The notes under the pieces: generated by a model
Seen by the model: only the letters and a program-made list of their open reading frames with translations
What the model was told of the DNA's origin: nothing
Databases searched by the model: none
DNA from: Gluconobacter cerevisiae
GTDB taxonomy: Bacteria; Pseudomonadota; Alphaproteobacteria; Acetobacterales; Acetobacteraceae
DNA: 64,000 nucleotides
NCBI RefSeq assembly: GCF_015244675.1
Contig: NZ_JABCQO010000001.1
Location: 124,001 to 188,000, forward strand
Direction: 5' to 3'
Made by a program: the position numbers and the translations under genes
Shown here: one piece after another, positions 1 through 64,000 of the stretch
Numbering within the stretch: the stretch's first letter is position 1
How the letters are laid out: each line of letters starts with the position of its first letter

Positions 1-87
1 GCTCGATCTCCGGTTCAGGCTGCCTGCCCGGTTTTTTCTGCTTTTCCCTGACAGGCCCGCCCTGCGGGTCGCCGGAGTTTCCCCGTC

Positions 88-1494
88 ATGAGCGACACAG
101 TGCTCACTCCTTCCGCCACCGCCACCAGACCGCCGATGGTCGGACGTATGATGTTCGCCGTCATTCTGGCCGCAATTGCCGGTCTGATGTTCGGGCTGGA
201 CGTAGGCGTCATTTCCGGTGCGCTCGGCTTCATCCGCGACGAGTTCCACGCTTCCGATTTCGAACAGTCCTGGATCGTGTCATCCATGATGTTCGGCGCA
301 GCTCTGGGTGCGCTGGGGGCGGGTCGGATGTCCTACGCGTTCGGACGCCGCCGCGCACTGATCTTCAGTGCGTTCCTGTTCGTGGCAGGCGGGCTGGTCT
401 GTGCGCTGGCTGCCTCCGTTTCCGCACTGATCCTCGGGCGAGCAATGCTCGGACTGGCCATCGGCATCGGAAGTTTCGTAGCACCGCTCTACATCTCCGA
501 GGTTTCAGACGAAAGCCGCCGCGGCAGCCTCGTTTCGATGTATCAGCTCATGATCACATTCGGCATCCTGCTGGCCTTCGTGTCCAACGCCATCCTGTCC
601 TACAGCGGCTCATGGCGCTGGATGCTGGGGATCATGGCCATTCCGGGCGTTTTCTTCCTGATCGGCTCGTTCTTCCTGCCGGACAGCCCGCGCTGGCTGA
701 TGCTGCGGGGGCGCCATGAGGAAGCCTTGTCCATCATGAAGGAACTGCGCCACGACCCTGAACACGCCCATCAGGAAATCCGCGACATCCGCGCACAGAT
801 TCATGACCGTCAGCGCGGTCTGGCCATGTTCCTCGAAAACCCGAATTTCCGCCGGGCCGTCATGCTGGGCATCTGCCTTCAGGTCGCGCAGCAGCTCACG
901 GGCATCAACGTCGTAATGTACTATGCCCCGCGTATCTTTCAGGAGGTCGGCTTCGGCTCCAGCGGACAGATGTGGGGCACGGCGATCGTCGGTGTGGTCA
1001 ACTGGCTTGCGACCTTCATCGCCATTGCTTTCGCGGATAGCTGGGGCCGTCGCCAGATGCTGATCACCGGCTTTGCCATCATGGCAACCGGACTGGCCAT
1101 GCTCGCCGCCATCATGTCAGGAATCGTCGGAACGTCAGACCTGTCTCATTACCTCGCGATTGCGGTCCTGCTGTGCTTCATCGCAGGCTTCGCGTTCTCG
1201 GCCGGTCCGCTGGTCTGGGTGCTGTGCTCGGAAGTCATGCCGCTTCAGGGACGCGACTTCGGCATCACCTGCTCGACGGTCACAAACTGGGTTACGAACA
1301 TGGTTGTCGGTGCGACGTTCCTCGGACTGCTGAGTTCGCTGGGATCGGCTAACACCTTCTGGCTCTATGCCGGACTGAATGCGCTGTTCATTTTCCTGGT
1401 GCTGTTCTTCGTCCCCGAGACCAAAGGCGTCTCTCTGGAGTCCATCGAGATCCGCCTCAACAAGGGTATCAAACTGCGCGATATCGGCCGCTAA
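88..1494 (+). CDS. Sugar:H+ symporter, MFS sugar-porter family (GalP-like)
   Basis: A 468-residue inner-membrane transporter of the sugar porter family, expected to import a hexose or pentose with a proton. It has 12 hydrophobic segments and the family signatures: a FGRRR loop near residue 85 (between TM2 and TM3), PDSPRW near 201, QQLTGIN near 270 and PETKG near 446. The opening GLDVGVISGALGFI and the VSSMMFGAA stretch closely resemble E. coli GalP, so galactose or glucose is the best guess for the substrate; this cannot be settled from sequence. The ATG at 88 is preceded by GGAG about 12 bases upstream. It stands alone and ends in a strong terminator. Confidence 0.9.
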   Translation: MSDTVLTPSATATRPPMVGRMMFAVILAAIAGLMFGLDVGVISGALGFIRDEFHASDFEQSWIVSSMMFGAALGALGAGRMSYAFGRRRALIFSAFLFVAGGLVCALAASVSALILGRAMLGLAIGIGSFVAPLYISEVSDESRRGSLVSMYQLMITFGILLAFVSNAILSYSGSWRWMLGIMAIPGVFFLIGSFFLPDSPRWLMLRGRHEEALSIMKELRHDPEHAHQEIRDIRAQIHDRQRGLAMFLENPNFRRAVMLGICLQVAQQLTGINVVMYYAPRIFQEVGFGSSGQMWGTAIVGVVNWLATFIAIAFADSWGRRQMLITGFAIMATGLAMLAAIMSGIVGTSDLSHYLAIAVLLCFIAGFAFSAGPLVWVLCSEVMPLQGRDFGITCSTVTNWVTNMVVGATFLGLLSSLGSANTFWLYAGLNALFIFLVLFFVPETKGVSLESIEIRLNKGIKLRDIGR

Positions 1495-1512
1495 GGCCCG
1501 CGCTGGAAGCAT

Positions 1513-1551
1513 AAAAAAGCCCCCGCTCCAACCGGAACGGGGGCTTTTTTT
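1513..1551 (+). terminator. Rho-independent terminator after the sugar symporter
   Basis: AGCCCCCG and CGGGGGCT form a GC-rich stem around a short loop, followed directly by a run of seven T. The A-run on the left side could let it act for leftward transcription too. Confidence 0.9.
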
Positions 1552-1563
1552 ACACTCGGAATT

Positions 1564-1749
1564 TCAGCCGCGGGATGAGGCGATCTTGCGATCGGTTTTG
1601 TACTGGCTGAGCGCATAAACCGACCAGATGGCAGCCGGAATCCAGCCAATGATCGTCACCTGAAGCAGCAGGCACACCAGACCGGCAAACGGACGGCCAA
1701 TGGTGAAGAACTGGAGCCAGGGCAGAAGCAGGGCAAGAATGAGACGCAT
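1564..1749 (-). CDS. YqaE/Pmp3-family small membrane protein
   Basis: A 61-residue peptide with two membrane segments and the Pmp3/YqaE (UPF0057) pattern: a first helix rich in Leu and Pro, then GWIPAAIWSVYAL in the second. Members are small inner-membrane proteins tied to salt, cold or membrane-potential stress; the exact role is unknown. The start has a strong ribosome site (AAAGGAGAG, about 5 bases before the ATG). It follows the secreted glucanase-like gene on the same strand with an 82-base gap. Confidence 0.85.
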   Translation of the reverse strand: MRLILALLLPWLQFFTIGRPFAGLVCLLLQVTIIGWIPAAIWSVYALSQYKTDRKIASSRG

Positions 1750-1831
1750 GGGGCTCTCCTTTCACAAAGATGCTTTATCAGCAGTGATCGGGGAGAAACG
1801 CGCCAGATGCAACTCCAGATCCCTCAGACGA

Positions 1832-3379
1832 TCAGAGAGACGTTCCGGCAGACTTGGAAGACGCTGTTTTGGTGTGCATCCACCCGCCTTCAAATCCCGC
1901 CCGTTCCAGACCGGCCCGCAGATACGGATTCTTCTTCATGGTGTTCCAGACCAGCCCGCTGCGCCAGTTTTCCAGCATCAGCAGGATCGGCCCCTGATCG
2001 ATCCCAAGCTGCTGACCATCCACCCAGTAGGATTTCTGGTCGGCGAAGGACGGATTGAACGCATCAAGAAAGCCGTACTTGTTATAAATCCGGTCCCCGT
2101 AGCGGGCGCGCATTTCCTTGAGCGCCGGCAAAGCGATTTCGGGCGCAAAGGCGATGGACCCGCCCACAGCCGTCGGCGCGATCGTGCCGTCATCCAGAAT
2201 ATAGTCCCGCCCGGCGCCGCGCGCGCTATAGGCCAGATAATGACGCTTTTTGCCGTCATAAACCTGCTGCGCATCTCCCGGACCGTCACAGGCCGTCAGA
2301 CCCCAGATATTGGGACCATAATCCTTCCAGTCTCCCGGATTGGCCTGCGCGTAGGCCCGCTGGGCATAGGCGGCTTCACGGCCGTTCTGGAAATAATCGA
2401 CGTTATGGGCGCGGTCCCAAGAATCCTGCACGCCGCGGAAATCGATCCAGGATTCACTATACTGATGGCCGAACATCGGCGCGAAATTCAGCATCTTGTG
2501 GCCCTGAAAATCGCCCCACTGGCCTTCATAGGTCGCAGTCCAGGTCTTCCATGTCTCGGCCGGAAGCGGATGCGTCGGCGAACCCAGCGCCTGAAGATAG
2601 ATGATGAGGCCCTCGTTATAGCCTTTCCAGTCGCTCGGCAGGAACGTGTGCGGCGGCATCCAGCCCATGCTGAGCCAAGGGCCATGGGCCTTCATCCACG
2701 TCCAGTCGATCCGGCGATACAGATGATCCGCAATGTCGCGGATTTCCTTTTCCTGCGGCGTATCATGGTCGAAATAGGACTGCGAGAACAGCACGCCCCC
2801 CATCAGAAGCGCGGTGTCGATGCTGGACAGTTCGGACCAGTCCGCAACACGCAGGCCGGTATTGGGATCAAGGAAATGATAGAAGAAACCCTTATAGCCC
2901 GCAGCGCCTGCAACATGATCGTTCTGCGGCAGGCTGGCTAAAAAGCGCAGCGTCGTCAGCGTGCGGTCCACGGCCTGCTGACGGGTGATATAGTTGCGCT
3001 CCACGCCAATGCCATAAGCCGTCAGCCCGAAACCAACGCTGGCAATACTGGCTGCGCCATTGGGCAGCGGCGCACGGTCCGGCACCAGACCGTTCTTCGG
3101 GTTACCCGTTTCCCAGAACCAGTTGAACGTGCGCTTTTCCAGATCATCGACAAAAGCAGCATCCGCAGCCGGAAGGCTGGTCGGCTGAAGGGCTGTCGAA
3201 AGCGCCGTACTGGCCGTCGGCGCCGCCTGAGCGGTCTGAAGAGTCAGGCTCAATGCACCCAGTGCAAATCCTGCCTGGCAGAAACGGGAAATCCGGGATT
3301 TCCACCTCTGCCCTGACGGGACGGCTGGAGAGAAAAACGGGACTTCAGAAGTCCGCTGCGTCCGGTTCTGCATGCTCAT
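1832..3379 (-). CDS. Secreted glycoamylase-like / GH144-type glycosidase
   Basis: A protein of about 515 residues of the glycoamylase-like family (PF10091, which contains the GH144 endo-beta-1,2-glucanases). The mature protein opens with the family hallmark FNWFWETGNPKNGLVPDR, followed by the helical-barrel segments FGLTAYGIGVER, GFFYHFLDPNTG and SSIDTALLMGGVLF, then ESWIDFRGVQDSWDRAHN. A signal peptide near residues 30-52 (GFALGALSLTLQTAQAA) indicates export. An in-frame ATG 42 bases upstream exists; the internal ATG at 3379 is preferred because it gives a shorter N-region. The substrate is inferred only from the family (beta-1,2-glucan or another beta-glucan). It lies 49 bases behind xdhC. 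Confidence 0.8.
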   Translation of the reverse strand: MSMQNRTQRTSEVPFFSPAVPSGQRWKSRISRFCQAGFALGALSLTLQTAQAAPTASTALSTALQPTSLPAADAAFVDDLEKRTFNWFWETGNPKNGLVPDRAPLPNGAASIASVGFGLTAYGIGVERNYITRQQAVDRTLTTLRFLASLPQNDHVAGAAGYKGFFYHFLDPNTGLRVADWSELSSIDTALLMGGVLFSQSYFDHDTPQEKEIRDIADHLYRRIDWTWMKAHGPWLSMGWMPPHTFLPSDWKGYNEGLIIYLQALGSPTHPLPAETWKTWTATYEGQWGDFQGHKMLNFAPMFGHQYSESWIDFRGVQDSWDRAHNVDYFQNGREAAYAQRAYAQANPGDWKDYGPNIWGLTACDGPGDAQQVYDGKKRHYLAYSARGAGRDYILDDGTIAPTAVGGSIAFAPEIALPALKEMRARYGDRIYNKYGFLDAFNPSFADQKSYWVDGQQLGIDQGPILLMLENWRSGLVWNTMKKNPYLRAGLERAGFEGGWMHTKTASSKSAGTSL

Positions 3380-3428
3380 GCGGGGGAGGATAAACAGAAG
3401 GACCGCCTGCAACGCACCCACCGTTACA

Positions 3429-4349
3429 TCAATTTTCTGTGATACCTAAAAAGTGTTGAAACTCCGCCCTTGTTCCGCAAAGCCTTACGACAGGATCACG
3501 GGTAGATGTAACATTATTGGTATCTGAAATAGCACTCTCCGAAACCTGCGGCGAATCTGCCTCGCACAACATGCGGGCGGCGATCTCAGCCGTCACGAAC
3601 GTGGCGATCATCTCCGGACGCTTGTCCCGCACCCCGAAATCACCGATCGGACAGACCAGACGATCAATCCGCTCCTGCGGAATGTCGATCTGCCGGAAGG
3701 CGCTCTCGAACCGTTTGCGTTTGGTGCGCGACCCGATCATCCCGACATAGCGCAGATCGCCCCGCTCCAGCGCCGTCCCCGTGATGAGTGCATCCAGCGT
3801 ATGGCTCTGCGTCAGAACCAGAACGCCCGATCTGGAAGGAGCGGCCTGCACAAGCGACTCCCATTGCTCTGTCACCAATGCCTCCACGCCCGGCGGTACG
3901 GTCCCGAACTCTTCCTGCCGCGCATCGACCCAGACCAGCCGCAGCGGCAGAAGCGAGAGAGCCCGAGCGAGCGCACGACCCACATGTCCGGCCCCGAACA
4001 GCAGCAGTTGCGGCAGTTTTTCCCGGTCAGCGCGGAGTTCAGCCTCAAGAGCGTCAGCATCACCCATCCGCTCCATGCGGATGGTAACAGCCCCGCCACA
4101 GCACTGATTGATAGCCGGACCGAGGGAAATATGACGCTCGACCGCCCCTCCGCCTGATGCCAGAAGCGCGCGTGCCTCCGCCATGCAGTCCCATTCCAGC
4201 CGACCGCCGCCGATCGTACCGCTTTGTTCGGTGCGGGTCAGGAGCATGAACGCGCCCTCCTCGCGAGGTGTCGAGCCTTTCGCGCGAATGACGGTCAGGC
4301 GCACCATCTCCTGCCCTTCCGTCCGCCAGCGCAGAACATCCGCGAGCAT
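3429..4349 (-). CDS. xdhC: Xanthine dehydrogenase accessory protein XdhC
   Basis: A 306-residue member of the XdhC/CoxI family, the chaperone that inserts sulfurated molybdenum cofactor into xanthine dehydrogenase. The N-terminal XdhC/CoxI domain shows KGSTPREEGAFML, GTIGGGRLEW and CCGGAVTIRMER. A Rossmann domain follows, with LLFGAGHVGRALARAL near residue 120 and YVGMIGSRTKRKRF near 225. The start codon lies one base beyond the xdhB stop, so the genes are almost certainly cotranscribed. The C-terminal ~45 residues are variable and polar. Confidence 0.93.
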   Translation of the reverse strand: MLADVLRWRTEGQEMVRLTVIRAKGSTPREEGAFMLLTRTEQSGTIGGGRLEWDCMAEARALLASGGGAVERHISLGPAINQCCGGAVTIRMERMGDADALEAELRADREKLPQLLLFGAGHVGRALARALSLLPLRLVWVDARQEEFGTVPPGVEALVTEQWESLVQAAPSRSGVLVLTQSHTLDALITGTALERGDLRYVGMIGSRTKRKRFESAFRQIDIPQERIDRLVCPIGDFGVRDKRPEMIATFVTAEIAARMLCEADSPQVSESAISDTNNVTSTRDPVVRLCGTRAEFQHFLGITEN

Positions 4350-4350
4350 G

Positions 4351-6666
4351 TCAGCCAGCCTTTTCCCGCAGTGCCATCAGAGTTTTCAGAACCCGCTCCG
4401 GCGTGGCGGGCGCATCCAGTTTCGGACAGGTCCGGTAGTCGTCCAGACTGGCGATGGCGTCCGAAATGGCCTGCAAAACTGCAACCCCATGCACGAAAGG
4501 CGGCTCTCCGACGGCCTTGGAACGAAAAATCGTCTCCTCCCGATTGGGCGCGTTTTCCAACAGCTCCACATTGAAAATCCGGGGCCGATCCGAACAGGCC
4601 GGGATCTTGTAAGTGCTGGGCGCATGAGTCCGCAGACGCCCAGCTCCGTCCCAGACCAGCTCCTCCGTCGTCAGCCAGCCCGCGCCCTGCACAAAGCCGC
4701 CTTCAATCTGCCCGATATCAATGGCCGGGTTCAGGGACTGCCCGGCATCATGCAGGATATCCACGCGATCAATGCTGTGCTCTCCCGTCAGCAAATCAAC
4801 CGACACTTCCGCACAGGCCGCGCCATAGGCGAAATAAAAGAACGGTCGCCCGCGCCCGGTCTCGGGATTCCAGGAAATCTTCGGCGTCTTATAAAACCCG
4901 TTCGAAGACAGCGAGACCCGCGCGAAATAGGCCTGCCAGGCAAGCTGCTGGAAGGTCATGGCCTCCGCGCCGACATGAACACCATCAGGCCGGAAATGGA
5001 TGTCTTCCGCCGCCACGCCCCACTTCTCAGTGGCGAACGTGATCATCCGGCCCTTGATCTTCCGCACCGCATCCAGCACCGCCATGCCGTTCAGATCCGC
5101 CCCCGAAGACGCTGCCGTGGCGGACGTGTTCGGCACTTTCCCGGTCGTCGTCGCCGTGATGCGGACGCGATCCGCCGTCAAACCGAACTCACGCAGGACA
5201 ATCTGCACCATTTTGGTGTGCAGCCCCTGCCCCATTTCCGTCCCGCCGTGGTTCACCTGAACCGAGCCGTCCGTATAGACATGCACCAGCGCACCGGCCT
5301 GATTGTAATGCGTGGCCGTGAACGAAATTCCGAACTTCACCGGCGTCAGCGCAATGCCGCGACGGATGATGCGGCTGGTAAGATTGAACGCCCTGATCTC
5401 GGCTTTGCGCGCCTGATAATCACAGCGCCCAACCAGCTTTGTCAGGATCTCGGCCGTAATCGAGTCCTCGACCGTCATGTGATACGGCGTGAGATTGCGC
5501 GTCCCGGTCCCATAAACGTTCCGCAGCCGGACCGCCACGGGATCAAGCCCGGTCGCAAACGCGACTTCCTCAATCACGCGCTCCGCCGCGACAATGCCCT
5601 GCGGCCCGCCAAACCCACGATAGGCCGTGTTGGACTGCGTATTGGTCCGCAACGGCTCGGATTTCAGCCGCACATCGGGATAGAAATAGGCGTTGTCAGC
5701 GTGAAACAGCGCCCGGTCCGTCACCGGCCCGGACAGATCCGCCGCCCAGCCGCACCGCGCGGCCAGAACCATATCCACGGCCAGAATATCACCCTCATCG
5801 GTGAAGCCGACGTCATAGTCGATCAAGAAGTCATGCCGCTTTCCGGTCGCCATCATGTCATCATCACGGTCCAGACGTGCCTTGACCGCCTGTCCCGTCC
5901 GGTCAGCCGCTATAGCGGCCAGACAGGCCCAGGCATTAGCCTGCGTCTCCTTGCCGCCGAACGCTCCGCCCATACGGCGCACTTCCGTCGTAACCAGATG
6001 ATGCGGACGACCCAGCACAGCAGCCACCAGATGCTGCGTTTCGGACGGATGCTGCGTGGACGACCAGACGCGCATTTCTCCGGCCTCTCCGGGTTGGGCA
6101 AGCGCGGCCTGCCCTTCCAGATAGAAATGCTCCTGCCCGCCAATCTCAATCTGCCCCGACAGACGACGCGGCGCGGCTTTCAAACCACGTTCCACATCCC
6201 CGCGCTGCATGGTCAGGGAGCGCCAGACCATCGGGCTGCCATTTTCCCGCGCCTGCGCAATGTTCAGGATCGCAGGCTTTTCCTCATAATCAATCTTCGC
6301 CAGCCGCACGGCCTGACGCGCTGCCTGACGCGACGTCGCCACCACGGCAAACATCGTCTGCCCCCAGAAATGGACACGATCCGTCGCCAGAAGCGGCTCG
6401 TCTTCCCGATGAACCGGGCTGATCTGATTCTCGCCCGGCACATCCGCCGCCGTCAGCACACACACGACACCCGGCGCGGGGCGCACCGCGTCCAGATCCA
6501 TCGAGACGATCCGCGCATGAGCCTTCGTGCTCAGCCCCGGCACGAGATGCAGCGTTCCGCGCGGCTCCGGCAGATCATCAATATACGCTGCCCGCCCCGT
6601 CACATGCAGCAGTGCGCTTTCATGCTTCATGCTGGTGGACGCGGCGCCGGGAACGAGATCAGACAT
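4351..6666 (-). CDS. xdhB: Xanthine dehydrogenase, molybdopterin-binding subunit XdhB
   Basis: A 771-residue large subunit that oxidises hypoxanthine and xanthine to urate at the Mo centre. Diagnostic segments are GGAFGGKE, AYRGFGGPQG (substrate/Mo-pterin loop), GGTEMGQGLHTKMVQI and, near the C terminus, KAVGEPPF, which holds the catalytic Glu of this family. Length matches bacterial two-subunit XDH (about 770-780). It overlaps xdhA by 8 bases and abuts xdhC. No signal peptide; cytoplasmic. Confidence 0.95.
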   Translation of the reverse strand: MSDLVPGAASTSMKHESALLHVTGRAAYIDDLPEPRGTLHLVPGLSTKAHARIVSMDLDAVRPAPGVVCVLTAADVPGENQISPVHREDEPLLATDRVHFWGQTMFAVVATSRQAARQAVRLAKIDYEEKPAILNIAQARENGSPMVWRSLTMQRGDVERGLKAAPRRLSGQIEIGGQEHFYLEGQAALAQPGEAGEMRVWSSTQHPSETQHLVAAVLGRPHHLVTTEVRRMGGAFGGKETQANAWACLAAIAADRTGQAVKARLDRDDDMMATGKRHDFLIDYDVGFTDEGDILAVDMVLAARCGWAADLSGPVTDRALFHADNAYFYPDVRLKSEPLRTNTQSNTAYRGFGGPQGIVAAERVIEEVAFATGLDPVAVRLRNVYGTGTRNLTPYHMTVEDSITAEILTKLVGRCDYQARKAEIRAFNLTSRIIRRGIALTPVKFGISFTATHYNQAGALVHVYTDGSVQVNHGGTEMGQGLHTKMVQIVLREFGLTADRVRITATTTGKVPNTSATAASSGADLNGMAVLDAVRKIKGRMITFATEKWGVAAEDIHFRPDGVHVGAEAMTFQQLAWQAYFARVSLSSNGFYKTPKISWNPETGRGRPFFYFAYGAACAEVSVDLLTGEHSIDRVDILHDAGQSLNPAIDIGQIEGGFVQGAGWLTTEELVWDGAGRLRTHAPSTYKIPACSDRPRIFNVELLENAPNREETIFRSKAVGEPPFVHGVAVLQAISDAIASLDDYRTCPKLDAPATPERVLKTLMALREKAG

Positions 6667-8119
6667 GCGCCAACCCTCCCGTCCGGGCGAGACGCGCCTG
6701 ACCGCCCCCTGTCGTTTCTTCGAAAAACCGTGTCAGCAGATTGGCCGCAACGGTCTGCCGATACCACGCACTCGCCCGCATATCCGTCAGCGGCGCGAAA
6801 TCCTCCAGAATGGCCGCTCGTGCTGCCGCCAGCGCGTCCTTGTCCCAGACACGCCCCATCAGCGCCGCTTCCGCGCCCGACGCGCGCTTCGGCGTGGCTG
6901 CCATGCCACCATAAGCCAGCCGGACCACAGTAATCCGGTTCTGATCGTCCGTCTCGATCATGAAAGCGCCCAGAACGGCGGAAATATCCTGATCGAAGCG
7001 CTTGGAGATCTTGTAAGCGCGAAACTGCGCACCCGGCTCAGGCTCAGGAACGGTCAGAGCCTCCACGAACTCGCCAGGCTGCCGGTCCTGCTTTCCGTAA
7101 GCGATGAAATAGTCTTCCAGCGCGATGGACCGACGCTCCGCCCCGCGCCGCAGATGCAGTGTCGCATTGGCTGCAATGAACATCGGCGGTCCATCGCCGA
7201 TCGGGGAGCCATTCGCGATATTTCCACACACCGTCGCACTGTTCCGAACCTGCGTGGAGCCCAGACGCCGGATCATTTCCCCCGCATCCGGAAGCAGTTC
7301 CGCAATGGCCGGGCGCGCGTCCTGATACGTCACCGCAGCCCCGATCCGCAGCCCCTTCGACGTTCTGCTCAAAGCCCGCAGTCCCGGAACGCGCCCGATC
7401 GGCACGACATGCTTCAGACGGCGCATCCCCTTCGTCACCCACAGCCCCACATCCGTGGCACCCGCAACAATGGTCGCCTCCGGGTCGGCCAGCAAAATCT
7501 TCGCCAGATCGTCCGCGGACGCCGGGATACTGAGCGTACCCTCCGGCCCTTCAAGCCGCACGCTCTCGCCGTCCCGCAACGCCGTCAGACGTCCGGCGAT
7601 CACCTCCACCTGCGCATCGAAACGGTCCGGCCCAGCCGCCATCGCCTGTTTCATGGCGCGCACAATCGGCGCATAACCGGTGCAGCGACACAGATTGCCG
7701 GCCAGTGCATCATCAATGGCCTGATCGTTCGCCGTAGCGCCTTCGGTCTTGCGATAGGCCGCCATCGACATAACGAAACCCGGCGTGCAGAACCCGCATT
7801 GCGAACCATGCTGCTCGACCATAGCCGTCTGCACAGGATGCGGCTCATCAGCCGTTCCCAAGTCTTCGATTGTAAAGACCTGAGCACCATCCAGCATACT
7901 GACGAACTGAATACACGCATTGACCGCCCGCCAGTTCAGCCGCCCGTCCTCAAGCCGGACGACCAGCACTGTACAGGCCCCGCAATCGCCCTCATTGCAG
8001 CCTTCCTTGGTGCCGGTCCGCCCACGATCCCGCAGCCAGTCCAGCAGGGTCAGCGTCGGGGACAGATCCCTGAACGTGCAGAGGTCTTCCCCCAGATAAA
8101 AGCGGATGGTCTGGCGCAT
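6659..8119 (-). CDS. xdhA: Xanthine dehydrogenase, FeS/FAD small subunit XdhA
   Basis: A 486-residue small subunit carrying two [2Fe-2S] clusters and FAD, passing electrons from the Mo centre to NAD+. The first cluster loop is CNEGDCGACTV near residue 42, followed by helical-cluster motifs QCGFCTPGF and NLCRCTGY. The FAD domain begins near residue 185 (TIVAGATDVGLW) and includes ATVCGNIANGSPIGD. First gene of xdhABC; the ABC importer lies 104 bases upstream on the same strand with no clear terminator between, so cotranscription is possible. Confidence 0.95.
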   Translation of the reverse strand: MRQTIRFYLGEDLCTFRDLSPTLTLLDWLRDRGRTGTKEGCNEGDCGACTVLVVRLEDGRLNWRAVNACIQFVSMLDGAQVFTIEDLGTADEPHPVQTAMVEQHGSQCGFCTPGFVMSMAAYRKTEGATANDQAIDDALAGNLCRCTGYAPIVRAMKQAMAAGPDRFDAQVEVIAGRLTALRDGESVRLEGPEGTLSIPASADDLAKILLADPEATIVAGATDVGLWVTKGMRRLKHVVPIGRVPGLRALSRTSKGLRIGAAVTYQDARPAIAELLPDAGEMIRRLGSTQVRNSATVCGNIANGSPIGDGPPMFIAANATLHLRRGAERRSIALEDYFIAYGKQDRQPGEFVEALTVPEPEPGAQFRAYKISKRFDQDISAVLGAFMIETDDQNRITVVRLAYGGMAATPKRASGAEAALMGRVWDKDALAAARAAILEDFAPLTDMRASAWYRQTVAANLLTRFFEETTGGGQARLARTGGLAHV

Positions 8120-8223
8120 TGGGCGGGATCTCGGGCAAGAAAAACAAAGAAGCGTATGGTTTTCTGTGCCGCAGCGCAGGCGTTGCCGTCTATATCCAAG
8201 ATCGGAACGGAGCGTTGCTTTTT

Positions 8224-9156
8224 CTAGAGCAGGGGGTAATGACAGGCGACTGTCCGGCCTTCCGCGATCCTGTGGAGTTCCGGGCGCTCCTGCGAACAGC
8301 GCGGCTGGGTCAATGGGCAGCGTGTGTGAAACGCACAGCCCTGCGGCGGATGGATCGGGCTCGGCACGTCGCCTTTGAGCGGCGGCGGCAACGGCCGGTC
8401 CGGACGGGGCACAGCGTTCAGCAATGCCCGCGTATAAGGATGGGCCGGGGCCTCCAGAACCGCCAGCACGTCCCCTTCCTCCACAATCCGCCCCAGATAC
8501 ATAACGGCAATCCGGTCCGCCATTTGCCGCACGACTGCCAGATCATGGGAAATGAACACGCACGCCACACCCAGTGAATTGCGCAATTCCCGCAGCAGAT
8601 TCACGATCTGCGCTTGTACCGACACGTCCAGCGCGGATGTCGGTTCATCCGCCACCAACAGCTCCGGCCCCAGCATCAACGCGCGTGCAATGTTCAGACG
8701 CTGCCGCTGCCCACCCGAAAACTCATGGGGATACCGGGACAGAACGGACGACGACAACCCGACCTGCTCCAGCAGCGTCCCGATCCGCTCGGCAATGCCG
8801 GTCCGCCCATGAATACGCATCGGTTCTGCCAACGTGTCGCCAATGGTGCGGCGCGGATTGAACGTCGAGGACGAATCCTGAAACACCATCTGCATCCGCG
8901 GTCGCCAGCGCCTTAGCGCGCGGTCCGACAGGCCGGAAATCCGCTCGCCCTCAAAGAACACCTCCCCCGAACTCGGCGCACCCAGCCCGATTAGCGTCCG
9001 GCCCAGCGTGGACTTGCCACAACCGGACTCTCCGACAAGCGCAAGCGCCTCCCCGCGATGCACGGCCAGCGACACATCGCTCACGGCACGCAGGGTTTCG
9101 CCACGCGCGAGACGGTAGTGTTTGCTTAGGTTTTTCGCCTCAAGAAGAATGGTCAT
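8224..9156 (-). CDS. ABC importer ATPase (DppF/OppF-type)
   Basis: A 310-residue ATPase of the oligopeptide/nickel importer family. Walker A is GESGCGKST, the signature is FSGGQRQR, Walker B is LLVADEPTSALD, and the C-terminal HPYTRALL segment is the oligopeptide-family extension with its Cys pair (CAFHTRCP). The frame stays open about 300 bases upstream but that part is an out-of-frame shadow of the preceding gene; the true start is the ATG at 9156, which overlaps the stop of the preceding ATPase. Substrate unknown: the set could carry peptides, nickel or nucleoside-like compounds. Confidence 0.9.
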   Translation of the reverse strand: MTILLEAKNLSKHYRLARGETLRAVSDVSLAVHRGEALALVGESGCGKSTLGRTLIGLGAPSSGEVFFEGERISGLSDRALRRWRPRMQMVFQDSSSTFNPRRTIGDTLAEPMRIHGRTGIAERIGTLLEQVGLSSSVLSRYPHEFSGGQRQRLNIARALMLGPELLVADEPTSALDVSVQAQIVNLLRELRNSLGVACVFISHDLAVVRQMADRIAVMYLGRIVEEGDVLAVLEAPAHPYTRALLNAVPRPDRPLPPPLKGDVPSPIHPPQGCAFHTRCPLTQPRCSQERPELHRIAEGRTVACHYPLL

Positions 9157-10106
9157 GCGTCGTACAGCACGCAGGCCACGTGCCGCCCTTCTTCCGGTTC
9201 CCGCAACGCAGGACGCACGGCACAGTCCGGTCGCACAAAGCGGCAGCGCGGCGCGAAAACACAGCCTTCTGGCCGCGCATCCGGAGCCGGCGGACGCCCC
9301 GGAATGGTGGGCAGCGCCTCCGGCCTCGGTCCATCCAGCGGCGGGATCGCCTCCAGCAAAGCCTGCGTATAAGGATGCAGCGGTCGCGCCATCACCGCCG
9401 CAACCGGCCCCTGCTCTACCACAAGCCCGGAATAGACAACCGCCACATGCGTACACGTCTGCGCCACGACGCCCATGTCATGCGTAATCAGCATCACACC
9501 GGCCCCACTGTCGCGGATTTCGCACAACAATGTCAGGATCTGCGCCTGCACCGTGACATCAAGCGCGGTAGTCGGCTCATCCGCGATCAGAAGCGACGGA
9601 CCACAGGACAGCGCCATCGCGATCATGGCGCGCTGACGCAGACCGCCGGAAAGCTGGTGCGGATAGCGTTTCGCCGCAGCTTCCGGATCAGGCACCCCCA
9701 TCCGCCCCAGCAGAGCCACGGTCCGCGCGCGAGCCTCACGACGGCTGACACGATCATGCAGCCGGATCTGCTCGTCGATCTGCGCCCCGATGGAGCGGAC
9801 CGGAAGGAACGCTGTCATCGGGTCCTGAAAAATCATGGCCATGCCCGCACCGCGCAGACGCCGCCACTCCCGATCCTTCATCCCCAGAAGTTCACGCCCT
9901 TCAAAGCAAATGGAGCCCGAAGCCTTTAGACCCGGCAGCAGCCCCATGACGCTCATAGCGGTCAGGCTCTTTCCCGATCCGGATTCCCCCACCACGCCCA
10001 ACGCGTCCCCGCGCCGCACGTTCAGGGAGACATCTTCAAGCAGTGCCGTTCCGTTCGGCAATTCCAGATGCAGGTGATGCAGCTTCAGAAGCATTTCAGC
10101 GCCCAT
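9153..10106 (-). CDS. ABC importer ATPase (DppD/OppD-type)
   Basis: A 317-residue ATPase, partner of the DppF-like subunit. Walker A GESGSGKS, signature LSGGLRQRAMIA, Walker B LLIADEPTTALD and the C-terminal HPYTQALLEAIP extension are present. The start is set at 10106, where GGAGGGG lies about 5 bases upstream; the next in-frame ATG at 10094 lacks a close ribosome site. It overlaps the preceding permease by 11 bases. Confidence 0.9.
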   Translation of the reverse strand: MGAEMLLKLHHLHLELPNGTALLEDVSLNVRRGDALGVVGESGSGKSLTAMSVMGLLPGLKASGSICFEGRELLGMKDREWRRLRGAGMAMIFQDPMTAFLPVRSIGAQIDEQIRLHDRVSRREARARTVALLGRMGVPDPEAAAKRYPHQLSGGLRQRAMIAMALSCGPSLLIADEPTTALDVTVQAQILTLLCEIRDSGAGVMLITHDMGVVAQTCTHVAVVYSGLVVEQGPVAAVMARPLHPYTQALLEAIPPLDGPRPEALPTIPGRPPAPDARPEGCVFAPRCRFVRPDCAVRPALREPEEGRHVACVLYDA

Positions 10107-11079
10107 GCCGCCCCTCCCTGATCCGCGGGTCCAGCAGCGCATAGAGCCCGTCCACCAGCGCATTGGCGATGACGACAAAAACAGCGGCATACATGACAGT
10201 CGCCATAATGAGCGGCAGGTCGAGCGTCGCCAGCGCCTGATAAGTCAACCGCCCAACGCCCGGCAGGGCGAACACGACTTCCGTCAGAAGCGCGCCGCCC
10301 CCCAGGAGCTGCGCGAAATCCAGCCCGAACAGCGACACATAACTCAGCCAGGACAGGCGCAAACCATGCCACAGCCATACCCGCACCGGCCCTGCCCCCT
10401 TGGCCCGCGCCGTACGGATGGAATCCTCGCCCATCGCCGTTAAAAGTTCGGACCGCAGAACCCGCGCATAAAGGCCGATAAAACAGACTGCCAGCGTCAG
10501 AGACGGCAGGAACAGCGCCTTCGCCCAGCCCCACGGGCTCTGCGAAAACGGCACATATCCCAGCGGCGGCACCCAACGGAACAGAAACGTGTCATGCCAG
10601 CGGCTCTGCGTCACGAGATTGACGACCTCGCCCAGCCAGAACACTGGCATGGATAGCCCAATCAGCCCCAAAACCATCAACAACCGATCCACCCAGCTAT
10701 CGCGCAAGACCGCCGAAGCAATCCCGAAAACCAGCGACCCGCTGACCCAGAAAAATGCCGCCCACAGCACGAGCGAAAGCGTCACCGGGGCCGCCTGCAA
10801 CACTTCAGGCACAACGCGCTGACCGTGATTGACGAAGGACGTCAGGTCCCGGCTCACGAACAGCTTTTGCATCATCGTCACATACTGCACCGGCAGCGGA
10901 CGATCGAAACCATACTCCGCCCGGATGCGCGCCACGACCTGCGGACTGGCTCCGCGCCCTGCAATACGCGCCGTTGGGTCCGCACCCGGTGTCGCAAAGA
11001 AAATGCAGAACACCAGAACCGAAATCCCGAAAATGACCAGCAGCATCTGCCCGGTCCGGGAGGCGAAACTCCGGATCAT
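10096..11079 (-). CDS. ABC importer permease (DppB/OppB-type)
   Basis: A 327-residue inner-membrane permease with six predicted helices. It has the DppB-type N-terminal helix followed by a periplasmic segment (YGFDRPLPVQY, typical of the family) and the cytoplasmic EAA loop around RTARAKGAGPVRVWLW, which docks with the ATPases. The start overlaps the stop of the upstream permease by four bases (ATGA). The substrate is not visible from sequence. Confidence 0.9.
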   Translation of the reverse strand: MIRSFASRTGQMLLVIFGISVLVFCIFFATPGADPTARIAGRGASPQVVARIRAEYGFDRPLPVQYVTMMQKLFVSRDLTSFVNHGQRVVPEVLQAAPVTLSLVLWAAFFWVSGSLVFGIASAVLRDSWVDRLLMVLGLIGLSMPVFWLGEVVNLVTQSRWHDTFLFRWVPPLGYVPFSQSPWGWAKALFLPSLTLAVCFIGLYARVLRSELLTAMGEDSIRTARAKGAGPVRVWLWHGLRLSWLSYVSLFGLDFAQLLGGGALLTEVVFALPGVGRLTYQALATLDLPLIMATVMYAAVFVVIANALVDGLYALLDPRIREGRHGR

Positions 11080-12059
11080 CGGGCCGTACCTTTCGGATCA
11101 ATCTGATCCCGCAGCGCATTGCCCAGAACATTCAGGGCCAAAACGGTCAGGACGATCGCAACACCCGGAGCAATCGCCACCGCAGGGCGCGTATAGAGCA
11201 GTCCTTCGCCGTCCTGAATGATCGTCCCCCACGATGCCGCCGGAGCCTGCACGCCGAGCGACAGGAACGACAGCGCGGACTCCGCGAGCATGCACAACGC
11301 CATCACCAGAGGCGCGAGCACGGCCATGGTCGGCATCAGTCCCGGCAGGATCTCCCGCCACAGAATACGGAAATCCGACGCTCCCATCCCTCGGGCCGCC
11401 ATCACAAACCCCGCCTGAGACAGGCTCAGTGCCCGCGCCCGGAAAGGCCGAGCCGCATAGGGCACATAAACCAGCGCAATAATCCCGATTGGAATCAGCA
11501 GGTTATCCGCGCCGATGGTGATGAAACCAAGCCGGATGCCATGCCCAACCGTGACGACGGAGAGCGAAATCGCAAACAGATAAACCGGGATCGCCCAGAG
11601 CATGTCCAGAATGCGCGACAGAATCAGGTCGATCCAGCCCCCGAAATATCCCGCGCAAATCCCCAGACACGCCGCCAGACACAGACAGAACACAGCGGAG
11701 GACGATGCAATCAGAAGCGAATTGCGCCCCCCATAAAGCACACGCGCCGCGACATCCCGCCCTTGCGAATCCGCACCCAGCACATAAGGCCCCGACCGCC
11801 AGTCCGGCCCAATCGGGCTGAGACCCAGATGCAGCGGATTGTCGTTCGGCTGCATGAGATCGACGCGCTGTCCATTGCGCATGGTCGTGCCCGCGATATC
11901 GGACGAGAACGGATCGACACCGTTCAGCGTGGCGTAGAGAGGAGCAGACAGGCAGGCGACAATGATGAAAGCCAGAAGCAGGGCCGCAAAAGCACCGTCA
12001 CGACGTGTCAGAACAGCGCGGGCAATCCGCCGGTAACTTCCTTCCACGCCTGCTCCCAT
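11076..12059 (-). CDS. ABC importer permease (DppC/OppC-type)
   Basis: A 327-residue permease of the DppC class: an N-terminal cytoplasmic segment, a first helix, a long periplasmic loop ending HVLGADSQGRDV-like (here YVLGADSQGRDVAARVLYGGR), then five helices with the EAA loop AARGMGASDFRILWREILPG. It is the first gene of the four-gene importer. No periplasmic binding protein gene is found before or after it in this window, which is unusual because these importers need one. Confidence 0.9.
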   Translation of the reverse strand: MGAGVEGSYRRIARAVLTRRDGAFAALLLAFIIVACLSAPLYATLNGVDPFSSDIAGTTMRNGQRVDLMQPNDNPLHLGLSPIGPDWRSGPYVLGADSQGRDVAARVLYGGRNSLLIASSSAVFCLCLAACLGICAGYFGGWIDLILSRILDMLWAIPVYLFAISLSVVTVGHGIRLGFITIGADNLLIPIGIIALVYVPYAARPFRARALSLSQAGFVMAARGMGASDFRILWREILPGLMPTMAVLAPLVMALCMLAESALSFLSLGVQAPAASWGTIIQDGEGLLYTRPAVAIAPGVAIVLTVLALNVLGNALRDQIDPKGTAR

Positions 12060-12127
12060 TCGTTCCGGTTTGTATTGTTTCCTGTTCTACAGCACGAAAC
12101 CACCCGGACAGAAGAGACTCTTCGCAA

Positions 12128-12325
12128 TCAGGCGAGATCGAGGGCCGGTTTGCGCACATGCAGACGAATGCGCTGCTGGAGCGTCCCCAGATCTGGAAGG
12201 AGTTCATTATGGAGCGCGCGCACGCTGTCATGCGCGGCATAAAAGCGCCGCTTTCCGCTGCTGCTGACCAGAATGGCCGCGCCGAGAAAAACACCGTTGA
12301 TTTCGATGATGGTTGAACCAAGCAT
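12128..12325 (-). CDS. Small hypothetical protein
   Basis: A possible 65-residue protein, 68 bases upstream of the ABC permease on the same strand. It opens with a short hydrophobic stretch (IIEINGVFLGAAILV) and continues with a charged, protein-like sequence (GKRRFYAAHD, ELLPDLGTLQQRIRLHV). I do not recognise the family. Amino-acid composition looks coding rather than random, but the ribosome site is weak (AGGG about 10 bases upstream) and no homologue can be checked here. Two strong hairpins lie just upstream. Confidence 0.45.
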   Translation of the reverse strand: MLGSTIIEINGVFLGAAILVSSSGKRRFYAAHDSVRALHNELLPDLGTLQQRIRLHVRKPALDLA

Positions 12326-12347
12326 GATGCCGGACCCTGAAGAAAGA

Positions 12348-12400
12348 GCCCGACAATCCTGTGTCGGGCGTTATGACATGCCGGAGGCAAATGCCTCCGG
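12348..12400 (-). terminator. Two adjacent strong hairpins, one with a U-rich tail on the minus strand
   Basis: GCCCGACA/TGTCGGGC (12348-12369) is a perfect 8-bp stem, and on the minus strand it is followed by TCTTTCTT, like an intrinsic terminator. CCGGAGGC/GCCTCCGG (12381-12400) is a second perfect 8-bp stem with a 4-base loop. They precede the small hypothetical gene, so they may belong to a leader or to a short minus-strand RNA. Confidence 0.5.
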
Positions 12401-12647
12401 ACCTGAAAAGAGGCAGCGCGATTGCTGCGAGCTACACATTCGACACATCATCGACCGACCGGCCCTGTTGTTGTGGACGTCACTTTAGAATGTCGCATAG
12501 GACATCCGGACAGACATCGTCAATATATAACGCATGAATATGATGTGATATCAATAAATACGTTTTAATTAAGTTATTTATATGTTGTCATAGCCCCCTT
12601 CATTTACCGTCTGCCCTTCCCCCCGTTTTCCATGTTAAGTGGGAATC
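12401..12647. other. Intergenic region before cysK
   Basis: No gene seen. The right half is clearly AT-rich (about 12510-12600) and probably holds the cysK promoter. No riboswitch or clear operator was recognised. Confidence 0.5.
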
Positions 12648-13643
12648 ATGAGCAAGAAGGTTCCGTTGTCCCCCGCCCCGTTCGAAGGTTATGCAGCCCC
12701 CCGGGGACGCGTTTTCAACTCTTTCCTGGAAACGGTAGGAGGCACCCCGCTGGTGGCGCTACCGCACCTGACCCAGCGTGAGCATCTCAACGGGCGATTG
12801 CTCCTCAAACTGGAATTCTTCAATCCGCTCGGCTCCGTCAAAGACCGCATCGGCGTGGCCATGCTGCGGGATGCCGAAACGCGCGGCCTGATCACGCCGG
12901 GCCGTACGGTCCTGATCGAACCAACTTCCGGCAATACCGGTATTTCGCTGGCTTTCGCAGCCGTGGCGCTGGGCTACCGGCTGATCGTAACCATGCCGGA
13001 AAATGCCTCGACCGAACGCCGCAAGATGCTGCGCCTGATGGGCGCGGAAACCGAACTGACCTCTGCATCCCGCGGCATGGCCGGTGCGATCGAACGCGCC
13101 GAGCAGCTCAACAGCACCCTTCCCGACGCCTGGATGCCGAGCCAGTTCGAAAACGACGCTAATCCCGCCGTGCATGAACAGACGACAGCGCAGGAAATCT
13201 GGGAAGATACGGCGGGCAAGGTCGATATGGTCGTGGCCGGTCTGGGAACGGGCGGCACGGCCTCCGGCATTGCCCACGGTCTGAAAAAACATCGCAAATC
13301 CATCAAGATTTACGGCGTGGAACCACGCGAAAGCGCAGTCCTTCACGGGGACGAGCCGGGACCACACGGCATTCAGGGCATTGGACCGGGCTTCGAACCC
13401 GATACGCTGGACCTCAAGGCGCTGGACGGCGTGTTCGAAGTCTCCGAGCAGGAAGCCGTCGCAACCGCCCGCCTTTGCGCCGCCGTCGAAGGTATTCCCA
13501 TCGGGATTTCGTCAGGCGCAGCGCTGTTTGCCGGAATGGAATTGGCCCGCAAACCATCCAGTCGCGGTAAAACAATCGTGGCCATCGTGCCGTCTTTCGC
13601 GGAACGCTATCTCTCCACACAGCTTTTCGACGGGCTCTCCTAA
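12648..13643 (+). CDS. cysK: Cysteine synthase A (O-acetylserine sulfhydrylase)
   Basis: A 331-residue PLP enzyme that makes cysteine from O-acetylserine and sulfide in the cytoplasm. The PLP lysine is K65 in FFNPLGSVKDRIG; the substrate loop is PTSGNTGIS and the phosphate-binding turn GLGTGGTASG. SSGAA near residue 290 contacts the pyridine ring. A GTG nine bases upstream is in frame, but the ATG at 12648 (after GTGGGA) fits the family N terminus better. It stands alone, followed by an AT-rich hairpin. Confidence 0.93.
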   Translation: MSKKVPLSPAPFEGYAAPRGRVFNSFLETVGGTPLVALPHLTQREHLNGRLLLKLEFFNPLGSVKDRIGVAMLRDAETRGLITPGRTVLIEPTSGNTGISLAFAAVALGYRLIVTMPENASTERRKMLRLMGAETELTSASRGMAGAIERAEQLNSTLPDAWMPSQFENDANPAVHEQTTAQEIWEDTAGKVDMVVAGLGTGGTASGIAHGLKKHRKSIKIYGVEPRESAVLHGDEPGPHGIQGIGPGFEPDTLDLKALDGVFEVSEQEAVATARLCAAVEGIPIGISSGAALFAGMELARKPSSRGKTIVAIVPSFAERYLSTQLFDGLS

Positions 13644-13650
13644 AGCCCAT

Positions 13651-13680
13651 AAAATAACTTTTTAATAAAGTTATTTTATT
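13651..13680 (+). terminator. AT-rich hairpin downstream of cysK
   Basis: AAAATAACTT and AAGTTATTTT are perfect 10-base arms around a 7-base loop, followed by T-rich sequence. The stem has few GC pairs, so termination efficiency is uncertain. Confidence 0.5.
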
Positions 13681-13765
13681 TAATATCCATATATGTTCGT
13701 TATTAAACCAAATCCTGTTCCGGCCTCGTGTAAAAGAGTCGGGAGGGCTGAGAGGAGATAACGCC

Positions 13766-14434
13766 ATGAACCTGTTTTCCGGCCGTCCCACATCTTTCGA
13801 TCCTGCCTGGGCCACACATAACCTCTCCGAAACGGCACAGCCCCGCATCGCCAGAGCATTCCGCACTCTCGGACAACAGGTCGATCTGCTTCTGGTGCCG
13901 GGCCTGTTCGGCTCGGGCCAGGATCACTGGCAATCGCATTGGGAACAGACTTATGGCCTGCGCCGCCTGCGCCAGAAGGACTGGGAAACACCCAATCCAG
14001 CAGACTGGGAAGCCGCGCTGACGGAAGCTATCGAAGCCTCAACACGCCCGACTTTCCTGATCGCGCACAGTCTCGGCTCGGTGCTGACTGCAAAATGGCT
14101 GACAAGACATGGAGGACGGCGCGTTGCCGGAGCCTTTCTGGTCGCCCCGGCCGATATCGACCAGACGACCCACCCGGATGTTGCACTCATCCGGGCGTTT
14201 GGCCCCCTTCCCGGAACGCCCCTTCCCGCCGCCACAGCCATCATGGCCAGCAGCAACGATCCCTGGCTGTCCCTGCCCCGCGCGCGCGAACTGGCCAGAC
14301 ACTGGCAATCGGATTTTCTGGAAGCGGGCGCCGTGGGCCATATCGGCAGCAGCGAGCCACTGGGCCTGTGGGAACATGGCGCAACAGCCATGCTCGATTT
14401 CGCCAGAAGGCGGCTGCCGCTCCGGGTCCAGTAA
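13766..14434 (+). CDS. RBBP9/YdeN-family serine hydrolase
   Basis: A 222-residue alpha/beta hydrolase. The mature fold starts near residue 37 with LLLVPGLFGSGQDHWQSHWE. The nucleophile is S102 in AHSLGS; the acid is the Asp of ASSNDPW and the base the His of GAVGHIG, all in the order typical of RBBP9/YdeN proteins. These act as small-molecule esterases of poorly known substrate. There is no signal peptide, so it is cytoplasmic. It is convergent with copA, 17 bases away, and does not look part of the copper set. Confidence 0.85.
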   Translation: MNLFSGRPTSFDPAWATHNLSETAQPRIARAFRTLGQQVDLLLVPGLFGSGQDHWQSHWEQTYGLRRLRQKDWETPNPADWEAALTEAIEASTRPTFLIAHSLGSVLTAKWLTRHGGRRVAGAFLVAPADIDQTTHPDVALIRAFGPLPGTPLPAATAIMASSNDPWLSLPRARELARHWQSDFLEAGAVGHIGSSEPLGLWEHGATAMLDFARRRLPLRVQ

Positions 14435-14451
14435 CTCCGGAGCAGAGGGCC

Positions 14452-16833
14452 TCAAACCTGACGGCCGAAAGGTCTCCAGCGGTTGAGCAGCAGAGAATTG
14501 CTGACTACCGAGACGGAACTCATGGCCATGGCCGCCCCCGCCACGATTGGGTTCAACATGCCGAACGCCGCCAGCGGCAGACCCAGAATGTTGTAAATAA
14601 AGGCGAAAAACAGGTTCTGCCGGATCTTGGACAGAGTGGCGCTGGATAGGGAGATTGCATCCAGCACCCCGGTCATTTCGCTTTTCATCAACACGACATC
14701 CGCCGTATCGAGTGCCACGGCAGACCCCGCACCGATGGCAAACCCAACATCAGCCGCCGCCAGTGCAGGCGCATCGTTGATACCATCGCCCACCATGCCG
14801 ACCAGATCGCCCTGCGCGCGGTATTTCGCCACGCCTTCGGCCTTGTGCTCCGGGAGAACCCCCGCCAGATACTCATCCACACCGACCTGCCGGGCCACCA
14901 CAGACGCCGCGCGTTCATTATCTCCCGTCAGCATCACCACGCGGATGCCCCGCGCTTTCAGAGCCTTCACTGTCGCCACGGCATCCGACCGCAGTTCATC
15001 CGCCAAGGCGATGACCCCAAGAACCTGCCCGGCGCACGCCACGGCAATAACGGTGTTACCTTCGCTTTCCAACGCGGCAACCGGTAGGGACAACAGGTCC
15101 AGACCGCTTTCCCGCATGAATGCTGGTGAGCCCAGCCGGGCTTCCTGACCGTCGATCCGGCCAATCACGCCCTTGCCGGGAACAGCCTCAAAATCTTCTG
15201 CTGCAACAGACGCGCTTACACCATTACTCTGCGTGTAATCCACGATGGCGCGTGCCAGCGGGTGCTCCGAGTTATACTCCAGCGCCTGCGCAACGCCCAG
15301 AAGCCTATCCAACAAAACCCCATTCGCCGGATGAATGGCGGCAACAGCGGGACGCCCCTGCGTCAGGGTGCCGGTCTTGTCGACAATGATGGTTTTCAGC
15401 TTCTCGGCCCGCTCCAGCGCATCAGCGTTGCGAAACAGAATGCCGGATTGTGCGCCACGCCCCGTCCCCACCATGATGGCCGTGGGTGTGGCAAGACCGA
15501 GCGAACATGGGCAGGCAATAACCAGAACAGACACCGCCGAAACAAGGCTCCAGACCGCAGACCCGGTAACGGCCCAACCGATCAGGAATGTCAGAACCGC
15601 AATCCCGATCACGGCCGGGACGAAAATACCCGACACACGATCGGCCAGACGCTGCACATTCGCCTTGGAACCCTGCGCCTGCTCGACCATTTTTACGATC
15701 CGCGCCAATGCGGTATCCGCGCCAACCCCTGTGGCTCTGACACGCAGCGCCCCATTCGCGTTCATGGTGCCGCCGAACACATCCTGCCCGACTTCTTTCA
15801 GAACCGGGACGCTCTCGCCCGTCAGCATGGACTCGTTGACTTCGGACGCCCCTTCAAGGACCTTCCCGTCCACCGGCACACTCTCACCGGGCCGCACGAC
15901 GAAAATATCACCGACATGCATGTCCGCGACGGCCCGGTCCACGATCGCGCCGTCACGCTCGACATGCGCAATCTGCGGCTGAAGCTGAAGCAGGCTCTCG
16001 ATCCCGGCGCTGGTCCGGTTCTTGGCCCGCGTTTCCATGAGCTTGCCGAGCGAAATCAGCGTGATGATGGAGGCGCTGGCTTCGAAATAAACATGCTGAT
16101 GCAGCCCGAACACCACAACAACCGCACTGAACAGCCACGCGATGGACGTGCCCAGCACGACCAGCACATCCATATTGGCCGAACCGCCACGCACCGCATT
16201 CCACGCCCTGCGATACAGATGCGCCCCGCAGACGAACTGCACGATTGTGGCGAACACGAACTGCACCAGAACCGGCACGATCATACGTCCGAAGAACATG
16301 CCGATCATCTCGGCAAAAAGCGGCAGCGAGAGAACAAGCGTCAGGATGAACCGGTTGCGCTCCCGCTTCCAGATCGCCGCACGTTTGGCCTTCGGATCTT
16401 CGCGCTCCCCCTCGTCCAGCCGCGTTGCGCCAAATCCGGCCTTCTCGATCTTCCCGATCAGATCAGCCGGTTCGACCACGCCCGGGATATAATTGATATG
16501 CGCCCGCTCGGCCGCAAAATTTACACTGGCCTGCACGGAAGGCTGCCGGTTCAGGATCTTTTCGATCCGCGCCGCACAGGCCGCACAGGTCATGCCTGAC
16601 AGCGACAGATCAAGGCTCTGTTCGTCCACGGAAAAGCCCGCACGCCGCACGGCAGCCACAACGCTTTCGATGGAAGACGCCGTATTTTCGAAAGCGACCT
16701 GCGCGCGCTCGGAGGCAAAATTGACGGTCGCGTTGACGCCCTCCTGACGGTTGAGGACTTTTTCGATCCGCGCGGCACAGGCTGCGCAGGTCATGCCACC
16801 GACGGGGAAACTGATCGTTTCTGACATCTGCAA
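14452..16833 (-). CDS. copA: Cu(I)-exporting P1B-type ATPase
   Basis: A 793-residue P-type ATPase that pumps Cu(I) from cytoplasm to periplasm. Two N-terminal metal-binding domains each carry GMTCAACA (near residues 13 and 80). The transmembrane metal site is C441-P-C443, the phosphorylated residue D485 lies in DKTGTLTQG, followed by the EHPLARAI (HP) motif and [10 protein letters not shown]. It is the last gene of the leftward copper set, 59 bases behind the ABC gene, with a G-tract site of CsoR type upstream. Confidence 0.96.
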
Positions 16834-16877
16834 AGGGTCCTGTCAGCTAGGGACGCGGAAGGGAAGCTCCGCAAGAA

Positions 16878-16896
16878 ATATACCCCATACCCCTAT
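16878..16896 (-). promoter_or_regulatory. Possible CsoR-type site before copA
   Basis: On the minus strand this reads ATAGGGGTATGGGGTATAT, two GGGGTAT units in tandem, 45 bases upstream of copA and touching the stop of the ABC gene. It shares the GGGGTAT core with the inverted repeats before copZ but is a direct rather than inverted repeat, so assignment is tentative. Confidence 0.4.
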
Positions 16897-18614
16897 TTTT
16901 CAAGCATGGAAAAAACAGCTTTCCCACTTTCGAGAACAATTTCACGATCATGAAAAACACGCAGCGCATCATGATGCGCCACACTGACGCATGTGGTGTG
17001 AGGCAGAAAGAAAAGAAGGGCCTCGTAAAGACGGCGCTCATTGGCATCATCCAGCGCGGACGTCGCTTCGTCCAGAAACAGGATCGCAGGCCGGAACAGC
17101 AACGCCCGCGCCACGGCCAGACGCTGCTGTTCCCCCGGAGACAGAACAGCACCCCAATCTGCAATTTCTTCCAGTCGATGGCCGTATCCCGCCAGATTGA
17201 CGGCTTCCAGAGCCTGCTGGCAGGAGGCGGTGTCATAGTGGTCGGATGTTGCAGGATAGCTCAGCGCCTGACGCAGTGTCCCGGACGGAACATAGCTGCT
17301 CTGGGGCAGGAACATGGCCTGTCTCATATTGAAAGAGACCTCCCCCCGCCCGTGCCGCCACAAGCCGGCCAGCGCCCGCAGGAACGTGCTTTTCCCCGAA
17401 CCGGACGCTCCGCGAACCAGCCAGCGTTCGCCGCCCTGCATCGTCAGATCGCCAATTTGCACAATCGGTTTTCCATCCGGCAGGTTTAGAACCAGATCCC
17501 GGATCTGCACCGAAGGCGCGTCCGATGGAAAACGCACAATCCCGCTTTGAGAGGGTTGGCTGACAACCCGCTCGAACTCGCCCAGACGCTGAAGCACCGA
17601 ACGCAGGGTCGCCAGATCAGCATAGTTGAAAATGAACCATTCCAGACTGATCCGCACCTGCGTGTAGGCCGAATTGATCTGCGAATAGAGCCCGAAACTC
17701 AAAGCATGAGCCATGGCTTTAGGCGCCAGCATGAGCCAGAGCGGTATCGTTGCGACCCCGGTATAGAACTCGCTGATAAAATTGACCCGCCATGTGTAGC
17801 GCACAACGCTGCGCCAGTTCGTGGCAATATACGTCAGATAGCCGGACAGCCGTAACTGCTCGGCATTTTCACCTCCATAAAAGGCAATCTGTTCGGAATT
17901 ACGACGGACATCCATCAGCCCGGCACGCAGATCGGCATCAAAATGCTGCTGCCGGTAATTCGCACCGATCAGCGAAGCGCCAAACCGCTCCAGTATCCCG
18001 GAAGCCACCAGCGACGTGAGAACCGCGCCCAGAAAAAGATAGCCGGGGATCTGGAAATGACGGCCATGCCAGTCAAAAGACAATACCCCCCCGATGTTCC
18101 ACAGAACCACCGCGAAAGACAGCAGCGTGGTCACCGCATCAATAGCGTCCAGACCCAGTTTGAGCGTCTGGACCGTCATCTGGGACAGATCGTCCGCAAT
18201 ACGCTGGTCCGGGTTGTCCGCCCGGTTCGGGCCATGCTCAAGCCGGTAATACGCCTCGTCCGACAGATACTGCCGCAGATAAACCTTCGTGTTCCACAGA
18301 CGCCAGCGCATCGAAAGAACCTGCGTCAGATAGGTCTGTGTCGCATGCACCCCGACGGAGCCGAGCGTCACCAGAAGGTAAAACGGCAGCATCCCCAGAC
18401 AGCGCCCGACCTCTCCTGCAAAGAACGCATCGAAAAACCGGTGATACCAGGCCCCGAACCAGACGGCGGACTGGACGTAAAGCACGGACAGCCCGATGGT
18501 CCCGCCCAGAAGGGACCAGGCCCACAACTTCTCTTCGGATTTCCAGTAAGGAAGAAGAACTTTCCAGTCCGCCAGAGAATGTGGCGGAGTTACTGCGTCG
18601 TCAGTAGTTTGCAC
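16893..18614 (-). CDS. SbmA/YddA-type ABC transporter, fused membrane and ATPase domains
   Basis: A protein of about 573 residues with an ABC_membrane_2-type transmembrane half (residues ~25-340: WFGAWYHRFFDAFFAGEVG, DNPDQRIADDLSQMT) and a C-terminal ATPase with Walker A GASGSGKST, signature LSPGEQQRLAVARAL and Walker B PAILFLDEATSALDD. The family includes YddA and the BacA-related peptide/vitamin B12 importers. The in-frame ATG at 18677 would overlap the receptor gene by 77 bases and encode an out-of-frame copy of its last strand; the GTG at 18614 is therefore preferred. The gene sits between a TonB receptor and copA. Confidence 0.85.
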   Translation of the reverse strand: MQTTDDAVTPPHSLADWKVLLPYWKSEEKLWAWSLLGGTIGLSVLYVQSAVWFGAWYHRFFDAFFAGEVGRCLGMLPFYLLVTLGSVGVHATQTYLTQVLSMRWRLWNTKVYLRQYLSDEAYYRLEHGPNRADNPDQRIADDLSQMTVQTLKLGLDAIDAVTTLLSFAVVLWNIGGVLSFDWHGRHFQIPGYLFLGAVLTSLVASGILERFGASLIGANYRQQHFDADLRAGLMDVRRNSEQIAFYGGENAEQLRLSGYLTYIATNWRSVVRYTWRVNFISEFYTGVATIPLWLMLAPKAMAHALSFGLYSQINSAYTQVRISLEWFIFNYADLATLRSVLQRLGEFERVVSQPSQSGIVRFPSDAPSVQIRDLVLNLPDGKPIVQIGDLTMQGGERWLVRGASGSGKSTFLRALAGLWRHGRGEVSFNMRQAMFLPQSSYVPSGTLRQALSYPATSDHYDTASCQQALEAVNLAGYGHRLEEIADWGAVLSPGEQQRLAVARALLFRPAILFLDEATSALDDANERRLYEALLFFLPHTTCVSVAHHDALRVFHDREIVLESGKAVFSMLEK

Positions 18615-20952
18615 GAAGTGTCGCCATGAAACTGCGCGGGGCGGCGGGGAAGTTGAACTGCCACTGACCGCTGGCACGCTCGTAATAATACCGGTTGGTC
18701 AGGTTCGTTGCATTCAACTGAAGCCGCAGATGACGGTTGAAGCGATACCCAGCCATGGCATCCACAGTCATGTAACCGCCCTGAATGGTCGTGGCATAAC
18801 TGCCGCGCAGATTGCTGTTCGCATCAATCCCCGCCCCCACGTTCAGACCTTTAAGAAAGCCGTCCTGCACATTGTAATGCACCCAGGATTTGAACATGTG
18901 GTGCGGAGAGAAAACCCCTCCGAAATCGCTGACCTTCGCGTTCGAGACCTTCGTATCCAGATAGGTATATCCGATGGATACGTCGAGCCCCGGCAGGATC
19001 TGGCCATCAACCTGCGCCTCCCAGCCCTGACGGCGGATCGGGCCAGTCGTGACATAGAACTGCGAATGATACGGGTCCTGCACCGGCTGGTTAATGCTTT
19101 CCATCCGAAAAAGCGCGGATGAGAGGTTCAGGCGTCCATGAAAATATTCAGCCTTGAACCCGGTTTCGACCTGATTGCCTTCCTGTGGCGCAAGACCGCC
19201 ACCCCCATAGGTCTGCCTGCCGACGGCGGGCGTGAAAATACTGGCATAGCTGGCGTACCAGGAGATGTTCGGCGTGATCTGGTAAACCGTTCCCAGATAG
19301 GGCGTGAGCTGCCCGCGCAGATCAGCCTGATTGATCCACTCCCCTTTCGGAGCAGGGGAAATTTTCTGAAGCTTCTCGTAATAACGCGAGACACGACCGC
19401 CCAAAATCAGGGACAAATGCCGGATTAACTCCAGCCGGAGTTGACCATAAAAACCCCACTGATAGGCATAGTCGTCCGTCCCGTATCCGTTCTTGTTCTG
19501 TATGTAGTCAAAGCAGCTTGCCGGAGGCTGGGGAACGGCATTGGTATTTTCGAGGCTGATATTATTGTAAATATTGTTGCAGTTCACGTTCGCATACTGC
19601 GTGATCTGCTCGTAGGAATTGTAGTTGAACCCGAACAGCGCGTGATGCGTCCTGTTGAGCAGTTTGAAACTGCCCTGCGCATAAACATCGGCGGAACGGG
19701 ACGTGTTGGAACCTTTATATTTGGAGATACCCTGATCCCGGTACTGAAGCGTTCCGGTCGCAGGATTCATTTTGTTCCAAGGCTCGTTGTAGAAAGTATT
19801 GTAGTCCTGATCATAGAACGTGGCGCGCGCCGTCGCCGTCCAATCGCCCCAGAGCTTCTGGGTGATGGACGCAATCGTCTGCTGCGTCATGTAGTTCGAA
19901 TACCCCCAGCTCTGGCTCGGGTTCGCATCCCGGTTGCCAGACCACAGGGTATTGGTCGTAGTCAGAGGCAAACCGTAATAAGGCGCCGTAATATCCTGCT
20001 GCTGGGCAGCATGAGAGACCATGAACGTCGTCGTGGGCGTGATGTCCCATTCCAGCGCGCCATAGGCCTGCCATTTGCGCGAATGGGAATATTTGTAGAA
20101 AAAATGATTGTCCTGATACAGATCCGCTGTCCGGAAACGCACGGTTTTTGAGCGGTTCAACGGGATGGTGATATCCGTGTCCACCCGATAATCGTCGAAA
20201 CTGCCCACGCTGGCCGATCCACCAGCGGCGAAGTCCATGCCGGGTTTCTTCGTCACCTGATTAACCACCCCGCCCGCGGCTCCCCCGCCCTGCAATAAGC
20301 CGGAGGAGCCGCGAAGCACCTCGATCCTGTCATACATCGACAGGTCGAAGGCCGCATTATTCAGCGTCCCGGCAGCGTTGGGCGTGCCATCAATGGACGT
20401 CGTGAGCTGGTATCCGCGTGAATAATAATTGGCATTGGCCGTCGAGCCGGGAAGCACGCGGATGCCGTTAATCTGACGCATCGCATCTGCCATCGTCAGC
20501 ATGTTGGAATCTTCCATGCGCTGCTGCGTGATGACCGAAATGGATTGCGGCACATCCTTGAGCGCCACGGGGCTTTTCCCCCAAACTTCAACGGCGGGTG
20601 CCGTATAGGTGTGATTGCTGCCCAGAACCTGAATGTTTTCCTCTGCCGCAGCCTCCAGATCCTCGGAAGAGCGAGACGCGGCTGCGGCAGACGTTGGAGC
20701 AGTGGCCGAAATGGGAGCCTTCGCAGACTGCGTGACAGGATTGTCCGAGTGGCGGGATACTGCGCAAGGCACAGGACGCGCCGCCTTGTGGGTAGCATGG
20801 CAAACAGACGGATGGTTTCTGGCACGCTCTACAACCGTATCAGCCAGCGCCGCAGGGCATGCGCCCGCCATCAGGCTGCCCCAGATCAGGGCGTGGTGGG
20901 AAATGGCGGGAAAGCCGAGCCGACGGCGAACTGAAATGCCATGCTGTGTCAT
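18601..20952 (-). CDS. TonB-dependent siderophore-type outer-membrane receptor in the copper cluster
   Basis: A receptor of 783 residues. A signal peptide (LMAGACPAALA) is followed by about 70 low-complexity Ala/Ser/His residues with two Cys, then the plug: VALKDVPQSISVITQQRMED and YDRIEVLRGSSGLLQGGGAAGGVVN. The 22-strand barrel ends in RSFMATLRANY, an aromatic terminus. The family usually imports ferric siderophores. Here it follows copZ by 120 bases and overlaps the ABC gene, inside the leftward copper gene run, so a copper complex is a possible substrate (inference). The start at 20952 gives a normal signal sequence; an ATG 33 bases upstream is also open. Confidence 0.9.
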   Translation of the reverse strand: MTQHGISVRRRLGFPAISHHALIWGSLMAGACPAALADTVVERARNHPSVCHATHKAARPVPCAVSRHSDNPVTQSAKAPISATAPTSAAAASRSSEDLEAAAEENIQVLGSNHTYTAPAVEVWGKSPVALKDVPQSISVITQQRMEDSNMLTMADAMRQINGIRVLPGSTANANYYSRGYQLTTSIDGTPNAAGTLNNAAFDLSMYDRIEVLRGSSGLLQGGGAAGGVVNQVTKKPGMDFAAGGSASVGSFDDYRVDTDITIPLNRSKTVRFRTADLYQDNHFFYKYSHSRKWQAYGALEWDITPTTTFMVSHAAQQQDITAPYYGLPLTTTNTLWSGNRDANPSQSWGYSNYMTQQTIASITQKLWGDWTATARATFYDQDYNTFYNEPWNKMNPATGTLQYRDQGISKYKGSNTSRSADVYAQGSFKLLNRTHHALFGFNYNSYEQITQYANVNCNNIYNNISLENTNAVPQPPASCFDYIQNKNGYGTDDYAYQWGFYGQLRLELIRHLSLILGGRVSRYYEKLQKISPAPKGEWINQADLRGQLTPYLGTVYQITPNISWYASYASIFTPAVGRQTYGGGGLAPQEGNQVETGFKAEYFHGRLNLSSALFRMESINQPVQDPYHSQFYVTTGPIRRQGWEAQVDGQILPGLDVSIGYTYLDTKVSNAKVSDFGGVFSPHHMFKSWVHYNVQDGFLKGLNVGAGIDANSNLRGSYATTIQGGYMTVDAMAGYRFNRHLRLQLNATNLTNRYYYERASGQWQFNFPAAPRSFMATLRANY

Positions 20953-21072
20953 AATGTCTGTCCTAAAGAGACATACCAGCCTCATGCAACAGCCCGTTCC
21001 ACGAAAAACATCGTGTCACGACATGAGACTGGCAATGAGACGCTCCTGCGCAGGAGGAAGCGTGCTCCGGCT

Positions 21073-21285
21073 TCAGGAAACGACGTCAAATCCCGTGTCT
21101 TCGACGACGTCCCTGAACGCTGCGGGCGAAACATGCGTGGGGTCATAAGAGACCGTCACCTTGCCGCCATCCAGCACGATATCGACGCCCGTCACGCCGT
21201 TTACCGCTTCAAGAGCGCGGTGAAGCTTACCCGAACACCCGTTGCAGGACATACCCTCGACCGTCATGTGCGCTGTTTCTGGCAT
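21073..21285 (-). CDS. copZ: Heavy-metal-associated copper chaperone (CopZ-like)
   Basis: A 70-residue HMA-domain protein with the Cu(I) site MSCNGC at residues 12-17 and the usual beta-alpha-beta-beta-alpha-beta length. It would hand Cu(I) to CopA or CsoR. It is the first gene of the leftward set (copZ, TonB receptor, ABC, copA), and an inverted repeat of CsoR-operator type lies 50 bases upstream. Confidence 0.93.
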   Translation of the reverse strand: MPETAHMTVEGMSCNGCSGKLHRALEAVNGVTGVDIVLDGGKVTVSYDPTHVSPAAFRDVVEDTGFDVVS

Positions 21286-21334
21286 GTCACGAAATCCTTG
21301 AAAGAGAGATATCCCCCCGGCAATGACATATTCA

Positions 21335-21353
21335 CATACGATGCGGGGGTATG
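21335..21353. promoter_or_regulatory. CsoR-type operator candidate in the copZ promoter
   Basis: CATACGATGCGGGGGTATG has perfect CATAC/GTATG arms around a G-tract, the arrangement of CsoR operators. It lies 50 bases upstream of copZ. Confidence 0.6.
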
Positions 21354-21423
21354 GTTTATATCACTATTAATTATAAAACGATTCTGGCAATAGTTTTTAT
21401 TTAACTAATTTAATATGTTATAT

Positions 21424-21440
21424 ATACCGCGCTGGGGTAT
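21424..21440. promoter_or_regulatory. CsoR-type operator candidate, middle site
   Basis: ATACCGCGCTGGGGTAT has perfect ATACC/GGTAT arms with a 7-base spacer. It sits midway in the AT-rich divergent promoter region. Confidence 0.55.
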
Positions 21441-21507
21441 GTGGTTTCATATTGATTTCGAAACATATCTGACAAACCCTTTTTCAGGCACGGAAAAATA
21501 ATCTTTT

Positions 21508-21530
21508 CCTATTCCCCGGCTGGGTATAGG
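21508..21530. promoter_or_regulatory. CsoR-type operator candidate before the oxidase operon
   Basis: A 23-base near-perfect palindrome, CCTATTCCC and GGGTATAGG around CGGCT with one mismatch between the arms. The right arm contains TATAGG, which could be a -10 element, about 60 bases before the first gene of the rightward operon. Confidence 0.6.
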
Positions 21531-21589
21531 ATTAGATCAGATTCGAACGATGAATCGCTCCGTTTCTTCCCCTTCTGTGGTGATTTCTG

Positions 21590-21982
21590 ATGGTCAGGAC
21601 ACATGCCCGGATCTGGATCGGCCTGCTGGCCTGCCTGCTCATGCAGGTGGGGCTGCTGCTCGGCGCATCCACCGCGCAGGCCAGATCTGAAGCTCCCCAT
21701 ATGGCCATGACGATGCATCACATGGCCCATCACCAGAAGCCGGATGCCACTGATTGCTGCAAAACCTCAGCATTCCATGCGATCCCTCATCCGCAGCAAT
21801 CTTCCGAAGGCTGCTGCCACACGCATGTGGTTTCAGCCGACCCCATGCTGACAATGGCGTCCGTCCACCCGTCCGGCCCAGCCCATACGGCCGCGCGCAT
21901 CTTTGCCTCCGGGCTGCAAAACCGCTTCAGCGGCACGGACTGGATCCCCGCCTCACCGCCTCCAAAACCCCGCGCAATCTGA
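21590..21982 (+). CDS. Small secreted His/Met/Cys-rich protein, putative copper binder
   Basis: A 130-residue protein with an N-terminal signal segment (IGLLACLLMQVGLLLGASTAQA). The mature part has metal-ligand clusters: MAMTMHHMAHH, two Cys pairs (DCCKTS and EGCCHTH) and a Pro-rich end (DWIPASPPPKP). I do not recognise a named family. Similar small proteins precede CopA/CopB genes in other proteobacteria, and position behind the copper operator supports periplasmic copper handling (inference). It lies 87 bases before the oxidase gene. Confidence 0.7.
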   Translation: MVRTHARIWIGLLACLLMQVGLLLGASTAQARSEAPHMAMTMHHMAHHQKPDATDCCKTSAFHAIPHPQQSSEGCCHTHVVSADPMLTMASVHPSGPAHTAARIFASGLQNRFSGTDWIPASPPPKPRAI

Positions 21983-22069
21983 CACACGCCTGACCGGCGT
22001 GGACCCGTCCTGCTGCCCGAAATGGGCATTCAGGGCCTGACCTTCTGTCATTTTCGCGGATTTATCCTC

Positions 22070-23893
22070 ATGACCTCTCCGTCCCGCTCCCGGGACGGCC
22101 TGACACGACGGCGTTTCGTGACGGGGTTCGGCTCAGGCGGCCTGCTGGCAGCCCTGCCCCGAACCTCACATGCGCTCTCCTCAACGGCCGTTCCCATCAG
22201 GGCCTCTTCGGGCATCATACCCCCCCACCCTTCTGACCGGTGGGATCTGAAGGTCGGCCACACGCGCATTTCGCTCGATGGCAAAACCATGCACGCCCCG
22301 ACTGTCGGCGGCACGGTGCCCGGACCGATCCTGCGCTTCAAACAGGGCGATACCGTCAGCATCAACGTAACCAATACGCTGGATGAACCGACCTCAATCC
22401 ACTGGCACGGCATCCGCACACCCGCGAACATGGACGGCGTCCCGGGACTGAGCTTTGGCGGCATCGCCCCCGGCGAGACCTTCACCTATCGCTTCAAACT
22501 CCATCAAAGCGGCACCTACTGGTATCACAGCCATTCAGGAATGCAGGAAGCGATGGGCCTGTATGGCGCGATGGTGATCGACCCGCGCCGCCCGGACCCG
22601 AACACCTGCGACCGCGATTACGTCATTTTCCTCGCCGAATGGACGGATGTCATGCCCCATGACATCGTCAGCAACCTCAAGATGCAGGACGATTATTACG
22701 TCTTCCGGCAGCGCACGGCGGCGTCCTTCCCGAAAGAAGCGCGCGAAGCCGGAAGTGCGGGTGCGGCCCTCGCGGACCGTCTGGCCTGGTCGAAAATGCG
22801 CATGGCCGCGACCGACATCGCAGACGTCTCAGGCGCGATTTACACCTACACGCTGAACGGCCACGCCCCGGACATGAACTGGAGCGGCCTGTTCCGGCCC
22901 GGCGAAAAAGTGCGCCTGCGCTTCATCAACGGCTCGACCATGACGTTCTTCGACATCCGGATTCCGGGCCTCGAAATGCTGGTCGTACAGGCGGACGGCA
23001 ACGATATCGAACCCGTTCCGGTGGACGAATTCCGCATCGGCGTGGCAGAAAGCTATGACGTCATTGTCCAACCGAAGGACGAGCGCGCCTATGCCATTTT
23101 CGCCCAGAGCGAAGACCGCACCGGTTACGCAAGCGGCACGCTCGCCCCCCGCGAAGGCATGATCGCTCCCTTGCCGCCGATGGACCCGCGCCCGGTCCGC
23201 ACCATGGTGGACATGGGCATGGGGAACATGAAGCCCGGTGAAAGCATGAAGGACATGGAGATGTCCGAAGACATGTCGGGCATGAAAATGGATGGCGACA
23301 TGGCCGGAATGGGCATCCCCGGCATGAACATGAAAGGCATGGATATGAGCCACATGGCCATGCCGAAGATGGAAGTGGACGATCCCGGCCCGCCGCCCAT
23401 CAATGTCGAAAACCAGATGCGCGCTATGATGCCCATCGACCGAACCGGCAGCCCCGGCGACGGACTGGAAAACAACGGCCGCCGCGTCCTGAACTACAGA
23501 CAGCTCCGCGCCACACGTCCCGGAGCGGACCTGCGACCGCCAACTCGGGAAATCATCCTGCATCTGACCGGCAACATGGAGCGCTATATCTGGGGCTTCA
23601 ACGGTCGGAAGTTCTCGGAATCCGGGCCGATCCGCCTCAAACTTGGCGAGCGCGTGCGTTTTACGCTCATCAACGACACCATGATGGAACACCCGATCCA
23701 TCTGCACGGTCTGTGGAGCGAACTTGAAAACGGTCAGGGCGATTACCGCCCCTACAAGCACACCATCATTTCCCAGCCGGGCTCGAAACTGAGCTATCTC
23801 GTGACGGCCGATACCCCCGGCATGTGGGCGTATCACTGCCACCTGATATATCACATGGATCTGGGCATGTTCCGCACGGTGATCGTGGCATGA
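22070..23893 (+). CDS. Copper-resistance multicopper oxidase (CopA/PcoA family)
   Basis: A periplasmic multicopper oxidase of 607 residues. A twin-arginine signal (RRRFV, residues 13-17) directs folded export. Copper ligands: HWHG (H111, H113), WYHSHSG near 150, HPIHLHG near 545 and HCHLIYHMDLGM near the C terminus, completing type 1, 2 and 3 sites. Residues ~379-437 form a Met-rich Cu(I)-binding loop (repeated MxxM, GMNMKGMDM). The family oxidises Cu(I) and binds copper. An ATG 48 bases upstream is in frame; the one at 22070 gives a proper Tat signal. Stop overlaps copB. Confidence 0.95.
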   Translation: MTSPSRSRDGLTRRRFVTGFGSGGLLAALPRTSHALSSTAVPIRASSGIIPPHPSDRWDLKVGHTRISLDGKTMHAPTVGGTVPGPILRFKQGDTVSINVTNTLDEPTSIHWHGIRTPANMDGVPGLSFGGIAPGETFTYRFKLHQSGTYWYHSHSGMQEAMGLYGAMVIDPRRPDPNTCDRDYVIFLAEWTDVMPHDIVSNLKMQDDYYVFRQRTAASFPKEAREAGSAGAALADRLAWSKMRMAATDIADVSGAIYTYTLNGHAPDMNWSGLFRPGEKVRLRFINGSTMTFFDIRIPGLEMLVVQADGNDIEPVPVDEFRIGVAESYDVIVQPKDERAYAIFAQSEDRTGYASGTLAPREGMIAPLPPMDPRPVRTMVDMGMGNMKPGESMKDMEMSEDMSGMKMDGDMAGMGIPGMNMKGMDMSHMAMPKMEVDDPGPPPINVENQMRAMMPIDRTGSPGDGLENNGRRVLNYRQLRATRPGADLRPPTREIILHLTGNMERYIWGFNGRKFSESGPIRLKLGERVRFTLINDTMMEHPIHLHGLWSELENGQGDYRPYKHTIISQPGSKLSYLVTADTPGMWAYHCHLIYHMDLGMFRTVIVA

Positions 23894-24663
23894 AACACGC
23901 CCTTTCTCTCGTGCTTCTGTCCATTCTCGCCCTATCCGGCACGGCCCGCGCCGACCAGCCGGTCTATCACGCTGCCGATGCGCCGGAAGCGACCCCTGTC
24001 GTCTATATCGGCAACATCAAGCCCGCCATGGATCAGGGCACTTGGCTGCATGGCATCTTCAACCAGCTTGAAGGCCGCTATGCCCCCGGCGAGACCGATT
24101 TCCGCTGGGATGGGGAAGCGTGGTTCGGGGGCGACTACAACAAGATCTGGCTCAAATCCGAAGGCACGCTGGAAAAAGGCCGCCTGAGCGATGGCGACCA
24201 CGAACTGCTCTATACACGCTCGATTTCGTCCTACTGGAACCTACAGGGCGGCGTGCGCATGGACCTTGATGACGGTCCAACCCGCACCTGGGGCGCGTTC
24301 GGCATTGAAGGTCTGGCGCTGTACGAATTCGAGTTCGAAGCCACAGCCTATGTCAGCGACCGCGGACGTTTCGCCGCTCGCGTGGAGGGGTCTTACGACT
24401 TCCTGCTGACCAACCGCCTGATCCTTCAGCCACAGGCCGAGTTCAATTTCTACACGAAACCCGACACAGGACGGCAGGCTGGCGCCGGATTGTCTGACGT
24501 CGATGCAGGTCTGCGCCTGCGATACGAACTCTGGCGGAAATTCGCGCCCTATGTGGCCGTAACCTACTCCGGATATCTCACACAGGCCCGCCGGATCGCC
24601 CGTGACCAGCACGACGATACCGGCTCCGTCCGCTTCAGCCTCGGCGTCCGAAGCTGGTTCTGA
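23890..24663 (+). CDS. copB: Copper-resistance outer-membrane protein CopB
   Basis: A 257-residue CopB/PcoB-family protein: signal peptide (LLSILALSGTARA), then a short linker without the long Met-rich region seen in Pseudomonas CopB, then an outer-membrane barrel (FNQLEGRYAPGETDFRWDGEAWFGGDYNKIWLKSEG, conserved in the family) ending in GVRSWF. It overlaps the oxidase by ATGA, so the two are translationally coupled. It is thought to bind copper or gate its passage at the outer membrane. Confidence 0.93.
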   Translation: MKHALSLVLLSILALSGTARADQPVYHAADAPEATPVVYIGNIKPAMDQGTWLHGIFNQLEGRYAPGETDFRWDGEAWFGGDYNKIWLKSEGTLEKGRLSDGDHELLYTRSISSYWNLQGGVRMDLDDGPTRTWGAFGIEGLALYEFEFEATAYVSDRGRFAARVEGSYDFLLTNRLILQPQAEFNFYTKPDTGRQAGAGLSDVDAGLRLRYELWRKFAPYVAVTYSGYLTQARRIARDQHDDTGSVRFSLGVRSWF

Positions 24664-24692
24664 TCCCCACACATTCAGGAAAGTCCCTTATC

Positions 24693-24995
24693 ATGCGCAA
24701 GATCCTCCTCGCATTGGCCGCCCTTCTCGCAACCAGCACGGCCTCTGCCGATCCCTCCATGCCGGACATGGACATGAGCGGCAAAAACGCCATGACCATG
24801 CCATCCCCCAGAACGCAGGACCCGATGGCTGGCCTCAGCATGGATCAGCAGATGGTCCTGTGCGCGCATCTGGAGGCGCTCAGCAAACAGAACAGTCCGC
24901 TGACGCCGAAAATGAAGCAGCAGCGTGCCGCCTGTCAGAAAATGGATATGGGCATGGCAAATCAATCCGCCCCCAGCGAAACACTGGACCGCTGA
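24693..24995 (+). CDS. Small secreted Met-rich protein
   Basis: A 100-residue protein with a clear signal peptide (ILLALAALLATSTASA). The mature part has a Met-rich start (SMPDMDMSGKNAMTM), two Cys about 27 residues apart (VLCAHLE and RAACQKM) and a MDMGM end. It has no recognised family. It follows copB by 29 bases with an AGGAAAG site, and most likely binds periplasmic copper (inference). It converges on csoR. Confidence 0.7.
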   Translation: MRKILLALAALLATSTASADPSMPDMDMSGKNAMTMPSPRTQDPMAGLSMDQQMVLCAHLEALSKQNSPLTPKMKQQRAACQKMDMGMANQSAPSETLDR

Positions 24996-24999
24996 TTCT

Positions 25000-25341
25000 T
25001 CAGCGGATCATCCGGCGAACGACCTGGAGAAGCTCGTCAATGGCGTCTTCTCCACCGTCTTCCTGTACCGCACGGCGCACGCAACCATTGGCGTGGGACG
25101 ACAGGATCTGGATAGACACCCCGTCCAGCGCCGATTTGATGGCAGAGATCTGGGTCAGGATATCTACGCAATAACGATCGTTCTCGATCATGTTGAGAAC
25201 ACCGCCGACCTGTCCTTCGATCCGGCGGACGCGGTTTGTCAGGGCTTTCTTGCGCGGCTGCTCAACACGACGGCCGTCATCATCCAGCGGTGTGCAGTTC
25301 TCGCAGACATCCACTGCGTGTTCATTTCGGGATAGTGCCAT
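25000..25341 (-). CDS. csoR: CsoR-family copper-sensing repressor
   Basis: A 113-residue DUF156-family regulator. The Cu(I) ligands C58, H83 and C87 (RYCVD, SSHANGC) have the C-x24-H-x3-C spacing of CsoR, with Y57 adjacent. An N-terminal extension carries an extra C13-x-x-C16. Apo-CsoR represses copper genes and releases DNA on Cu(I) binding. It ends 4 bases from the Met-rich gene on the opposite strand. The targets are probably the inverted repeats before copZ and the oxidase operon; no such repeat was seen before csoR itself. Confidence 0.88.
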   Translation of the reverse strand: MALSRNEHAVDVCENCTPLDDDGRRVEQPRKKALTNRVRRIEGQVGGVLNMIENDRYCVDILTQISAIKSALDGVSIQILSSHANGCVRRAVQEDGGEDAIDELLQVVRRMIR

Positions 25342-25676
25342 TACTGGATCCGCCCTTTAGTCAGACATCCGAACATCACTTATGGGTCCATGTCCGCCCA
25401 TCCGGGCGCGCCTTTCGAACGCCCCCATCGCGCGTGTATATGCCCCGCTGCATCGGGAATTGCCAGTGCACAGACACCGGTCCGCCTTTTCCTGATCGAA
25501 AAAAAACCGAGTCTCCCGCAGGAAAGCAGGCTTCCTCTTACGTCAGTAAGGTGCGGATATTCCCTTCCAATGCCGGATGTTACTCCGACATACGTCTCGT
25601 CATCGGGGTTTTTCGTAAAATTTATTATAAAATCCGGCGATTTCTCCAGTCTCGCACCGCCCCTGGGACTGCACTT
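25342..25676. other. Intergenic region between csoR and feoAB
   Basis: No convincing gene. Open frames here lack ribosome sites and recognisable sequence. It must hold the csoR promoter and upstream part of the feo promoter; an AT-rich patch lies near 25612-25640. Confidence 0.5.
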
Positions 25677-25678
25677 GA

Positions 25679-25693
25679 TGCAAATCATTCTCA
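25679..25693 (+). promoter_or_regulatory. Fur-like box before feoAB
   Basis: TGCAAATCATTCTCA matches the 7-1-7 Fur inverted repeat (TGATAATCATTATCA) at 12 of 15 positions. It is about 90 bases before feoA, a standard place for iron-dependent repression. Confidence 0.6.
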
Positions 25694-25781
25694 CTCCCCT
25701 TCCCGGACGGGCCGGATGCGCCTATCTAGAACAGAGGACGGAGCCTGTGAGCGTCCGCCACACCACCGGGGTACGGAACTG

Positions 25782-26024
25782 ATGTTGTATCTGGATACAC
25801 TGCCCAAGGGCGGACATGCCGTGATCGAGAAGGTCGAACAGCGTGCGCCTCTGGACCCGATCGCCACACGCCTCGGCGAACTGGGCTTCGTGCCCGGAGA
25901 AGCCGTACAGGTCGTCGCGACCGGCCCGATGGGCAAGGATCCGATTGCAGTGCGTCTGGGCACATCACGTTTTGCCCTGCGCCGTGGCGAAGCTGCCCGC
26001 GTGGGCCTGCGGACCGTTTCCTGA
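25782..26024 (+). CDS. feoA: Ferrous iron transport protein FeoA
   Basis: An 80-residue SH3-like cytoplasmic protein that assists FeoB. Family features are RLGELGFVPGEAVQVVATGPMGKDPIAVRLG and the ALRRGEAARV end. The frame is open much further upstream, but the ATG at 25782 matches the family N terminus and has GGA nearby. feoB begins 6 bases downstream. Confidence 0.92.
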   Translation: MLYLDTLPKGGHAVIEKVEQRAPLDPIATRLGELGFVPGEAVQVVATGPMGKDPIAVRLGTSRFALRRGEAARVGLRTVS

Positions 26025-26030
26025 CACCCC

Positions 26031-27899
26031 ATGAGTGCAACCACGTCCCCGCAGACACCCGCGTCCCCTCTGCATATCGCCCTCGTCGGAAATCCGAACT
26101 GCGGCAAGACCTCCCTGTTCAACCAGCTGACGGGCAGCCGTCAGAAAGTCGCCAACTACGCAGGCGTCACGGTGGAGCGAAAGGAAGGGTTCTTCACGAC
26201 ACCCAACGGCCGCGCCATCCGCGTGCTCGACCTGCCGGGCGCCTATAGTCTTGATTCGACCAGCCCGGACGAGGACGTCACACGCGATGTCTGTCTCGGA
26301 TGCCATCGGACCGAACCCCGCCCGGAAATGCTGGTGGCCGTCATTTCGGCGACCAATCTGCGGCTGCATCTGCGCTTTCTGCTGGAGCTGAAGCAGCTCG
26401 GCCTGCCCGTCATTGTCGCACTGAACATGATGGACGAAGCCCGCCGCCACGGCCTTCAGATCGACGCCGCCGGATTGCAGGCCGATCTGGGCATGCCCAT
26501 CGTCCCCGTCGTCAGCCTCAACCGCGCGGGCGTGATGCCGCTGCTTCAGAGGCTGGATCTCTCCCTGCCGGCCCCGCCTGTGCCTCTGCCCGCCGGGCTG
26601 GACCCACACATGGAAGTCCGGCGGCTGCTCGCGACCTATGTCGTCGATCCCGCCGCAGGAACGGATCGCCTGACGGACCGGCTGGACCGCGTGTTCCTGC
26701 ATCCCGTCTGGGGGCCGATCATTCTTCTGATCGTGCTGTTCGTCATGTTCCAGACCGTCTTCGCCTGGGCGCAACCGCTCATGGACGGACTGGGAAGCGG
26801 TATTTCGATCTTCGGGGAAATCGTTCTCAAGCCGGTTCCGGGCGGCGTTCTGCACAGTCTGCTGGCGGATGGCGTATTGGCGGGCGCGGGCACAGTGATC
26901 GTGTTCCTGCCGCAGATCCTCATTCTGTTCCTGTGGATTCTGGCGCTCGAGGAGTCCGGCTATCTGCCCCGCGCCGCCTTCCTGCTGGACCGGCTAATGG
27001 CGCTGGCCGGACTGAGCGGACGATCCTTCATCCCCCTGCTGTCGAGCTTCGCCTGCGCCATTCCCGGCATCATGGCCGCCCGCACCATCCAGAACCCGCG
27101 GGACCGTCTGGTCACGATCCTGATCGCACCGCTCATGACCTGCTCGGCGCGGCTGCCGGTCTATACGCTGTTGATCGGTGCGTTCGTGCCACACCGGAGT
27201 GTGCTCGGGATCTTCGGACTTCAGGGACTGGTACTGTTCGGGCTTTATGCGGTCGCCATCGTCAGTGGCGTAATCGCCGCGCGGATCATGACGCGGGGCG
27301 TGAAGTCCGAGGAACATCCGCTGCTGCTCGAACTGCCGTCCTATCGCCGCCCGAACCTCCGCAGCCTCGCGCTCGGACTGTGGCAGCGCGCGGTAATGTT
27401 CCTCTCCCGCGTCGGCACGATCATCGTCTCGCTGAACGTGCTGCTCTGGGCCCTGTCGAGCTTCCCGCTCCCGCCCGCAGGCGCACCGGGGCCCGCCATT
27501 GATTACAGTCTGGCAGGGCGGATCGGCCATCTGATGCAGTGGGTTTTCGCGCCTATCGGCTTCAACTGGCAGATCTGCGTTTCGCTCATCCCCGGACTTG
27601 CGGCGCGCGAAGTGGCGGTCAGTTCCCTCGCCACTGTCTATGCCATCGGCGCCACGGATGAGGGCGCTGCCGACAGGCTCCTGCCCCTGCTCTCGACGCA
27701 GTGGAGCATGGCCACGGCATTTTCGCTGCTGGCCTGGTATGTTTATGCGCCGCAATGCATTTCGACGCTGGCTGTCATGCGTCGGGAAACCGGGTCCATC
27801 AAAACCGTTCTATGGGCTGCGGCGTATCTGTTCGGTCTGGCCTATCTGGCCGCGTTCCTGACCTATCACATCACCCGCGTCCTTACGGGAGCTGCCTGA
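26031..27899 (+). CDS. feoB: Ferrous iron transporter FeoB
   Basis: A 622-residue Fe(II) importer. The N-terminal G domain has GNPNCGKTS (20-28), DLPGAYSL and NMMD; the membrane part holds two Gate domains (ESGYLPRAAFLLDRLMALAGLSGRSFIPLLSSFACAIPGIMAARTI is diagnostic, read in parts) and the ARMTCSARLPVY-like LMTCSARLPVYTLL. It is shorter than E. coli FeoB (773), mainly in inter-domain loops, as in several other bacteria. Confidence 0.95.
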   Translation: MSATTSPQTPASPLHIALVGNPNCGKTSLFNQLTGSRQKVANYAGVTVERKEGFFTTPNGRAIRVLDLPGAYSLDSTSPDEDVTRDVCLGCHRTEPRPEMLVAVISATNLRLHLRFLLELKQLGLPVIVALNMMDEARRHGLQIDAAGLQADLGMPIVPVVSLNRAGVMPLLQRLDLSLPAPPVPLPAGLDPHMEVRRLLATYVVDPAAGTDRLTDRLDRVFLHPVWGPIILLIVLFVMFQTVFAWAQPLMDGLGSGISIFGEIVLKPVPGGVLHSLLADGVLAGAGTVIVFLPQILILFLWILALEESGYLPRAAFLLDRLMALAGLSGRSFIPLLSSFACAIPGIMAARTIQNPRDRLVTILIAPLMTCSARLPVYTLLIGAFVPHRSVLGIFGLQGLVLFGLYAVAIVSGVIAARIMTRGVKSEEHPLLLELPSYRRPNLRSLALGLWQRAVMFLSRVGTIIVSLNVLLWALSSFPLPPAGAPGPAIDYSLAGRIGHLMQWVFAPIGFNWQICVSLIPGLAAREVAVSSLATVYAIGATDEGAADRLLPLLSTQWSMATAFSLLAWYVYAPQCISTLAVMRRETGSIKTVLWAAAYLFGLAYLAAFLTYHITRVLTGAA

Positions 27900-28087
27900 T
27901 GCTTGAACTTTCTGTTGCCGTTCTGATCGTCTGCGCGGCCGCCATTTATTGGTATGCCCGCCTGTTTCCCGCCAGATGGGGCAAAGTGCGGACGGCCGTT
28001 GGCCTGTCCGCCCCGCAACCCACGATCGGCAAGGGCTGCGGCGGCTGTTCGGGCTGTGACCGCTCGGGTAAGGGTGGTTGCCACTAA
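27899..28087 (+). CDS. Small Cys-rich membrane protein of the feo operon
   Basis: A 62-residue protein with one N-terminal membrane helix (LSVAVLIVCAAAIYWYARLF) and a Cys-rich tail (GCGGCSGCDRSGKGGCH) facing the cytoplasm. It resembles FeoB-associated Cys-rich/DUF6587-type proteins that replace FeoC in many bacteria. Its start overlaps the feoB stop (TGATG), so it is translationally coupled. The Cys motif could bind iron or an FeS cluster. Confidence 0.8.
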   Translation: MLELSVAVLIVCAAAIYWYARLFPARWGKVRTAVGLSAPQPTIGKGCGGCSGCDRSGKGGCH

Positions 28088-28106
28088 GGCAACCACCCAC
28101 TCTTTT
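28072..28106 (+). terminator. Rho-independent terminator of the feo operon
   Basis: GGGTGGTTGCC and GGCAACCACCC are perfect 11-base arms around ACTAA, followed by ACTCTTTT. The loop contains the stop codon of the Cys-rich gene. Confidence 0.85.
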
Positions 28107-29695
28107 CAGGCTTTTTGAAGTCCCGGATTGCCACGCTCAACCGCAAAGCTGGCATACGTGGACAGCTTGCCCCCCGGCACCATAACCCGATCGATAATCT
28201 TCAGGTCAGCGTGCCACACTTCCGGGCCCACATCGCACAGAACATAACCGCGCTTGTCGGTCGTGGCCTTCAGATGCGGGTTCTCGCTGCGAGCGATGCG
28301 GCTGAAATGATCGTCGTCGCCCAGACCATCTGCGCCCGATGAAATGGACGTCGCGAGGAACTCCACCGAAACCGGCTTCCCCCGTCCCGGCTCGATCAGC
28401 AGATCCCCGGCAAAGTGTCGATGCGCGTCCCCCGTCACATTGACCACGTTTCCGGGGCAATGCGTATCGATGAAGTCCAGCAGGCGCTTGCGGCTGTAAA
28501 GATAGCCGGACCACTGATCCATGCTGTAGGTCAGTTCGGAATGCGCAGACTTGCGGTGCGCCAGATCCATGATCATGACCTGATGTGCCAGCAGGTTCCA
28601 CTTTGCATCCGACCGCCCCAGACCATCAAACAGCCATTGCTCCTGCTGCGTCCCCATCATGGTACGTTCGGGAGACCACACGTCTTTCCCCTGCGCGGCA
28701 TTCGTGTCGCCATAAGCCTGATCACTGCGATACTGACGCGTATCCAGCACGAACATGTTCATCAGATCGCCGAAGCTGAAGCTGCGATAGAGCTGCATAT
28801 GGTTGCCATCGGGAATGGACGTCGCCCGCAGCGGCATGTTCTCGTAATACGCCTGTAGCCCGACAGCCCGGCGCAGACGGAAAATCTCCGGCGGCGTCCC
28901 ATCCTGATCGGTATCTCCGGCCCAGTTGTTGTCGATCTCGTGATCATCAAAACTGACGATCCACGATGTCGCGGCATGGGCGGCCTGAAGGTCAGGGTCT
29001 AGTTTGTACTGGGCATAGCGGCGGCGATATTCATCCAGCGAATAACATTCCGGCCCAACATGACGCCGCAGAACATGTGCCTTGCGTCCGTCGATATCGC
29101 GCAGATGATCGCCGCTATCCGCGCCTTCGTAAATATAGTCGCCGTAATGGAATACGAAGTCGATCGGCTCATTCGCGATGGCGCGCCAGGCGGTGTAATA
29201 GCCATATTCGTAATGCTGGCAGCCTGCTGCGGCAAAGCGCACGCGCGACAGCGGCGCACCCGGCGTCGGCAGCGTACGCCCCCGGCCAACAGGGCTTGCA
29301 TAACCTGCGATATGGAAACGATACCAGTACGGTCGGTCCGGCTTCAGCCCGGCGACCTCGACATGCACCGAATGACCAAGCTCCGGATGGGCAAGGGCCT
29401 GCCCGCTCTGCACGGGTTTTGAGAACGTTTCGTCCTCGCTGACCTCCCATCTTACCAGAACTGGCTTGAGAACTTCCATGCCGCCTGCCTCTTCCAGCGG
29501 GTCGGGCGCGAGGCGCGTCCACAGCACCAGACCGTCCGAAGCCGGATCGCCGGAGGCTACGCCAAGCTGGAACGGAGAGGCCGTAAAAGTCGGGTTTTTC
29601 TCCAGATCGCGCGGGACAGCAGCCCGCAGCGCACGCACGCGCGTCGAGAGGAGGAGACCCGCACCAAGGCCGGTCAGCAGGCTTCTACGTTTCAT
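28106..29695 (-). CDS. phoD: PhoD-family alkaline phosphatase/phosphodiesterase
   Basis: A secreted PhoD-type metallo-phosphoesterase of 529 residues. MKRRSLLTGLGAG at the start fits a twin-arginine signal. The N-terminal domain begins FQLGVASGDPASDGLVLWTRLAP; the catalytic domain has DFVFHYGDYIYEG, SFDDHEIDNNWAGD and VTGDAHRHFA, the metal ligands of the family. PhoD enzymes use Ca and Fe to release phosphate from mono- and diesters outside the cytoplasm. The frame is open 132 bases upstream, but only the ATG at 29695 gives an export signal. It is divergent from the sigma-factor gene. Confidence 0.92.
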   Translation of the reverse strand: MKRRSLLTGLGAGLLLSTRVRALRAAVPRDLEKNPTFTASPFQLGVASGDPASDGLVLWTRLAPDPLEEAGGMEVLKPVLVRWEVSEDETFSKPVQSGQALAHPELGHSVHVEVAGLKPDRPYWYRFHIAGYASPVGRGRTLPTPGAPLSRVRFAAAGCQHYEYGYYTAWRAIANEPIDFVFHYGDYIYEGADSGDHLRDIDGRKAHVLRRHVGPECYSLDEYRRRYAQYKLDPDLQAAHAATSWIVSFDDHEIDNNWAGDTDQDGTPPEIFRLRRAVGLQAYYENMPLRATSIPDGNHMQLYRSFSFGDLMNMFVLDTRQYRSDQAYGDTNAAQGKDVWSPERTMMGTQQEQWLFDGLGRSDAKWNLLAHQVMIMDLAHRKSAHSELTYSMDQWSGYLYSRKRLLDFIDTHCPGNVVNVTGDAHRHFAGDLLIEPGRGKPVSVEFLATSISSGADGLGDDDHFSRIARSENPHLKATTDKRGYVLCDVGPEVWHADLKIIDRVMVPGGKLSTYASFAVERGNPGLQKA

Positions 29696-29825
29696 GAACA
29701 CCATGCAGCAGTTCTTTCTTACGAAGCCCGGTTCCATGCGGAACCGGGCTCCCAGAGGTCTTTGGACACACGCCCTCCGTTCTGTGGACACATGAAATGG
29801 AGATTTGCCCACTCCTCGAAATGTC

Positions 29826-29843
29826 ATTTCATGAAACTGTCAT
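29826..29843 (+). promoter_or_regulatory. Pho-box-like repeat between phoD and the sigma factor
   Basis: ATTTCATGAAACTGTCAT resembles two 11-base PhoB units (consensus CTGTCAT plus four bases): the second is perfect, the first has two mismatches. Orientation points toward the sigma-factor gene rather than phoD, so the target is unclear. Confidence 0.35.
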
Positions 29844-29941
29844 GAATGAGGTCGTGCGAATTCCCTAAACGCTGTTGCGCCGCAGCCCAGACGGGCTTTC
29901 AGGGCGCGGTGATTCGGAAACATTCAGAAACGGGAACATGG

Positions 29942-30415
29942 ATGCGCTGTCAGCAGGAATGGTTGCGCCTTTATCGCAGGGTGCGTTCCCGGACCCGTCG
30001 GGAGGATGCGGACGACCACCTTCAGAACGCCCTCATGAGCTATTTCGAGCGCCCCGAAGGCAGCGTGCAGCATCAGGACGCCTATATCACCCGAAGCGCC
30101 GTGAATTCCTCGCTCAACGCGATCCGCCGCGAACGGCAGGGATATGTGCAGGCGGCGGACGACTTCGAAACGCTCGTCAATGTCCCCGACCCTGCGCCCT
30201 CGCAGGAGGATATTTACGAATCAACGCAAAAACTGGCGCATTTCCACGAAGGCTGCGAACAGCTTCCGGACCGGACCCGACAGATCTTCCTGATGAACCG
30301 TGTGGAAAAAATGAAGTACAGCCATATTGCGCAATCGCTGGCGATCAGTGAAAGCAGCGTTGAAAAACATATCGCAAAGGCGCTGATCTTCCTTTCAACA
30401 TGGATGGATCACTGA
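29942..30415 (+). CDS. ECF RNA polymerase sigma factor, FecI-like
   Basis: A sigma factor of about 157 residues. Region 2 (EWLRLYRRVRSRTRREDADDHLQNALMSYF) is short and region 4 has ELPDRTRQIFLMNRVEKMKYSHIAQSLAIS followed by SSVEKHIAKAL, close to FecI/iron-starvation sigma factors. Upstream in-frame codons to 29846 exist, but the ATG at 29942 matches the usual N terminus. It is followed 12 bases later by a FecR-like gene and then a TonB receptor with an STN domain, the classic surface-signalling order. Confidence 0.88.
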   Translation: MRCQQEWLRLYRRVRSRTRREDADDHLQNALMSYFERPEGSVQHQDAYITRSAVNSSLNAIRRERQGYVQAADDFETLVNVPDPAPSQEDIYESTQKLAHFHEGCEQLPDRTRQIFLMNRVEKMKYSHIAQSLAISESSVEKHIAKALIFLSTWMDH

Positions 30416-30427
30416 AATACCGATCTG

Positions 30428-31351
30428 ATGGACGTCATCAAACTCCGCGCGGCAGAATGGATTGCACGCCTCCATGCCGAGGACTGCACACCGCTCGACC
30501 ATGACATGTTCCGCGACTGGCTGGCGAGCGATCCCCGCAATGGGCCGGTTTTCGAACATCTGACGGAACTGTGGGAACTCTCCGGAGGCGCCCGGCCGCC
30601 GCTTTTTGTTCCGAATACAAAACCTGCTCCAGCCATGCGTCGCCCGCTCCTCAGCCGAAGGCACGCGCTGGCGGGACTGGTTGCAGCGGTTTTTCTGGCC
30701 GTTCCGCCATGGGAAGGCGCACATGCCAGCCGGATCGAGGAAACCGGGATCGGGAGCATCCGCGATGTCCACCTCACACCCCGGACGGATTGCCGCCTCG
30801 ACACCCAGACACGCCTCGTGGTGGGGCCGAACGGGCGGCAGGCGCGGCTGTGTCACGGGCAGATCCTGCTCTCGGTGGCCGGACCGGACCCTTTCCATCT
30901 TTCCGCCGACGGCATGACGGTACAGCTTCATGACAAGACCTCTGCCGATATCCGCATCAATCGCGGCAATACGGAAGTCACGGCCATCCGGGGGAAGGTG
31001 TTCCTGACCGCCGCAGCCCTGCGTGAGGCCGGACGATGGGTGATGCCCGGACAGCGCCTGCGGATGGATCGCAACGGCGGCTGGAACATCGATTATCCCG
31101 ATCTGGAAACATTGCTCTCCTGGCAGAGCGGCGAACTGGTGTTCCGCAATCAGCCGCTGGCGGAGGTAATTCAGGAAATCAACCGTTACGCCTCCCGCCA
31201 GATCGTCCTGTCCGCGCCGCGTCTGGCCTCGCAGCGCCTGAGCGGCGTGTACCATGTGCGTCAGGGGGATGCGTTTTTGCAGATGCTCCCGCATCTGCTG
31301 CCCCTGCGGATCCGCCCGGCCCATAACGCTTACGAAATCGTCGCTTTGTGA
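30428..31351 (+). CDS. FecR-family anti-sigma/transducer protein
   Basis: A 307-residue regulator: N-terminal cytoplasmic DUF4880 domain (AAEWIARLHAEDCTPLDHDMFRDWLASDP), one membrane helix near residue 80 (ALAGLVAAVFLAVPPW), then a periplasmic FecR domain (SADIRINRGNTEVTAIRGKVFL) and a C-terminal STN-binding region. It relays the loaded-receptor signal to the sigma factor. Confidence 0.9.
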   Translation: MDVIKLRAAEWIARLHAEDCTPLDHDMFRDWLASDPRNGPVFEHLTELWELSGGARPPLFVPNTKPAPAMRRPLLSRRHALAGLVAAVFLAVPPWEGAHASRIEETGIGSIRDVHLTPRTDCRLDTQTRLVVGPNGRQARLCHGQILLSVAGPDPFHLSADGMTVQLHDKTSADIRINRGNTEVTAIRGKVFLTAAALREAGRWVMPGQRLRMDRNGGWNIDYPDLETLLSWQSGELVFRNQPLAEVIQEINRYASRQIVLSAPRLASQRLSGVYHVRQGDAFLQMLPHLLPLRIRPAHNAYEIVAL

Positions 31352-31358
31352 CGTTTCG

Positions 31359-31396
31359 ATGAAAACCGCTGCATCGCGCTGAGGTTTTCATTTTCT
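31359..31396 (+). terminator. Stem-loop between the fecR-like and receptor genes
   Basis: ATGAAAACC and GGTTTTCAT form a 9-bp stem with a 15-base loop, followed by TTTCTC. It may be an attenuator that separates low-level regulator from receptor expression. Confidence 0.5.
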
Positions 31397-31450
31397 CATC
31401 TGTCTTCCTGTCGAGACCGCTTTCAGGCCCGACGACAGGAAACGAGCCCC

Positions 31451-34135
31451 ATGACCCCGCCCTCCCGTTACCCCCGCCGCACCGTTCTGCTTCTGTCGGC
31501 AGGCGCGACCATTCTGACGCACTCTCTGTCCAGCGCCTTCGCAGCCCCGAGCGCTCCGGTGCATATCGCGCCACAGCCCATGGCACAGGCCCTCGTGACG
31601 CTCGGGCATCAGACAGGCCGCAATATCATTTTCACCTCCGATGCCGTAGCCCATCTGCGCGCCCCTGCCGTGGACGGCACGCTGTCGCCCGACGATGCGG
31701 TCAAACGCCTACTGCGCGGGAGCGGACTGAAGGCAGAGGCCATGCCGGATGGCGGCGTCATCATCCGCAAGGACCCCTCCGCGCGCCCAAAGCCCCAGCG
31801 CCTGCGTGAAGCGCAGGCGCATGACATCGAACAGATCGTCGCCACCGGCCACCGCACACGCTCGGTCATGAGCGTCAGCGGCGACGAAATGCAGACGCTC
31901 ATGCCGGGTCAGAGCCCGATGCAGGCACTCGATCTACTACCGGGTGTGACGTTCACCAACGTCGATCCGTGGGGCAATAACGAGCAGAATTCCAGCATTT
32001 ACGTTCATGGCTTCAACCAGAACCAGCTCGGTTACACGATGGACGGCGTCCCACTCGGAGCCGGGGCTTACGGCAACTATAACGGCCTGTCCCCGCAGCG
32101 CGCGGCCATCAGCGAAGACATCGGTTCGACCTCCCTGTCGTCAGGTGCCGGTGCGCTCGGCACCGCCTCGACCAGCAATCTGGGCGGGACCATCGAATTC
32201 ACCACGCGTGACCCGAAAAAGAAGGCCGGCGCCACAATCAACCAGACCTTCGGCAGCTATTCCACGTTCAGAACATTCGCACGCATTGATACCGGCAATT
32301 TCGGCAACGGCAATTCCGCCTATATGGCGTTTGCCCGTCAGGACGCCCGTCCCTGGAATCTCGGCAACGCCAACCGGCAGGGCGGCTATCAGGTGAACGG
32401 GAAATTCGTCCACAAGGGCGAAAACACCACCATCACCGCCTATTTCGACTGGCAGAACAAGGCCGAGCCCAACACGCAGGGCCTGACGGCCCCCACCGAC
32501 CTGTATGCCCGCGGGGCCTTCTTCCCGGACCTAAACGCCGCCATGGCGGGGTATCCGGCTGAAAGCTCGACCAAAGCCGGACCGGCGACGCCCAACAACA
32601 AATATTACTTCTCCGCCGCCCAGCGGACCGACTACCTGACCTATCTGAAAATTTCCCACCGGTTCTCCCCGAACCTGAACTGGGACAACCAGCTTTATTT
32701 CCATTACGACGATGGCGCAGGCGTGGTGGCGACGTCCATCCGCACGAATGCGATCCTGACGATCCTCGGCTCCTATCTCGATCCGACCGGCACGAAATAC
32801 ATCAAGAACGGACAGTTCACTTACAGCGTCGCAGGCATCGATCCGAAGGTCTGGAACGCCACGGGTGGCACGGGTTTCGCCGTCCGCACCACGGAATACA
32901 GCGACTATCGCGGCGGTCTGATCAGCGCGCTGCATTACCGCCTTGGCCATCACAATATCGAACTGGGCGGCTGGTATGAGCGCAACAACAACGAACAGGG
33001 CCGCTACTGGTATCCGCTGACCAAGAACGACACGCTGACGCCCTATTTGCGCCCCACCAACCCGTTGTTCACGCAGTGGAACAACGCGTTCTACACCAAC
33101 ACCTTCGTCACGCATCTTCAGGATAGCTGGAAAGTCACCTCCCGCCTGACGCTGACGGCAGGCTTCAAGTCCGAGATGGTCTATACCAACGGCACCCTCC
33201 CGGTGGCCGCCCTGCCGCAGTCGCTCGCCTCTTCGGTGAAGGGGGCGAAAAAGATCGTCGATACCAGCACCAATACTGTCGCGGGTGGCACTATTCCGTC
33301 CTACAAACCATTCCTGCCCGCCTTCGGTGCGCTCTGGAATGTCACACGGCACGAACAGCTTTTTGCCAACATTCAGGAGAACATGAACTCCTTCGCCGCC
33401 ACTGGATACGGATCGACCTCACCCTGGGCGGTGTCGGACCAGGCGGATTTCGAGAAGTTCAAGCGCAGCGGTAAGCCGGAAACATCCTGGACGTATGAAA
33501 CCGGCATCCGCACCAGCCATCCGATCGACACGCGTATCCTGACCGGGATCAGCGGGCAGCTCGAATATTATCACGTTGATTTCTACAACCGCCTCGGCAC
33601 CATTTCACCGCCGGGTCAGGGCATTTCCGGCGTCGGCAATACGGTGGCAAACCTTGGCAGCGTTTCCACGAACGGCATGGACATGTCGTTCACCCTGCGC
33701 TTCGGATCACATTTCTCGATCTATAACGCCGTGTCCTATGTCAGCAGCATTTACGGCAACGACTTCATGGATGGCGCGACGCTCTATGCCACCAAGGACA
33801 AGAAGGTCCCCGCCATTCCAGCATGGTCCGACAAGTTCGCCGTCAACTACAATCAGGGCGGCTTCAATGCCCAGTTCAGCGGCAGCTATATGGGCGTCCG
33901 TCCGGGGACCATTACCAACAGCGTCATGGTGCCGCCGCGCGTGCAGCTTGCTTTCAGCTCCAGCTATACGTTCCACCAGATCCCGCACATGAACAGCCTC
34001 AAGCTCCAGTTCAACGCGAGCAATCTGACGAATGCACGTTCCTGGTCCACGATCTCCGCCGGAGATGCCAACACCTATACTGGCTACCCCACAGCCCCGC
34101 GTATGTTCTTCGGAACGGTCTCCGCAGCCTTCTGA
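31451..34135 (+). CDS. TonB-dependent receptor with STN signalling domain (FecA-type)
   Basis: An 894-residue outer-membrane transducer. After the signal peptide, residues ~35-110 form the STN domain (VHIAPQPMAQALVTLGHQTGRNI) that contacts the FecR-like protein. The plug follows (SPMQALDLLPGVTFTNVDPWGNNEQNS), then a barrel that ends in RMFFGTVSAAF. The plug and loops are not those of typical siderophore receptors. Adjacency to a PhoD enzyme opens the possibility of an organophosphate ligand; iron chelates remain equally possible. Confidence 0.92.
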   Translation: MTPPSRYPRRTVLLLSAGATILTHSLSSAFAAPSAPVHIAPQPMAQALVTLGHQTGRNIIFTSDAVAHLRAPAVDGTLSPDDAVKRLLRGSGLKAEAMPDGGVIIRKDPSARPKPQRLREAQAHDIEQIVATGHRTRSVMSVSGDEMQTLMPGQSPMQALDLLPGVTFTNVDPWGNNEQNSSIYVHGFNQNQLGYTMDGVPLGAGAYGNYNGLSPQRAAISEDIGSTSLSSGAGALGTASTSNLGGTIEFTTRDPKKKAGATINQTFGSYSTFRTFARIDTGNFGNGNSAYMAFARQDARPWNLGNANRQGGYQVNGKFVHKGENTTITAYFDWQNKAEPNTQGLTAPTDLYARGAFFPDLNAAMAGYPAESSTKAGPATPNNKYYFSAAQRTDYLTYLKISHRFSPNLNWDNQLYFHYDDGAGVVATSIRTNAILTILGSYLDPTGTKYIKNGQFTYSVAGIDPKVWNATGGTGFAVRTTEYSDYRGGLISALHYRLGHHNIELGGWYERNNNEQGRYWYPLTKNDTLTPYLRPTNPLFTQWNNAFYTNTFVTHLQDSWKVTSRLTLTAGFKSEMVYTNGTLPVAALPQSLASSVKGAKKIVDTSTNTVAGGTIPSYKPFLPAFGALWNVTRHEQLFANIQENMNSFAATGYGSTSPWAVSDQADFEKFKRSGKPETSWTYETGIRTSHPIDTRILTGISGQLEYYHVDFYNRLGTISPPGQGISGVGNTVANLGSVSTNGMDMSFTLRFGSHFSIYNAVSYVSSIYGNDFMDGATLYATKDKKVPAIPAWSDKFAVNYNQGGFNAQFSGSYMGVRPGTITNSVMVPPRVQLAFSSSYTFHQIPHMNSLKLQFNASNLTNARSWSTISAGDANTYTGYPTAPRMFFGTVSAAF

Positions 34136-34144
34136 ACACAGAAC

Positions 34145-34175
34145 ACCCATTCCCCCGACAAATCAGGGAATGGGT
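34145..34175. terminator. Hairpin between convergent receptor and methyltransferase genes
   Basis: ACCCATTCCC and GGGAATGGGT are perfect 10-base arms with an 11-base loop. There is no T-run, so termination may be weak or Rho-assisted. Confidence 0.5.
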
Positions 34176-34176
34176 C

Positions 34177-34839
34177 TCAGGAACGTGCCGCTAACGGACT
34201 GAACTGCCAGACATTTTCGGAGGCCGGACACCGCCCTTTCAGGCCTCCCTCGACCTCCCGGCTTTGCAGACATCTGACGTCGTAAACCTTGTCGTAAGCA
34301 GTACGCACAAAGTTTTCGTCGACGGAAAACGGCGGTCCCTTCAGACAGGACTGATCATAGGTCAGCGTTACGAGCAGTTCGGGCACAGGACCGGTCAGGG
34401 CCAGAAGATGGGCGACATAAGCCCGTCGCAGATCTTCCGGCAGGGCAATCAGCGCAGCACGGTCATAAATACCTTCCACCGGACCAACGACATCCTGCGT
34501 CAGGTCGAAAATATTGCCTGCAAAAATGCTGATGTCTGATGCCGAAAAACGCCGCAGCGTCCCGACCTGAATGACCTCCGGCGTGACACCGAGATCGCTG
34601 AAGAATCGCTCCACCGCGATCTCGCTGAGTTCACATCCGATCACCTGATATCCCTGCCCGGCCAGCCAGACCATGTCCTGACTCATCCCGCACAGAGGCA
34701 CGAAAATCCGCGCTCCAGCCGGCAGATCCAGCGCGCCGAAATAGCGGGTCAGAAGCGGATTGGCGCGCGCTTCATGAAAGCCCGTCTCCCCACGTTCCCA
34801 TTTTTCCTGCCAGAAAACGGCATTCGACGCTGCGTCCAT
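34177..34839 (-). CDS. tpm: Thiopurine S-methyltransferase family protein
   Basis: A protein of about 220 residues that uses S-adenosylmethionine to methylate thiols, selenite or tellurite in the bacterial family. The family opening FWQEKWERGETGFHE is present, as are the SAM site FVPLCGMSQDMVWLAGQGYQVIGCELSE and the YDRAALIALPEDLRRAYVAHLL segment. The ATG at 34839 has AGGA about 10 bases upstream; the one at 34857 has no usable site. Cytoplasmic, single gene. Confidence 0.88.
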   Translation of the reverse strand: MDAASNAVFWQEKWERGETGFHEARANPLLTRYFGALDLPAGARIFVPLCGMSQDMVWLAGQGYQVIGCELSEIAVERFFSDLGVTPEVIQVGTLRRFSASDISIFAGNIFDLTQDVVGPVEGIYDRAALIALPEDLRRAYVAHLLALTGPVPELLVTLTYDQSCLKGPPFSVDENFVRTAYDKVYDVRCLQSREVEGGLKGRCPASENVWQFSPLAARS

Positions 34840-34936
34840 CACTTCGGCGATCCTCATTCCCTATTGGGCCGATCCTGTGCCCTCCTGTCCCGATGAGGCA
34901 ATGGCCTCCCCGCAGAAAATATGAGAAAAGCCGCTC

Positions 34937-36256
34937 ATGGTCATGCTCACCCCCTCCCAGCGGCAGGCGCTCGACGAAATCATTGCCGCCCATGCCGCAG
35001 GACGGCCGACACATCTGCTGACGGGATATGCGGGCAGCGGCAAAACGACGCTGATGCAGGCCGTCGCCCGGCATTTCATGAGCAAGAAAAAAGTCGTAGT
35101 CATCACGGCCCCGACCCATAAAGCCACGGCTGTTCTGCGCTCCAAAGTGGACCGGGACGTCGACTGCCGCACGATCCAGAGCCTGCTGAGCCTCCAGCCC
35201 TCCTCGCAGGGCACGACCACGACCCTCGTCCGCTCCAAACGACCCCAGACGATCGCTGATGGCATCGTCATCGTCGATGAATGTTCGATGCTCTCGGCGG
35301 AGCTGATGAACTGGATCCGCGATCTGCTGCGTTACTGCTTCGTACTGTTTGTAGGCGATCCGGCACAGCTTCCGCCTGTCGGGGAAGCCGCCTCCCCTTC
35401 GTTTTCCGTGCCCTCACGCTCCCATCTCGACACCGTCGTACGACAGGCCGCAGGCAATCCGATCCTCGAAGCCGCAACCCTCATCCGCCAGAGCCAGGGC
35501 GGTGAAGCGGACTGGAGCTGGGTCCGCGATGCCCGTCAGGAACAGACCGGCCTGTTCCTGCCCAAGGATGTGGAAAGCTGGGTCCGCAAGGCCTTCCTGT
35601 CCGACGCCTTCGACGCCGATAACGACTGGTGCCGCTATCTGTGCTGGACGAACGCGCGGGTGCATCAGATCAACCGGATGGTCCGCCTCTGGCGTTATGG
35701 CGGCGAAACACCGACACCTTTCATGCCCGGCGAGCGTGTCGTGTCCCGTGCACCGTTTTCCATCCAGCAGGAAGAAAGCGGCCCGCGGCAGGCCATCGCC
35801 ACAAACGAGGAAGTCCTCGTCATGGACATCAAGCCCGGTCGGCTGTCTTACAAATTCGAGCTGTGCAAGGACGTTCCGGCATGGGTGGCCGATCTGGCCT
35901 CATGGGAGGTCACGCTGCTGACCATGGCAGGCGAGGAAATCACCGGCCATATCGTACAGAACCCGAAGGATCTGGAAGCCGTGGACCGGCGTCTGGTACA
36001 GGAAGCTAAGCAACAGCACCGCCGCTGGAGCCACCGTTTCGCGTTTCAGAATGCCCTGCTCCAGCTTCAGGCGGTCTATGCCATGACGGTTCATACCGCG
36101 CAGGGCAGCACGTTCAAAAACGTGTTCGTGGATCTCGGTGATATCGGCCGCCGCGCCCGCCAGAGCCCGCTGGAGACGCAGCAGCTCTGCTATGTGGCGG
36201 TGACGCGCGCGACGGACATGGTATTCCTTGTCAACACGGCGAGTCTTTCCGTTTGA
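34937..36256 (+). CDS. Dda/RecD-like ATP-dependent DNA helicase (SF1)
   Basis: A 439-residue superfamily 1 helicase. Motif I is GYAGSGKTTLM near 30, motif Ia TAPTHKATAVL, motif II IVIVDECSML, motif III GDPAQLPPVG, and the C-terminal UvrD_C_2 part has AMTVHTAQGSTF and CYVAVTRATDMVFLV. Size and order match phage T4 Dda-type and short RecD2-type enzymes. No phage genes are nearby. It overlaps the 3' end of the opposite BASS gene by 26 bases. Confidence 0.88.
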   Translation: MVMLTPSQRQALDEIIAAHAAGRPTHLLTGYAGSGKTTLMQAVARHFMSKKKVVVITAPTHKATAVLRSKVDRDVDCRTIQSLLSLQPSSQGTTTTLVRSKRPQTIADGIVIVDECSMLSAELMNWIRDLLRYCFVLFVGDPAQLPPVGEAASPSFSVPSRSHLDTVVRQAAGNPILEAATLIRQSQGGEADWSWVRDARQEQTGLFLPKDVESWVRKAFLSDAFDADNDWCRYLCWTNARVHQINRMVRLWRYGGETPTPFMPGERVVSRAPFSIQQEESGPRQAIATNEEVLVMDIKPGRLSYKFELCKDVPAWVADLASWEVTLLTMAGEEITGHIVQNPKDLEAVDRRLVQEAKQQHRRWSHRFAFQNALLQLQAVYAMTVHTAQGSTFKNVFVDLGDIGRRARQSPLETQQLCYVAVTRATDMVFLVNTASLSV

Positions 36257-37178
36257 TGGGCCGCGATGCCCAGAGCGACGCCAGAATGGACCCCGAAACA
36301 TTGTGCCAGACGGAGAAAACAGCGCCCGGCAACGCAGCCAGCGGGGAAAAATAAAGCCGTCCCAGTGTCGCGGCGAGGCCGGAATTCTGCATCCCGACTT
36401 CCAGTGCCAGCGTCCGGCACACACTCTCGTCAAACCCAAGCAGTCGCCCGCCCCAGTAGCCACCCAGAAGCCCGATCCCGTTATGCAGAATCACGGCCAG
36501 CAGCATGATCGGACCAGCCTCTCTCAAAGACGGCCCCACACCAGCGACAATCGCCCCGATGATAAGCAGGATCGACACCATCGCCACCAGCGGAAGCGCA
36601 GGTTCGACCCGCCGCACTGCGCGATGCCAGAATGTATTGATCACAACGCCCGCCAGAACGGGCAGCGCCACCATCGTCACGATGCTGCGAAATAGCGCCC
36701 AGCTATCCACCGCCACCCCTGCCGAAACATAGAAGCGCACCAAAAGCGGCGTCGCCACGATTCCGACGAGTGTGGAAAACGCACTGATGCTGACCGACAG
36801 TGCCACATCTCCGCGCGACAGATAGATCATGACGTTGGACGCCGTTCCGCTCGACACGCACCCTACCAGAACCATACCCGTCATCAGTGCAGGCGACAGC
36901 CCCAGCAGATGCGCGATCCCCCAGGCTGCAAGCGGCATGACAAGATAATGCAGCCCCACCCCGGCCAGAACGGGCGCGGGCCGACGGAGGATACGCCCGA
37001 AATCGGCTGGGGTGAGGGACACGCCCATCGTGAACATGACGAACGCCAGCAGTGGCGTAATAACGGGAACGAGTGTCAGGAACGCTTGAGGCAGGAGAAG
37101 GGCAAGCCCGGACACCACAATGGCCCAAAGCGGGAAAAGACGCATCACCACCGCAGCAGGACCGTTTCGTAGAAACAT
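36231..37178 (-). CDS. Bile acid:sodium symporter (BASS) family transporter
   Basis: A 315-residue membrane protein with about ten helices. Family features include MFTMGVSLTPADFGRILRRP, the GCVSSGTASNVMIYLSRGDVALSVS crossover region and ALEVGMQNSGLAATLG. Bacterial members carry pantothenate, keto acids or other organic anions with Na+; the substrate here is unknown. The start could also be the ATG at 37145. Confidence 0.88.
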   Translation of the reverse strand: MFLRNGPAAVVMRLFPLWAIVVSGLALLLPQAFLTLVPVITPLLAFVMFTMGVSLTPADFGRILRRPAPVLAGVGLHYLVMPLAAWGIAHLLGLSPALMTGMVLVGCVSSGTASNVMIYLSRGDVALSVSISAFSTLVGIVATPLLVRFYVSAGVAVDSWALFRSIVTMVALPVLAGVVINTFWHRAVRRVEPALPLVAMVSILLIIGAIVAGVGPSLREAGPIMLLAVILHNGIGLLGGYWGGRLLGFDESVCRTLALEVGMQNSGLAATLGRLYFSPLAALPGAVFSVWHNVSGSILASLWASRPIKRKDSPC

Positions 37179-37416
37179 TCTTCAGGTGGCATATGGCCCA
37201 TCGTAATGAAGATAACAAAAACGTTCTTATGCCGGGAGGCAGCAGTTCCGTCATCTTTTTCCGACATGCACCCGGAGGAATGCCCAACCTGAAAAATGCC
37301 ATTAACCTTAAGGTAAGATCGAGCTGTCTTTATTATTTTCATGAGGAATCGAAGATTGCCTCTCAGCTTTTTCGGGAGTGGCCTGCACGGCCTGATCAAT
37401 AACCCATGCAGTATTC

Positions 37417-38613
37417 ATGACACCTGATCCGCCCACTTTGCTTGGGTACAGCACGGTTATTTTCCTGCTTCTGGGCATTCATTTCATCCTGTCCGAATTT
37501 TCCGGCAGACGGTGGTCCCGAATGGCGTGGTACGCAGCCCCCTTCTTTCTGGGCGCAGTCTCCGGCCTGTTCTCTACTGTCCAGACCATTCTGCCGGGAC
37601 AGTGGGGGCTCCGGATGAGCTCCATGTTCATGATCATGGCTTACGGAGCCGCATGGCAGGCCATGCGAATCATACTCGGTTATCGTCCGCGGGTTTTGCC
37701 GGTTCTGCTGGTCTGCATCGTCTTTTTTGTCCTTTCTGCACTCTCTGGTCGGACAGGACTGTTTCATGTCCTCAGCACGGCCTTTCGTCTGGCCGCGCTT
37801 GCAATGCTCCACCTTCTGGGGATCTGGAATCTGCGGAATGCAGACCAGATCACAACCCCCGCACGGCGCAATCTGCAAAGACTTCTGACCCTCTATGCAG
37901 GGTTTTATCTCCTTCTGGTGGCTCTCGTCCTGTGGTTGCCTGCCCCTCTGGGCGCCGCTCCCGCGACAATCTGGGCCGTTGCGACCTACAATTTTCTAAC
38001 CGTAGTCGAAGTGACGTTGTTCGCTCTGGGTATGATTGCAATCCCGTGGGAGCAACTGGCGTTCAAGCAGAAGGAACTGATCCTTCAGGATCCCCTTTCG
38101 GGAGGAGGCAACCGCCGGGCCTTTCAGGAATGGCTGGAGAATGACGGAAAAAGCTGCGCCCACGAAGCGCTTCTCATGGTTGATATCGACCATTTCAAAA
38201 ACATCAATGACGTTCATGGCCATGCAATCGGGGACCAGATCATCATCGCCATGGGCCACGTCTGCAAGGACCTCCTTTACCCGACGACAACGCTGTTCCG
38301 CATCGGTGGAGACGAATTCGTCGTCGTCTTCCAGTGCGGCAGTGTCGACGAAATGCTCGCAACGGCCCAGCGCCTCCGCAACACGTTCTCAACCGAAACC
38401 CGTCTGATCGGGGAAGAAGGTATCACGGCGACACTCAGTATTGGCGCAGCCCTCTGTCCGGGGACAGGAATCAGTCGGACAGATCTTCTGGCGCGGGCCG
38501 ACAATGCTCTTTATGCCGCCAAACAGACAGGCCGTGACCGCGTGGTCCACTTCGCGCAGGAAGAGTACAGTTCATCGCCTGACATATCCCGTATTTCCGA
38601 ACCACATCTCTGA
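37417..38613 (+). CDS. Membrane-bound diguanylate cyclase (GGDEF)
   Basis: A 398-residue protein. Residues 1-~210 form six or seven membrane helices of no recognised sensor family; residues ~225-390 are a GGDEF domain with DPLSGGGNRRAFQEWL, VDIDHFKNINDVHGHAIGD and the active site GGDEF at 297-301. It should make cyclic di-GMP. The allosteric RxxD inhibitory site is absent (YPTT in its place), so product inhibition of the usual kind is unlikely. No EAL domain. The preceding 238 bases hold its promoter and that of the BASS gene. Confidence 0.9.
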   Translation: MTPDPPTLLGYSTVIFLLLGIHFILSEFSGRRWSRMAWYAAPFFLGAVSGLFSTVQTILPGQWGLRMSSMFMIMAYGAAWQAMRIILGYRPRVLPVLLVCIVFFVLSALSGRTGLFHVLSTAFRLAALAMLHLLGIWNLRNADQITTPARRNLQRLLTLYAGFYLLLVALVLWLPAPLGAAPATIWAVATYNFLTVVEVTLFALGMIAIPWEQLAFKQKELILQDPLSGGGNRRAFQEWLENDGKSCAHEALLMVDIDHFKNINDVHGHAIGDQIIIAMGHVCKDLLYPTTTLFRIGGDEFVVVFQCGSVDEMLATAQRLRNTFSTETRLIGEEGITATLSIGAALCPGTGISRTDLLARADNALYAAKQTGRDRVVHFAQEEYSSSPDISRISEPHL

Positions 38614-38625
38614 AAGCCCGGACCT

Positions 38626-38943
38626 TCACTCTTTCCCAAGTCCGACTGTTCGGACGTCCGCGGCCGTGATCAGAAGCTCCCTGTATCGCGCCAGCCCAGC
38701 CCAGCCCAACGCGACGAGCAACGCTGCAATGGAAAATGTCGCAACCCACACTGGGATTGCCGTGGACGCACGCTCCGCAAAACACAGCACCAGCGCCACA
38801 AGTGGCAATACAAACCTGCCTCCCGCTGCCCTTTGCAGCCACGCAGGTTTCTGAATGCGCGCAAAACGCAGCATTTTCGGCTCATGGCAAGCCTGCAGAA
38901 GCAGGAACAGGCTCCATAAAAACGTGCAGAGAATGATCGTCAC
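38626..38943 (-). CDS. DUF3325-like small membrane protein
   Basis: A 105-residue protein with three or four hydrophobic helices (FLWSLFLLLQACHEPKM, FVLPLVALVLCFA, VATFSIAALLVALGWAGLARY). It matches the pattern and position of DUF3325 proteins, which follow PepSY proteins in siderophore loci. The start is a GTG overlapping the PepSY stop (GTGA). Role unknown. Confidence 0.7.
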   Translation of the reverse strand: MTIILCTFLWSLFLLLQACHEPKMLRFARIQKPAWLQRAAGGRFVLPLVALVLCFAERASTAIPVWVATFSIAALLVALGWAGLARYRELLITAADVRTVGLGKE

Positions 38944-40406
38944 AGCCGACGCGCCATCTGGAACGAGACGAGCGCCAGAAAGAACGCCACCAGATCCGTC
39001 GCGGCAAAAACCGTTGGGACATGAAAAAACGTAACCCCCGGTCGTGTCGCAACGTCCAGCGGAGTCAGAAAAAGGCCAAGCCCCGCCAGACAGAAAAGCT
39101 GGATTTTCCACCCCTGAAACGGGCGACCAAGAAGGCTCCATACCATTCCCGAAACGGCGCTAAGCACCCAGACAGCCAGAAAGACATGCCCCTCCGCCAA
39201 AGGACGGTCGTGCAAGGCGACGGGCAAGAGACGATTGGCCCAGAAAAAAGCTAGCGTCCCCAGCGGCAGGCCCACAATACTGCCGATGGCCAGCCCCTCG
39301 GCAATCCGGAACATGAGCCTCTCCCCTGACTGACGACGGCGTTTCATCAGGAAAATGATAGACCCGCTCGCGAACATGACGGCACCCATTGCTCCTGAAA
39401 TGAAATACAGCCAGCGCATGCCCACCCCCGTCCAGCGTGCGTAATGCAGCCCTTTCAGAACCTGTTCCGTGTGGGTGATGGCGCCGGGCAGCAGGACATG
39501 CCGCAGAACATGACCATCCTCCGCGCTGAAATCGACATGCTCGCGTGTCAGTAACGGACCTGAGGCATCGGTCCGGGATATGAGGATATTCTGCGGCTGG
39601 AACAGGATATATCCGGTCTGGCCCGCCCCAATCGTACGCTCGGCCTCCGCCACGAGGGGAGCCAGCGGCGGGAAAGATGGGGGAATTGAAACGGCGGATT
39701 TTTCGGGTCTGCGGGGTGTGGACGGCACAGAGGTCCGGAAAGCGTTTTCAATAGATGCGAGATAGGACACAGGCGGAAAAAGCGTCCGCGCGCGGATGAA
39801 GGTGCCGCTATAGGCCATCAGCAGTATGAACGGCAGGAACACAACAGCGGCCACCACATGTACGTCCAGCCATGCCCGCAATCTGGCCGCAAAAGGACGC
39901 AGGAGCATCAGGTCGGAGACAAGTCCCTTCAGATGGATGATGATGCCCGAGCCGATTGTCAGCAGAAGCGCCAGCCCGACAAACGCAACAAGCGTTTCTC
40001 CATAGACGCCGGAACGCATCGTGTAATGCAGATCGTAAAAGAATGTTCCCCCTGCGGTAGCCCGAACGGTCAGGCGTTCTCCGGTCTTTGGATTGTATGG
40101 GACAGTCAGGAACTCGTGCCCGTCATGATGCTCCAGACGCAGATAGGGATCACGCCTGGAAGGCAGGGTTATGAACGGCTTTTCACCCTGCACAAGCAGG
40201 TCATGCACGGCAGGGAGCACATGATCCAGAGATTGCGGAGAAAACGCCTCTGTCTGCGGCGAGGCCTCCGGCTGGAGCCAGCGCGTGAGTTCGGTGTCGA
40301 ACACGGCAAGGCAGCCTGAAGCAAAAACGCAGAACAGCAGGAGCCCAGCGGCAAAACCGACCCAGGCGTGCAGCCATCCCATCCGGGTGCGGAGCGTATC
40401 CTGCAT
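38940..40406 (-). CDS. PepSY-associated membrane protein (PiuB/FoxB-like)
   Basis: A 488-residue inner-membrane protein with N- and C-terminal membrane helices and PepSY-type periplasmic parts (RMGWLHAWVGFAAGLLLFCVFASGCLAVFDTE is the family opening). PiuB/FoxB-like members are ferric-siderophore reductases or uptake factors. It begins TGATG-coupled to the DUF3649 gene. Confidence 0.88.
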   Translation of the reverse strand: MQDTLRTRMGWLHAWVGFAAGLLLFCVFASGCLAVFDTELTRWLQPEASPQTEAFSPQSLDHVLPAVHDLLVQGEKPFITLPSRRDPYLRLEHHDGHEFLTVPYNPKTGERLTVRATAGGTFFYDLHYTMRSGVYGETLVAFVGLALLLTIGSGIIIHLKGLVSDLMLLRPFAARLRAWLDVHVVAAVVFLPFILLMAYSGTFIRARTLFPPVSYLASIENAFRTSVPSTPRRPEKSAVSIPPSFPPLAPLVAEAERTIGAGQTGYILFQPQNILISRTDASGPLLTREHVDFSAEDGHVLRHVLLPGAITHTEQVLKGLHYARWTGVGMRWLYFISGAMGAVMFASGSIIFLMKRRRQSGERLMFRIAEGLAIGSIVGLPLGTLAFFWANRLLPVALHDRPLAEGHVFLAVWVLSAVSGMVWSLLGRPFQGWKIQLFCLAGLGLFLTPLDVATRPGVTFFHVPTVFAATDLVAFFLALVSFQMARRL

Positions 40407-40723
40407 CAGGAATGCAACAGGACGGCCAGAAGGGCCACGACGCCGACCACCCCGGCAATGATCCCGCCCCGCAACGGATTGCGTGTTCCGAAAGCGAGCA
40501 GAAACAGTAGCGGAAACGCAGCGACCGCAATCATCTGCCCCAGAACCGTCGCGTCATGCCGTACAGGAGGCCCCCATTTCAGGGCACCCAGCGTGATGAA
40601 ATGCGCCGCCATCCAGACCAGCGCAAACACGAACACCGCACGCCAGATCCACCGGCGCGCAGGTGATGACACGATGGCCCCGGAACGACGGGAGCGTGCG
40701 GCTGAGGAAATTTCGAAGGTCAT
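40406..40723 (-). CDS. DUF3649-family small membrane protein
   Basis: A 105-residue protein with three hydrophobic segments (FALVWMAAHFITLG, MIAVAAFPLLFLLAFG, GGIIAGVVGVVALLAVLL). Size, topology and location between a siderophore receptor and a PepSY protein match DUF3649 proteins. Coupled to the receptor by TGATG. Function unknown. Confidence 0.75.
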   Translation of the reverse strand: MTFEISSAARSRRSGAIVSSPARRWIWRAVFVFALVWMAAHFITLGALKWGPPVRHDATVLGQMIAVAAFPLLFLLAFGTRNPLRGGIIAGVVGVVALLAVLLHS

Positions 40724-43014
40724 CAGAAATTCGAGCGCAAGGTAAACATGAAGTTCCGGGGCTCACCGTAATAGTTGTAATAATAAAAATTGCCGAGACG
40801 CTGATAATAGCGCGTATTGGAAATATTGTTGAGGTTCATGGTCAGCGCCAGATAGCGGTTCCACTGATATCCGATCTGCGCCGAAGCGGTGATGTAACCG
40901 GACTGCGTGACAAGGCGATTGGTGCCGAACGTCCCGCTCTGCGCATTGATACCGCCCCCGATGCTCCAGATGTTTTTCTGCGCGCCCCGATAGGGTTCGA
41001 ACCGATAATGCGTCCAGAGTTTCCACAGGTGCCGCGGCGAATTCCCGGCATAGGCAAGACCTGCATTCGAGGGCGTGCCGTTATCAACGATGCGGTTGTC
41101 ATTATAGGTGTAGCTTGCATTGATGTCCCATCCCGGCAGGGGACGACCAATCACTTCGGCTTCCGCACCCTGACTGCGCGTTTTACCCGCCGCGACGTAA
41201 CAGGTGGCGGTATGGCTCGGCCCACAGGTCGGGTCCAGATCGCTGTTAGCGATTGCATCGTTACGCTGCACGATCTTGTATCCCGCCATCGTGAAGCTCA
41301 GCATCTGGTTGAACAGCGCGCCTTTCATGCCGCCTTCAAGCTGTCCGCCCCGTACCGGCTGAAGCTGGCGTCCATCCACGCCATAAGCGGACTGGGGGCT
41401 GAACGTGTCCGTATAGCTGGCATAGAACGTGATGTGCGGCAGAACGTGATAGACCAGCGCGGCATAGGGCGTGAGAATACCCTGCTGGTCGATGGACGTG
41501 CTGGTCACAGCACCCGGCACCAGATCGCGTGATTTCTGCACGTATCCGCTGATGCGCCCACCCAGCGTCAGGAAAATACTCGGCATGAGCTGAAAGCGCC
41601 CCTGCCCGTACACGCCCCACTGTTCGGTCGGCTGCCAGCTCCGGCTTTTGATGGAGGGGAGAATGGCGCCTGAAATCGCGCCATAATCGCTGATCGGCAG
41701 ACCGGCCAGAGCCGCGTTCGTGCGGGAATTCACGCTCGCCCCGCCGCCTTCATAGACATAGCGGTTATAATTCGCGCCAATCATAAGCGTATGCGTCCGG
41801 TTCAGAAGATGCAGCGGTCCGGTCAGATACCCGTCCACACTGTCGTTGGTCTCGCTGTAAAGAGAGCGGGCCGCCACGTAATTCGCTGTCTGGGTCTTGG
41901 CATTATAGGCGTTGATATAGCTGTATTGCAGATTGGTGTCGGCCGTCCTGTGCCGCCCTGTGACACGTCCGACCCAGCCCGCACCAAAGCGCCGTTCAAG
42001 TTGTGCCATGACTTCGGTCGTGGGCACCTGCCCCTTGTTCCAGTCCGATCCAATGAACGTATTGCGCGGCAGATTGAGGTCTGCCCCCGTCCCGCTCATG
42101 CGCGGCAGGCCCATATAGCGTGTCGTGTCATTGGACTGCGACGTGACGGAAACGGTCAGGGTGGTGCGCCGATCGATATGGACGTCCGTTACGCCATAGA
42201 TCGTCCAGCGACGGTCGTAGGCATTCTTATAGAAGAAATCGCGATCGGTGCCGGCCATGACCAGACGGGCAGATACGATTTTCGAGTTTCCGATCGGCCC
42301 ATCCACATCGACTGTGACGTGATAGTTGTTCCATGAACCGGCACTGAAAGATGCATTGCCCTGAAATGTTTCGGTTGGGCGTTTATGGACGAAATTGATG
42401 CTGCCGCCTGGTGTGCTCGAACCCTGCAACACCCCATCAGGGCCGCGCAGGACCTCGATCCGGTCATAAATCGCAAGATCGAACTGCTGGGCAAGCTGAA
42501 GGCCGCCTGTCGCGGGCGATCCATCATACTGGGCCGCGAGCTGGAAACCACGGGACGAAAACCCCGCCGTACCATCGCCATACAGATTGACGTTGACGCC
42601 CGCGACCTGTTTGAGCGCGTTATCGACCGTGAAAAGATTCTGGTCCTTCATCTGCTGCGTGCTCAGAACAGAAATCGACTGCGGTACGTCTTCGGGCCGT
42701 AACAACATGCGCGTCGTGGACACTGCGCGCACGGTATAGGTCCCGGTGCCGTCCGTAGAAGCGGTTGTGCGATGTCCATGAACCAGAAGCTGCTCGACGC
42801 TGCCGGGTACGTCTGCATCCGTTGTCACAACAGAAGAGGTTTTTCTCTTCGTGGAGACCTTGCCCTGTTCATATTCCGTCGCAGAAAGATCCACAGGAGC
42901 CGTCTGCGCCATCGCCTCTTCCCATCCGCCGGATAGCAGCGCAATGGCATACAGGGTTTTTCTGAACCTCGTTCCCGGGCGGGAACCGAAAGCCGGATTA
43001 TTCCCTGTCTGCAT
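40723..43014 (-). CDS. TonB-dependent ferric siderophore receptor
   Basis: A 763-residue outer-membrane receptor. Signal sequence near residues 20-37, plug with RPEDVPQSISVLSTQQMKDQ and YDRIEVLRGPDGVLQGSSTPGGSINFVHKRP, and barrel ending in FMFTLRSNF. It belongs to the TonB siderophore receptor family. It is the first gene of a four-gene coupled unit with DUF3649, PepSY and DUF3325 genes, and a Fur-like box lies 67 bases upstream. Confidence 0.93.
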   Translation of the reverse strand: MQTGNNPAFGSRPGTRFRKTLYAIALLSGGWEEAMAQTAPVDLSATEYEQGKVSTKRKTSSVVTTDADVPGSVEQLLVHGHRTTASTDGTGTYTVRAVSTTRMLLRPEDVPQSISVLSTQQMKDQNLFTVDNALKQVAGVNVNLYGDGTAGFSSRGFQLAAQYDGSPATGGLQLAQQFDLAIYDRIEVLRGPDGVLQGSSTPGGSINFVHKRPTETFQGNASFSAGSWNNYHVTVDVDGPIGNSKIVSARLVMAGTDRDFFYKNAYDRRWTIYGVTDVHIDRRTTLTVSVTSQSNDTTRYMGLPRMSGTGADLNLPRNTFIGSDWNKGQVPTTEVMAQLERRFGAGWVGRVTGRHRTADTNLQYSYINAYNAKTQTANYVAARSLYSETNDSVDGYLTGPLHLLNRTHTLMIGANYNRYVYEGGGASVNSRTNAALAGLPISDYGAISGAILPSIKSRSWQPTEQWGVYGQGRFQLMPSIFLTLGGRISGYVQKSRDLVPGAVTSTSIDQQGILTPYAALVYHVLPHITFYASYTDTFSPQSAYGVDGRQLQPVRGGQLEGGMKGALFNQMLSFTMAGYKIVQRNDAIANSDLDPTCGPSHTATCYVAAGKTRSQGAEAEVIGRPLPGWDINASYTYNDNRIVDNGTPSNAGLAYAGNSPRHLWKLWTHYRFEPYRGAQKNIWSIGGGINAQSGTFGTNRLVTQSGYITASAQIGYQWNRYLALTMNLNNISNTRYYQRLGNFYYYNYYGEPRNFMFTLRSNF

Positions 43015-43080
43015 CATACGCGCTTTCGAGTGGTCGTGTTTGTCAGTGCCTTCCGACAGAAGGAATAATGCATCTCTATA

Positions 43081-43095
43081 TGAGAATAGTTCTTA
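43081..43095 (-). promoter_or_regulatory. Weak Fur-like box before the siderophore receptor
   Basis: On the minus strand TAAGAACTATTCTCA matches the Fur 15-mer at 10 of 15 positions and shares the ATTCTCA half with the feo site. Confidence 0.4.
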
Positions 43096-43425
43096 TTAAC
43101 ATAGAGGCATTCAGCTTTTGTCGACAAAAAAGCCTTTCTGAAAACATACGAAACGCTTTCAGTCCCGAATACGGGGCCCGGGTAGGGAAGTGACGTTCAC
43201 AGAGGAAGCCTGAAGCGATCCGTCGAATCCTGAATATCGGGCCGGAAAAACGAAACCCGCAATATTCATAAACTCCTGACAAAACAGCCGCGCGCAAACC
43301 ATTTTGCCAACCTCCAGACAATCAGGAGCTCACCCTGAATTTTTGGGTTTCCGTGATGCGCTCAAAGTGCCAAAAGCCCTCGCGTTCGGGACGCTCAGGT
43401 CACCGTTCCAGTCAGGACGTCCACC
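43096..43425. other. Intergenic region between receptor and MFS gene
   Basis: No gene seen. Contains CTGAAA/TTTCAG arms (13-base spacer) near 43137-43163 of unknown meaning and the MFS promoter. Confidence 0.45.
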
Positions 43426-44607
43426 GTGTTCAAAACGCTCTCCGGCCCGGCCATTGCCGGTCTCTGCGCCCTGTTCGCATCGACTTTCATTGCCGTAACG
43501 ACCGAAGTTGCTCCGGTTGGCCTGCTGATAGACATGGCCAAGTCCTTCAACATTACCGAAGGCCATGCCGGATTGGCCGTAAGCGCCTATGCAATGCTCG
43601 TCGCGTTCGGAGCCGTCCCCATTACGATCGCCACGAGCCGCATGGACCGCAAGATGCTCATGCTGATCTGTCTTGGCGGTTATGTCGTCTCCAATCTCGT
43701 TTCCGCGATGGCGCCGAGCTTTGGCATTCTCTGCGTCGGTCGAGCTTTGGGCGGCCTGTCACATGCGCTGCTGATGTCTATTGCCGCCGCTTATGCTGCC
43801 CATCTTGTTCCCGAGCGCATGACAGGACGCGCCATTTCATTTGTTTTTGGAGGGACGTCTCTGGGGTCGGTACTGGGCGTCCCAGGAGCAGCCGCGATCA
43901 GCCAGTTCACAAGCTGGCGTGTGGCGCTGTACGTCATCGCAGCTCTTGCCGCGATGCTGACAATCTTCATTGCGCTTTATCTGCCGTCCGTGCGCGGGGC
44001 GGATACCAAAGCTCTCAAAGTTCCGACCATCCGCTCCCCACATGCTGCACGAATTTTTGGCATCGTGATCTGCGTCAACGCTATTTTCTTCTTCGCGCAT
44101 AACCTGCTGTATACCTACGTCTCCCCGCTGCTTCTGGCGCATGGTCTGCCCGAGCATCTGCTCAGCATTGCGCTGCTCATCACAGGACTTGTCAGCATTT
44201 TTGGTCTGTGGGCGGCGGGACAGGTCGTGGATCGTTGGCCTGCGGGCGGACTGTTCGGCGGTGGCATCGCCATGCTCACAGGCATGATCCTTGTTTACGG
44301 ACATCTGGTTTCCGCATGGCCGAGCGTCGCGGCCGTGGGCCTGTGGTGCATGGGCTATGCTGCCATCATTCCTTTCGTCATGTCCGGTGCCATCCGTGCC
44401 CGTGCGACCAGTGCGGATGTCGCGGGCGCTGCCGTCAACAGCAGCAGCAATATGGGCATTCTGCTGGGTTCAGCGATAGGCGGCCATCTTCTCAATACAC
44501 TGGGATTTGCCGTGCTCTGCCCTGCTTCCATCGTCATCGCACTGGGCGGCATCCTGCTCGCAGCTTTCAATCCGGCCGCTTTCCCGCGCAAACTCCAGCA
44601 CGACTGA
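43426..44607 (+). CDS. MFS exporter, AraJ/sugar-efflux type
   Basis: A 393-residue 12-helix transporter of the drug/sugar efflux class. It shows the TEVAPVGLLIDMAKSFNITEGHAGLAVSAYA opening (helix 1-2 of the AraJ/YdhP group), GRALGGLSHALLMS and SLGSVLGVPGAAAISQFTSWRVAL (motif C). Substrate unknown. The start is a GTG at 43426 with AGGA upstream. It converges on the thiamin operon, 10 bases away. Confidence 0.85.
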   Translation: MFKTLSGPAIAGLCALFASTFIAVTTEVAPVGLLIDMAKSFNITEGHAGLAVSAYAMLVAFGAVPITIATSRMDRKMLMLICLGGYVVSNLVSAMAPSFGILCVGRALGGLSHALLMSIAAAYAAHLVPERMTGRAISFVFGGTSLGSVLGVPGAAAISQFTSWRVALYVIAALAAMLTIFIALYLPSVRGADTKALKVPTIRSPHAARIFGIVICVNAIFFFAHNLLYTYVSPLLLAHGLPEHLLSIALLITGLVSIFGLWAAGQVVDRWPAGGLFGGGIAMLTGMILVYGHLVSAWPSVAAVGLWCMGYAAIIPFVMSGAIRARATSADVAGAAVNSSSNMGILLGSAIGGHLLNTLGFAVLCPASIVIALGGILLAAFNPAAFPRKLQHD

Positions 44608-44617
44608 CCCACAATAT

Positions 44618-45349
44618 TCAGGCGTTGCGAAAACGCTCTTCAATTCCATAACGCGCAGCCCGGATGGCTTCGGGCAGATCTTTCCCATTGGCCAGTTCCG
44701 CCGCCAGAGCACTGGCAAGCTGACAGCCCGTTCCCCTCAACTCGAATGAAAAACGCGGGGAACGGAAGGCCAAGGGAGAAGACCCTGTTTCATACAGAAT
44801 ATCCTCAGAAACCGAAGACGGCAGATCATGGCCGCCCTTCAGCAGAACGCTCCGACAGCCCCGAGACAACAGCGCGTCAACAACTGCCTCGCGTCCCGCC
44901 ACCGGAGCCATTCCCAACGCAGCAGCCAAGGCCGCCAGCTCTGGCAGATTAGGGGTAAGAATAGTGGTTCGGGGCAGAAGCAGCGCGATCAGAGCCTGCA
45001 CGCCTTCCGGGTCCAGCAGAGCATGACCGGAACTTGAACAGAGCACCGGGTCCAGCACCACGGGCACATCTGGCAGAAACGACGCAACAACACGGATCAG
45101 AGATGCGTTAAACAGGGCACCGATCTTAACGGCCGAGATCCCCGTTTCCAGCGCCGCTTCGATCTGCGTGGCCAGTAGGGCTGGAGCAACGGGCTCCACT
45201 GCCAGAACGCGATGGTCGGTCTGGGCCGTGACAGCGGTGACAGCAAGGCGGGCGGTCTGCCCGCCCCCCTGAACCGCCAGCAGATCCCGTGCAAGACCAG
45301 CGCCCCCGCTGGAATCCAGTCCACCGATTAGCAGAACAGGCAGTGTCAT
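44618..45349 (-). CDS. thiD: Hydroxymethylpyrimidine/phosphomethylpyrimidine kinase
   Basis: A 243-residue ribokinase-fold enzyme phosphorylating HMP to HMP-PP for thiamin synthesis. GGLDSSGGAGLARDLLAVQ, TAVTAQT, DPVLCSSSGHALL, ILTPNLPELAAL, LLKGGH and the anion-hole motif GTGCQLASALAA are present. Last gene of the operon; ATGA overlap with thiF. Confidence 0.92.
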   Translation of the reverse strand: MTLPVLLIGGLDSSGGAGLARDLLAVQGGGQTARLAVTAVTAQTDHRVLAVEPVAPALLATQIEAALETGISAVKIGALFNASLIRVVASFLPDVPVVLDPVLCSSSGHALLDPEGVQALIALLLPRTTILTPNLPELAALAAALGMAPVAGREAVVDALLSRGCRSVLLKGGHDLPSSVSEDILYETGSSPLAFRSPRFSFELRGTGCQLASALAAELANGKDLPEAIRAARYGIEERFRNA

Positions 45350-46308
45350 CGTCCTGTCGTCGCAATGAACGCGGGAACACCAGCCTGTGCGGAAAAGCGT
45401 TTTGCGGCCCGCCAGGCCCGCAGACCACTGGCACAGACAAAGACGGTCCTGCCCGTATCCTTCGTCAGCGTTTCCGGGTGCTCGATCGGCCCGCGAACGG
45501 CCCAGGACACGGAGGGCGGCCCCTGCTCTTCCAGCCCCCGCAGGTCGAAAACGCGGTCTTCCGCGCGAATCTCCTCAAGCCCGAGGATGAAGGGGCCCTC
45601 ATTTTCGGCAGAAACCGCTGTATCGAACCGGAAAGACGAACTTCTCCAGCGTTCCAGATCCAGCGTCATCATCTGCCCCAGCGGAGAGGGCTGCGTCTCA
45701 AGCAGAACGGAGAGCACCATCTGCGCCTGTATGGCCCCGAGTGCCGCAACAGCAGGCCCCATCACACCGGCTTCCGCACAATTCGGCAGAATAGCGGGAA
45801 GATCCGGGAAAACAGCCCGGTAATCCGGGGCCGTGGCGCAGAACCCGCCCGCATATCCCGACCGTCCAAGCGCCGAAGCACTCACGAGAGGCAAACCCGC
45901 TTCAACACACAGATCGGAAAGCAGATAGGTGACGGCCACGCTGTCCGCCGCATCCACGACCACGGACACGTCCGTCAGGAGGCTTCGCGCCAGCACCGGC
46001 TCCAGACGTTGCGCCACGGGTATGATCTGACAGTTCGGATTCAGGTCCGACAGCCGATCGGCCACGCAAAGCGCTTTGAGGCTGCCGATATCGTCCATGC
46101 GAAAGAGCGTCTGGCGATGCAGGTTGCTCTCGTCCACACGGTCATGATCGACCACCGTGATCCGCCCGCATCCAGCACCGACAAGCGCGGGCAGAACAGT
46201 CGCGCCCAGACCACCTGCACCCACGACCAGAACATGGGCTTCCAAAAGGCGTTTCTGATCCGCCACACCCTGCGGGAAAAGCCCGGTCTGTCGCGAATAA
46301 CGACTCAT
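45346..46308 (-). CDS. thiF: ThiS adenylyltransferase ThiF with C-terminal rhodanese-like domain
   Basis: A 320-residue ThiF/MoeB-type enzyme that adenylates the ThiS C terminus. RYSRQTGLFPQGVADQKRL and the ATP loop LVVGAGGLGATVLP are typical, with DHDRVDESNLHRQTLF and VVVDAADS following. From about residue 235 a rhodanese-like region ends in VFVCASGLRAW with C292 in the active-loop position, so one protein may both adenylate and deliver sulfur. The usual zinc-binding Cys pairs of MoeB are not evident. Overlaps thiE and thiD by ATGA. Confidence 0.88.
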   Translation of the reverse strand: MSRYSRQTGLFPQGVADQKRLLEAHVLVVGAGGLGATVLPALVGAGCGRITVVDHDRVDESNLHRQTLFRMDDIGSLKALCVADRLSDLNPNCQIIPVAQRLEPVLARSLLTDVSVVVDAADSVAVTYLLSDLCVEAGLPLVSASALGRSGYAGGFCATAPDYRAVFPDLPAILPNCAEAGVMGPAVAALGAIQAQMVLSVLLETQPSPLGQMMTLDLERWRSSSFRFDTAVSAENEGPFILGLEEIRAEDRVFDLRGLEEQGPPSVSWAVRGPIEHPETLTKDTGRTVFVCASGLRAWRAAKRFSAQAGVPAFIATTGR

Positions 46309-46919
46309 TGTCTGTAGGCCTGCGTCGCGGCGACCCATTCCCGACAGCGCGCCACCGGGTCTTCCGCCTGCTGGATGTCCGTCACAACCGCCGCACTGTC
46401 CGCCCCCGCCGCAAAAACCCCTTCAAGACGCTCCGGCGTGAGACCTCCAATGGCGACAAGCGGCGTATCCCCAGCGCGGGTTTTCCAGTCCCGGACGCGC
46501 TCCAGCCCCTGCGGTCCCCATTTCATTTTCTTCAGAAGCGTCGGATAGACCGGGCCGAGAGCGACATAGGCCGGTTCGAAAGACAGAGCGCGTTCAAGCT
46601 CCGCCGGATCATGGGTGGACAGCCCGAACCGGATGCCCGCACGCCGCAGAGCGTCAAAATCGGCGGTCTCCATGTCTTCCTGGCCGAGATGGACGAAATC
46701 GCATCCCAGTTCCAGCGCAAGTTGCCAGTAATCGTTGATGACAAGCTGCGCGCCATGTGTCTCGCAAAGTATCCGCGCATGACGGATCTGACGGCGGAGC
46801 TCTGCGTTCGGCTTGTCTTTCAACCGAAGCTGGACCAGACGCACGCCACAGGGCAGCAGCGTTTCAAGGAGCGAAACGTCCCCCACCAGAAGGTAAAAGG
46901 GATCAAGCACAGTCATCAT
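46305..46919 (-). CDS. thiE: Thiamine phosphate synthase
   Basis: A 204-residue TIM-barrel enzyme joining HMP-PP and thiazole phosphate. [67 protein letters not shown] and [10 protein letters not shown] match the family in order. Slightly divergent at the pyrophosphate loop. Coupled to thiG by ATGA. Confidence 0.92.
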
Positions 46920-47674
46920 ACCAGTTCCGCCAGACCGAAAACCGGCGTCGAGGCGCAGGCCATGTCCCGTCTGGGCATCAGCCCGGCCTCGAACGCTTCC
47001 CGCCCTGCCTGAATGGCGCGACCGAACGCCCGCGCCATGGCCGCCGGGTCCACGGCCTTGGCCACCGCCGTATTGAGCAATATCGCGTCAAGCCCCATCT
47101 CCATGGCCTGTGCCGCCTGACTGGGCGCACCGATCCCCGCATCCACAACCAGCGGAATACCGGTGAAATGCGCCCGCATGGTCCGCAGACCTTCAGGATT
47201 GCGCAGCCCCTGCCCCGATCCGATCGGCGCGCCCCACGGCATCAGAACCTTGCATCCGGCCTCAAGGAGTTTTTCCCCCACGATCAGGTCTTCGGTCGTG
47301 TAGGGAAACACCTCGAACCCCTCTGCGCACAGCACGCGTGCGGCTTCGACGAGCGCGAACGGGTCCGGCTGAAGTGTGTCGGCATGGCCGATGACTTCCA
47401 GCTTGATCCATGATGTTCCGAACACTTCGCGCGCCATGCGGGCCGTGGTGACGGCTTCGCGGGTCGTATGACATCCTGCCGTGTTCGGCAGCAGGCGACA
47501 GCGACTTTCGGACAGGATATTCCGGAATGCCGCACCCGCAGCGCCTTCCCGCCGCAGCGAGACCGTGATGATCTCTGCGCCGGACGCCTCGATCGCTTCC
47601 AGCAGAACCGCGGGCGACGGATACTGCGCCGTCCCAAGCATCAGCCGCGACGTCAGATCAACACCATAAAACAT
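46916..47674 (-). CDS. thiG: Thiazole synthase
   Basis: A 252-residue TIM-barrel enzyme forming the thiazole ring from DXP, dehydroglycine and ThiS thiocarboxylate. [45 protein letters not shown] (with the Schiff-base Lys), [15 protein letters not shown] and [27 protein letters not shown] are diagnostic. It starts one base after thiS. Confidence 0.95.
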
Positions 47675-47675
47675 G

Positions 47676-47862
47676 TCAGCCTCCCTGCATCGGAGACAGG
47701 ACTTCGACCTTCATGCCCTCGTCCAGACGGGTTGCGTCACGCATGGAACGGGCAATGAAATCACCGTTCAGGGCCGTGGCCACGCAGGGCGCATCGAAAC
47801 CCTGCTCGCTCAGCAGGTCGGCCAGCGTCAGGGCCTGTGTCCTGATGACCTCGCCATTCAGA

Positions 47863-47873
<11 letters not shown>
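47676..47873 (-). CDS. thiS: Sulfur carrier protein ThiS
   Basis: A 65-residue ubiquitin-like carrier ending in the required Gly-Gly (SPMQGG), where the thiocarboxylate forms. The frame opens earlier, but the ATG at 47873 gives the normal MRIDLNGE start. It overlaps thiO by 11 bases. Confidence 0.93.
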
Positions 47874-50830
<2,957 letters not shown>

Positions 50831-51252
50831 AGAGTTCGACAGTGCTGGAGAAGAGCAGAAAGATCAAGACCCGACAGATCTGGCGAAAGGGGTTCGCCTT
50901 GAAGTTTGATGGCAATTTATTGTCACGAAAACGAGAGGGCGCCTTGGTATGGGGCAGTCACAAATTTTCGAAAATTCGCTCATCAGCTCGGGATAAGGAC
51001 ACAACATGCAGATTATAGATTTTATTATTCCCACGAAATAACAAATTATTCTATGGAAATTGTTTCGGAGAGTAACATTGCATTTTAGGTATGTTTTTAG
51101 GCAACACACAGGCATTAAATTTTCGACTGAAGAATAAACAGTTTTTTCGACAGTAAAGCCAAGCTATCAGGCAAATTATGTTGTTTTTACGGAATGACAT
51201 TATCCGGTAACGAATCCACCAGTTTCCCATCCAACGTGAGGATTGTGTTTTT
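50831..51252. other. AT-rich divergent promoter region
   Basis: No gene seen. It should contain the thiC promoter and that of the rightward TonB receptor/GH92 operon. A perfect 14-base palindrome AATTTTCGAAAATT lies at 50963-50976. No regulator gene is adjacent. Confidence 0.5.
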
Positions 51253-54200
51253 ATGAAAGCCAGATCAGCACCACGTCGGAACATCATGCTTTTCGCCTTT
51301 TCCGCGCTCACCGGGGCCGCTGTCACAGCCCCCACTGGCTCCGCGCAGGCACAGACCGTCAGTGCGTCCCAGGACAGCACTGCCGCCCCCAAACAGACCA
51401 AGTCCCAAAGCCGTGCTGCTACGGGAAAAACATTGACAACCACATCATCGCGCAAGGCGGTGTTGCAAAAAGCCTCCGCAACCGGCGTCAATTCAACCCG
51501 CGCAGAGAGCGTCGTCGTCACGGGCACATTGTTCCACGATAAGAACCTGAGCAGCGCGTCTCCGATCGAACAGATCACCGCCAAACAGCTCCAGCAACGC
51601 GGCATCAAGACCGTGACTGACGCCCTTCAGCTTCTGTCGTCCAACGGTTCCGGCAACCTGACCAACGCCTTCTCCGCAAACGGCGCCTTCGCAGGCGGCG
51701 CATCAGCCCCCTCCCTCCGCGGCCTTCAGACATCCGCAACGCTCGTGATGATGGACGGCATGCGTCTCTCCTACTATCCCGCGGGCGACGATGGGGCGCG
51801 TAACTTCGTTGATACGAACTGGATGCCCGCATCTCTGGTGCAGACCATCGACGTACAGCAGGATGGCGGCTCCGCACTGTACGGTGCTGACGCCGTGGCC
51901 GGCGTCATCAACATGATCACGCGCGAACAGATCAAGGGCTTCGAAGGCAACGCCGAAGGCGGCCTCAATCAGGCTGGATATGGCGGCCATCAGCGTCTTT
52001 ACGCCAATTACGGCGTGGGCGATGTGGAGAAGGATGGCTACAATTTCTATGTCAATTCGGAATATCAGTCCGATGACATGATTACCAACAGCCAGCTCGG
52101 CTATCCTTACAACACCAGCAACCTGACAGGTATCGGCGGCGGCAACGCGGACGGAAACATCCTTGGCCCGGATGGAACATTCAGCAATGCTGTCACGCAG
52201 ACCACAGGCGTCGTGGCCAAAGCCGTCGACAGCAGCGGCAAATCCCTCAGCGGCTATCAGTTACTCAATCCGACTTCAGGCTGTAACGGTTTGTCCGGCG
52301 CACATTCGGGCTATGTAACCGGCACGCCGACAGGTTCCGTCAGCAGCCTGTGCCAGCAGGACACTGTCTCGAAATACAGCGTGATCTCACCTTATGATCG
52401 CCGTGTGGAGGCCACCGCGCATCTCACGGTCAAGCTCGGACCGCGCGCCAAGCTCGTGAGCATGTTCACCTACTCCCAGAACCTGTCTTCCTACACCGGC
52501 ACACCCAGCGCGTTTTACGCCAACACACAGTCGCAGCTCGGAACGAGCAAAGGCGTGCTGGCCCCGGCCTATCTGCCCGACGGCTCCCTGAACCCCAACA
52601 ATCCTTATGCGTCGCTTAACGAAAGCGCACAGCTTTACGGACGTTTCATCGACCCTACAGAGGTCACGCAGTTCTCCCAGAACTATCGCGGCTCCATGCA
52701 TTTGACGGGCTGGGAGTCTTCAAGCTGGGGCGGCGACTGGAACTACGATTCCAGCATGGTCGGCATGAATACCGATCTTTCAACGAAATACGGCAATTAC
52801 ATCAATATTGGCGATCTCAATAATGCGATTGAGAACGGCACCTATAACTTCGTCGATCAGAGCGCCAATTCCACCGCAGCAAAGAACGCCATCGCGCCGA
52901 CAGAAATCGTCCATTCCAAGACGGAAGAATATTCCTGGCAGGCGTCCGTCACCAAGGGGCTCGTCCGACTGCCCGGCGGCATGCTGAACCTCGCGATCGG
53001 AACAAACGTCCGTTACGAAGGCTTCAGCGCGCCAAACGCCAACCCGGTCGACACCACCGACGTCAACAACCAGTACGAAAGCATCAACCCGTTCAGCGCG
53101 ATCGGCCATCGTTACGTCTATTCCGGCTACTTTGAACTGAACGCCCCCATCGTGAAAATGCTGAACGCCGATTTCCAGGGGCGTTACGACTCATATTCCA
53201 CAGGTTTCAGCCATTTTTCTCCAAAAATCGGCGTCACGTTCAAGCCAAGCAAGGAGTTCATGCTCCGTGGGACATGGTCGCAGGGCTTTCAGGTTCCGAG
53301 TTTCTATGAAACCAACGGCACCACCATTGGCTATACGTCCTATGGCCCGTCGAACCTGACCTGGATCAACCAGCATCTGGATGCCAACGGCAGCAAGGAC
53401 AGCTACGCACAGGCTTACAGCCTCGGCGGCCAGAGCGTCGGCAATCCAGACCTCAAACCCATGACAAACAACACCTTCACGGGCGGCCCGGTCTTTCATC
53501 CCTTCCCGTGGATGACGTTCAGCGCGGAATACTGGTATATTCGCGAGAAGAACGTCATCGTCTCCAACCCGACCCCGGCAGCAACCGTGGCGGCGGCCTA
53601 CGAGGCCATGAACACCAACCAGACGGTCATGATCGACGGCAATACCGTCGTCCCGGACATTGCGGACCCGCTGCATCCTGACGCGCCGCGCCGTGCGGGC
53701 ATCATTGAATCGTCCTACATCAACGCCAACAGCATGATGACCGACGGCGTGGATCTCAACCTTTCGATCACCCATCGCCTCCCCGGCCCCCTGAAGATGA
53801 TCAACTGGTACAGCAACGGCCACGCAACATGGGTCCACCGCTTCAACCAGACCATTCCGGGTGTCGGCGTTGAGCGTTTCGCCGGAACCGAAGGCCCGTG
53901 GAACACGACCTCAGCCTCTGGAACGCCCCGCTGGCGCGCCAACTGGCAGAACACCTTCACCTGGAACAAACTCTCAACGACCTTCACCGTCTATTACACC
54001 AGCGGCTATCACGGCACAGCAGAAGACAATGACGGCCCGGGAACAGCCGGAAACTGCAATTACGCCCTGTATCAGAATGTCAGCAGCTTCTATCCGTCCC
54101 AGTGCAATGTCCGCCATTTCTGGGATCTCGACATGACTGTGAACTACCAGTTCAACAAACAATGGGCTGGTTACGTCAACATCTACAATCTGGCCGGTTT

Positions 54201-54312
54201 CAAGGCACCGTATGATTTTGGCACCTATGGATCCTATCTCTACAATTCGTCCTGGGCGCAGAGTGGTGCTTTGGGGCGGGCCTTCCGTTTCGGAGTTACA
54301 GCAACACTGTAA
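51253..54312 (+). CDS. Large TonB-dependent receptor of the GH92 locus
   Basis: A 1019-residue outer-membrane receptor. The signal peptide (FAFSALTGAAVTAPTGSAQA) is followed by a Ser/Thr/Lys-rich linker, a TonB box (ESVVVTG near 95) and a plug (SPIEQITAKQLQQRGIKTVTDALQLL, GSALYGADAVAGVINMITRE). The barrel has long loops and ends in RAFRFGVTATL. No STN domain. It resembles the large receptors of proteobacterial carbohydrate loci rather than siderophore receptors. The next gene starts 6 bases after its stop, so it is likely to import the oligosaccharides released by the GH92 enzymes. Confidence 0.9.
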   Translation: MKARSAPRRNIMLFAFSALTGAAVTAPTGSAQAQTVSASQDSTAAPKQTKSQSRAATGKTLTTTSSRKAVLQKASATGVNSTRAESVVVTGTLFHDKNLSSASPIEQITAKQLQQRGIKTVTDALQLLSSNGSGNLTNAFSANGAFAGGASAPSLRGLQTSATLVMMDGMRLSYYPAGDDGARNFVDTNWMPASLVQTIDVQQDGGSALYGADAVAGVINMITREQIKGFEGNAEGGLNQAGYGGHQRLYANYGVGDVEKDGYNFYVNSEYQSDDMITNSQLGYPYNTSNLTGIGGGNADGNILGPDGTFSNAVTQTTGVVAKAVDSSGKSLSGYQLLNPTSGCNGLSGAHSGYVTGTPTGSVSSLCQQDTVSKYSVISPYDRRVEATAHLTVKLGPRAKLVSMFTYSQNLSSYTGTPSAFYANTQSQLGTSKGVLAPAYLPDGSLNPNNPYASLNESAQLYGRFIDPTEVTQFSQNYRGSMHLTGWESSSWGGDWNYDSSMVGMNTDLSTKYGNYINIGDLNNAIENGTYNFVDQSANSTAAKNAIAPTEIVHSKTEEYSWQASVTKGLVRLPGGMLNLAIGTNVRYEGFSAPNANPVDTTDVNNQYESINPFSAIGHRYVYSGYFELNAPIVKMLNADFQGRYDSYSTGFSHFSPKIGVTFKPSKEFMLRGTWSQGFQVPSFYETNGTTIGYTSYGPSNLTWINQHLDANGSKDSYAQAYSLGGQSVGNPDLKPMTNNTFTGGPVFHPFPWMTFSAEYWYIREKNVIVSNPTPAATVAAAYEAMNTNQTVMIDGNTVVPDIADPLHPDAPRRAGIIESSYINANSMMTDGVDLNLSITHRLPGPLKMINWYSNGHATWVHRFNQTIPGVGVERFAGTEGPWNTTSASGTPRWRANWQNTFTWNKLSTTFTVYYTSGYHGTAEDNDGPGTAGNCNYALYQNVSSFYPSQCNVRHFWDLDMTVNYQFNKQWAGYVNIYNLAGFKAPYDFGTYGSYLYNSSWAQSGALGRAFRFGVTATL

Positions 54313-54318
54313 GGCGTG

Positions 54319-57300
54319 ATGCACAACACAATCAGGCGCTCCTGTTCGCGCACGGCATTCCTCATGGCGATGATCGCCATGGGGGTGCCCCGAGCCTTTT
54401 CGGCCCCCTTCGCGCCCTCCGGCATGGCGGAGGCGTCTGCGCCTTTCGCCCTCCAGTCAGGCTCCGGCCCGGACTGGAGCCTGTCCGATGCGGACGGCCC
54501 CACGAAAAACGAAGTCCTCACGGCCCGTGCCGGAAGCGGCCTGACCGGCCTCCGAACGCTTCGCCTCGACACCACTGCGACAGATCTGCGGACCGTCATC
54601 GCAAAGCCGAACTCCGCCTTTCGCATCAACAGACAGTCGCATCTCACCTACGCCATTTTTCCTGTCGCCGACGCGCTCTCCCTGACGGATGACGCGACAG
54701 ATACCAGCCTCGATATTCTGTTCACCGACGGCACCCGCGCCTCCACACTCGGCGCCCGCGACCTGTCCGGCGCTGCCCTGACAGCACAGGGTCAGGGCGC
54801 AGGACGCGCACTTTATCCCAACCAGTGGACACTCGTGGACGTTCCTCTCGGCAATATTGCCGCAGGCCGGACTGTCGCAGCCGTTGAACTGGCGTCCCAT
54901 GCGCCCAACGGCACAACCCGGCGCGTTTATCTCGATGCCGTCTCCATCGCCGATCGTCCCGATCAGACCGGCCTGACACCCGCCGACCTCGTAGATACGC
55001 GCCGTGGCACCAATGCGAACGGCCATTATTCGCGTGGGAACAATTTTCCCGCCGTGGCGGTCCCGCACGGCTTCAACTTCTGGACGCCCGTGACGCGGGG
55101 CAATTCCAACTGGCTTTACCAGTATCAGGAACGCAACGGCCCCAATAACCATCCGCGCCTCGAAGCCCTCTCTTTAAGCCACGAGCCCAGCCCGTGGATG
55201 GGCGATCGCAATACTTTCCAGATCATGCCCGCTCTCGGACCCGACGCGCCTTCCGCAGATCGAACCGCACGCGTCATCGGCTTCACGCACGATCACGAAA
55301 CCGCCCTGCCCTACCGCTACGCCGTCACGCTGGATAACGGAATCACGGCGGATCTGTCCCCGACCGACCACGCGGCCATCCTGCGTTTCCGCTATCCCGA
55401 CGGCACAACGCGCGGACAGGTCGTGTTCGACAACATCACCAATCAGGGCCGCCTGAAGATCGCTCCGGACGGACGCAGTGCGGACGGCTACACGGATGTC
55501 GCCAGCGACCTCTCCACCGGCGCAAGCCGGATGTATGTCCATCTGGAATTTGACCGTCCCGCCGTCGCACAAGGCCGCCTGACCGGCCAGAAGCGCGACG
55601 ATGTGCAAGCCTGGGCCGCGTTCGACACCACAGCCAACCCCACGGTCACGCTCCGGATCGCAACGTCCCTCATCAGCCTCGATCAGGCGCGATACAATCT
55701 TGCGCTCGAACTGCCGCCCGGCGCCACACTGGAAACAGCCGCCCAGAGCGCGAAAGCCGCGTGGAACAGCAGGCTGGACCGCGTTCAGATCCCCGGCGCA
55801 CCTCTCGACGAGCAGCGCACGCTCTACGGCAACCTCTACCGCCTCTATCTCTACCCCAACAACGCGGCTGAAAATGTCGGCACAATCGATGCACCGCATC
55901 TGCAACATGCCAGCCCGTTCCAGCCGAGAAAGCACCTCGACAGCCCGACGCAAACCGGCGTTCCTGTTCTGGACGGTCCGCTCTACGTCAATAACGGCTT
56001 CTGGGACACGTACCGCACGGCATGGCCCGCTTACGCGCTGCTGACACCCGAGGAAGACGGCCAGTTGATCGACGGCTTCGTCCAGCAATACCGCGAGGGC
56101 GGCTGGATCGCGCGCTGGTCTTCGCCCGGCTATGCCGACCTCATGACCGGAACGAGCGCGGACGTCGCCTTCGCGGACGCCTACGCCAAACATGTCCGCA
56201 ACTTCAATGTCGCAGCCTTCTATCGCGCAGGCCTGAAGGATGCGACCGTCATGCCCGACAATCCGGGCGTGGGCCGCAAGGGCCTCAACCGCTCCATGTT
56301 CCGAGGCTATACCGACACCGATACGGACGAAGCCCTGTCATGGTCCAATGCCGCCACGCTCAATGATTTTGCTCTGGGTGAAATGGCTGTCTCCCTGTCC
56401 GCCGCCGCGCCCGATGCGACAAAAGCCGATTACGCGGCGGAAAGCTGGTATCTGCACAACCGGGCCCTGAACTACGTCCATCTGTTCGACCGGGATGTCG
56501 GGTTTTTCGTTGGTCGCCGCCCGGACGGACAGTGGAGAGTCCCGAAAGAACAGTTCGATCCGCTCGCCTGGGGGGGCGACTATACCGAGACGAACGCCTG
56601 GACCATGGCTTTTGACCCCGTTCAGGACGGGCAGGGACTGGCCAGCCTCTATGGCGGACGCGACGGACTGGCGCACAAACTGGACGCCTATTTCGCAACA
56701 CCCGGCGTCTATCACACCGGCGCCTATGGCGGCGTCATCCACGAAATGCGTGAAATGCACGACATCCGCATGGGCCAGTACAGCCACAGCAACCAGCCCG
56801 CACATCATATCCTCTATCTGTACGACACCGCCGGTCAGCCCTGGAAAGCACAAGATAAAATTCGCGACGTCATGAACCGGCTGTATCGCGGCACGGCGAT
56901 CGGTCAGGGCTATCCGGGCGATGAGGATAACGGCGAAATGTCGGCCTGGTGGGTCTTCAGCGCGGCGGGGTTCTATCCCCTGAGGATGGGCACGCCGACT
57001 TACGCCATCGGCGCGCCGCGCTTTGAGACCATGCGCCTGACGCTCGGAAAAGGACACATCCTGACAGTCCGGGCACCCGGTATCAGCGACCGCAATCGCT
57101 TCGTCCAGTCCGTCAGCCTGAACGGCAAACCGCTCACGCGCTGGTGGCTGGACCATGACGACATCGCGGACGGAGGCGACCTGCTGTTCCGCATGGGGCC
57201 GCATCCGTCGCACTGGGGAACAGCGCCAGAAGCGTCGCTGCCCTCCCTGACTCCCGCCGGGCACAGTCCTGACCCCGCGATCGATCTGACCGATATCGCC

Positions 57301-57669
57301 GGAGCGACGCATACCGGATCGGAGGCGCTATTCGACAATGACGCCCTGACTTCCGCTTCCATCGGAACCACGGACGTCACCGTCACCCTCCCTGCCGGAG
57401 CTTCCGCGCTTGCCTATACGCTCACCTCCACCGACATGCCCGGCCATGCTCCGTCCGCATGGGACGTACTGGCTTCGGATGACGGAAAGACATGGCAGAA
57501 AATCGACCATCGCGAGAACGAAACATTTCCATGGAAACACCAGACACGCCCGTTCCTTCTCCCCGACCGTTCGCCACACAGACTGTATCGCTGGCATGTG
57601 CTCCAGCCGACTTCTGCCGAGGCTGGAGAGTTTGAACTGCTGGGCCACACGCAGCCCTCGTCACCCTGA
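54319..57669 (+). CDS. Secreted GH92 family glycosidase with Gln in the general-acid position
   Basis: A 1116-residue multidomain enzyme. After the signal peptide, residues ~55-215 are a beta-rich N-terminal domain (TLRLDTTATDLRTVI to YLDAVSIAD), ~220-950 the GH92 catalytic region (DLVDTRRGTNANGHYSRGNNFPAVAVPHG; PGDEDNGEMSAWWVFSAAGFYPL at 866-886), and ~995-1115 an F5/8-type (CBM32-like) domain. In the motif usually written GNEP this protein has H-S-N-Q826-P, so the general acid Glu is Gln. GH92 members are Ca-dependent alpha-mannosidases; a Gln variant is known to cleave mannose-1-phosphate diesters. An alternative GTG start lies three bases upstream. Confidence 0.9.
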   Translation: MHNTIRRSCSRTAFLMAMIAMGVPRAFSAPFAPSGMAEASAPFALQSGSGPDWSLSDADGPTKNEVLTARAGSGLTGLRTLRLDTTATDLRTVIAKPNSAFRINRQSHLTYAIFPVADALSLTDDATDTSLDILFTDGTRASTLGARDLSGAALTAQGQGAGRALYPNQWTLVDVPLGNIAAGRTVAAVELASHAPNGTTRRVYLDAVSIADRPDQTGLTPADLVDTRRGTNANGHYSRGNNFPAVAVPHGFNFWTPVTRGNSNWLYQYQERNGPNNHPRLEALSLSHEPSPWMGDRNTFQIMPALGPDAPSADRTARVIGFTHDHETALPYRYAVTLDNGITADLSPTDHAAILRFRYPDGTTRGQVVFDNITNQGRLKIAPDGRSADGYTDVASDLSTGASRMYVHLEFDRPAVAQGRLTGQKRDDVQAWAAFDTTANPTVTLRIATSLISLDQARYNLALELPPGATLETAAQSAKAAWNSRLDRVQIPGAPLDEQRTLYGNLYRLYLYPNNAAENVGTIDAPHLQHASPFQPRKHLDSPTQTGVPVLDGPLYVNNGFWDTYRTAWPAYALLTPEEDGQLIDGFVQQYREGGWIARWSSPGYADLMTGTSADVAFADAYAKHVRNFNVAAFYRAGLKDATVMPDNPGVGRKGLNRSMFRGYTDTDTDEALSWSNAATLNDFALGEMAVSLSAAAPDATKADYAAESWYLHNRALNYVHLFDRDVGFFVGRRPDGQWRVPKEQFDPLAWGGDYTETNAWTMAFDPVQDGQGLASLYGGRDGLAHKLDAYFATPGVYHTGAYGGVIHEMREMHDIRMGQYSHSNQPAHHILYLYDTAGQPWKAQDKIRDVMNRLYRGTAIGQGYPGDEDNGEMSAWWVFSAAGFYPLRMGTPTYAIGAPRFETMRLTLGKGHILTVRAPGISDRNRFVQSVSLNGKPLTRWWLDHDDIADGGDLLFRMGPHPSHWGTAPEASLPSLTPAGHSPDPAIDLTDIAGATHTGSEALFDNDALTSASIGTTDVTVTLPAGASALAYTLTSTDMPGHAPSAWDVLASDDGKTWQKIDHRENETFPWKHQTRPFLLPDRSPHRLYRWHVLQPTSAEAGEFELLGHTQPSSP

Positions 57670-57699
57670 AAGTCTTATTTTCCGGAGCCCCAAGCCCTT

Positions 57700-59997
57700 A
57701 TGTCGCTTTCCACACTCACCCGAAGCCTTTTGGCCGCAACCCTCCTGTCCGGAACGGCTTTCCTGCCCGTCCATGCCCAGACCATACCGCAGCCACAAGG
57801 CTCTCCCGCCTCTGCGGTAGATCCGCGCATCGGAACCGGAGGGGCCGGACATACCTATCCGGGTGCCACCGTGCCGTTCGGCATGATCCAGCTCTCTCCC
57901 GATACCGCGATGACGGATTTTCATCACGCCTATGCCTGGGCGGCGGGCTACCAGTATGACGACCCAACGATTATGGGCTTCTCGCATACCCATTTCTCGG
58001 GCGCGGGCCATTCCGATCTCGGCGACGTTCTGGTGATGCCGATTGCGGGCGACGTGCGGCTGGAGCCCGGCGATGCCGCGGTGCCGGAAAGCGGATACCG
58101 CTCCCGCTTCCGCCATGCCACGGAAGTGGAAACTCCGGGCTATTACGCCGTCACGCTCGACGATTACAAAATTCGCGCCGAACTGAGCGCCTCCCGCCGC
58201 GTCGGCTGGCATCGCTATACGTTCCCCAAAGGCCAACCCGCCCATCTGCTGCTGGACCTGCGACCCAGCATCTACGACTATCCGGGCAAGGTTCTGTGGG
58301 CGCGCCTGCATGTTGCCGCCGATGGCACGGTCTCGGGCTGCCGGACGACGCGGGGCTGGGCGCCGGGGCGGACCCTGTGTTTTGCCATGCGTTTTTCAAA
58401 ACCCATGACGGAACGCACGCTCTATAATCGCGAAACGAAAGTGGCGTATCGCGGCTTCAGTGGACCCGGAAACCACCCTGTCGATCATGAGGCGCAGAAT
58501 GGCCGCGAACTGGAAGGCGTGTTCGATTTCGGACGTCTGAAAGAGCCGCTCCTCGTCAAAACCTCCATCTCCCCGGTCAGCGAAGAAAACGCCGTCGTCA
58601 ATCTCGACAGCGAAGGACAGGGCTGGGATTTCGACGCACAGCACAACACGGCTCTGGGCGCATGGAACAAGGCCCTGTCGGTCATCGACATGCAGGGCAC
58701 GCCGGATCAGCGGACGCAGTTTTATACCGCGCTCTATCACGTCATGCTGGCCCCCACGCTCAGCATGGATGCCAACGGCGACTTCACCGGCCCTGACTAT
58801 CAGCGTCACCGCGCGGACGGGTTCGAGTTCTACTCCACATGGTCAATGTGGGACGTTTACCGCGCGCAACAGCCGCTTCTGGCCATCCTGCGCCCCGATA
58901 TGAGTTCGCATTTCATCCGCTCGCTCATCGCGTCCCAGCAGACCAGTCCGTTCGGCCTGCTGCCGGTCTGGGCATATCAGGGCCTCGAGACCTGGTGCAT
59001 GATCGGCTATCACGCCGTCCCGGTCATTGCGGATGCGTATCTGGCGGGCGTGCGCGGCTTCGATGCCGACGCAGCCCTCAAAAGCATGATCCGCAGCGCA
59101 ACCTACGGACCTTACGGCGACCTGACCGACTACATGAAAATCGGCTACGTCCCGATCGACAAAGAGCCCGAGGGCGCCTCCAAGACGCTGGAATACGCCT
59201 ATGACGACTGGGCACTGGCCCGCATGGCGCGCGCGATGGGTAAAACCGATGTGGCGCGCACATTCGAAAAGCGCTCCGACAACTGGCGGAAGGTCTGGGA
59301 CCCCGAAACGCGCTTCATGCGCGCCCGCACGTCCTCAGGCGCGTTCCACACGCCCTTCACCCCGGCCGCCGCCGCTTATGGAAGCGACTATACCGAAGGC
59401 AATGCCTGGCAGTATTCTTGGTATGTGCCGCAGAATATTCCGGGCCTGATAAAGGTCTTGGGCGGGCGTGAAAAATTCACGTCACGGATCGACGAACTGT
59501 TCGACACGAAGGTCGATCCTGCGATTTTCAAGAATGTCGAAGACATTAGCGGTCTGATCGGCTGGTATGCACATGGCAACGAGCCCGATCATCATGTCGC
59601 CTATCTGTATGATTATGCAGGTGCGCCATGGAAAACGCAGCAGCGCCTGACACAGATCATGCAGACACAATACGCCCTGCGCCCCGACGGTCTGGCGGGC
59701 AATGACGACCTGGGCCAGATGTCGGCATGGTATCTATTCACGGCCATGGGCTTCTATCCTGTCGCCCCGGCCAGTCAGGAATATGCAATCGGTCGGCCCT
59801 TCGTCTCCCGCGCCGTCATGCATCTGGGCAACGGACATGATTTCACGGTCACAGCCGACAATCTGGACGACGCCCATCCTTATGTTGGCAAAATGACGCT
59901 CAACGGTCAGCCCCTGAGCACTCCGTTCCTGCATCAGCAGGACGTTCTCGCAGGCGGCGAACTGCACTTCGTGATGCAGGCCCAGCCGCCAGCATAG
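57700..59997 (+). CDS. Secreted GH92 alpha-mannosidase
   Basis: A 765-residue enzyme with a signal peptide (LLAATLLSGTAFLPVHA). It has the two-domain GH92 core: VDPRIGTGGAGHTYPGATVPFGMIQLSPD at the start, GFSHTHFSGAGHSDLGD, YAHGNEPDHHVAYLYDYAG with catalytic-acid candidate E628, and LAGNDDLGQMSAWYLFTAMGFYPV with D669/D670 as base candidates. This is the standard exo-alpha-mannosidase arrangement; linkage (1,2, 1,3 or 1,6) cannot be read reliably. It follows the first GH92 gene by 30 bases. Confidence 0.94.
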   Translation: MSLSTLTRSLLAATLLSGTAFLPVHAQTIPQPQGSPASAVDPRIGTGGAGHTYPGATVPFGMIQLSPDTAMTDFHHAYAWAAGYQYDDPTIMGFSHTHFSGAGHSDLGDVLVMPIAGDVRLEPGDAAVPESGYRSRFRHATEVETPGYYAVTLDDYKIRAELSASRRVGWHRYTFPKGQPAHLLLDLRPSIYDYPGKVLWARLHVAADGTVSGCRTTRGWAPGRTLCFAMRFSKPMTERTLYNRETKVAYRGFSGPGNHPVDHEAQNGRELEGVFDFGRLKEPLLVKTSISPVSEENAVVNLDSEGQGWDFDAQHNTALGAWNKALSVIDMQGTPDQRTQFYTALYHVMLAPTLSMDANGDFTGPDYQRHRADGFEFYSTWSMWDVYRAQQPLLAILRPDMSSHFIRSLIASQQTSPFGLLPVWAYQGLETWCMIGYHAVPVIADAYLAGVRGFDADAALKSMIRSATYGPYGDLTDYMKIGYVPIDKEPEGASKTLEYAYDDWALARMARAMGKTDVARTFEKRSDNWRKVWDPETRFMRARTSSGAFHTPFTPAAAAYGSDYTEGNAWQYSWYVPQNIPGLIKVLGGREKFTSRIDELFDTKVDPAIFKNVEDISGLIGWYAHGNEPDHHVAYLYDYAGAPWKTQQRLTQIMQTQYALRPDGLAGNDDLGQMSAWYLFTAMGFYPVAPASQEYAIGRPFVSRAVMHLGNGHDFTVTADNLDDAHPYVGKMTLNGQPLSTPFLHQQDVLAGGELHFVMQAQPPA

Positions 59998-60008
59998 CCC
60001 TACCTAAA

Positions 60009-60041
60009 AGTCCGTAAAATCTTTTGGCGATATTCCGGACT
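60009..60041 (+). terminator. Possible hairpin after the GH92 operon
   Basis: AGTCCG and CGGACT form a 6-bp stem with a 21-base loop between convergent genes. No T-run, so weak support. Confidence 0.3.
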
Positions 60042-60056
60042 ACTAAGCTGTTTCCC

Positions 60057-61391
60057 TCAACGGTCCGTCAGGGTTTTAAGAAACGCAATAATGGCTTCGC
60101 GATCATGCGGGGTCATGGCGGGCTGCTCGCCGGGTTTGCGATCGAACGGAGCGTCGGTCGTGTCCAGATTTGCACGGTACTGGGCCGGGATATCGTTGTA
60201 CGCCTCAACATGCCCGGTCTTTGAAACCGGATAGAAGCGTTTGGGTTCAAGATCGCGCAAGGCGTAGAAATCAAGTACGTCCTCCAGCGAACGAAAAACG
60301 CCGTTATGGAAAAAGACCTTGCGCGTGGCCACGTTCCGTAGCGTCGGCGTGGTGAACATGCCGCAATAGAGGCTCAGAGCAGTCCGACCGTCGGGCTGAC
60401 GATCACAGACCCCAAGATCATAGGAAGACGGGTTGTGATTGGCCTTGAGCGCCATATTACGCGGCGCTCCCAGGGCTTCGTACTGGTGATCTGTAAAAAG
60501 CGGCGGCAGGCGCGTGCTGGCGACCGTATCGACATGACACGCCGCGCAATTGCCTTTTGCGGGATCGTTAAAGGCCAGATACCCCTCCCGTTCCAGAGGG
60601 GAGAATTTTTCGTGTCCTTCGAGCCATCCATCGAATTTACTGTTGTAGCGATGAAAGGCCGGGTCCTCGATCTGATAGCGGGCCATGGCGAAAATCGCCT
60701 CGGCCAGCAGGAGGGAAGATGAGGCGTTAGTGCTCACACCAGCAAGCTGTTTCAGGGTTTCCGAATAGGGCGCATGAATGACGCGGTCCGTCACCTTCTC
60801 TGGCGTTGAGGCCATTTCAGCAGGATCGTAAAGCGGGCCGAGAGCCTGCTCCTGCAAGGTGTCGGCACGGCCGTCCCAGAACAGACCGCCCTGCGGCACC
60901 ATATTTGCTGACGCAGCGCCCGGATTGGAGGCATTTTTTCCACCGCGCTGTGTAGCCGCCGCATTGGCCACGATAGCAGGTGCGGCTTCGCTGGTCGGAT
61001 TGTCAGGACCAATACTGAAATTGGGATTCCGCTCGGCATAAGTCAGAGTTGGAATGGAGCGCCGCCCCTGAAGATCCAGATGCGCGCCACCCAGAAAAAC
61101 AGGTGTTGCAGCCGAGGAGGCATAATGATTTCCGGGTTCATGACACGACGCACAGGACAGTCGGCCAGACCCGGAAATCAGAGGATCGTGAAAGATCTGT
61201 TTCCCGATTTCCGCCATCTGGGAGAGCGGATGAACATCCGGTCGCCGCAATGACACAGGACATGGATTGCTGCCGTCCTCTGCGGGAAGGCAGGAGCCAG
61301 TCTGCTGCGCCAGAGCACTTCCCGTCCAGAGAAGTGCCAGAAGAGTGATGCGACCCAGAAGAGGCCGCATCCGATGGTGAAAATCGGGCAT
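60057..61391 (-). CDS. Di-heme cytochrome c peroxidase / MauG-family protein
   Basis: A 444-residue exported protein with a signal segment (ITLLALLWTGSALAQ) and two c-type heme sites: CASCH in GRLSCASCHEPGN near residue 83 and CAACH in KGNCAACHVD near 285. GGLFWDGRADTLQEQALGPL and TPTLRNVATRKVFFHNGVFRSLEDVLDFY are the conserved peroxidase segments. It is periplasmic and probably oxidises or reduces a substrate via two hemes; whether it uses peroxide is unknown. It begins 5 bases after the phosphoesterase stop, so the two form an operon. Confidence 0.9.
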   Translation of the reverse strand: MPDFHHRMRPLLGRITLLALLWTGSALAQQTGSCLPAEDGSNPCPVSLRRPDVHPLSQMAEIGKQIFHDPLISGSGRLSCASCHEPGNHYASSAATPVFLGGAHLDLQGRRSIPTLTYAERNPNFSIGPDNPTSEAAPAIVANAAATQRGGKNASNPGAASANMVPQGGLFWDGRADTLQEQALGPLYDPAEMASTPEKVTDRVIHAPYSETLKQLAGVSTNASSSLLLAEAIFAMARYQIEDPAFHRYNSKFDGWLEGHEKFSPLEREGYLAFNDPAKGNCAACHVDTVASTRLPPLFTDHQYEALGAPRNMALKANHNPSSYDLGVCDRQPDGRTALSLYCGMFTTPTLRNVATRKVFFHNGVFRSLEDVLDFYALRDLEPKRFYPVSKTGHVEAYNDIPAQYRANLDTTDAPFDRKPGEQPAMTPHDREAIIAFLKTLTDR

Positions 61392-61396
61392 AAAGA

Positions 61397-63268
61397 TCAG
61401 AGGTAGCGTGAGAACATGGAGAAGATCGAGGACAGCAGGGAGGAGAAATAACCCTGCGCGTTATCGTTGGAAGCCGTGTCACCCGAGTGATGGCCGAACG
61501 GTGAGTCATCATGCCCGAAAGAATGATGGCCACCGCCATGATGGGGGTGACGGGTGGCAACGATATCGCCTGTGTTGTCGTCAAGCTCAAGCGTTTCCGT
61601 GTTGGGCTCGTGACGGAAGTCAAACAGATCGTCGATCTTGCCAGCCGTGGCATCAAAGGAACCCTGTCCCAGACGTTTGCCACCCAGCCAGTTGTCTTCG
61701 ATGAAGCGTGCGATGGAGGCCTGGGTCGTCAGGGTATGGCTGACGAAGTTCTGCTTGGCCCAGGGCGAAATCACGATCAGCGGGATACGCGTTCCGGGTC
61801 CGCAACGGCCATTGACCGGCTTTCCGCCAACGCCCTTCGGAGCCGCGCCTGTGCCACAGATCCCTGCGCCACCGAGCTGGTCCGCAGAGGCGTCGAAAGA
61901 GCCGTGTGTCGGCGCGACATAGGCATGGTCATACCAGCCGTCAGAGTCATCATAAGCGATCAGGATTGCTGTATCCTGCCATTCCGGCAGCTTCTGAACA
62001 GCATTGACCACGTCAACCACGCCAACCTGCTCGTCCAGCGGGTCGGAATATCCAGCGTGACCGTCCTGATAGGCCGGGAGCTTGACGAAAGACACGGCAG
62101 GAAGGTTGCCGGCTTTCACGGCGGCGTAGAAATCCTTCAGATCATATTCATGATTTGCGGGTTCCTTTTTCGCCGTCCCCGGAACGTAGCTGTATCCGAT
62201 GGACCTGACCGAAGCCGGGCGGGCATGGGTCGGGTTAGACGTGCTGAGGTAATACTGGAACCAGTTGTGATGCGGGATATAGTCCGCAACGTTTTCCGAA
62301 ACGATGCTGGAATATGTTGTACGCGCACAGCCCGTGGAGCCATCCGTGTTGGAGGCGCTGAGGTCGAAGCCTCCCATGAAGCCGCCCCAGGTGATGCCAC
62401 GCTCGTTCAGCAGGTCGCCGATATTGCGGCCCGTCATCATGCCCTGATTGGTCTTGGAGGAGCAGGCGTCGTAGCCGGGGTCGATGTCGTTGACCATCGT
62501 CCAGCCGCCCTGTCCGTCAGCCACATAGGCGGACGACTTGGCAACGGTGGACGGCTTCTGCGTGGTCGCCAGAAGCTGAAGACCGTTCGTCTGGCCGGAA
62601 ACGACTTCAAGTGCGCCCGGGGTCGAGGGGCCATACGTGTCGGTGTAGGAATTATCGCTCATGGCAAAGCGCTGTGCATAACGCCAGTACGCCGTGACCG
62701 TGTTGCCATCGTAATAGCCGAGAACCTGCCCCTTGGTGCCGAAAGCACCAACGCCGCCGGATGTTCCACGACCGGTATAAAGCGGGAAGAGGTCCGCCTT
62801 GCCGTTATCATAGGCCATCTGCTCGGCCGTATAGGCGTGATTCTGGTCGGCCGTGCTGGCCTGAGTACGATCCAGACGGAACGGAAGCGCTGCGTCAGAT
62901 CCGTTAGCCGGATTGGTGTTGGGATTCTGCTCCAGCAGTCCCTGCGAGAGCAGGTTGTTGACTGTCGGTGTGCCGAGGCGCGCCCTGAATCCCGGCTCTC
63001 CCGTAGGGTTTGCCGCCTTCGGATAGGTGGCGAAGTAATGATCGAAGGAGACGTTCTCCTGATAGATCACCACCAGATGACGAATGGGGGTCCGGGTCTC
63101 GGACCCATGATGGAATGAACCCTGATTCTGGTCCTGCCACTGGTCATTCCAGGGATTCCAGCCACGAGCCTGACTGAGGGCAGGAGCGGCAACCGATAGG
63201 GAGAGCAGAACAGACAGAGCAATTTTGGTGCGCTTCGCAGACACGTCGCGGAATCTTTCATGATGCAC
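61397..63268 (-). CDS. Secreted phosphoesterase (phospholipase C / acid phosphatase AcpA superfamily)
   Basis: A 623-residue protein with a signal peptide (IALSVLLSLSVAAPALS) and the PF04185 phosphoesterase fold: LVVIYQENVSFDHYFATYP, MSDNSYTDTYGPSTPG, AYDDSDGWYDHAYVAP, GPGTRIPLIVISPWAKQNFVSH and ARFIEDNWL. Metal-binding Asp/His residues lie in the first and SDGWYDH motifs. The C-terminal 60 residues are His-rich (HPHHGGGHHSFGHDD) and end in a hydrophobic segment. The start is a GTG. Substrate could be phospholipids or phosphate monoesters. Confidence 0.9.
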   Translation of the reverse strand: MHHERFRDVSAKRTKIALSVLLSLSVAAPALSQARGWNPWNDQWQDQNQGSFHHGSETRTPIRHLVVIYQENVSFDHYFATYPKAANPTGEPGFRARLGTPTVNNLLSQGLLEQNPNTNPANGSDAALPFRLDRTQASTADQNHAYTAEQMAYDNGKADLFPLYTGRGTSGGVGAFGTKGQVLGYYDGNTVTAYWRYAQRFAMSDNSYTDTYGPSTPGALEVVSGQTNGLQLLATTQKPSTVAKSSAYVADGQGGWTMVNDIDPGYDACSSKTNQGMMTGRNIGDLLNERGITWGGFMGGFDLSASNTDGSTGCARTTYSSIVSENVADYIPHHNWFQYYLSTSNPTHARPASVRSIGYSYVPGTAKKEPANHEYDLKDFYAAVKAGNLPAVSFVKLPAYQDGHAGYSDPLDEQVGVVDVVNAVQKLPEWQDTAILIAYDDSDGWYDHAYVAPTHGSFDASADQLGGAGICGTGAAPKGVGGKPVNGRCGPGTRIPLIVISPWAKQNFVSHTLTTQASIARFIEDNWLGGKRLGQGSFDATAGKIDDLFDFRHEPNTETLELDDNTGDIVATRHPHHGGGHHSFGHDDSPFGHHSGDTASNDNAQGYFSSLLSSIFSMFSRYL

Positions 63269-63422
63269 GGCATGACCGGAACAAGGTGCCAGAGGTTCAG
63301 GTGAACACCATCTTTACCGGCTCACGCCAACACAGTGGATGAGACAGTGCGTTAACTAAATGAAAGCCATTAAAAGAAGTGTTATGGTTTCGTGAAAAGC
63401 GATATCGTTTGAAACATTACTG

Positions 63423-63935
63423 TCACGGAGCTTCCCCGGACGCCGGATCGAAATGAAACGTCGGTTTTGACTGACCCGAAACGGGAGCAGCCGGTGAAGT
63501 GCTCGGGGGCACACTCGGCGTTGTTGCACCCGGCGGCCGAGATGCTGCCTGAGAAGAATGTTTCGCAAAAACCGGAGCGAGATGCCGCACGCTTTGCCCG
63601 CGTTTGAGAGTTACTCCGCCCGCACTGATCTCCACGATGCTCCAGTCGCTCACTTTGTCACCGGCAGCCACGACCTTGCCGCGGCTCCCGGAAGCGCCGG
63701 TCCTGATGATTGCCCGCCATCCTCCCGGATGCCCAGAAATCCCCACAACCTGCGGCTCACCCGCCTGCACAGCGCCCCTGCCCTTTGGCTGGCGGTCAGG
63801 CTCGAACAAAGGATGTGCCAGAATGGAGTCAACATCGATCCTCTGAGGCTCCTTTTGGGGTTGAGCATAGGCATGCCCCATCAGCAGAAAACTGCCAAAC
63901 AGACCGGCGTAAGACGTTCGTGCCAATATCGTCAT
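63423..63935 (-). CDS. GspN/GspC-like type II secretion-associated protein
   Basis: A 170-residue exported protein: signal segment (AGLFGSFLLMGHAYA), then LAHPLFEPDRQPKGRG, a pattern typical of GspN/GspC-like secretion proteins, and a short beta domain (EPQVVGISGHPGGWRAIIRTG, KVVAAGDKVSDWSIVEISAGGVTLKRG). The C-terminal 45 residues are Pro/Ser/Ala-rich and disordered. The ATG at 63935 has AGAGGGA about 11 bases upstream. The rest of the secretion operon would lie beyond the window edge; such a system could export the enzymes encoded to the left. Confidence 0.7.
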   Translation of the reverse strand: MTILARTSYAGLFGSFLLMGHAYAQPQKEPQRIDVDSILAHPLFEPDRQPKGRGAVQAGEPQVVGISGHPGGWRAIIRTGASGSRGKVVAAGDKVSDWSIVEISAGGVTLKRGQSVRHLAPVFAKHSSQAASRPPGATTPSVPPSTSPAAPVSGQSKPTFHFDPASGEAP

Positions 63936-64000
63936 GAAACATCTTCCCTCTGATCTGACCGGATTGGTCGCCGTCATGTTCTTACTCTCCGGCGGGAGCA

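Follow-up and report, generated by a model that had tools for sequence, protein, structure and literature searches.

A TonB receptor gene and two GH92 genes as a candidate minimal alpha-mannoside scavenging cassette in Gluconobacter

Introduction

The Bacteroides loci for yeast mannan and N-glycans include a TonB-type porter. According to parts of one published account of these loci, exo-acting alpha-1,2 and alpha-1,3 GH92 enzymes act on the imported glycan (PMC10154615). A three-gene cassette that we examined in Gluconobacter cerevisiae, within a 64,000-nucleotide stretch of genomic DNA (hereafter the window), resembles the Bacteroides yeast-mannan and high-mannose N-glycan loci in its predicted combination of alpha-1,2 and alpha-1,3 exo-acting GH92 enzymes. 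In contrast to these loci, however, the cassette has no adjoining gene for SusD, for a surface GH99/GH76 or GH18 enzyme, for GH38 or GH125, or for a regulator.

Related arrangements are also known among the Alphaproteobacteria. Four of the nine alphaproteobacterial GH92 neighborhoods that we looked at contain a TonB receptor and a GH92 gene in one co-directional run; these annotated loci are found on plasmids of Asticcacaulis sp. DW145 and in Novosphingobium capsulatum, Sphingomonas parapaucimobilis and S. sanxanigenens. Unlike the cassette, these other loci carry additional enzymes (GH2, GH3, GH125, a fucosidase, iol genes or GH88) and a nearby regulator, and each includes a single annotated GH92 in the stretch shown, which in DW145 is followed by an unnamed protein of 760 aa. 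Moreover, the N. capsulatum receptor belongs to a different subfamily, which the cassette receptor matches by its plug only (27%).

A reading made from the sequence alone had suggested that such an arrangement in an acetic acid bacterium would be distinct and possibly undescribed. In keeping with this proposal, our literature searches listed no paper with a title or abstract opening that concerns a TonB receptor/GH92 locus in acetic acid bacteria. On the other hand, public genomes of G. kondonii, G. aidae and G. potus carry the same cassette, and the similar alphaproteobacterial loci noted above are already annotated. The cassette adds no new mechanism; it resembles a pared-down version of sugar-foraging loci already known more than a novel type of system.

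Results

The cassette spans positions 51253-59997 of the window, with all three genes on the forward strand. The TonB-dependent receptor gene (51253..54312; 1019 aa) is followed after only 3 bases by the GH92A gene (54316..57669), which encodes a predicted exported exo-alpha-1,2-mannosidase of 1117 aa if translation begins at GTG, or of 1116 aa with a gap of 6 bases if it begins at the ATG at 54319. After another 30 bases comes the GH92B gene (57700..59997), which encodes a predicted exported exo-alpha-mannosidase of 765 aa whose likeliest specificity is alpha-1,3. This layout agrees with the sequence-only reading in both spacing and protein lengths, and its claim that all three products are exported is likewise borne out at the level of prediction, given that the N-termini appear signal-peptide-like when judged by eye. 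Neither GH92 protein has a cysteine of the lipoprotein type, as GH92A carries one cysteine at residue 10 and GH92B has none in its first 45 residues. A Pfam profile search of the 3.0-Mb genome returned these two proteins as its only GH92 matches.

Gene order, the short gaps and the preservation of this order among Gluconobacter genomes point to a single predicted operon that joins the receptor to the glycosidases. Scans for promoters and terminators yielded counts close to the shuffled mean (4 versus 3.2 and 11 versus 8.3, respectively), and are uninformative on this point. By Pfam, the cassette is bordered by thiC at one end and, at the other, by genes for a di-haem peroxidase and a phosphoesterase. 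Because these are the neighbors, no mannose transporter or regulator adjoins the cassette, as had been anticipated, and the same Pfam survey of neighboring genes showed neither an inner-membrane transporter nor an endo-enzyme nor a regulator linked to it. There is also no SusC/SusD pair, since the interval from thiC to the peroxidase gene contains just the three cassette genes, none of which encodes SusD.

The search for the same three-gene order in Acetobacteraceae that the sequence-only reading had recommended recovered the cassette in 6 of 26 Gluconobacter genomes, where the receptor-GH92A-GH92B order is kept in six species with flanks that differ between copies. Values of dN/dS range from 0.025 to 0.171 across 15 cassette comparisons. 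The pairing of the two enzymes is not obligatory, because 6 of the 11 Acetobacteraceae genomes examined that carry an A-type gene have B-type genes on other contigs.

GH92A contains the GH92N and GH92 catalytic domains, both above the curated Pfam cut-offs, with E-values for the domains of the two cassette enzymes ranging from 3.6e-42 to 2e-169. Its near full-length relative is NnGH92 from Neobacillus novalis (7nsn), a multi-domain alpha-1,2-mannosidase that phmmer matches at 1064 bits over residues 45-1112. Both proteins share the order of a CBM-like domain, a GH92 region and a C-terminal CBM32. In GH92A, the N-terminal domain (approximately residues 45-220; 54448..54975, +) aligns to the ‘CBM-like’ domain of NnGH92, for which limits have been published (PMC10167667). 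The catalytic part (GH92N 225-451 and GH92 457-962 by Pfam) occupies 54988..57201 (+), and the core of the C-terminal CBM32-like domain (residues 1004-1095) occupies 57325..57600 (+). This last domain lies within the main 7nsn match and gives a further alignment, to the N-terminal CBM32 of NnGH92 (18 bits), although Pfam makes no call there at an E-value of 0.001. As judged by length and alignment, NnGH92 alone has an inserted N-terminal CBM32 and a C-terminal four-helix bundle, and the GH92A gene differs further in following a TonB receptor gene.

GH92 enzymes that cleave alpha-1,2 linkages have a described +1 triad and catalytic pair (PMC10167667, PMC5930347). GH92A carries the tryptophan and the histidine-glutamate pair of this triad as W294, H809 and E810, with E758 as the general acid and D871 as the general base, and NnGH92 has the same residues. 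All five are identical in each of the 56 GH92A rows compared (53 of them different). These features provide good sequence evidence that GH92A is an alpha-1,2-mannosidase.

GH92B likewise has GH92N and GH92 catalytic domains above the curated cut-offs, and its best solved relatives are 6f91 (BT3965, 584 bits), 7zgm (B035DRAFT_03340, 565 bits) and 6f8z (BT3130, 546 bits). The catalytic and -1 residues are conserved as E566 (general acid), D670 (general base), D385, W424 and M434, and the acid, base and -1 residues are kept in 10 of 10 aligned rows, including that from the window itself. In contrast, the +1 loops of GH92B are unlike those of any of the three. The alpha-1,2 tryptophan and histidine-glutamate signature is replaced by G103-H104 and E614-D615. 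Similarly, the BT3965 signature (P520, W526 and H577-D578) is absent, with the loop missing and E614-D615 in place of the histidine-aspartate pair; Tyr45 of BT3965 aligns with Y78. The clade of the nearest solved relatives acts mostly on alpha-1,3 or mixed linkages, and part of one report states that two alpha-1,3 GH92 enzymes share no conserved +1 residues (PMC9522356). Because the +1 site of GH92B matches none of these three relatives, we assign it an alpha-1,3 specificity only as the likeliest one. AlphaFold models made from four-row alignments were of low confidence, with mean pLDDT values of 34.5 for GH92B and 23.9 for the receptor.

A type II secretion system (T2SS) cluster at approximately 188.0-198.4 kb of contig C1 begins about 4 kb after the cassette and encodes GspE, F, D, M, a K-like protein, a prepilin peptidase and prepilin-like proteins, and an exported-looking phosphoesterase is encoded between the two. 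Both GH92 enzymes might thus be secreted to trim yeast surface mannan outside the cell, leaving the receptor to collect the products. We consider this unlikely. GspD exceeds the cut-off in three of the six cassette genomes, with no such match in the drafts G404, G323 (26 bits only) and G397, and it is also present in six genomes that lack the cassette. Furthermore, flanks differ between cassette copies, and so the nearness of the T2SS may be an accident of position. We also considered the system as a defining part of the locus, but half of the cassette genomes lack it, which weakens the idea. Given the three draft cassette genomes without a GspD match, we infer that the periplasm is the most likely site of action of the GH92 enzymes.

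The receptor has a plug at residues 100-218 (PF07715, 4.7e-17), a barrel at residues 473-980 (PF00593, 5.5e-30) and a TonB-box-like motif, ESVVVTG, at residues 85-91 that was noted by eye. Receptors matching TIGR01782 (TonB-Xanth-Caul) are common, but not obligatory, in TonB-linked carbohydrate utilization loci. An NCBIfam search gave no TIGR01782 match for the cassette receptor, whereas a different receptor of the same genome matches at 528 bits. As a result, we abandoned its assignment to a known carbohydrate class, and with it the earlier description of a receptor of carbohydrate-locus type.

It is conceivable, but in our estimate improbable, that the receptor is an orphan transporter of the siderophore or cofactor type that shares an operon with the enzymes by chance. 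Its NCBIfam and PDB neighbors are CirA, BtuB, FepA and haem receptors, which it matches mainly in the plug. One of its relatives adjoins a PepSY_TM protein and others have unrelated neighbors: 17 tree rows of the subfamily do not adjoin GH92 and have mixed neighbors or none, and further members reside among insertion sequences on two plasmids. With so many members unlinked to GH92, the receptor substrate need not be a glycan. Against a chance association, GH92-linked receptors fall into two separate clades of this one subfamily in a quick receptor tree (long branches flagged), even though 33 receptor genes are present in the genome. In the second arrangement, found in genome G353, the GH92A groups with other genera and not with cassette GH92A. 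Within one receptor subfamily, two distinct members are thus each linked to a GH92 pair of their own, a pattern that favors a shared role. The preserved gene order in six species despite differing flanks, and the low dN/dS values, also speak against chance.

Complete digestion of yeast mannan appears to be beyond the cassette. It encodes neither an endo-mannanase nor the backbone exo-enzymes of a complete system, and GH125 and GH38 exceed the cut-off in none of the 26 Gluconobacter genomes (0/26 for each); for these reasons the cassette is predicted to be unable to digest yeast mannan alone. The strong GH76 of the genome, nearest to fungal CtGH76, is found only at an unlinked locus on another contig (C8 of genome G000), together with a phosphatidylinositol-specific phospholipase C (PI-PLC) fused to a histidine phosphatase, a TonB-Xanth-Caul receptor, ABC transporter parts, a ROK kinase and IolE/IolG-like enzymes. 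Two Novosphingobium resinovorum stretches considered for relatives of the GH76 and the PI-PLC bear no annotation and were left out of the comparison. We rejected the idea that the C8 locus travels with the cassette, as both occur in two genomes, the cassette alone in four and a strong GH76 alone in two. A scheme in which two modules dismantle fungal mannoproteins, with the cassette stripping alpha-1,2- and alpha-1,3-mannose and the C8 locus releasing and consuming the GPI or phosphoinositol-mannose core, strikes us as rather doubtful; if true, it would give a bacterium that associates with yeasts a pathway for foraging on GPI anchors.

Less probable still is a mannosyl-inositol glycan as the target (a fungal GPI anchor or the head group of a mannosyl-inositol sphingolipid) in place of mannan or N-glycan: its appeal lies in the alpha-1,4-mannosidase activity of BT3965, whose authors note alpha-1,4-mannosides in fungal walls and GPI anchors, in the GH92s of N. 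capsulatum and S. parapaucimobilis that are related to GH92B (41-42% identity) and are encoded with iol genes and a TonB receptor, and in the C8 genes of the same genome, whereas the missing BT3965 signature, the unlinked and sporadic C8 locus and the dissimilar N. capsulatum receptor all oppose it.

Discussion

On balance, we lean toward the view that the cassette is a minimal alpha-mannoside scavenging system. The TonB receptor would import short glycans or glycopeptides, rich in mannose, that are shed from yeast mannoprotein or eukaryotic N-glycans. GH92A would then remove terminal alpha-1,2-mannose in the periplasm, where GH92B would take off the next mannose, probably alpha-1,3-linked. 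Free mannose could be oxidized in the periplasm, or it could be taken up and converted to fructose 6-phosphate by general enzymes whose genes lie elsewhere. A search of the genome did not find the C-terminal domain of type I mannose-6-phosphate isomerase, and a PF01050 (MannoseP_isomer) frame is present at 180 bits.

The proposal that the locus serves foraging on yeast mannan or N-glycans is thereby retained in part. Predicted exported alpha-mannosidases are tied to a TonB receptor in a conserved unit of an acetic acid bacterium, as that proposal would have it, but the receptor is not of a recognized carbohydrate type and the cassette has no endo-mannanase beside it. Mannan, high-mannose N-glycan and other alpha-mannosides are not distinguishable as the natural glycan from sequence.

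Should the prediction be correct, some species of Gluconobacter would obtain food from the mannose-rich coats of yeasts or plants with which they live. This would be a concrete trophic link in fermentations, on fruit and in insect guts, and the cassette would offer a simple three-gene system in which to test the minimal needs of an alpha-mannoside foraging locus.

Gene order and conservation of the cassette

The window's Gluconobacter genome (3.0 Mb in 40 contigs) carries on the forward strand a TonB-dependent receptor gene (51253-54312) followed by GH92A (54316-57669) and GH92B (57700-59997), which are its only GH92 matches. The gap between the receptor gene and GH92A is 3 bases if GH92A starts at GTG and 6 if it starts at ATG; the two GH92 genes lie 30 bases apart. 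In the nearest named locus, that of G. kondonii NBRC 3266, identity is 98% for the receptor, 95% for GH92A and 98% for GH92B, and in both genomes thiC and a peroxidase gene flank the cassette. The surroundings are different elsewhere: G. aidae has a very long frame upstream (at least 2228 amino acids), G323 has another large upstream frame that runs past the end of the stretch examined, and G398 and G. potus, whose contigs both stop just upstream of the cassette, have other downstream genes. Nei-Gojobori dN/dS values lie between 0.025 and 0.171 in all 15 gene comparisons of the window with five other cassette copies. The cassette is a real, conserved and compact unit.

A search of 397 Acetobacteraceae genomes gave GH92 matches in 23, counting the window's own, and nine of 26 Gluconobacter genomes have matches above the cut-off. 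The full receptor-GH92A-GH92B order is found in six of these 26 (the window's genome, G. kondonii, G398, G323, G. potus and G. aidae). In G353 the pair adjoins a more distant member of the receptor's subfamily (52%), in G403 it lacks a close receptor (top receptor match 95 bits), and in G405 a divergent receptor adjoins a GH92B-like gene broken across two overlapping frames (L155:10956-13249), through either gene decay or an error in the sequence. Among the 11 genomes with A-type genes in the Acetobacteraceae search, a B-type gene is adjacent in five (the window's, G323, G353, G025 and G048), and the B-type genes of the other six are on different contigs. Because G025 and G048 belong to other genera, the pair is also found outside Gluconobacter. 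Within the stretches examined, which in G048 reach about 0.5 kb upstream of GH92A, a receptor of the cassette subfamily stands beside the pair in Gluconobacter only.

A 538-residue dihydroxyacetone-kinase-like gene lies beside the receptorless pair in G403 (L167:4259-5875), and what by eye appears to be the same gene lies beside a receptor without GH92 in G400 (L154:10944-12560). The two arrangements look as if different parts had been lost from one ancestral locus.

Related loci

TonB receptor/GH92 loci are already on record in other Alphaproteobacteria. We found the two genes in one run in four of nine GH92 neighbourhoods and no receptor in such a run in the remaining five; these nine, seven of them alphaproteobacterial, were hand-picked from 74 records and are not a fair sample. 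The runs lie on plasmids of Asticcacaulis sp. DW145 (with GH2, GH3, GH125 and a fucosidase), Novosphingobium capsulatum and Sphingomonas parapaucimobilis (both with iol genes) and S. sanxanigenens (with GH88). GH92B-related genes (42%, 41% and 32%) adjoin inositol catabolism genes on Novosphingobium, Sphingomonas and Asticcacaulis plasmids (L196:6999-18042, L197:5650-18943, L201:13938-23815), two of which also have a TonB receptor. Plasmid relatives of the cassette receptor (47%) lie among transposases in Lichenicola cladoniae (L205:9211-11982) and Gluconobacter sphaericus (L206:8257-11322).

The Xanthomonas N-glycan cluster is further known kin. It is mentioned in excerpts of PMC10154615. Among the matches listed for GH92, mannan or alpha-mannosidase in acetic acid bacteria, Gluconobacter or Acetobacteraceae, a scope with subscription papers mostly outside it, titles and abstract openings name no such locus; nor do those for GH92 with TonB-dependent and Alphaproteobacteria name one in an acetic acid bacterium.

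Predicted linkages of the two enzymes

GH92A matches the solved structure 7nsn with 1064 bits over residues 45-1112, the next enzymes reaching only about 428 bits. 7nsn is an alpha-1,2-mannosidase that combines a CBM-like domain with a pair of CBM32 domains and a helix bundle; the residues named for it are Trp477, His996-Glu997, Glu944 and Asp1058 (PMC10167667, in part). In the alignment, W294, H809, E810 and E758 of GH92A correspond to Trp477, His996, Glu997 and Glu944; the base, D871, was placed through BT3990, as the printed 7nsn alignment stopped short of it. Because all five residues are invariant across the 56 aligned rows (53 distinct sequences; the remainder of 91 after Actinobacteria were thinned), the prediction that GH92A is an alpha-1,2-mannosidase is well supported at the sequence level.

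The top solved relatives of GH92B are 6f91 (BT3965), 7zgm and 6f8z (BT3130). According to portions of PMC9522356, the 7zgm enzyme is active on alpha-1,3-mannobiose only, and cuts alpha-1,3-mannose off plant N-glycans; two alpha-1,3 enzymes are reported there to have no +1 residues in common. The acid, base and -1 residues of GH92B are kept in all ten aligned Acetobacteraceae rows, the window's among them, taken from 14 B-type matches and the window. Since the loop ahead of the acid is short and the +1 places hold residues of its own (G103-H104 and E614-D615), an alpha-1,3 linkage is only our best guess, and GH92B may instead cut alpha-1,4 linkages.

Role of the receptor

The sequence-only reading, a candidate yeast mannan or N-glycan foraging locus, described the genes accurately overall, except in calling the receptor one of carbohydrate-locus type. 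NCBIfam and the PDB relate it to receptors such as CirA and BtuB, chiefly through the plug. This counts against a sugar porter, as do the neighbours of its GH92-less relatives, which include a PepSY_TM protein or another receptor, and (named by eye) transposase, pump and housekeeping genes; two relatives lie on plasmids with insertion sequences around them, and the surroundings of three sphingomonad relatives are different again. Against a receptor for something other than sugar stands the joining of one receptor subfamily to GH92 loci twice. In a quick tree of 26 sequences (25 of 26 strong matches and one outgroup), with long branches flagged, the eight GH92-linked receptors need two label changes, which starred branches force. 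In the GH92A tree, G353 clusters with G048 and G025, apart from the cassette clade. Together these placements indicate that two GH92 loci joined two members of one receptor subfamily, and two separate joinings, in a genome with 33 receptor genes, are the best evidence for a shared receptor/GH92 role. Oleiagrimonas, placed unsurely on a long branch as sister of the Acetobacteraceae GH92A clade, has a TonB receptor directly downstream that is distant from the cassette receptor (33% over 168 residues).

A type II secretion cluster begins about 4 kb past the cassette, at the window's very end (63423-64000), and continues for about 10 kb (L190:1483-11901); an adjoining 184-residue frame (63423-63977) has no Pfam match. 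GspD scores above the cut-off in nine of 26 Gluconobacter genomes but in only three of the six with the cassette, its absence being judged from draft assemblies with a stated completeness of 99%. In the other three, Sec-exported enzymes without a lipobox should stay periplasmic, and the receptor is therefore a plausible route of glycan entry to the periplasm.

Scope of the cassette on mannan

Bacteroides mannan breakdown employs GH76, GH99, GH38, GH125 and GH92 (PMC10154615, in part). No endo-enzyme lies beside the cassette, GH125 was found in none of the 26 Gluconobacter genomes, and GH38 is above the cut-off in none (a single 20-bit match, in G405). GH76 matches occur at E 0.001 in 24 of the 26 and above the cut-off in 18, exceeding 100 bits only in G323, G279 (with an internal stop), G339 and the window's genome (122.6 bits). 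The remaining matches were not counted, reaching at most 27 bits, or 35 with neighbouring stretches, over a short part of a longer frame.

The strong GH76 gene lies on another contig of the window's genome, C8 (L178:980-14792), with a ROK regulator, ABC permease, ROK kinase, IolE-like enzyme, solute-binding protein, TonB-Xanth-Caul receptor (TIGR01782), PI-PLC-histidine phosphatase fusion and IolG-like oxidoreductase; G323, G279 and G339 have the same run. Its closest solved relative is the fungal CtGH76 (86 bits), placed beside the fungal Dfg5 subfamily in the abstract of PMC12295086. The whole run looks like a locus for foraging on GPI or phosphoinositol glycans. It occurs together with the cassette in the window's genome and G323 only.

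By itself the cassette would trim glycan ends only, and our preferred interpretation is that of a minimal locus for scavenging alpha-mannosides.
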